In this document: in pieces, positions 1-20,979 of the stretch | Numbering within the stretch: position 1 is the first letter of the stretch | How the letters are laid out: every line of letters begins with the position of its first letter | IMG/VR virus record: IMGVR_UViG_3300045922_000354 | Location: 1-20,979 of that record | Source of the DNA: a virus | Reading direction: 5' to 3' (one strand) | DNA length: 20,979 nt | Notes under the pieces: generated by a model | Database searches by the model: none | Told to the model about the DNA's origin: nothing | The model's input: the letters and a program-made list of their open reading frames with translations, nothing else | Translations under genes and position numbers: made by a program

Positions 1-3000
1 CCGCTTGCTTTAAGAATAGCCGCCTTTTGTTCGTCTGAGTAATACTCATTCGTCATAGCGGTATTAAGTGCTTTAAGTACTGATTTGCGATCTTTCATGT
101 TTGTTTTAATTGATTTATTATCAAACACAGAGAACGTAATTCTTTCCTCACTTGGAATACCTCCATTATCGAGCATTTTCATTGTTTGAGCATTAAACTC
201 TTTTTTCTGTGCTGGGTTCATTTTTTCTGGAACAGTATCGCCACCCTTTGTAGTTTTTTCACCACCAAACATGGCTTGGAGAAAGTTTTGTTTATCACTA
301 TTTTTATTAGCAAGCCAGTTTTTGTCTTTCTTGAAGGCTTCTGCCCCAGATGGATCAGATTGTTGAAGTAATTTATAAATTTCTTTATCACTCTTATTTA
401 GACCTTCGTTTACCCCTCCAAACATATTATCTATCGCAGCATTATCTACGAACGTATTTGAGAGTGTTTTACCAACAATAGGAATGTTACCAATTAAAAA
501 TCTCTTAGTAGTATTTTTAGGGTCTACATTTTCATCAAAACTCTTTTCTGAGTCATAATTGGTTAAACCAGCATAAGCGTCCGATCCAGCTTTAACTGCT
601 TTAAGAGCATCGCTGCCCGTTGGTCCAGCTAAAGTGCTAATAGCCCCTTGTTCTCCATACTGAAACATTCCCACTAGGTTTTCTATAATACCAAGACTCG
701 TACCATTTTTGATATTGTCTATATAGCGCTGTGCTAATGTCATGTCTTCACGCTTCTTGTTTCTAACAATAGCTGTGACATCTGCCAATATCTCTCCTGC
801 AATAGGAGCTGCAATTCCAACAGCAATTAAATCATTAAGGAGTGGTTTTACATTTCCTTTAGAGAACTCCTCTAAAACTCTCTTACCCTCATTACCAACC
901 ATCTTTGATTGTTGATAGGCAAATGACTTAAACTGAGTGACAACCTTACCTGTAGGTGTCTGCCAGTTGGCAGGAAGATCACCTTCTGGTGAACTAAACT
1001 GAGTTTGTCTTGAGGTATTCTTAGCAGCTACATCTACCATTTTTCGAGCTGCTGCTTCTGGAGTATCAGACTTCCAATCAATGCCAAGTCTTTTTAGCTC
1101 TCTAATACTTGCTTGATTGCCTTTTCCAGCTTGAGCCATTAGTTTCTCAGCATAGATTTTGCCAGCATTTACCGCCATAACTCGGTTGAATCTCTCTGTC
1201 CCATACATACCAATTAATTTAATATACTTACCCACTACCGAGTCATTCTTGTAGTTCTCACCAAAGATCTTGACCATATTTGGTTCAATTTCACCTGCGT
1301 CTTTAGTTATTCTGTATGCTTCTGTTGGGTTAGAAATGACCTTATAAAGGGCTTTAGAAAATGATGGTAAGTCAGTTCGTGCTAGCGTATTTATGTTTTG
1401 AGTGAGATTAAGAACGGAAGTAATCGGGTTTAGTTTTAATACGGTTTGTATTCCCCGAAGCACTCTTGAAATGTCAGCCCCTTCTTGTGGTCCAGCATAT
1501 TTGCCCTTACCGATAAGTTGATCAATATACTCACTTGCGGCTGCACTATCTTTTGTTTGTCCTGCTAGAGAGTAGAGAAGCTCGTCATTTTTGCCAAACA
1601 TCTTCGCATTAGTGTATCGTTGTGTTGCACCACTAATGTAGTTGTATAAGACCTCAAGCCCCTTTTTATGTTCTATCTCTGGGAACTCACGAGAGTAATC
1701 AAGCGCCCCATATCTTCTTTCTTTATTCCTTGCCATGAAGGTATTTACTCTAGCTTGAGCTTGCTTTAGATCAACTCCTTTATCAACCAGTTGGTCTACA
1801 AGTTTGTTCTCATTTTTTGGAACGTGTGGGAAATACTGTGCTAAGTACCCAGTATCTAGTCCAGCTTCTTGTGCTTTTGCTTGAATCTCATTAAGGATCG
1901 CCCTAGTTTCAGCAACAGCTTTTTCTACAGCAGGGCTATCTGGTTTTAACTTGCCTTCCATATAGTCACCAAAGTTAGCTCGTTGTTTTTCTGTAAGTGT
2001 TTTGCCTATATCCTCAATTTTTCTGTTATATACTCCAGCCTCCATCTCAGCAGTCAGAGTAGACTCTTTGTGTAACCGTGACACTTCTTCGCCTGCTTTG
2101 CCAAGGTTTTTAAGATTTCTATATATAGACCTAAAATTACGGTCAAGAAAACGCTGTACTCCGCCAACTTTTTGTTCAGCTTCTTTACCGTACATTTCGC
2201 CATACTCTTTAATCTTTGCTTCAATATCTGGTGAATCTGAGGTTGGTTTAATGGGGTTTTCAGCTTTGGGCGGTTTTTCACTCTCTACCTTCGTTATTCT
2301 GTAAGCATCTCTAAGCATCTTCTCTTTTTCCATTAACTCTACTTTTTGCTCATTAGGAACTTTATCACTCTTAATTTGAGTACGGACTTTGCCCAACTCT
2401 TTACCAATCCTCTTAATTTGTTCTTTTTGAGTTTCTATTTTAGGTTTTGGCTGGAGTATTTCTTCAATAGTTGTAGGCTTAGTCGGCCCTGCTTTCTTCC
2501 CTCCATCAATAGTAATAGCTCCCCTTTGTAAGTATTGTTTTCTGGTTAAACCCAATTCAGCGGCAACTTTATCGGCGTTTGCATCAAAATCAGCTTTACC
2601 AGCTTTAACAGTAGCAGGAGTTAAACCAGCACCTTGTCGCACACCACCAATTAAGGCATTAGAGAGTAGGTCTGAAAGGAAGCGATCTCTATAGTTTTGT
2701 GCGTACCCACCACCACCCTTAGCAGTGTCTTGAGCCGCAAAGTATGCTGTTTCTAGCGGAGTTTCAGCAGCTTCTCTGATCGCACCTTTTACAATCTGTT
2801 TTGGAGCTTGTCTTACTATCTGATTAAAAGTTCCTTGTTTAATAGCATTTCCAGAAGCGCTCAGCGCATCATCAGTCAGACTATTAAGTCCTGGGATAGC
2901 TTTACTTCCTACTTTCAAAAGTTTATCTGCAACAGGGTTTGTAAGTGGATAGATCCAAGAACCCTCAGCTCCTTGTATTGCACCCTCACGCACTCTATCT

Positions 3001-3515
3001 AAACTTGGTATTTGTCTTTGTATTAGATCGCCAATAGCAGAAGAACCACCACCAAAAGCGGCGCCAATAGCGGCGTTTCTAGCCATAAGAGGAATGTTTC
3101 CACCAGCTATTTTCCCTGGAACTCCCATTGCATACCCAGTAAGAGTGCCAAGCGGGGCAGTAATTTGACCAGCAGTTGTTTTTGGTCTATATGAGGAAAC
3201 CTCTGCATATTTTTCTGGAAGGTATTTTTCAAGACCACTATTACCAAGCTGACCACGAATATTAGCAGCGCCAAAACTAAGAAGCGCGTCTGCGGTTCTT
3301 TGAGCTAGTGGAGATTGTCTAAAAGCAGTGTCTATAGAACCACCAGGAGCAAAATTAGCTCTATTTTGAGCTTGCCAGTTACTAAAATTCTGCGCAATAG
3401 CTTGGTTTCTATCAATAGCGCTTTGGCGTGCATTACCAACAAAGTTACTTATAGAATTACCAATAGCTTGCGCTGTTCCTATAGCTTTTTGTTTGATTCT
3501 TTCAAGAAGTAACAT
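1..3515 (-). CDS. Very large internal virion / ejection-type protein (partial, runs off left edge)
   Basis: An uninterrupted minus-strand frame of 1171 codons starts at ATG 3515-3513. It has an AGAGGG Shine-Dalgarno a few bases upstream and remains open at base 1, so the C-terminus is missing. Visible parts: a basic, Gln/Asn-rich N-terminus (residues 1-60); a glycine/alanine-rich hydrophobic stretch (about 110-165) suited to membrane insertion; a charged, Lys/Glu-rich linker (about 340-470); a YFPHVP motif near residue 560; the sequence TQFKSFAYQQ near 862; and a hydrophobic segment near 890-912. A YFPH-type motif, a conserved QFKSF segment and glycine-rich amphipathic parts recur in the giant internal or polyvalent proteins of podovirus-like phages, which travel in the capsid and enter the cell with the DNA. 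That role is inferred from composition, size and position; no enzymatic domain is recognised. It follows the 377-aa gene by 21 bp, so the two are probably cotranscribed. An assignment to a particular large-polyvalent-protein domain needs a profile search. Confidence 0.75.
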   Translation of the reverse strand, partial: MLLLERIKQKAIGTAQAIGNSISNFVGNARQSAIDRNQAIAQNFSNWQAQNRANFAPGGSIDTAFRQSPLAQRTADALLSFGAANIRGQLGNSGLEKYLPEKYAEVSSYRPKTTAGQITAPLGTLTGYAMGVPGKIAGGNIPLMARNAAIGAAFGGGSSAIGDLIQRQIPSLDRVREGAIQGAEGSWIYPLTNPVADKLLKVGSKAIPGLNSLTDDALSASGNAIKQGTFNQIVRQAPKQIVKGAIREAAETPLETAYFAAQDTAKGGGGYAQNYRDRFLSDLLSNALIGGVRQGAGLTPATVKAGKADFDANADKVAAELGLTRKQYLQRGAITIDGGKKAGPTKPTTIEEILQPKPKIETQKEQIKRIGKELGKVRTQIKSDKVPNEQKVELMEKEKMLRDAYRITKVESEKPPKAENPIKPTSDSPDIEAKIKEYGEMYGKEAEQKVGGVQRFLDRNFRSIYRNLKNLGKAGEEVSRLHKESTLTAEMEAGVYNRKIEDIGKTLTEKQRANFGDYMEGKLKPDSPAVEKAVAETRAILNEIQAKAQEAGLDTGYLAQYFPHVPKNENKLVDQLVDKGVDLKQAQARVNTFMARNKERRYGALDYSREFPEIEHKKGLEVLYNYISGATQRYTNAKMFGKNDELLYSLAGQTKDSAAASEYIDQLIGKGKYAGPQEGADISRVLRGIQTVLKLNPITSVLNLTQNINTLARTDLPSFSKALYKVISNPTEAYRITKDAGEIEPNMVKIFGENYKNDSVVGKYIKLIGMYGTERFNRVMAVNAGKIYAEKLMAQAGKGNQASIRELKRLGIDWKSDTPEAAARKMVDVAAKNTSRQTQFSSPEGDLPANWQTPTGKVVTQFKSFAYQQSKMVGNEGKRVLEEFSKGNVKPLLNDLIAVGIAAPIAGEILADVTAIVRNKKREDMTLAQRYIDNIKNGTSLGIIENLVGMFQYGEQGAISTLAGPTGSDALKAVKAGSDAYAGLTNYDSEKSFDENVDPKNTTKRFLIGNIPIVGKTLSNTFVDNAAIDNMFGGVNEGLNKSDKEIYKLLQQSDPSGAEAFKKDKNWLANKNSDKQNFLQAMFGGEKTTKGGDTVPEKMNPAQKKEFNAQTMKMLDNGGIPSEERITFSVFDNKSIKTNMKDRKSVLKALNTAMTNEYYSDEQKAAILKAS

Positions 3516-3536
3516 ATAGCCCTCTATCTTAGAAGA

Positions 3537-4670
3537 CTATAATAAACCAGCTTGTCTTCTTCTAAGTAGCCTATCTTGATCTAATTGACTCTTACCTTCA
3601 AGCGCGAAATTAGTGTTTTCATTTCCTGGTCTACCGAATGCTGAAACTATGGGATTAGCTAAGCCACTAAGTCCTTCAGTAAAGTCTTTTCCATATCCCT
3701 CATTAACATACCGCTGGAAGTTTTGGTTATTAATTCCAGCAAGCGCTGCAGCTAGCGCAGCTCTGTTGTTTTGAGCGTTTATAAGCAGGTTTTGTAATGT
3801 ATTTAACCCCTCCTCACCTACAGCTCTTTGCGCTTGCGCGTACTGTCTTTCAATCTCACCTTTGTTCCAGTTAGCAGAAGCAACTTGGTCGTCAGCCCAG
3901 TTATTTCTTTCGTTAAATTGTGCTTGATTAGCTCCAAGATTCTTTTGCTGTACAGCAGATACATTTCCAAGTTGCGCTGATCGTTGTCCCTCGTTTCTTC
4001 TTAGAGCTTCATCGAGTGCTGAACCACTAACCCCACTAGCCAACATTCGTCTTGTGGTCGCAGCGTCAGCTCCACGAGCTGCTCCTTGCATAGCATTAAG
4101 AGCGTTATTATATGAAGCGTAATTTTCATCATCTGCTAATTGTTTTTGTTCTGTGAAGCCTTTTCTCTTAGCATCAATAGCTTTAAGAATGTTGTCTACC
4201 ATACTTAGTGCTGAATTCCTATTTCCACGAAGCTCATCTAATCTGCTAGCAATCATTCTGTTGATTTGTTCCATTCGAGTATCTTCTTGAGAATCGTTTA
4301 TCTTTTTCCAGCCATCAGCAGCATCCCAAAACATTCCACTACGATTGCCACCACCGCCAGTATTGCCACCGCCGCCAGTATTGCCACCGCCGCCAGTATT
4401 TTTAGTTAGAGGTGGTTTTTTAATATTAAGAACCCCTCCATGCAAAGCAGTCTCGCGACCAGCGTCGCTTACATTACTACCAAGTATAAAGTTATTGACT
4501 CTCCAGTCTTCCATTCCCTTATGTATTTGACCTGTAGAGGCATCATACCCTGTGTTTACAGTTGGTCGATAGTTGTTTACACGCTCTGATAGACCATACT
4601 CTCTAGCTCCTAGACCTGTACCAGCATAGTCGATTGCATTTGCTAAAAGTTGTCTTAAATTTATTGCCAT
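3537..4670 (-). CDS. Coiled-coil structural protein with NTGGGG repeat, likely internal virion protein
   Basis: This 377-aa protein is probably a virion structural or ejection partner of the giant protein encoded just downstream. The ATG at 4670 has AAGGA about 9 nt upstream; the stop is TAG. Residues 1-85 look globular. They are followed by a low-complexity spacer of three NTGGGG units (about residues 90-108), encoded by an 18-bp tandem DNA repeat. Residues 125-320 are long, polar, Ala/Gln/Asn/Arg-rich helices (for example ASRLDELRGNR and AALAAALAGINNQN), consistent with coiled coil. The C-terminus ends in a basic RLLRRRQAGLL. No catalytic motif or signal peptide is seen. It is the first gene of a two-gene minus-strand unit. 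In many podovirus-like genomes a mid-sized helical protein precedes the large ejected protein, which supports the role by analogy only. Real gene: confident. Function: tentative. Confidence 0.8.
   Translation of the reverse strand: MAINLRQLLANAIDYAGTGLGAREYGLSERVNNYRPTVNTGYDASTGQIHKGMEDWRVNNFILGSNVSDAGRETALHGGVLNIKKPPLTKNTGGGGNTGGGGNTGGGGNRSGMFWDAADGWKKINDSQEDTRMEQINRMIASRLDELRGNRNSALSMVDNILKAIDAKRKGFTEQKQLADDENYASYNNALNAMQGAARGADAATTRRMLASGVSGSALDEALRRNEGQRSAQLGNVSAVQQKNLGANQAQFNERNNWADDQVASANWNKGEIERQYAQAQRAVGEEGLNTLQNLLINAQNNRAALAAALAGINNQNFQRYVNEGYGKDFTEGLSGLANPIVSAFGRPGNENTNFALEGKSQLDQDRLLRRRQAGLL
4348..4401 (-). repeat. Three tandem 18-bp units encoding NTGGGG
   Basis: Three consecutive 18-bp units on the plus strand (core CCACCGCCGCCAGTATTG, first and last units with one change each) lie inside the 377-aa gene and keep its frame. 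Because the unit is a multiple of three, gain or loss of units by slippage would change only the flexible glycine linker. Confidence 0.9.
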
Positions 4671-4716
4671 AACAGTTTTCCTTTTTCTATAATATGTTAT
4701 TTACTCTAAGTTGCTT

Positions 4717-4740
4717 AATCATAGAATAATCATAATGATT
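4717..4740. repeat. AATCATA direct repeat plus AATCAT-A-ATGATT palindrome, candidate operator
   Basis: AATCATA occurs at 4717-4723 and 4728-4734, 11 bp apart, so on the same helical face. The second copy is half of a perfect 13-bp inverted repeat AATCAT-A-ATGATT (4728-4740). The site lies between the divergent start codons and overlaps the candidate -10 box of the leftward promoter. A dimeric regulator could bind here. The adjacent winged-helix protein is a possible but unproven ligand. Confidence 0.4.
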
Positions 4741-4751
4741 GCTTTAGGTAA
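4723..4751 (-). promoter_or_regulatory. Candidate leftward promoter for the 377-aa gene
   Basis: Read on the minus strand, TTACCT (4751-4746) and TATTCT (4728-4723) are separated by 17 bp, 53 bp before the ATG at 4670. The match to a sigma-70 consensus is moderate. The TTACCT box belongs to a TTACCTAA motif also present upstream of three other minus-strand genes. Confidence 0.35.
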
Positions 4752-4772
4752 CAGATTGCTGTATGTTATACT
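4743..4772 (+). promoter_or_regulatory. Candidate rightward extended -10 promoter for the winged-helix gene
   Basis: TGT-TATACT (4764-4772) is a good extended -10 element. The -35 region is weak (TTTAGG 4743-4748, 18-bp spacer). The predicted start is near 4779, which would place the whole interleaved inverted repeat at 4784-4838 in the 5' leader of the mRNA. Confidence 0.5.
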
Positions 4773-4783
4773 AAATTAAGGTA

Positions 4784-4838
4784 TCAATGTTACATACAAA
4801 GAGCCGCCTTTTCGTAACATTGAGGGCGGCTCTTTGTA
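4784..4838 (+). promoter_or_regulatory. Interleaved A-B-A'-B' inverted repeats (pseudoknot/attenuator-like leader element)
   Basis: Two perfect inverted repeats are interlocked. Arm A TCAATGTTAC (4784-4793) is complementary to A' GTAACATTGA (4814-4823). Arm B TACAAAGAGCCGCC (4795-4808) is complementary to B' GGCGGCTCTTTGTA (4825-4838). A' is the loop of the B hairpin, and B lies in the loop of the A hairpin. This is the topology of an H-type pseudoknot, although the 1-nt connectors make full simultaneous pairing sterically doubtful, so competing hairpins are more likely. The GC core GAGCCGCC/GGCGGCTC is flanked by AAA and TTTGTATT and could also act as a weak bidirectional terminator. The Shine-Dalgarno AGAAAGG begins 3 nt after the element. 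Likely role: translational or transcriptional control of the downstream gene (inference). Confidence 0.75.
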
Positions 4839-4851
4839 TTAGAAAGGCTGT

Positions 4852-5565
4852 GTGAGCTTTTTGTTTATCCCAGAGCATATTTTTGAAGATAGCTCCCTCT
4901 CCCTGCAAGAAAAGAATGTCTATGGAATGATTTTTGGACTCACTAAAACAGAGGGTTATTGTTTTGCTACCAATGAGTGGATTGGCAAAAATTTAGGAAT
5001 GAGTGGGAGCATGGTCAGCAAACACATCTCGTCCTTAGTTAAAAAGGGGAAAATGAGAGTTGAGGTGACTAAAGTCAAGAAAAGTGAGGGTACCCCCAAT
5101 GAGTGGGGTACCAGGCGGAAGATATATATTTTTTGCCAACAGGATTCTAACGGGCTATCCATAAATGGTGAACCCCCGTCCACCATAAATGGTGAGTATA
5201 TAGTAAAGAATAGAGAGTATAGTGGTAGTAGGGGGCTAACCACCACTACTACAAAATCTTCTTCTTTTTCTAACAAGAATGTATGTACAAATACTATGGA
5301 CGAGTTCTGGAAAGATTTTAGAACCCTGCTTGATGAAAATGATGGCGAGTTCCGCCAGATTGTTTACGACACTATTGCCGAGATCACCGATGGTGAGTAC
5401 GGGCAAAATGTTCGAGTGACTAGAGAGATGAGAACTGCTTTAGTTGATAAGTTCATGACATTTAATCTTGGCAAAAAACTCACTAAGGAAAAGTGTAAAG
5501 CATATTTTCTCAAATTTGTTAAAACAGAGGATTATAGTAGATTGTACGATCTAGTTGAGGGGTAG
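4852..5565 (+). CDS. Winged-helix DNA-binding protein (candidate replication initiator or regulator)
   Basis: This 237-aa protein starts at GTG 4852 with AGAAAGG 5-6 nt upstream and ends with tandem TAG codons. Residues 17-93 fit a winged helix of the type seen in phage replication-initiator N-termini and HTH_36-like proteins: LSLQEKNVYGMIFGL (helix 1), NEWIGKNLGMSGSMVSKHISSLVKKG (helix-turn-helix, about 41-66), then a basic beta-wing ending RRKIYIF. A Ser/Thr-rich low-complexity linker (about 105-145) joins a helical C-terminal domain (about 148-237; FWKDFRTLLDEND, then KCKAYFLKFVKTED). It is the only plus-strand gene between two minus-strand blocks and is the sole gene of its unit; its stop lies 12 bp from the convergent stop at 5578. 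Its leader carries the interleaved repeats, and its linker DNA carries iteron-like repeats, as in lambda-O-type initiators. DNA binding: likely. Initiator versus transcription regulator: unresolved. Confidence 0.8.
   Translation: MSFLFIPEHIFEDSSLSLQEKNVYGMIFGLTKTEGYCFATNEWIGKNLGMSGSMVSKHISSLVKKGKMRVEVTKVKKSEGTPNEWGTRRKIYIFCQQDSNGLSINGEPPSTINGEYIVKNREYSGSRGLTTTTTKSSSFSNKNVCTNTMDEFWKDFRTLLDENDGEFRQIVYDTIAEITDGEYGQNVRVTREMRTALVDKFMTFNLGKKLTKEKCKAYFLKFVKTEDYSRLYDLVEG
5159..5221 (+). repeat. Iteron-like repeats inside the winged-helix gene, candidate origin
   Basis: CCATAAATGGTGA occurs at 5159-5171 and 5183-5195, with a 24-bp period. Each copy contains the symmetric core CCAT-AA-ATGG. The second copy runs into GAGTATA repeats (5194-5200 and 5215-5221) in an AT-rich stretch. 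Just beyond it, TAGTGGT and ACCACTA form an inverted repeat (about 5220-5247). The repeats lie in the DNA for the inter-domain linker, where lambda-type phages keep origin iterons in their initiator gene. They also encode the peptide repeat SINGEPPS/TINGEYIV, so a protein-level cause is possible. Confidence 0.45.
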
Positions 5566-5577
5566 TAGCACTTAGTG

Positions 5578-6816
5578 TCAGAAAAAGTTGGTGTAAAGTA
5601 TGCCCCCACCACTCTTAGGTTTGATTGTAGGATCAAATCTACTTGATAGTGTGGGGTTTGTTGTGCCTGTAACTGAGCCTGAGTAGTCTATGTGAATACG
5701 ACCAACAGCACCAGCTCCGCCAGCAGTTCCGTTTCCATTTGCAGACCCACCGCTACCTCCAGTTGCAGTTACTCTTGTTGTCCCAAGAGTTGCATTTACA
5801 GCTTTTAATAAAATAGATCCACCAGCACCGCCGCCGCCGCCACCTCTTGCATTACCACCATTTGCCCCATTAGCTCCATTTGAATATAAATATCCATTAA
5901 TAACAATGTTTTTAGCAATTAAAATCATTGCACCAGCCCCTTTTCCTCCATAGTGATTTGCTGCCGTTCCAGCCCCAGCATCGTGCCATCCACCAGGACC
6001 TCCTGCCCCACCACCAAAAATCATTGTAGTAAGACCACTATTTCCACCAGTACCGCCACCATAACCACCATTGTAACTTGGAGAAGTAGTAACGTTTACC
6101 CCATTTGAACCACTAGCACTATGTCCGCCGCCACCACCTCCAGAAGCCGCATCTGTTCCTCTTGAAGCACGCCCACCAGAACCAGCATTAAATTGTGCAG
6201 TAGTATTTGGAGATATAGAACCTCCACCCGAAGCACCAATTCCGCCACCATTAGCATTTTGAGCGGAGTTATATGACTCACCAGAAAATCCAGATTGAGT
6301 TTGTCCAGAACCAGGGGATGTGCCTGGAGCTCCGCCCAGAAATCCACACCCACTAATATCAATAGTCCCATTTATAGTTACCGTTTCTTTACACAAGAAA
6401 GCTATTATTCCCCCAACATCTCCATTCCAAGCCTTAGCGGTTAGCGTATGACCAGAGTTTTGAGTAAAACTAGAGTATTGTTTGAGTTGAATGACTTGAG
6501 CCTGTGAAACACCTGAGTCAGTGTAGGTATTCTGAAGTGGCTTTTTGAGTGTAATTGTGCCAGTGGTATAAGATTGGATCTGATTGAGTTCCCAATTACC
6601 CGCACCAGTTCCTCTTGTCTGATGAATTAAAACAGGTTTCAAAGCGGTGAAAGAAGCGTTTGTAGCAGATAGTGAAGTAGCCCCAGCAGTCCCAGAACAA
6701 GATGAGTCCACAGGAGCGTCAGTAGCGTTACCAGTAGAAGAATATACTCCATCAGAGCCATCTCCAAAGCCAAGCCACCATTTTTGCGTGTCGTCACTTC
6801 TAAACTGCGTGCTCAT
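5578..6816 (-). CDS. Polyglycine-rich receptor-binding adhesin / tail tip protein
   Basis: This 412-aa protein starts at ATG 6816 with a GGGAAG Shine-Dalgarno overlapping the upstream gene's stop; the stop is TGA at 5580-5578. Residues 1-150 (for example QKWWLGFGDGSDG, VTINGTIDISGCG) look beta-rich and would be the attachment part. Residues about 155-370 are dominated by glycine, in motifs such as GGGIGASGGGS, ASGGGGGGHSASG, GGTGGNSG and GNARGGGGGGAGG, broken by short hydrophobic stretches (GAMILIAKNIVINGYLY, GSILLKAVNATLG). Such glycine-rich blocks are known from phage adhesins, where stacked polyglycine-II helices display variable receptor-binding loops. The C-terminus (GRIHIDYSG to GGILYTNFF) closes the fold. 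It is the last gene of the leftward capsid-tail unit, the usual place for a host-specificity protein. Function by composition and position: fairly likely. Receptor unknown. Confidence 0.75.
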   Translation of the reverse strand: MSTQFRSDDTQKWWLGFGDGSDGVYSSTGNATDAPVDSSCSGTAGATSLSATNASFTALKPVLIHQTRGTGAGNWELNQIQSYTTGTITLKKPLQNTYTDSGVSQAQVIQLKQYSSFTQNSGHTLTAKAWNGDVGGIIAFLCKETVTINGTIDISGCGFLGGAPGTSPGSGQTQSGFSGESYNSAQNANGGGIGASGGGSISPNTTAQFNAGSGGRASRGTDAASGGGGGGHSASGSNGVNVTTSPSYNGGYGGGTGGNSGLTTMIFGGGAGGPGGWHDAGAGTAANHYGGKGAGAMILIAKNIVINGYLYSNGANGANGGNARGGGGGGAGGSILLKAVNATLGTTRVTATGGSGGSANGNGTAGGAGAVGRIHIDYSGSVTGTTNPTLSSRFDPTIKPKSGGGILYTNFF

Positions 6817-6826
6817 TTTATCTTCC

Positions 6827-7849
6827 CTACATTTCGCTAGCTACTTTTATCCCTGTGCAAGTAATGTTATTTATTGCTGTAAAGATAAAGTCATCATAAT
6901 CCCACTTCGAACTAGAACACTGACCCACTTCATTCTCAGCCCAGATAATCTGAACCGCCATTGTGTGAACACCTGATTGAGAGCCGCTTGTAGTAATAGT
7001 CGTACCTGCATAGGCATTAGCTTTAGAAGTAGCTAAATTACCAGTAGTAGCACTCGTTCTAATCCAGTAATAAGTAGTTCCAGAAGTCAAGCCAGATGGT
7101 AAAGCTCCTGTGGTTGTAAACTTAATTGGAGTACCAGTTCTTAGGTCAAAAGTGGTTGTTACGACTGCTGGGTTAGCAATCGTTATAGTTACGACTTCAC
7201 TTGCGGTTGAAAACCAAACTGGTTGTCTATTTCCAGTTCCATCTTGGCGGGTGCGAATCATAAAAACCATACCCTCAGTCATATTAGAAAGAGTAAAGGT
7301 TCTATTTCCAGTTAAAGGAGCAGTTAAAAACTTTAGCTTCTTTACTGGCTCAGAAAGATCAAAGTTCATAGTAGGAGCGTCAGCAACAGTAATCCATTCA
7401 TGAGAACTAAATCCAAGTTGTGTCACCGTGCCACTATCATCAATAGAAAATGGCACTCCATTTTTCATATAAAAGATAACCTTACCGCTAGTAGGAGTAT
7501 CTGGATCGTTAGTCCTATCTTCAAGCCTAATAAAGTCATCATTAACTACATCAGCGTATTGATTAAAGTATTCCTCAACAATCACATAATTGATTGGAGT
7601 ACCCTCTGGTAGATTTTGTAGTCCTCCAGAAATAACCTGTACTCCTGTAAGAGAATAATTAGCGGGTGAGTCGCCAGAAACACCAGTAACATAAAACTTG
7701 GTTTGATTAGACTGATTCCATCCAGCTACCACAATAGTTGGTAAATTAGAAGGTATCTTTGTTACCTGTATTGTCGAGTCTGCTGGATCTGCAATCCATG
7801 TTTGTCGAAGTGAGCTTGTGAAAGTGTCATTGGCCTTGGCTGTTTGCAT
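6827..7849 (-). CDS. Tail fibre / baseplate-like structural protein
   Basis: This 340-aa beta-rich protein starts at ATG 7849, with AAGGA about 10 nt upstream, and ends with TAG 11 bases before the adhesin ATG, so the two are tightly coupled. Residues 1-120 (SSLRQTWIADPADSTIQV to INYVIVEEYFNQYADVVNDD) are followed by a short RLEDRTNDPDTPTSGKVIFY segment, which resembles the repeating units that link phage fibres to their displayed domain (KNGVPFSIDDSGTVTQLG). Residues 160-340 contain Thr-rich beta strands. Within these, a YYWIRTSATTGNLATS-type stretch resembles phage tail domains that describe themselves as DUF or Ig-like in other genomes. No enzyme motif, signal peptide or membrane segment is seen. 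It lies between the nozzle-like protein and the adhesin, so a connector between tail and adhesin is the best guess. Confidence 0.75.
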   Translation of the reverse strand: MQTAKANDTFTSSLRQTWIADPADSTIQVTKIPSNLPTIVVAGWNQSNQTKFYVTGVSGDSPANYSLTGVQVISGGLQNLPEGTPINYVIVEEYFNQYADVVNDDFIRLEDRTNDPDTPTSGKVIFYMKNGVPFSIDDSGTVTQLGFSSHEWITVADAPTMNFDLSEPVKKLKFLTAPLTGNRTFTLSNMTEGMVFMIRTRQDGTGNRQPVWFSTASEVVTITIANPAVVTTTFDLRTGTPIKFTTTGALPSGLTSGTTYYWIRTSATTGNLATSKANAYAGTTITTSGSQSGVHTMAVQIIWAENEVGQCSSSKWDYDDFIFTAINNITCTGIKVASEM

Positions 7850-7876
7850 ATCTGTATTTTCCTTGTATTAATGTAA

Positions 7877-7884
7877 TTAGGTAA
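7877..7884 (-). promoter_or_regulatory. TTACCTAA motif at the end of the nozzle-like gene
   Basis: On the minus strand the octamer TTACCTAA spans the stop codon of the 685-aa gene, 28 bp before the next start (7849). It is the same octamer as at 4744-4751, 10684-10691 and 13077-13084. Unlike those, it has no well-spaced -10 box, so promoter function here is doubtful. Confidence 0.25.
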
Positions 7885-9934
7885 TTGCTAGTCTCTTAAT
7901 TCTTAGTTTGTGGCTGATTTGTTTTCCAGAATCACTGTAGTAAATAAATACTCCAAGTAAACTCATTTCATCATTAAGTCCGTCATTTTGGATGTTTAAC
8001 TTAACCCAGAACATATCTTTTTGTTTTAAGTTGAAATATCTGACGATAGAGTTATTCTCAACTGCTTGATCTAAGGGCAACATTCCAAACTCAGCTTGTC
8101 CCCACTCAACACCACTATTTGATACTAAAGTGTCCACTTTGTATCTTGGCAAAACAGTAAGTCCTTTTTCGTCTAGGTAGGAAACGCCTATTGTTGTATT
8201 TTGACCACTAAGCGATCCAAATACAAACGACACTCTATCAAACTTCTTAAATTTATCAGCCAAATTCATATCGTATTGTTTAGTGGTGATAGAAAGAGTA
8301 ACCTTTGTTCCATTTGTTCCTGTAGTGCCGTAGTCTGTTTTACCCTTAAACATCTCTACCACATCTGCAGTCTTATTTGATCCGTAGTAGAGTCTCTCCA
8401 CCCTATCAATAGGACTAATCATCTTAGCAAATGTATTCACAAACAAGCCTGTCCACAGCACCCATGAGTTATACCGCTCGTCATACACCAAACAAGCGTT
8501 ATTTCCTTCTCCTGCAAGAGTTGTTGAAATAGCAAAGATTGAAAGTGATTTGAAATATACTCCACATACTTGGGGAAGGTTTGCGGCAGTTACTCGCTCA
8601 GTGATTCCAGATGCTCTAAGTGATAAGACTGAATATCTTAAAATGTTTCCATAGTTAGCCTCATTTCCGACACTCGCAGCACCATCTCTGCTCCAGAAAC
8701 GAAGGTTGTTCCCCGCAATATGAGGACTCTCTTGTGAGAGTGATCCAACAGCAATGTTAATATCTCTAACCTGTCCACCAAGCTCGTTAAATCTAAACTG
8801 ACCAAATGAACTGTCTTTAAAGACATACAGACTATCTTCATTGGAGGCAATATGTACTTTTATGGCGTTAATCTTTGTTCCCTCACCTAATCGGTAAGGA
8901 ATGTATCCACCACCCCATTCTATAGCAAATGAAGGTGTACCTGAGGGTGATGTGTATGGTTCACCACTCCAAGCTAAATACTCATCTCCAAACTCTTTAG
9001 TAACACCAATAAGTTTATCTTGATAAACCTCAACCAACCTAAATTGCTGTCCTTTTGTATCATTTCTCTCAGGAAGTCCAAAAAATGGATCAAAATTGTC
9101 TTGTCCCTTATCTATATAGGTAGTTGTAGTAGCATCGATTGAGGTAACATAATATCCAATGCCTTTAGTATTTGATCGGTAAATACCAACCTTTACCGCA
9201 TTTGCTGGTGGAGTTGGTAGTGTTACTGTTAGATATGTATTCTCATTTAGTGTGTTAGGCATACCTGATCTATAGCCCGTTCCATTTGGGTCTACCGCAG
9301 GATCAGCACTAGGAGAGGGGAGCGTTCCACCAACCTCGTTGTACCAAACAAAGTAGTAGAACCAGTTTTGAGAACCAGTCCCAGAGCCAGTCTTTGTTAC
9401 TGTAGGCTTTGTTGTTGGATCTGCAACTGGACTCCATACATACCACTGACCATTAAGCCAGTAACACATTTGATCTTCGCTGTTTAGAAAATAAATTGCT
9501 TTTCCAAGTCTTTTAATATGTGTTTTAACTGTGGTGTTGAATGTAGGCACGCCATTATTAAAAGATGGGCTAGAACCAGTGTATCCTTGTGGAGGTATGC
9601 CAGAGAAATAACTCCATGTGTTGTTGGTAAATGAAAATATTTCTGGTTTCCCATTATCTGAAATACGAAAATGCCTATCAATACCATCAACGCTATAAAT
9701 AGATTGTAGGGTATTAATCTTAGTAGCATTTTCTGCGGTGTTTCCTAAAATAGTAGAACCAAGTCTTTTTGAAAGCGTCCCATACTGTGAATAGACACCA
9801 TTTATAAACTCAGATAATTCAGAGTCTTTTAGAGAAGATGGGTGAGCTAAGGTATTCAAACCATCCCTAAACCCAGCAGAACCACCTCTTTTAATCTGGG
9901 GATTTTTACGCTTTTTAGCTAAGGGACGCTGCAT
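7877..9934 (-). CDS. Tail nozzle / tubular protein B-like, beta-propeller stabilisation protein
   Basis: This 685-aa protein starts at ATG 9934 with AAAGGA 7-8 nt upstream; the Shine-Dalgarno abuts the stop of the adaptor gene. The N-terminus is basic (RPLAKKRKNPQIKRGG), followed by GFRDGLNTLAHPSSLKDSE. This is the typical opening of podovirus nozzle/stabilisation proteins, which begin by saying which sites are assigned to the propeller. Later blade-like segments include RHFRISDNGKPEIFSF, KAIYFLNSEDQMCYWLNGQWYVW, EDSLYVFKDSSFGQF, LRFWSRDGAASVGNE and CLVYDERYNSWVLWTGL, a repeating hydrophobic/Trp pattern of beta-propellers. Its length fits the family (T7 gp12 and P22 gp10 types, 470-800 aa). 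In the particle it would extend the channel below the adaptor. The order scaffold-capsid-adaptor-nozzle supports this. Role: likely. Exact family: needs a profile search. Confidence 0.75.
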   Translation of the reverse strand: MQRPLAKKRKNPQIKRGGSAGFRDGLNTLAHPSSLKDSELSEFINGVYSQYGTLSKRLGSTILGNTAENATKINTLQSIYSVDGIDRHFRISDNGKPEIFSFTNNTWSYFSGIPPQGYTGSSPSFNNGVPTFNTTVKTHIKRLGKAIYFLNSEDQMCYWLNGQWYVWSPVADPTTKPTVTKTGSGTGSQNWFYYFVWYNEVGGTLPSPSADPAVDPNGTGYRSGMPNTLNENTYLTVTLPTPPANAVKVGIYRSNTKGIGYYVTSIDATTTTYIDKGQDNFDPFFGLPERNDTKGQQFRLVEVYQDKLIGVTKEFGDEYLAWSGEPYTSPSGTPSFAIEWGGGYIPYRLGEGTKINAIKVHIASNEDSLYVFKDSSFGQFRFNELGGQVRDINIAVGSLSQESPHIAGNNLRFWSRDGAASVGNEANYGNILRYSVLSLRASGITERVTAANLPQVCGVYFKSLSIFAISTTLAGEGNNACLVYDERYNSWVLWTGLFVNTFAKMISPIDRVERLYYGSNKTADVVEMFKGKTDYGTTGTNGTKVTLSITTKQYDMNLADKFKKFDRVSFVFGSLSGQNTTIGVSYLDEKGLTVLPRYKVDTLVSNSGVEWGQAEFGMLPLDQAVENNSIVRYFNLKQKDMFWVKLNIQNDGLNDEMSLLGVFIYYSDSGKQISHKLRIKRLAIT

Positions 9935-9949
9935 GGTGCTATCCTTTTA

Positions 9950-10645
9950 TTACCAACCTTGTGTATGTCTATTTGGTCTGTAGTAAAACTGTTTTTGATA
10001 CGCAATTCTATCTATGCGTTTCCTACTAACCGTAATAAGCTCACTCCTATCAGGAATAAGCTCTAGTGAAATATATTCTTGAAATCTGTTTTCACCCTCA
10101 GCACGGGCATCATCTTGAGATCCTTCCGCTCCAGTAGTGCGAAAATACTCGCTTAGTGCTGCAAACCCAACCATATCTCCTGGTAAAAGTAAGATGTCGC
10201 TTTCCTGAGTGGGTACTGGCGGGTTAGCAAAGTACCAAATAACAACTGTCTGTTGTGGTACTGGCTCTGGAAACCGCATTTGCCATTTTCCAAAATCACT
10301 ATCTTCTGGATCGTTAATCATCTCTACTGAGACCTTCTTATTATCTGGGTCGCACCAATCCTCAACCTCACCATTGCTGTTTGTTGCCTGTAATACATAC
10401 AGTCCGTTAGGTTTATGAAAACGATCTGGAAGCACTGTTGTGTCACCTGACACAACTATTTCCTCACGAGTCAAACATCTTCGCCAAAATCCTCTGACAG
10501 CAAACTCTTGTTGTTTTTGTTGAATCCAACCCACCCACTGGTTGTACTCATCACTATTAGCCTCAGGAACAGATCCACCAGCAGAGGGAGCCATAAATTC
10601 TAGTGTTTGTAAAAGCGTTGCAGTGATTTGATTGGTTAGAAGCAT
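9950..10645 (-). CDS. Head-tail adaptor / tail tubular protein A-like
   Basis: This 231-aa protein starts at ATG 10645 with AAAGGA about 6 nt upstream; the stop TAA lies 15 bp before the nozzle-like gene. Content by residue: helical N-terminus (about 1-55, ITATLLQTLEFM and EYNQWVGWIQQKQQEFAVRGFW), a beta part (60-145, LTREEIVVSGDTTVLPDRFHKP and KWQMRFPEP), then WYFANPPVPTQESD, a helical segment (GFAALSEYFRTTG, ENRFQEYISLEL) and a Tyr/Arg-rich C-terminus ending YYRPNRHTQGW. The mix of helical bundle and small beta domain, about 200-230 aa, directly upstream of the nozzle, matches the T7 gp11 / P22 gp4 type adaptor that docks under the portal. The portal itself is encoded on the other strand, so partner genes are split between two transcripts. 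Assignment by size, order and composition; moderate certainty. Confidence 0.65.
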   Translation of the reverse strand: MLLTNQITATLLQTLEFMAPSAGGSVPEANSDEYNQWVGWIQQKQQEFAVRGFWRRCLTREEIVVSGDTTVLPDRFHKPNGLYVLQATNSNGEVEDWCDPDNKKVSVEMINDPEDSDFGKWQMRFPEPVPQQTVVIWYFANPPVPTQESDILLLPGDMVGFAALSEYFRTTGAEGSQDDARAEGENRFQEYISLELIPDRSELITVSRKRIDRIAYQKQFYYRPNRHTQGW

Positions 10646-10663
10646 GAGAGTCCTTTACCTTTA

Positions 10664-10692
10664 GTATTAAAGATTTGGAGGTCTTAGGTAAA
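10664..10692 (-). promoter_or_regulatory. Candidate promoter for the adaptor-to-adhesin genes
   Basis: On the minus strand, TTTACC (10692-10687) and TAATAC (10669-10664) are 17 bp apart, directly downstream of the terminator at 10701-10732 and about 19 bp before the ATG at 10645. This would restart transcription for the tail genes after most capsid transcripts stop. The -35 overlaps the TTACCTAA octamer (10691-10684). Confidence 0.5.
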
Positions 10693-10700
10693 TAAACATT

Positions 10701-10732
10701 AAAAAAAGAGGGAGGCCTTTCGACCTCCCTCT
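10701..10732 (-). terminator. Rho-independent terminator after capsid and 53-aa genes
   Basis: Read leftwards, a 9-bp perfect stem AGAGGGAGG / CCTCCCTCT (10732-10724 with 10715-10707) with an 8-nt loop is followed by a T7 run (10707-10701), a textbook intrinsic terminator for the minus strand. It lies 23 bp after the stop of the 53-aa gene and would lower tail-gene expression relative to the major capsid protein. Confidence 0.85.
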
Positions 10733-10754
10733 AATTTTATTCTCTTGCAACTTA

Positions 10755-10916
10755 CTAAGAAGTTGGATAAGGGAATTTTGTTGCATCGGTCTTATATGCA
10801 ATCGTTGCAGGATCAAGGTCATAAGCCTCTGCGTCTGTTAAGACAACCATTGCTCGATTACCAAGTTCTTCTGTACCTAGTACAAAAGAGGTCATACCGT
10901 CAGTTTCGTTTGTCAT
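10755..10916 (-). CDS. Small protein of 53 aa downstream of the capsid gene
   Basis: ATG 10916 is preceded by AGAAAGGAAACGT (strong Shine-Dalgarno, 5 nt spacing), 22 bp after the capsid gene stop. The frame ends at TAG immediately followed by TAA. The product reads MTNETDGMTSFVLGTEELGN, then AMVVLTDAEAYDLDPATIAY, then a KTDATKFPYPTS tail. It is acidic, without a membrane segment or Cys motif. It sits between the major capsid protein and a strong terminator, so it would be made at capsid-like levels. That fits a capsid decoration or cement protein or a small head-completion factor, but no family is recognised and this is inference from position. Confidence 0.7.
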   Translation of the reverse strand: MTNETDGMTSFVLGTEELGNRAMVVLTDAEAYDLDPATIAYKTDATKFPYPTS

Positions 10917-10938
10917 ACGTTTCCTTTCTTAGGCTTTA

Positions 10939-12096
10939 TTAAAGTCCTAGGTTATAAAAATACACATGAGCTTGAGGAATACCCATCATGAAGGTATAGA
11001 TACCTTCAACCTGCCATCGGTAGGATTGACCTTCTTTAGCAAGTGGGTATGTTCTCCAGCTTACAAGTGGTTTGTAACCGATGTCTGACTCATCTGTTAC
11101 GAAGATGAAGTCGTCCATCAAGCCATCAAGCCCCTGTAATTGCACAACGTCAACAGATCCAAAAACGTTAGTGTCGTACTTACGAACTACACCAATACCT
11201 CTTTTTTCAGGAGTTGCGTTAGTTGTGTAAGTGTTACCAGTTTGAATGTACTTAAACTTGTTCATAAACCGCTCTGACACCCACATTACAGGTTTTTTGA
11301 ATGCTTTTTCAGAGATAACTCTAAATGCTTCATCCAATTTTTCCTGTACTGCACGGTCTGGATTAGAACCATTCCATATAGCAGATCCGCCGAAGTCTAA
11401 GGCATTCTCAGGAGCATAAAGATCAATCATGTTCTTCATACCACCCATGTAAGTAATGTCTTGAGCGTTGTCTTTGGCGCGTTTACCAAAAACGATAGCT
11501 CGTTGTAACTTCTCAGTTAATTCCATTTGTTTTCTGGTAATCAACTTTGCAGAGTTCTCTCGTCCTCGTACATTAGAAGCATGGTCGGTGCTTGAGATGT
11601 CTACCACATCTTCGAAGTTACCTACATAGTTAAACAGATCTTCATAGCCAGTTGTGACCATGGTGTCTGCTTTTTTACCATGAGGCGTACCTCCAGAAAT
11701 GATAAAGACGTCAGTTCCAATATCACTTGCTGGGAGTGTTTCTCCAGGAAGCGCTGCTACAGTTAAAGTGTCTCCACCAGTAACTACTGCAACACGAGCC
11801 TGTTGACCTCCAAGAGAGATAACATCATCCACATTGAAGACACCTGGGGTATCAACAATAAGAGTTGTTGCTGCTTGTGAAACAGCTTGTGCCAACTTAG
11901 CTCGCATTGGTCGGTTTGGACGAATTGACCAATCGTATCGGTGAGATGTAACGTCTTTCTCGAAGACTGAGCCATCTAATCTTTGTACTACTTCTCGACG
12001 CATAGCTGGAAACTTGCGTACATTTTTCTCTATATTTATATAGAGTTCTTTTTCACTCGCAGAGGTTGTATTTCTCTGTCCGTAATATGCTTGCAT
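10939..12096 (-). CDS. Major capsid protein, HK97 fold, SU10-like
   Basis: This 385-aa protein starts at ATG 12096 with AGAAAGG 6 nt upstream; the stop is TAA. Residues 1-60 include the N-arm and KELYINIEKNVRKFP. Residues about 70-150 form a beta-rich insertion (ATTLIVDTPGVFNVDDVISL, GDTLTVAALPGE) like the extra domain of SU10-type capsids. DLFNYVGNFEDVVDISSTDHA and RKQMELTEKLQRAIVFGKRA are the spine-helix region. MWVSERFMNKFKYI, DDFIFVTDESDIGYKPL and the C-terminal WRTYPLAKEGQSYRWQVEGI are typical of the SU10/DUF5309 capsid family, whose members use a highly conserved ending of this kind. It is immediately downstream of the scaffold (17 bp), as expected for a co-assembled pair. Confidence in capsid identity is high, in subfamily moderate. 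Confidence 0.88.
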   Translation of the reverse strand: MQAYYGQRNTTSASEKELYINIEKNVRKFPAMRREVVQRLDGSVFEKDVTSHRYDWSIRPNRPMRAKLAQAVSQAATTLIVDTPGVFNVDDVISLGGQQARVAVVTGGDTLTVAALPGETLPASDIGTDVFIISGGTPHGKKADTMVTTGYEDLFNYVGNFEDVVDISSTDHASNVRGRENSAKLITRKQMELTEKLQRAIVFGKRAKDNAQDITYMGGMKNMIDLYAPENALDFGGSAIWNGSNPDRAVQEKLDEAFRVISEKAFKKPVMWVSERFMNKFKYIQTGNTYTTNATPEKRGIGVVRKYDTNVFGSVDVVQLQGLDGLMDDFIFVTDESDIGYKPLVSWRTYPLAKEGQSYRWQVEGIYTFMMGIPQAHVYFYNLGL

Positions 12097-12113
12097 ACAT
12101 ACCTTTCTTCAAC

Positions 12114-12950
12114 TTAAAAGCCCATTCTTTCCATTTCTCTGGCCAATGAGGCTTCAGGAGAAAGAGAAGTTGGTACTCCTTTCGTTGGTTTTTGACTTGT
12201 TACTATTTTTCCAGACACCTTTCGTTGCACATTTGTCTGTGCTCGTTGTGAGCCTACCTGTTGAGCTTGTCTAATGCCCTCCATGTAATAATCAGCAAAT
12301 TGTTTAAAAGATGGTCTGTTGCTTAACAACCTTCCTTGTGAGTCATACGCAGAGTTCATATACATTTTTGTTAGACTTGAGTCTAACGCCTTGTTATAAA
12401 ACTCTTTGTTGTTCTCATCGAGTTCTGGGTAAGAGCTTCTTACCTCCGCAATTTCTGCTGAGAAATTCGAGAGATTTAAATACTCTTGGCTTTGAGCTTG
12501 ATTTTGTTGTAAAACTTGCTCAAGCTTTTCTGCCCTACTCACAGACTGATTGACCATTGAGTGAAGTTGATTAAACGCATTTACAATGTCTTCTGGAGTT
12601 TTGAGCTTATCCAATTCTAAAAATGGTTTTTGCTCCTCCTGCGGTTGTTGAGTCTGAGTTTGTTGAAATTGCTGGGCAATTTTTAACATCCTCTCTTCTG
12701 CTTCTAATCTTGCTCTTCTCTCGTTGGCAAGTTGTTGATGAAGTGCTGATTGGGGATTTGGGTCTAGTTTAGTTCCCTTTTCAGTGAGCTGTGGAGTTTC
12801 TTCCTGAGCTTCTTCCTGAGAGTCTAGAGTTTCCTCTTGATTCTCTTGAAATTCTTCATCCTCTGAATCTGCTTCAAATTCGTCATTGGTAGTTTCTTCA
12901 AACTCCCCTGACTCATCCATAGATTCGTCTTGAGTATTAAACTCGTTCAT
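12114..12950 (-). CDS. Capsid scaffolding protein
   Basis: This 278-aa protein starts at ATG 12950 with AAAGGA 5-6 nt upstream; the stop TAA is 17 bp before the capsid ATG. Residues 1-60 are extremely acidic (Glu/Asp/Gln, for example EFEADSEDEEFQENQEE). Residues 65-100 contain a helix ALHQQLANERRARLEAEERM, then Gln-rich low complexity (QQFQQTQTQQPQEEQ). Residues 105-215 are helical with coiled-coil character (VNQSVSRAEKLEQVLQQNQ). The C-terminus is basic (RAQTNVQRKVSGKIVTSQKP) before ASLAREMERMGF. Acidic N-terminus, coiled-coil centre, basic capsid-binding C-terminus and position right before the capsid gene are the usual signs of a phage scaffold. It is first in the leftward unit, about 100 nt after the candidate start of transcription. 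Confidence 0.85.
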   Translation of the reverse strand: MNEFNTQDESMDESGEFEETTNDEFEADSEDEEFQENQEETLDSQEEAQEETPQLTEKGTKLDPNPQSALHQQLANERRARLEAEERMLKIAQQFQQTQTQQPQEEQKPFLELDKLKTPEDIVNAFNQLHSMVNQSVSRAEKLEQVLQQNQAQSQEYLNLSNFSAEIAEVRSSYPELDENNKEFYNKALDSSLTKMYMNSAYDSQGRLLSNRPSFKQFADYYMEGIRQAQQVGSQRAQTNVQRKVSGKIVTSQKPTKGVPTSLSPEASLAREMERMGF

Positions 12951-12992
12951 AATAATCCTTTCTTTCTTTTAAGTTCCTAACGATTTATATGA

Positions 12993-13011
12993 CGAGGTTC
13001 GATGCACCCCG
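12993..13011 (-). promoter_or_regulatory. Short hairpin in the 5' leader of the scaffold-capsid transcript
   Basis: In minus-strand RNA, CGGGGU (13011-13006) pairs with ACCUCG (12998-12993) around the 7-nt loop GCAUCGA, with one G-U pair. It is a GC-rich island in an AT-rich leader, 43 bp upstream of the scaffold ATG. It could stabilise the abundant capsid mRNA. The loop resembles a T-arm, but no tRNA fold is present. Confidence 0.35.
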
Positions 13012-13023
13012 AAGACTTGTTAG

Positions 13024-13042
13024 AAAAGTAAAGATTACTTTT
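13024..13042. repeat. AAAAGTAA-AGA-TTACTTTT inverted repeat
   Basis: A perfect 8-bp inverted repeat with a 3-bp centre lies just downstream of the predicted leftward transcription start (about 13049). It is symmetrical enough to be an operator or weak hairpin. No protein partner is identifiable. Confidence 0.4.
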
Positions 13043-13055
13043 AGTTGTTAATTAA

Positions 13056-13084
13056 ACAGTAAATTATTATTAGCAGTTAGGTAA
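13056..13084 (-). promoter_or_regulatory. Candidate leftward promoter for the scaffold-capsid unit
   Basis: On the minus strand, TTACCT (13084-13079) and TACTGT (13061-13056) are 17 bp apart, with a predicted start near 13049 and a leader of about 100 nt. The -35 lies in the octamer TTACCTAA and in the loop of the inverted repeat at 13073-13093. Confidence 0.4.
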
Positions 13085-13093
13085 CATAACTGC
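13073..13093. repeat. GCAGTTA-N7-TAACTGC inverted repeat between divergent promoters
   Basis: Perfect 7-bp arms (13073-13079 and 13087-13093) enclose GGTAACA. The right arm touches the -35 box of the rightward promoter (13094), and the left arm and loop cover the -35 of the leftward promoter. A protein bound here could block both transcripts. The central ten bases TTAGGTAACA recur at 4744-4753 in the other divergent region. Confidence 0.5.
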
Positions 13094-13122
13094 TTGATTT
13101 TCTCTTAAAATGTTTGTACTAT
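13094..13122 (+). promoter_or_regulatory. Rightward promoter for the terminase-portal unit
   Basis: TTGATT (13094-13099) and TACTAT (13117-13122) are 17 bp apart, a good sigma-70 match. The predicted start lies near 13128-13130, at or next to the GTG start of the terminase gene. Confidence 0.55.
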
Positions 13123-13128
13123 TAAGGA

Positions 13129-14697
13129 GTGAATTTAGATTCAAACCTGCCAAAACTTTCTCCCAGAGAAATGAGGGAGCTTCAAAAAACATTCGAGGAA
13201 ATGAAAGCGAATGCAATGGAAGACCCTATTTTTTTCTTTAATACATTTCTTAAAATATACAATCCAAAACAAACACCCTCTGAAATACCTTTTGCTACTT
13301 ACCCTTACCAAAACAGATTGATTCGCCAAGTTCTCAAAGCTATTGAAGATGGTGAGGATATTTTTATAGATAAAACTCGTGAAATGGGAGTCTCTTATGT
13401 TATATGTGGATTATTTCTTTGGCTTTGGCTAAGTCGCCCTGGATTTAGTGCTATTTTAGGTTCTCGTAAAGAGGAGTATGTAGATAACCGCAGAGGAAGG
13501 GTTGTGGGTAATAAAGATATGAGTTTGTTTGGAAAAATAGACTATATGCTAACCAGACTCCCCCCATTCATGATTCCAGACACTTTTAGGCGTGATAGGC
13601 ACTTTACTTATATGTCGCTAACAAATCCTGAGAATGGCAACACACTTTCGGGTGAGTCTAGTAATGCCAGTTTTAGTCGTGGTGGTCGAGCTACTTGTAT
13701 TCTCTTAGATGAGTTTGCTTTCTGGGACAATGCGTATGGAGTCTGGGGAGCAACCGCAGACACCACTCGGTGTCGTATTGTTGTTACTACCCCTGGAGAA
13801 AAACCAAGCAAGGCAAAACGACTGAGATTTGGGCTTGATGGAGAAAAAATTAAAATTATTGAAGTTCCTTTTAGCTTACATCCTGAAAAGAGTAAAAAGA
13901 AATGGTTGGAAGCAGAAAAAGAGAGACGTGGCGAGGAAGACTTTAATCGTGAAATCATGATGGACTGGGGACTATCCATTAAAGGCAGAATCTACCCAGA
14001 GTTAGAACGAGCTAAGTATGGCAAGTATCCTTATATTAAAGGTGAACCTCTGTACTGCTCTGGTGATTATGGACTTGATGGAACTGTTTTTGGATTCTGG
14101 CAGATAAATCCTAAAAACAATCGATTAAGACTTATTGACTGTTTTTTCTATGAAGATGAGCCAATAGAATACTCTTTTCCAATATTCGGACAGCCAATAG
14201 ATACTGTTTATAACTACACCAAAGACCATCTAAAAGCTATTGAAGAGTTAAAGGACTTGCCCCATGCTATTCATTTTGGCGACCCCTCTATTATTAAAAG
14301 ATCGGGTAATGCCGATAAGGAGTCTGATAGAGATAAATTGGCTAGAATCGGAGTTCATGTCAATATCTACACTAAAAAGAACACTATTGATTATCGAGTC
14401 AAAACGACTAAAACTTATTTTAATAGGGGTATTGAGGTAAATGAGGGAGAGCGTACTTACGTCATGCTAGATATGATGAAACAGTATCGTTGGAAAACAT
14501 GGGACGAAGACCATGAAACGAGTGCTACTTTTAGAAAACCAGTTCATAATCTTAGTTCTCACTTTGCAACATCGGCTGAGTATTTGTGCGTAAATCTTGA
14601 GAACTATGTATCTGAGGTGAGAGAAACACCAGATTGGGCTAAGACAAGTAGGTTTATTACTAATAAATCAATGCTAGTTAATAGAAGTTATAAATAG
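13129..14697 (+). CDS. terL: Terminase large subunit (ATPase-nuclease)
   Basis: This 522-aa protein pumps DNA into the procapsid and cuts the concatemer. The ATPase domain carries a deviant Walker A, DKTREMGVSY (residues 81-90), and a Walker B, CILLDEFAFWD (190-200, D194-E195), followed by a coupling segment RIVVTTPGE. The RNase H-like nuclease domain shows acidic residues in CSGDYGLDGTVFG (D313) and HFGDPSIIKR (D385), with further acidic residues in the D-M-M-K-Q-Y region near 445-450. Length is usual for the family. The longest in-frame start is GTG 13129. The AAGGAG at 13124-13129 overlaps it and so cannot serve it, and the next Met (residue 15, 13171) has only a weak upstream site. The true start is therefore uncertain, and a leaderless GTG start is possible. 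No clear small terminase gene lies upstream. Confidence 0.93.
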   Translation: MNLDSNLPKLSPREMRELQKTFEEMKANAMEDPIFFFNTFLKIYNPKQTPSEIPFATYPYQNRLIRQVLKAIEDGEDIFIDKTREMGVSYVICGLFLWLWLSRPGFSAILGSRKEEYVDNRRGRVVGNKDMSLFGKIDYMLTRLPPFMIPDTFRRDRHFTYMSLTNPENGNTLSGESSNASFSRGGRATCILLDEFAFWDNAYGVWGATADTTRCRIVVTTPGEKPSKAKRLRFGLDGEKIKIIEVPFSLHPEKSKKKWLEAEKERRGEEDFNREIMMDWGLSIKGRIYPELERAKYGKYPYIKGEPLYCSGDYGLDGTVFGFWQINPKNNRLRLIDCFFYEDEPIEYSFPIFGQPIDTVYNYTKDHLKAIEELKDLPHAIHFGDPSIIKRSGNADKESDRDKLARIGVHVNIYTKKNTIDYRVKTTKTYFNRGIEVNEGERTYVMLDMMKQYRWKTWDEDHETSATFRKPVHNLSSHFATSAEYLCVNLENYVSEVRETPDWAKTSRFITNKSMLVNRSYK

Positions 14698-14711
14698 TGT
14701 CATCATGACAC
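14697..14711. repeat. GTGTCAT-C-ATGACAC perfect inverted repeat after terL
   Basis: Seven-bp perfect arms around one base begin in the terL stop codon and end 6 bp before the Shine-Dalgarno AGGAG of the 49-aa gene. As RNA it forms a 6-bp stem with a UCA loop; as DNA it is a candidate operator. There is no T-run, so it is not a terminator. Confidence 0.45.
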
Positions 14712-14725
14712 AGAAAAGGAGTAGT

Positions 14726-14875
14726 ATGAGTTACCTAGAAAAAACAGAAAGAGAGCTAATGATTGATATTCACATGATGCTTACTGCTTTCTTAGAAACC
14801 TTAAAAGAGATGAAAGAAAGACAGATCGAGATGAATAAAAAAATTATTGCCATTTACAGCAGGAAAAAAGACTAA
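14726..14875 (+). CDS. Small coiled-coil protein of 49 aa after terL
   Basis: ATG 14726 has a strong AAAAGGAG Shine-Dalgarno 4-5 nt upstream; the frame ends at TAA 14873-14875, one base before the next ATG at 14877. The product (MSYLEKTERELMIDIHMMLT, then AFLETLKEMKERQIEMNKKI, then a basic tail IAIYSRKKD) is one amphipathic helix with heptad-like hydrophobic spacing, so it probably oligomerises. No family is recognised. Its place next to terL raises the possibility of a packaging accessory role; it is shorter than usual small terminases. Translational coupling with the glycosyltransferase gene is likely. Confidence 0.7.
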   Translation: MSYLEKTERELMIDIHMMLTAFLETLKEMKERQIEMNKKIIAIYSRKKD

Positions 14876-14876
14876 C

Positions 14877-15533
14877 ATGAGTCAGGCTGACCTATCAGTG
14901 ATTGTCACTAACTACAACAAGCTCCCTGAAGAGATAGAACAATGTATGCAGTCTATCTTCAAGCAGACTGTCGCACCAAAAGAAATTATCTTTGTTGATG
15001 ATTGTTCAAGGAATCGCCCCACCTACAGGAATGTACTTTCTATTGTAATGCCAAAAAACTCTGGTGTTGCTAAGGCTAGAGATATGGGGGTTAAAAACTC
15101 TACTGGGAAATTACTACTATTTGTAGATGCTGATGACTACTTGAGTTTAGACTTCATTCAGCAGTGTGGCAAGGTGATTACCAAGTGTGATGTTGCATAT
15201 CCAAACCTCTTACTATTTGGAGAGATGGAGCGACCAATACTAAGTGAAGCACCAGCTAAGTTAAATCAAAAAAAACTCTTATCTCAAAAGTTAGATATAC
15301 CCGTAACAAGTATGATTTTTAGGTCTATGTATGACAAGCTGGGCGGGTTTAGAGATTTACCTGTGTTTGAAGACTGGGACTTCTGGCTTAGAGCAAGCAA
15401 GGAACACACCTTCAAAAAAGCAAACACACTTTTGTATTACAGACAAAAGGCTGGTAGTAGAAACAGACAGTCTTTAGAAATAAAAAAAAGAGTTCGCGCT
15501 CAAATAGAGAAAGACTTTTATGGACGGATATAA
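14877..15533 (+). CDS. GT-A fold glycosyltransferase, family 2-like
   Basis: This 218-aa protein would move a sugar from a nucleotide-sugar donor to an unknown acceptor in the cytoplasm; it has no membrane segment. Starting at ATG 14877, family-2 landmarks are LSVIVTNYN (6-14), IIFVDDCS (37-44), NSGVAKARDMGV (61-72), the metal-binding VDADD (D84, D86) and the base-region EDWDFWLRA (E165-D166). Everything needed for inverting GT2 catalysis appears present, although the chain is shorter than many GT2 enzymes and ends in a basic helix. A TTG 10 codons upstream would extend it, but that would overlap the 49-aa gene, so ATG is preferred. It overlaps the next gene by 14 bp. A sugar-transfer enzyme inside the packaging/portal unit suggests a virion protein or late-made DNA as acceptor (inference). 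Confidence 0.9.
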   Translation: MSQADLSVIVTNYNKLPEEIEQCMQSIFKQTVAPKEIIFVDDCSRNRPTYRNVLSIVMPKNSGVAKARDMGVKNSTGKLLLFVDADDYLSLDFIQQCGKVITKCDVAYPNLLLFGEMERPILSEAPAKLNQKKLLSQKLDIPVTSMIFRSMYDKLGGFRDLPVFEDWDFWLRASKEHTFKKANTLLYYRQKAGSRNRQSLEIKKRVRAQIEKDFYGRI

Positions 15534-15948
15534 AAGACTATTCAAAGAGATTACTGGTAGTGATTTTGATCAGAGAGTTGTTCGTAAAAAAAACAAAGCT
15601 GCTAAAAATAAGTTAATTTATGTTCCAAAGAGTTATAACTTTTCAGAGATGGAAACAGAGGAAGGCGAACAATTTGATGTCTCTGATAATTTTTATCACA
15701 ATAACGCACTGTATGACGAGCTTGATTTTGAGATTCTCTTTTTAGACATATTAAGCAATCTCTCAGACAGAGAGAAGATAGTATTCCTTTTTTGTATCGT
15801 AAGAGAATATGGTCATAATATAGACCATAAAAGTTTTGCAAAAACTATGGGGATTGTTAAAGAGAGCTATATGGTCATCAAAAGAAGAGTACAGCAAAAG
15901 ACTGCCATTATTGTCAATAAGCACAGAAATACTACCTTAAACAAATAA
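15520..15948 (+). CDS. Sigma-region-4-like helix-turn-helix protein
   Basis: This 142-aa protein starts at ATG 15520 inside the end of the glycosyltransferase gene (14-bp overlap) and ends at TAA. The basic N-terminus (RVVRKKNKAAKNK, about 19-31) is followed by an acidic linker (44-70). Residues 76-128, LSNLSDREKIVFLFCIVREY, then GHNIDHKSFAKTMGIVKESY and MVIKRRVQQK, have the layout of sigma-70 region 4: L-x-L-x-x-R-E-x-x-V, a turn, an A-x-x-M-G-I helix-turn-helix, then a basic recognition helix. No region 2 is present, so it is not a full sigma factor. It could be a late transcription activator recruited to host RNA polymerase, or serve as the DNA-binding small terminase missing next to terL. 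The HTH is fairly secure, the job is not. Confidence 0.72.
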   Translation: MDGYKRLFKEITGSDFDQRVVRKKNKAAKNKLIYVPKSYNFSEMETEEGEQFDVSDNFYHNNALYDELDFEILFLDILSNLSDREKIVFLFCIVREYGHNIDHKSFAKTMGIVKESYMVIKRRVQQKTAIIVNKHRNTTLNK

Positions 15949-15996
15949 AATAGAGATACTGTTAGTATAGCAATACTGTACCTATTGGAAGACATT

Positions 15997-17985
15997 ATGG
16001 CAACAAAAATCCCAGAGATTATTAAACTTCGCTACCAGAAGATGAAGGATTTAACAGATCCTATCTTTGCTGCTAAACAATTAAACAGAGCTTTGTATGC
16101 TGGTAATTATTATCCAAAGATGGATGATAGCGACTACGCTCTAACTGACCCTCACACCTTCCCAGTAATGAGAAACTACCTTGCTCGCTCTAATATAGCT
16201 AACTCTGGAATCAGGCTTGATCCAACAAACGAATACCACTATGAAACAAGAGACATAAATCAAAAATATCTCGACTGGGAAATTGGCGAGATTATGGCTA
16301 CAACTCTTTTTTATAGAATAAACTACTCAGCCTACATGAATGGTAAGGGATATGCCTCAACTGGCTGGAAGTATGAAAAAGCTATTAAAATAGAAGATGT
16401 TGATGATGAGGGAAATGTTATTCGAACCAAAGTAATGAGGGATATTGTAAATAGAGCGGATGCTAAGTTTGTTCGCTTTGAAGACATACTCGTTCCCAAC
16501 CAAAACATCCCAACTCTTAGGGAACAACCCTACTACATCAAACTTATACAAATGAATGTGGGAGAGATGTTAGATGAAAATGAGTATTTGCTTGAAATTG
16601 GTCAAAAACCATATTGGAATGAAAAGTGGCTTAAAGACTTAAAGGAGTCTGGTGTTGAGAAGAAACTACTTGATTACCAAATGGATTTTCCTGATGAATC
16701 AAACATTAGTAAAGAAGACATAGCGTTTAGGAGTGCGAATGTTGCTATGATCTGTATGCACACGAAAGAGGGAGATGTTTTTTATCTTCCCTTCTCTGGT
16801 AACGATTTCCAAGAAAAGATTGTAAATAATGATACTAATAATAAATACTGGCACGGACATTATCCAGATTTTGACTTCACCCCATTCCCAGAAGATGATA
16901 ATTACTTCCCCCTGTCGGTTGTAGACACATTCGCTGACTTACAAATTGCCTCTAGCGAACTACTTAACTTAGGACTAACTAACATTAGACAGGGTACATT
17001 CCAAATGTGGGTGGCAGGAACTCCCGCCGCACAAACTCCTGACTGGATGTTTAGAACTAGAGCTGATGGAGTTATTCGTGTTGTAGGAGATCCTAATCAA
17101 ATCCAACCAATTAGAGTTATGGATAACTCTCGCTCAACCATGAACATGGCTCAAGAAGTTGCAACTAGAATTGAAAAAGCTACTGGTATTTCATCTTTAT
17201 ATAGCTCTGGGGTTCATACATCTAAGGCTATTAACCAAACTGCTAGAGGAGCTCAGATTATTGACCAAAACATCGACACCAACATGACTATGATTATGGA
17301 TTTGTTTGGTGAGCAGGTAATTAAAGTTTTAGCAGAAGATTTCCTTGAGTTAAATGCTCAATATGTTACTGAAGAACAAACTTTTATGATAACAGGCAAA
17401 AGAGGTGTTTCTGAGTTAGTTCACATTACTCCAGATCAAATAAGTGCTAACTTCAAAGTCAGAGTAAACCCAGAAAGACTCACTAAACAATCTCCAGCAA
17501 GCAGACAAGCATCTATTCAAAACTCTATTACTATTTTGCAAAATATACAAAATCAATCACAAGGAGCAGTACAAATTGACATTGCCCCATTAGTGGAAGC
17601 TCTTATTGATTCAACTCCAGATATGCAAAACATAACAGACATTGTCGTTTCGGTTGATGAGAAGAGCAAGAGAGATATTCTTATGTTAGAGCGTGGTCAA
17701 ATGCCAGAAATTAAGGTTAGAGACGCTCACTTAGAGCTTATTCAACTAGCTGATATGCATTTTACTGAAAATGCTCAAACCTATACTCCAGAAATACAAC
17801 AACTTTTTGAAAGTTATGTAGAGAAACACATGGCATTCTTACAATCCCAACAAGAAATCCAAATGATGAGTCAGCCACAGATGCCTCAAGCACCAAGAGC
17901 TGAGGAAATGATGGGCGATATGGGTAATGCTGAAGAGGTTGTGGGTGAGAATGATGGGACATATAATTTAGGAAAAATCGTATAG
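15997..17985 (+). CDS. Portal protein
   Basis: This 662-aa protein forms the dodecameric DNA gate at one vertex. ATG 15997 is preferred over the in-frame TTG 15985 because GGAAGA lies 5-6 nt before it. Features in order: N-terminal helical region (KLRYQKMKDLTDPIFAAKQL, RALYAGNYYPKM); wing/clip beta region (YMNGKGYASTGWKYEK, VRFEDILVPNQNIPTLREQP); a crown/stem part with DFTPFPEDDNYFPLSVVDTF and ADLQIASSELLNLGLTNI, characteristic of podovirus-type portals; ATRIEKATGISSLYSSGVHTSKAINQTARGAQ, a segment very typical of portals; and a Gln/Met-rich C-terminus (QEIQMMSQPQMPQAP). Length fits P22/T7/SU10-type portals (500-760 aa). It follows a 48-bp spacer after the sigma-like gene and is cotranscribed with terL. 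Confidence 0.88.
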   Translation: MATKIPEIIKLRYQKMKDLTDPIFAAKQLNRALYAGNYYPKMDDSDYALTDPHTFPVMRNYLARSNIANSGIRLDPTNEYHYETRDINQKYLDWEIGEIMATTLFYRINYSAYMNGKGYASTGWKYEKAIKIEDVDDEGNVIRTKVMRDIVNRADAKFVRFEDILVPNQNIPTLREQPYYIKLIQMNVGEMLDENEYLLEIGQKPYWNEKWLKDLKESGVEKKLLDYQMDFPDESNISKEDIAFRSANVAMICMHTKEGDVFYLPFSGNDFQEKIVNNDTNNKYWHGHYPDFDFTPFPEDDNYFPLSVVDTFADLQIASSELLNLGLTNIRQGTFQMWVAGTPAAQTPDWMFRTRADGVIRVVGDPNQIQPIRVMDNSRSTMNMAQEVATRIEKATGISSLYSSGVHTSKAINQTARGAQIIDQNIDTNMTMIMDLFGEQVIKVLAEDFLELNAQYVTEEQTFMITGKRGVSELVHITPDQISANFKVRVNPERLTKQSPASRQASIQNSITILQNIQNQSQGAVQIDIAPLVEALIDSTPDMQNITDIVVSVDEKSKRDILMLERGQMPEIKVRDAHLELIQLADMHFTENAQTYTPEIQQLFESYVEKHMAFLQSQQEIQMMSQPQMPQAPRAEEMMGDMGNAEEVVGENDGTYNLGKIV

Positions 17986-17993
17986 GAGGCAAA

Positions 17994-18350
17994 ATGGCAT
18001 TTAAATTTCCAAAACAAATTAGTTGGACTATTATTAGAGGAGATAGAAGAAACTTGCAGGTATCAACAGGAATTGATCTGACAGGTAAATCAGTCCTCTT
18101 TACTGCAAAATTAAGAGAGAATATCATCCCTTTTGACCCTACAGACTCAAGTGCTGTGCTTAAAAAGACAGCAATCGTTACTGACCCAACAAGCGGAAAT
18201 GCCGTATTTGAGTTCGTGCACGATGATACTAAGAATATTGTTCCTGGCGAGTATTTTTGTGATATTCAAATTGTTGAAAATGGGCAACCAACAAGCACTA
18301 ATATTTTTAAAATTGAGATTATTCCTGATGCTTCACAACGAGTTGCCTAG
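17994..18350 (+). CDS. Ig-like / BppU-N-like baseplate or fibre-attachment protein
   Basis: This 118-aa protein starts at ATG 17994 behind a full TAGGAGG Shine-Dalgarno, 8 bp after the portal stop. The sequence WTIIRGDRRNLQVSTGIDLT, GKSVLFTAKL, VTDPTSGNAVFEFVHDDTKN, IVPGEYFCDIQIVENGQPTS and TNIFKIEIIPDA follows the RGD-dLTG-vtfTvK-dp-tG-v-PGeY-yDIqi pattern. That pattern is common to N-terminal domains of BppU-like baseplate proteins: a small beta sandwich that anchors receptor-binding proteins. It sits immediately before the large fibre gene, so it may be its adaptor. The RGD here is part of this conserved phage pattern, not evidence of integrin binding. No membrane segment or signal peptide. 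Confidence 0.75.
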   Translation: MAFKFPKQISWTIIRGDRRNLQVSTGIDLTGKSVLFTAKLRENIIPFDPTDSSAVLKKTAIVTDPTSGNAVFEFVHDDTKNIVPGEYFCDIQIVENGQPTSTNIFKIEIIPDASQRVA

Positions 18351-18362
18351 AGAAAGAATACA

Positions 18363-20639
18363 ATGAACGACGTAAACTTACAAATAATAGATACACCAAA
18401 CATTGGTATTTCTATAGTAAATCCACCACAGCTTACTGTAACCATGATAAATACTGGTGCTAAAGGAGATCAAGGTCCACAAGGACCTCAGGGAGAGGTT
18501 GGACCAACTGGTCTTACTGGTCCACAAGGACCGCAAGGTCCACAAGGACCGCAAGGAGAGCAAGGTATTCAAGGAATTCAGGGAGAAATTGGACCATCTA
18601 TTATTTCTGCCGATTTTGACGAAAATGACATTATTTTTACAAAGGATGATTCTAGTGTTGTTACGCTAGAAAATGCAAAAATAGAATTAAAAGGCGAACA
18701 AGGTATTCAAGGACCGCAAGGACCTCAAGGACCGCAAGGAGAGGTTGGACCAACTGGACCTACTGGCCCACAAGGTCCACAAGGACCGCAAGGACCACAA
18801 GGAGATCAAGGTCCACAAGGACCGCAAGGTATTCAAGGAATTCAGGGAGAAACAGGTTCATTTAGTAATGATTTTCAAGGAAATTGGACTGCTGGGTCAT
18901 ACAATGAAGGTGATTTAGTTTATTATAATGGATCTACTTATATTGCAAATGTAGCAACATCAAATGAGCCACCCCATGCAGATTGGTCGCTTGTTGCCCA
19001 AAAAGGTTCTGATGGACTTGGCTCTGGAGATGTTACTGGTCCTAATAGTTCGACAACCGACAACATCACAACTTTCTTAAATACAAGTGGAAAAGAAATT
19101 AAAGATAGCGGTGTTTCAATAACAGAAATCGCTCAAAAAGAAGTAAAGGGGAAAATTAGTTATAAACACATTGTTACTGTTACAACAGCAGCTGCAACTG
19201 TTGCAAAGGTTGGAACAACTACCTCTGGAACATATACTACTCCAGCTGAGGGCGATATTATTCGTGTCAATTTTACCAACTCAAACACTGCCACCAATCC
19301 AACACTAGCTATTGATGGCGGATCAGCAATAGAAATAAGAGTTGGTGGATCACAGCCATCAAACATTGCTATACAAGGCACAATACTTCTTCTCTGGTAT
19401 GATGGAACATATTGGGAAGTGTATGGCTCACAAAGAAATATTGATAGTGACACAACATATACTGAAATTCCAGAATCTGAAATCACTGCGGGAACTGCAT
19501 CTACATTGAGAACAATTACTGGTCGTAGAGCTGGTTTTATGACAGCTAGAGCCAATCATACAGGAACTCAGACTGCTAGTACAATATCTGACTTTCAAAC
19601 AACTGTTAGTGCTAACGCTGATGTATCAGCTAATACAGCTCACAGGCAGCTTACATCAGGAAATCCACACAATGTTACTAAAAGTGATGTTGGACTTGGA
19701 AATGTAGACAACACCTCAGATGCTACGAAAAACTCAGCAACCGCAACTCTGACTAATAAGACACTCACAAGTCCAGTAATTAATACCAGTGTGAGTGGTA
19801 CAGCTATACTAAATGACAACACGTTCGCCACAGCCTCAACTACTACCGTTCCAACGAGCGAGAGTGTTAAAAACTATGTGGGAAATCAAACCTCAATCAC
19901 CTCAAGTGCGACACCAACGCCAACAGGAGATAGAAAACACAACGAGTTATACATAACAGCACTTGCAGTAGCAGCAAATTTTCAAGCACCAAGCGGGACG
20001 CCTACAAACGGAAATACTTTAACAATAAGAGTAAAAGATGATGGAACAGCTAGAGCATTAACTTGGAACGCAATTTTTAATCCAAGATATGCAACGCTTC
20101 CCACCACAACAACTGTAAATAAATACTTACACATTGAGTTTGTGTATAACAGCACAGCAAATACTTGGGATTGTGTTAAATCACTATTAGAAGATGAATC
20201 AAATTCCACAAACATTGTGGGTGTTAGAGTGTTAAGAACAAGCGCTCAATCTATTAGCCATAACACAGAAACAGCAATTCAATATACGAGTGAAACGTTT
20301 GACACGCATAATTTTCACGACAACACCACCAACAATACTAGAATGACTGTACCAAGCGGAAAAGGTGGATTATATCTTCTCACAGCAAATGCAAACTTTG
20401 CCTCAAACTCAACTGGTAGGAGAACTTTGCTTTTTAAAAAGAATGGATCAACAACATTTGCACAGGTTGAGTGGGCAAACTCATCAAGTAATGTTCCATT
20501 TATGAACCTATCTTCTATGATTGATATGGTCGCTGGAGATTATGTTGAGGTTTTTGTATTTCAAAGCTCTGGAGGAAATTTAAACATTGATACATATTTA
20601 AATGCATCATTTATAAGACTAGGAGGCATTCCATCTTAA
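18363..20639 (+). CDS. Collagen-like tail fibre with CBM5/12-like and C1q-like domains
   Basis: This 758-aa fibre starts at ATG 18363 with AGAAAG upstream. Residues 1-31 are the anchor. Two Gly-X-Y blocks follow: 32-79 (15 triplets plus GPS) and 111-164 (18 triplets), rich in GPQ, split by a charged 31-residue insert. Residues 168-214 ([20 protein letters not shown], then [12 protein letters not shown]-x-x-x-W) match the CBM5/12-type carbohydrate-binding pattern common in phage fibres. A beta region follows, then [14 protein letters not shown] and [20 protein letters not shown], both known phage-fibre repeat motifs (about 397-450). A second beta domain covers about 519-610. Residues 618-758 ([60 protein letters not shown]) resemble C1q/TNF-like trimeric heads. 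Likely a trimeric host-recognition fibre. The C1q assignment is by pattern and moderate. Confidence 0.85.
18456..18599 (+). repeat. First collagen-like Gly-X-Y coding repeat
   Basis: Sixteen GGN-led codon triplets, mostly GGT/GGA-CCA/CCG-CAA, form a degenerate 9-bp tandem repeat within the fibre gene. The near-identity of units to those at 18693-18854 invites recombination between the two blocks. Confidence 0.9.
18693..18854 (+). repeat. Second collagen-like Gly-X-Y coding repeat
   Basis: Eighteen triplets with the same 9-bp unit (GGACCGCAA and variants). The tail GGTATTCAAGGAATTCAGGG-AGA is shared with the end of block one, showing block-level duplication rather than chance convergence. Confidence 0.9.
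19939..19962 (+). repeat. 24-bp repeat, fibre-gene copy
   Basis: A 24-bp sequence containing AACGAGTTATACATAACAGC is present here, inside the fibre gene (peptide NELYITA), and again at 20679-20702 in the 40-aa gene in a different frame. Flanks are not similar. Confidence 0.85.
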
Positions 20640-20649
20640 GAAAATAATC

Positions 20650-20772
20650 ATGGCACAAAAACAACGACAAATACAATTACAACGAGTTATACATAACAGC
20701 ACAAATGCAAGTGGTCTTTCAATTTCTGCAACCGGAGCAAGATCAACTATAGTTACTGAAATTTATAAATAA
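20650..20772 (+). CDS. Small protein of 40 aa downstream of the fibre
   Basis: ATG 20650 opens a 40-codon frame ending at TAA, 10 bp after the fibre stop. The Shine-Dalgarno is weak (AAGAAA). The product ([20 protein letters not shown], then SGLSISATGARSTIVTEIYK) is short, basic and Gln-rich at the N-terminus, with no recognised family. Part of its coding sequence is the 24-bp repeat shared with the fibre gene but read in another frame, so it could be a remnant left by recombination rather than a functional gene. Spacing and an intact frame speak for a gene. Low to moderate confidence. Confidence 0.45.
   Translation: MAQKQRQIQLQRVIHNSTNASGLSISATGARSTIVTEIYK
20679..20702 (+). repeat. 24-bp repeat, downstream copy
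   Basis: Exact copy of 19939-19962, here read as RVIHNST in the 40-aa frame. Direct orientation, 740 bp apart; recombination between the copies would remove the whole C1q-like head of the fibre. Confidence 0.85.
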
Positions 20773-20794
20773 CTAAATTAATAAAAAAATAACT

Positions 20795-20979
20795 ATGAAT
20801 GAAATATTTAAGGAAACAAGAAAAATTGTCATCAGCGTACTTATTAGTTCGCTTGTTGGTTCGTTTATTGGTATTGCCAGTTTTTATATCACTACTCGTC
20901 TTGCTCTTGCTTCCCTTGATCTTCGAGTTACTGCGATCGAAACAGGACTTATTGAAATCAAAGATGCTTCGGTTCGAAA
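20795..20979 (+). CDS. Small membrane protein, start only (holin-like by position)
   Basis: ATG 20795 opens a frame that runs off the right edge after 61 codons. Residues 1-10 are charged (MNEIFKETRK). Residues 11-33 (IVISVLISSLVGSFIGIASFYI) form one strong transmembrane segment. The rest (LALASLDLRVTAIETGLIEI, then KDASVR) looks helical and heptad-like. A charged N-terminus, one membrane helix and a coiled-coil tail, right after the fibre genes, fits class III/IV-type holins or spanin-like lysis proteins, but it could be any small inner-membrane protein. No Shine-Dalgarno is visible (A/T-rich upstream), unlike most genes here. Confidence 0.6.
   Translation, partial: MNEIFKETRKIVISVLISSLVGSFIGIASFYITTRLALASLDLRVTAIETGLIEIKDASVR

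Follow-up and report, generated by a model that had tools for sequence, protein, structure and literature searches.

Interlocked leaders upstream of phage replication initiators suggest a shared, undescribed timing control of replication

Introduction

Phages must time the switch to replication, and most of the leader-RNA controls of replication that we know of come from plasmids and from P4. Three described systems come closest to the locus examined here. In the leaders of pT181 repC and pIP501 repR, a pre-emptor segment pairs with the 5' arm of a terminator, and a countertranscript RNA triggers termination (PMC5703833). In P4 immunity, which involves the CI RNA and the segments seqA and seqC, replication genes are subject to RNA-guided premature termination (PMC4825925). 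The repZ gene of ColIb-P9 (IncI-alpha) needs a true pseudoknot for its translation and is accompanied by an antisense Inc RNA (PMC8383071).

Here we describe the leader of a predicted replication initiator gene in IMG/VR record IMGVR_UViG_3300045922_000354 (20,979 nt, called the window below), and compare it with the initiator leaders of related phages and with these systems.

Results and Discussion

Phage, initiator gene and cassette

The window covers part of the genome of an uncultured podovirus whose capsid, portal and adaptor are of the SU10 type (Pfam), the adaptor match being just below the family cut-off but clear by E-value. These families are shared with the SU10/Kuravirus-like podoviruses, but the phage belongs to a distant uncultured clade without a close isolate; no isolate matched it in DNA or capsid. 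Relatives of the terminase were seen in metagenome bins labelled as Heimdallarchaeota, Saccharibacteria and Moraniibacteriota (L236, L237 and L238), which is either a possible hint of the host or mis-binning.

The gene behind the leader (Table 1) is the lone plus-strand gene among minus-strand structural genes. In PHROG it matches replication initiators (phrog_270; E 1.7e-11) and DnaD-like loaders, with phrog_186 at E 5.1e-7, and HTH_36 falls just below cut-off. Its homologue in the relative G002, 61% identical over the first 120 aa, sits between genes for a DnaB-type helicase and a RecA-like protein. Both the PHROG matches and the placement of this homologue in a replication gene cluster favor the suggestion, made in an earlier note on this DNA, that the gene may be an initiator. 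A search of viral and genome collections returned no close relatives of the window initiator. In the initiator genes of both the window and G002 (L078 1673-1714), copies of CCATAAATGG stand at 24-nt spacing and are possible iterons of an origin; since the coding sequence STINGE is likewise conserved, we put this role forward as a possibility.

Table 1. Positions of the leader, its elements and the initiator gene in the window
Feature	Positions	Strand	Remarks
Alternative sigma-70-like promoter, TTGCCA-18-TATAAT	4664-4693	+	11/12 consensus positions
195-bp block	4668-4862	+	100% identical in G001, which has lost the gene
Extended -10-like element, TGTTATACT	4764-4772	+	Read from sequence; absent from the -35/-10 scan list
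A arm, TCAATGTTAC	4784-4793	+	Complementary to the loop of hairpin B; inverted-repeat search
B 5' arm, ATACAAAGAGCCGCC	4794-4808	+	Terminator-like hairpin; inverted-repeat search, folding
A' arm, GTAACATTGA	4814-4823	+	Inside the loop of B; inverted-repeat search
B' 3' arm, GGCGGCTCTTTGTAT	4825-4839	+	GGCGGCTC core, then U-rich TTTGTAT; inverted-repeat search, folding
U-rich tail, TTTGTATTAG	4833-4842	+	6/10 T; weaker than the T6 of relatives
Shine-Dalgarno-like AAGG	4844-4847	+	Read from sequence
Predicted initiator gene, winged-helix, DnaD/O-like	4852-5565	+	237 aa, GTG start
Two CCATAAATGGTGA repeats	5159-5195	+	24-nt spacing, inside the gene; candidate origin iterons

The relative G001 (IMGVR_UViG_3300044941_000125), about 98.6% identical to the window over the neighboring structural genes, retains the leader block and lacks the initiator gene, its sequence jumping from codon 4 to just past the stop. 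Because a Shine-Dalgarno sequence, the GTG and three codons remain, gene loss is likelier than a pristine site, and the persistence of the leader in this gene-less genome indicates that it is not tied to the initiator gene in every genome. G002 and G003, with capsids 67% identical to that of the window, keep the late gene order and have neither the gene nor the hairpin at this place; the gene was accordingly rejected as a fixed part of the locus. From the comparison with all three genomes, leader and initiator appear to be a cassette in the lineage of the window.

Other differences from G001 were seen nearby. In the late gene at 3537-4670, the N-terminal third differs completely from its G001 counterpart (window 4375-4668 versus L003 4775-5032), and that counterpart resembles the version in the 67% relatives. 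Window and G001 are nearly identical in the remainder of this gene and in the intergenic block next to it, as after a segment swap with its boundary at the start codon. One late protein, very long at about 1770 aa in G001 (L005 1262-6565; window 3-3515), has a divergent middle and near-identical ends in the two phages. G001 also carries a TnpB-like (OrfB-type) gene (L004 9644-10756, plus strand), opposite in orientation to the replication genes and flanked by a primase-like gene and a small replication gene.

Two interlocked inverted repeats

An inverted-repeat search of the leader found exactly two perfect inverted repeats, A (10 bp, arms separated by 20 nt) and B (15 bp, arms separated by 16 nt), arranged in the order A-B-A'-B' with linkers of 0 nt (A/B), 5 nt (B/A') and 1 nt (A'/B'). 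The earlier note had reported two perfect, interlocked repeats in an order rare by chance, and both observations hold, as does the 10-bp length of A; its 14 bp for B is corrected here to 15. In 2000 dinucleotide shuffles of the 215-nt leader, the interlock score never rose above 43, against 61 for the actual sequence, and the A-B pair is the top-scoring interlocked pair in the 1.07 Mb of phage DNA examined. The 56-nt RNA from 4784 to 4839 folds at -29.1 kcal/mol (z -8.5); individually, hairpin A has an energy of -10.8 and hairpin B of -29.1, so that in the completed leader B is by a wide margin the more stable.

For both helices to form in full as a pseudoknot, 0 nt would have to span the 15 bp and 1 nt the 10 bp. 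With linkers this short, coexistence of complete A and complete B is sterically excluded, and the default picture is therefore one of two mutually exclusive hairpins. The same note had offered a pseudoknot or competing hairpins: the latter survives, the former only in trimmed forms.

It is plausible that the extended -10-like element starts transcription near 4779, and the alternative promoter would give a predicted start near 4700; sigma-70-like sites in the region number no more than in shuffles.

Hairpin B resembles a terminator

Hairpin B consists of a G+C-rich 15-bp stem with a GGCGGCTC core and is followed by a U-rich tract with six T in ten positions. It looks like an intrinsic (Rho-independent) terminator-type hairpin, with a tail that is weak for a terminator. 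A simple terminator scan lists none here, the 16-nt loop of B being outside its range. The B core recurs as a hairpin stem in 79 viral contigs, mostly between genes, and stems of this type are common between the genes of unrelated phages; in a collection scan for A' beside the B core, the other three matches were coding and due to chance. A precedes the terminator-like hairpin on the plus strand only, which is the strand of the initiator gene.

Long leaders in relatives

The early initiator leaders of G002, G001 and G025 share the order a-b-c-a'-b'-c'-UUUUUU-gene, in which segments a short way upstream are complementary to the loop of the terminator. In G002, a strong terminator and a TTTACA-18-TATACT promoter precede the leader, in which crossing helices of 13 bp (a), 9 bp (b) and about 20 bp (c, containing G-U pairs) are followed by UUUUUU and the gene. 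In G001 the corresponding helices of 11, 11 and 14 bp, again followed by UUUUUU, differ in sequence from those of G002 and precede an initiator (phrog_11233) of a family that is non-homologous to that of the window. The U6 terminator lies tens of nucleotides upstream of the start codon in both.

Covariation across related phages had been proposed as a check, and its outcome is favorable: in a hand-made alignment of three sequences with hand-picked a and c arms, the initiator leaders are interlocked and their arms have changed yet remain complementary, 10 of the 25 a:a' and c:c' pairs being altered on both sides and 98.7% of cells pairing, a result equalled by none of 500 column shuffles. The U-G pairs in the c stems would fit a sense RNA. 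When whole leaders were shuffled 2000 times, the observed interlock was never reached for G002 or G001, 28 times for G025 and 15 times for G024. No perfect interlocked pair was found in G009, and in G009, G018, G021 and G024 the interlocked architecture is looser or absent. As a blind check, we also took 292 large-loop terminator-like hairpins, some counted repeatedly, and looked for the longest stretch in the 110 nt preceding each hairpin that is complementary to its loop. The two top-ranking distinct places are the initiator leaders of G002 (13) and G001 (11); the window element (9) and G025 (8) are also high-ranked, with a downstream control of up to 10.

Like these leaders, window 4784-4839 has a terminator-like hairpin before an initiator, with a loop complementary to a segment just upstream. 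It was not reported by a covariance model of the long leaders (R1, which contains nested helices only), and its alignment with them is not above chance; window and long leaders thus share architecture only. This recurrence in relatives is what raises the window element above a curiosity.

R1 found no further long leaders across kin records and three metagenome bins, and a scan for the c' arm CAATTAAGCGGTTTTT gave real matches in only three known contigs, the other matches being due to chance. Annotated initiators in ten phage isolates mostly lie within tens of bases of the upstream gene (maximum about 163), so long leaders are not seen there.

Two further leaders deserve description. In G024 (L082, minus strand), the 220 nt before the initiator hold a long-range pair, TGTCCTAATCGTGGTA and TACCACGATAGGACA, and then GAGCCCTC-GAGGGCTCTTTT, a strong terminator lying right at the start codon. 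In a distant relative, the leader of a scaffold-like gene (L045 4419-4493) is also interlocked (GATGAGTTGG, CACTAGCCC); initiator genes are thus not alone in having such a leader.

The most serious alternative is a plain bidirectional terminator, in which B would separate the minus-strand late genes from the initiator cassette on the plus strand and the complementarity of A would be a by-product. The symmetry of B (AAAGAGCCGCC/GGCGGCTCTTT), the mostly intergenic position of similar stems in other phages and the retention of B in G001, where the initiator gene is missing, are all consistent with this. However, A is a perfect 10-bp complement that directly abuts B, which is beyond chance; loop-to-upstream complementarity with covariation recurs in the initiator leaders of relatives; and the 67% relatives do without a hairpin between the same late genes. 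We consider this explanation unlikely, at roughly one chance in a handful.

Proposed mechanism

Step-wise folding of the window leader, in nested-energy calculations rather than kinetics, makes A the minimum-energy fold for 3' ends from 4820 to 4828 (down to -12.8); B is the best fold from 4830 (-14.6) and reaches -29.5 at 4840. This is the order anticipated in the earlier note, A forming first and B displacing it. In G002, a likewise forms before c and persists until the transcript is about 6 nt short of the end of the U-tract; in G001, a is followed by b and b by c. RNA polymerase covers roughly the last ten nucleotides of its transcript, and the hand-over from A to B therefore coincides with copying of the U-rich tail.

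We propose the following sequence of events. RNA polymerase would start upstream of A. According to the calculations, A' would pair with A as it emerges, holding the 5' arm of the terminator in the loop, and B would become the lower-energy fold once about half of B' has emerged and the polymerase is copying the U-rich tail. By keeping the B 5' arm in its loop, the early helix would delay the terminator, leaving a balance between stopping near 4840 and reading through into the initiator gene. In the long leaders, an early helix a, or both a and b, would cross the strong U6 terminator c; we show the same principle there at the level of sequence and covariation, as distinct from function. On the most economical view, the balance could set the timing and the amount of initiator, and polymerase speed or pausing, an RNA acting in trans or a protein are candidates for shifting it.

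Whether the window leader is such a transcription attenuator of a phage replication initiator, with early helices delaying a terminator, seems to us an evenly balanced question. A much broader proposal is that of a widespread, undescribed class of phage leaders in which one or several upstream segments address the terminator loop. Successive crossing helices would serve the replication initiator as a co-transcriptional timer, and leaders that were terminated or left stranded, as in G001, would act in trans between cassettes; we regard this as improbable.

Other readings of the leader

An H-type pseudoknot trimmed to, say, 6 bp of A and 10 bp of B, acting on initiator translation like that of IncI/IncB repZ, would be sterically possible in our geometry check, whose minimum loop lengths are approximations that we set. 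Its stacking is similar to that of full B (about -31 versus -30.4 kcal/mol), but these values are before loop costs, which favor plain B. In its favor, the interlocked element stops 4 nt upstream of the Shine-Dalgarno sequence; against it, the full version is impossible given linkers of 0 and 1 nt, the terminator of the relatives, with its U6, lies tens of nucleotides before the start codon, and a hairpin covering the Shine-Dalgarno sequence is no better than in shuffles (z -0.93). The last result likewise gives no support to the suggestion that the leader controls ribosome access. We judge the trimmed pseudoknot to be quite improbable, and return to attenuation as the preferred reading.

On another reading, termination in the leader would release a short RNA with a trans effect on initiator leaders, its own or that of the early region, like the CI RNA of P4, whose replication genes are under RNA-guided termination (PMC4825925). 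The leader is kept without its gene in G001, and the B arm (window 4794-4808) pairs at 15 of 15 positions, two of them G-U, with the 3' arm and U tract of the terminator in the G001 early leader (L004 about 12025-12040, minus strand). This complementarity, however, is only slightly above shuffles (13/300) and is explained by a shared terminator grammar. We judge a trans-acting RNA to be highly improbable.

Equally improbable is an element that works as DNA, whether a compound operator or a site of recombination, with GTAACATTGA as two half sites in inverted orientation: the two perfect inverted copies overlap a possible minus-strand promoter, read from the sequence, and the 195-bp block is an identity island between swapped coding sequences, but copies of the A motif show no excess over chance in the window and the early region of a relative, which also disfavors the compound operator of the earlier note, and the covarying arms of the relatives differ in sequence, with U-G pairs that point to RNA.

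Comparison with known systems

No Rfam family scored above its gathering score for the window, G002 or G001 leaders, and permissive thresholds gave chance matches only. With ColIb-P9 repZ, the window leader shares interlocked pairing upstream of an initiator gene; it differs in that a full pseudoknot is impossible and a terminator-like hairpin is present, and the plasmid pseudoknot analogy of the earlier note is weaker than one with attenuation. The likeness to P4 lies in phage replication genes behind an untranslated leader with complementary segments and premature termination (predicted here), whereas P4 uses a processed trans-acting RNA and its segments are ordered differently. By the features tested, neither the P4 nor the repZ system fits the window leader.

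The likeness to pT181 and pIP501 comprises an initiator leader whose gene is closely preceded by a terminator-like hairpin, together with a competing complementary segment upstream. In these plasmids, however, the upstream segment pairs with the 5' arm of the terminator, whereas A in the window, like the corresponding segments in G001, G002 and G025, pairs with the terminator loop, and the helices cross instead of sharing bases. Furthermore, a scan for promoters of the sigma-70-like type found no antisense promoter reading into the leader from nearby. Since the loop is addressed and no antisense promoter is seen, the leader is attenuator-like yet outside the pT181/pIP501 family. The interlocked but differently spelled leaders of the window and its relatives suggest a shared, undescribed timing control of phage replication. 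If true, this would supply a sequence rule for searching other phages, and a loop-addressed terminator before unrelated initiators would represent a different, very simple design of kinetic attenuator.
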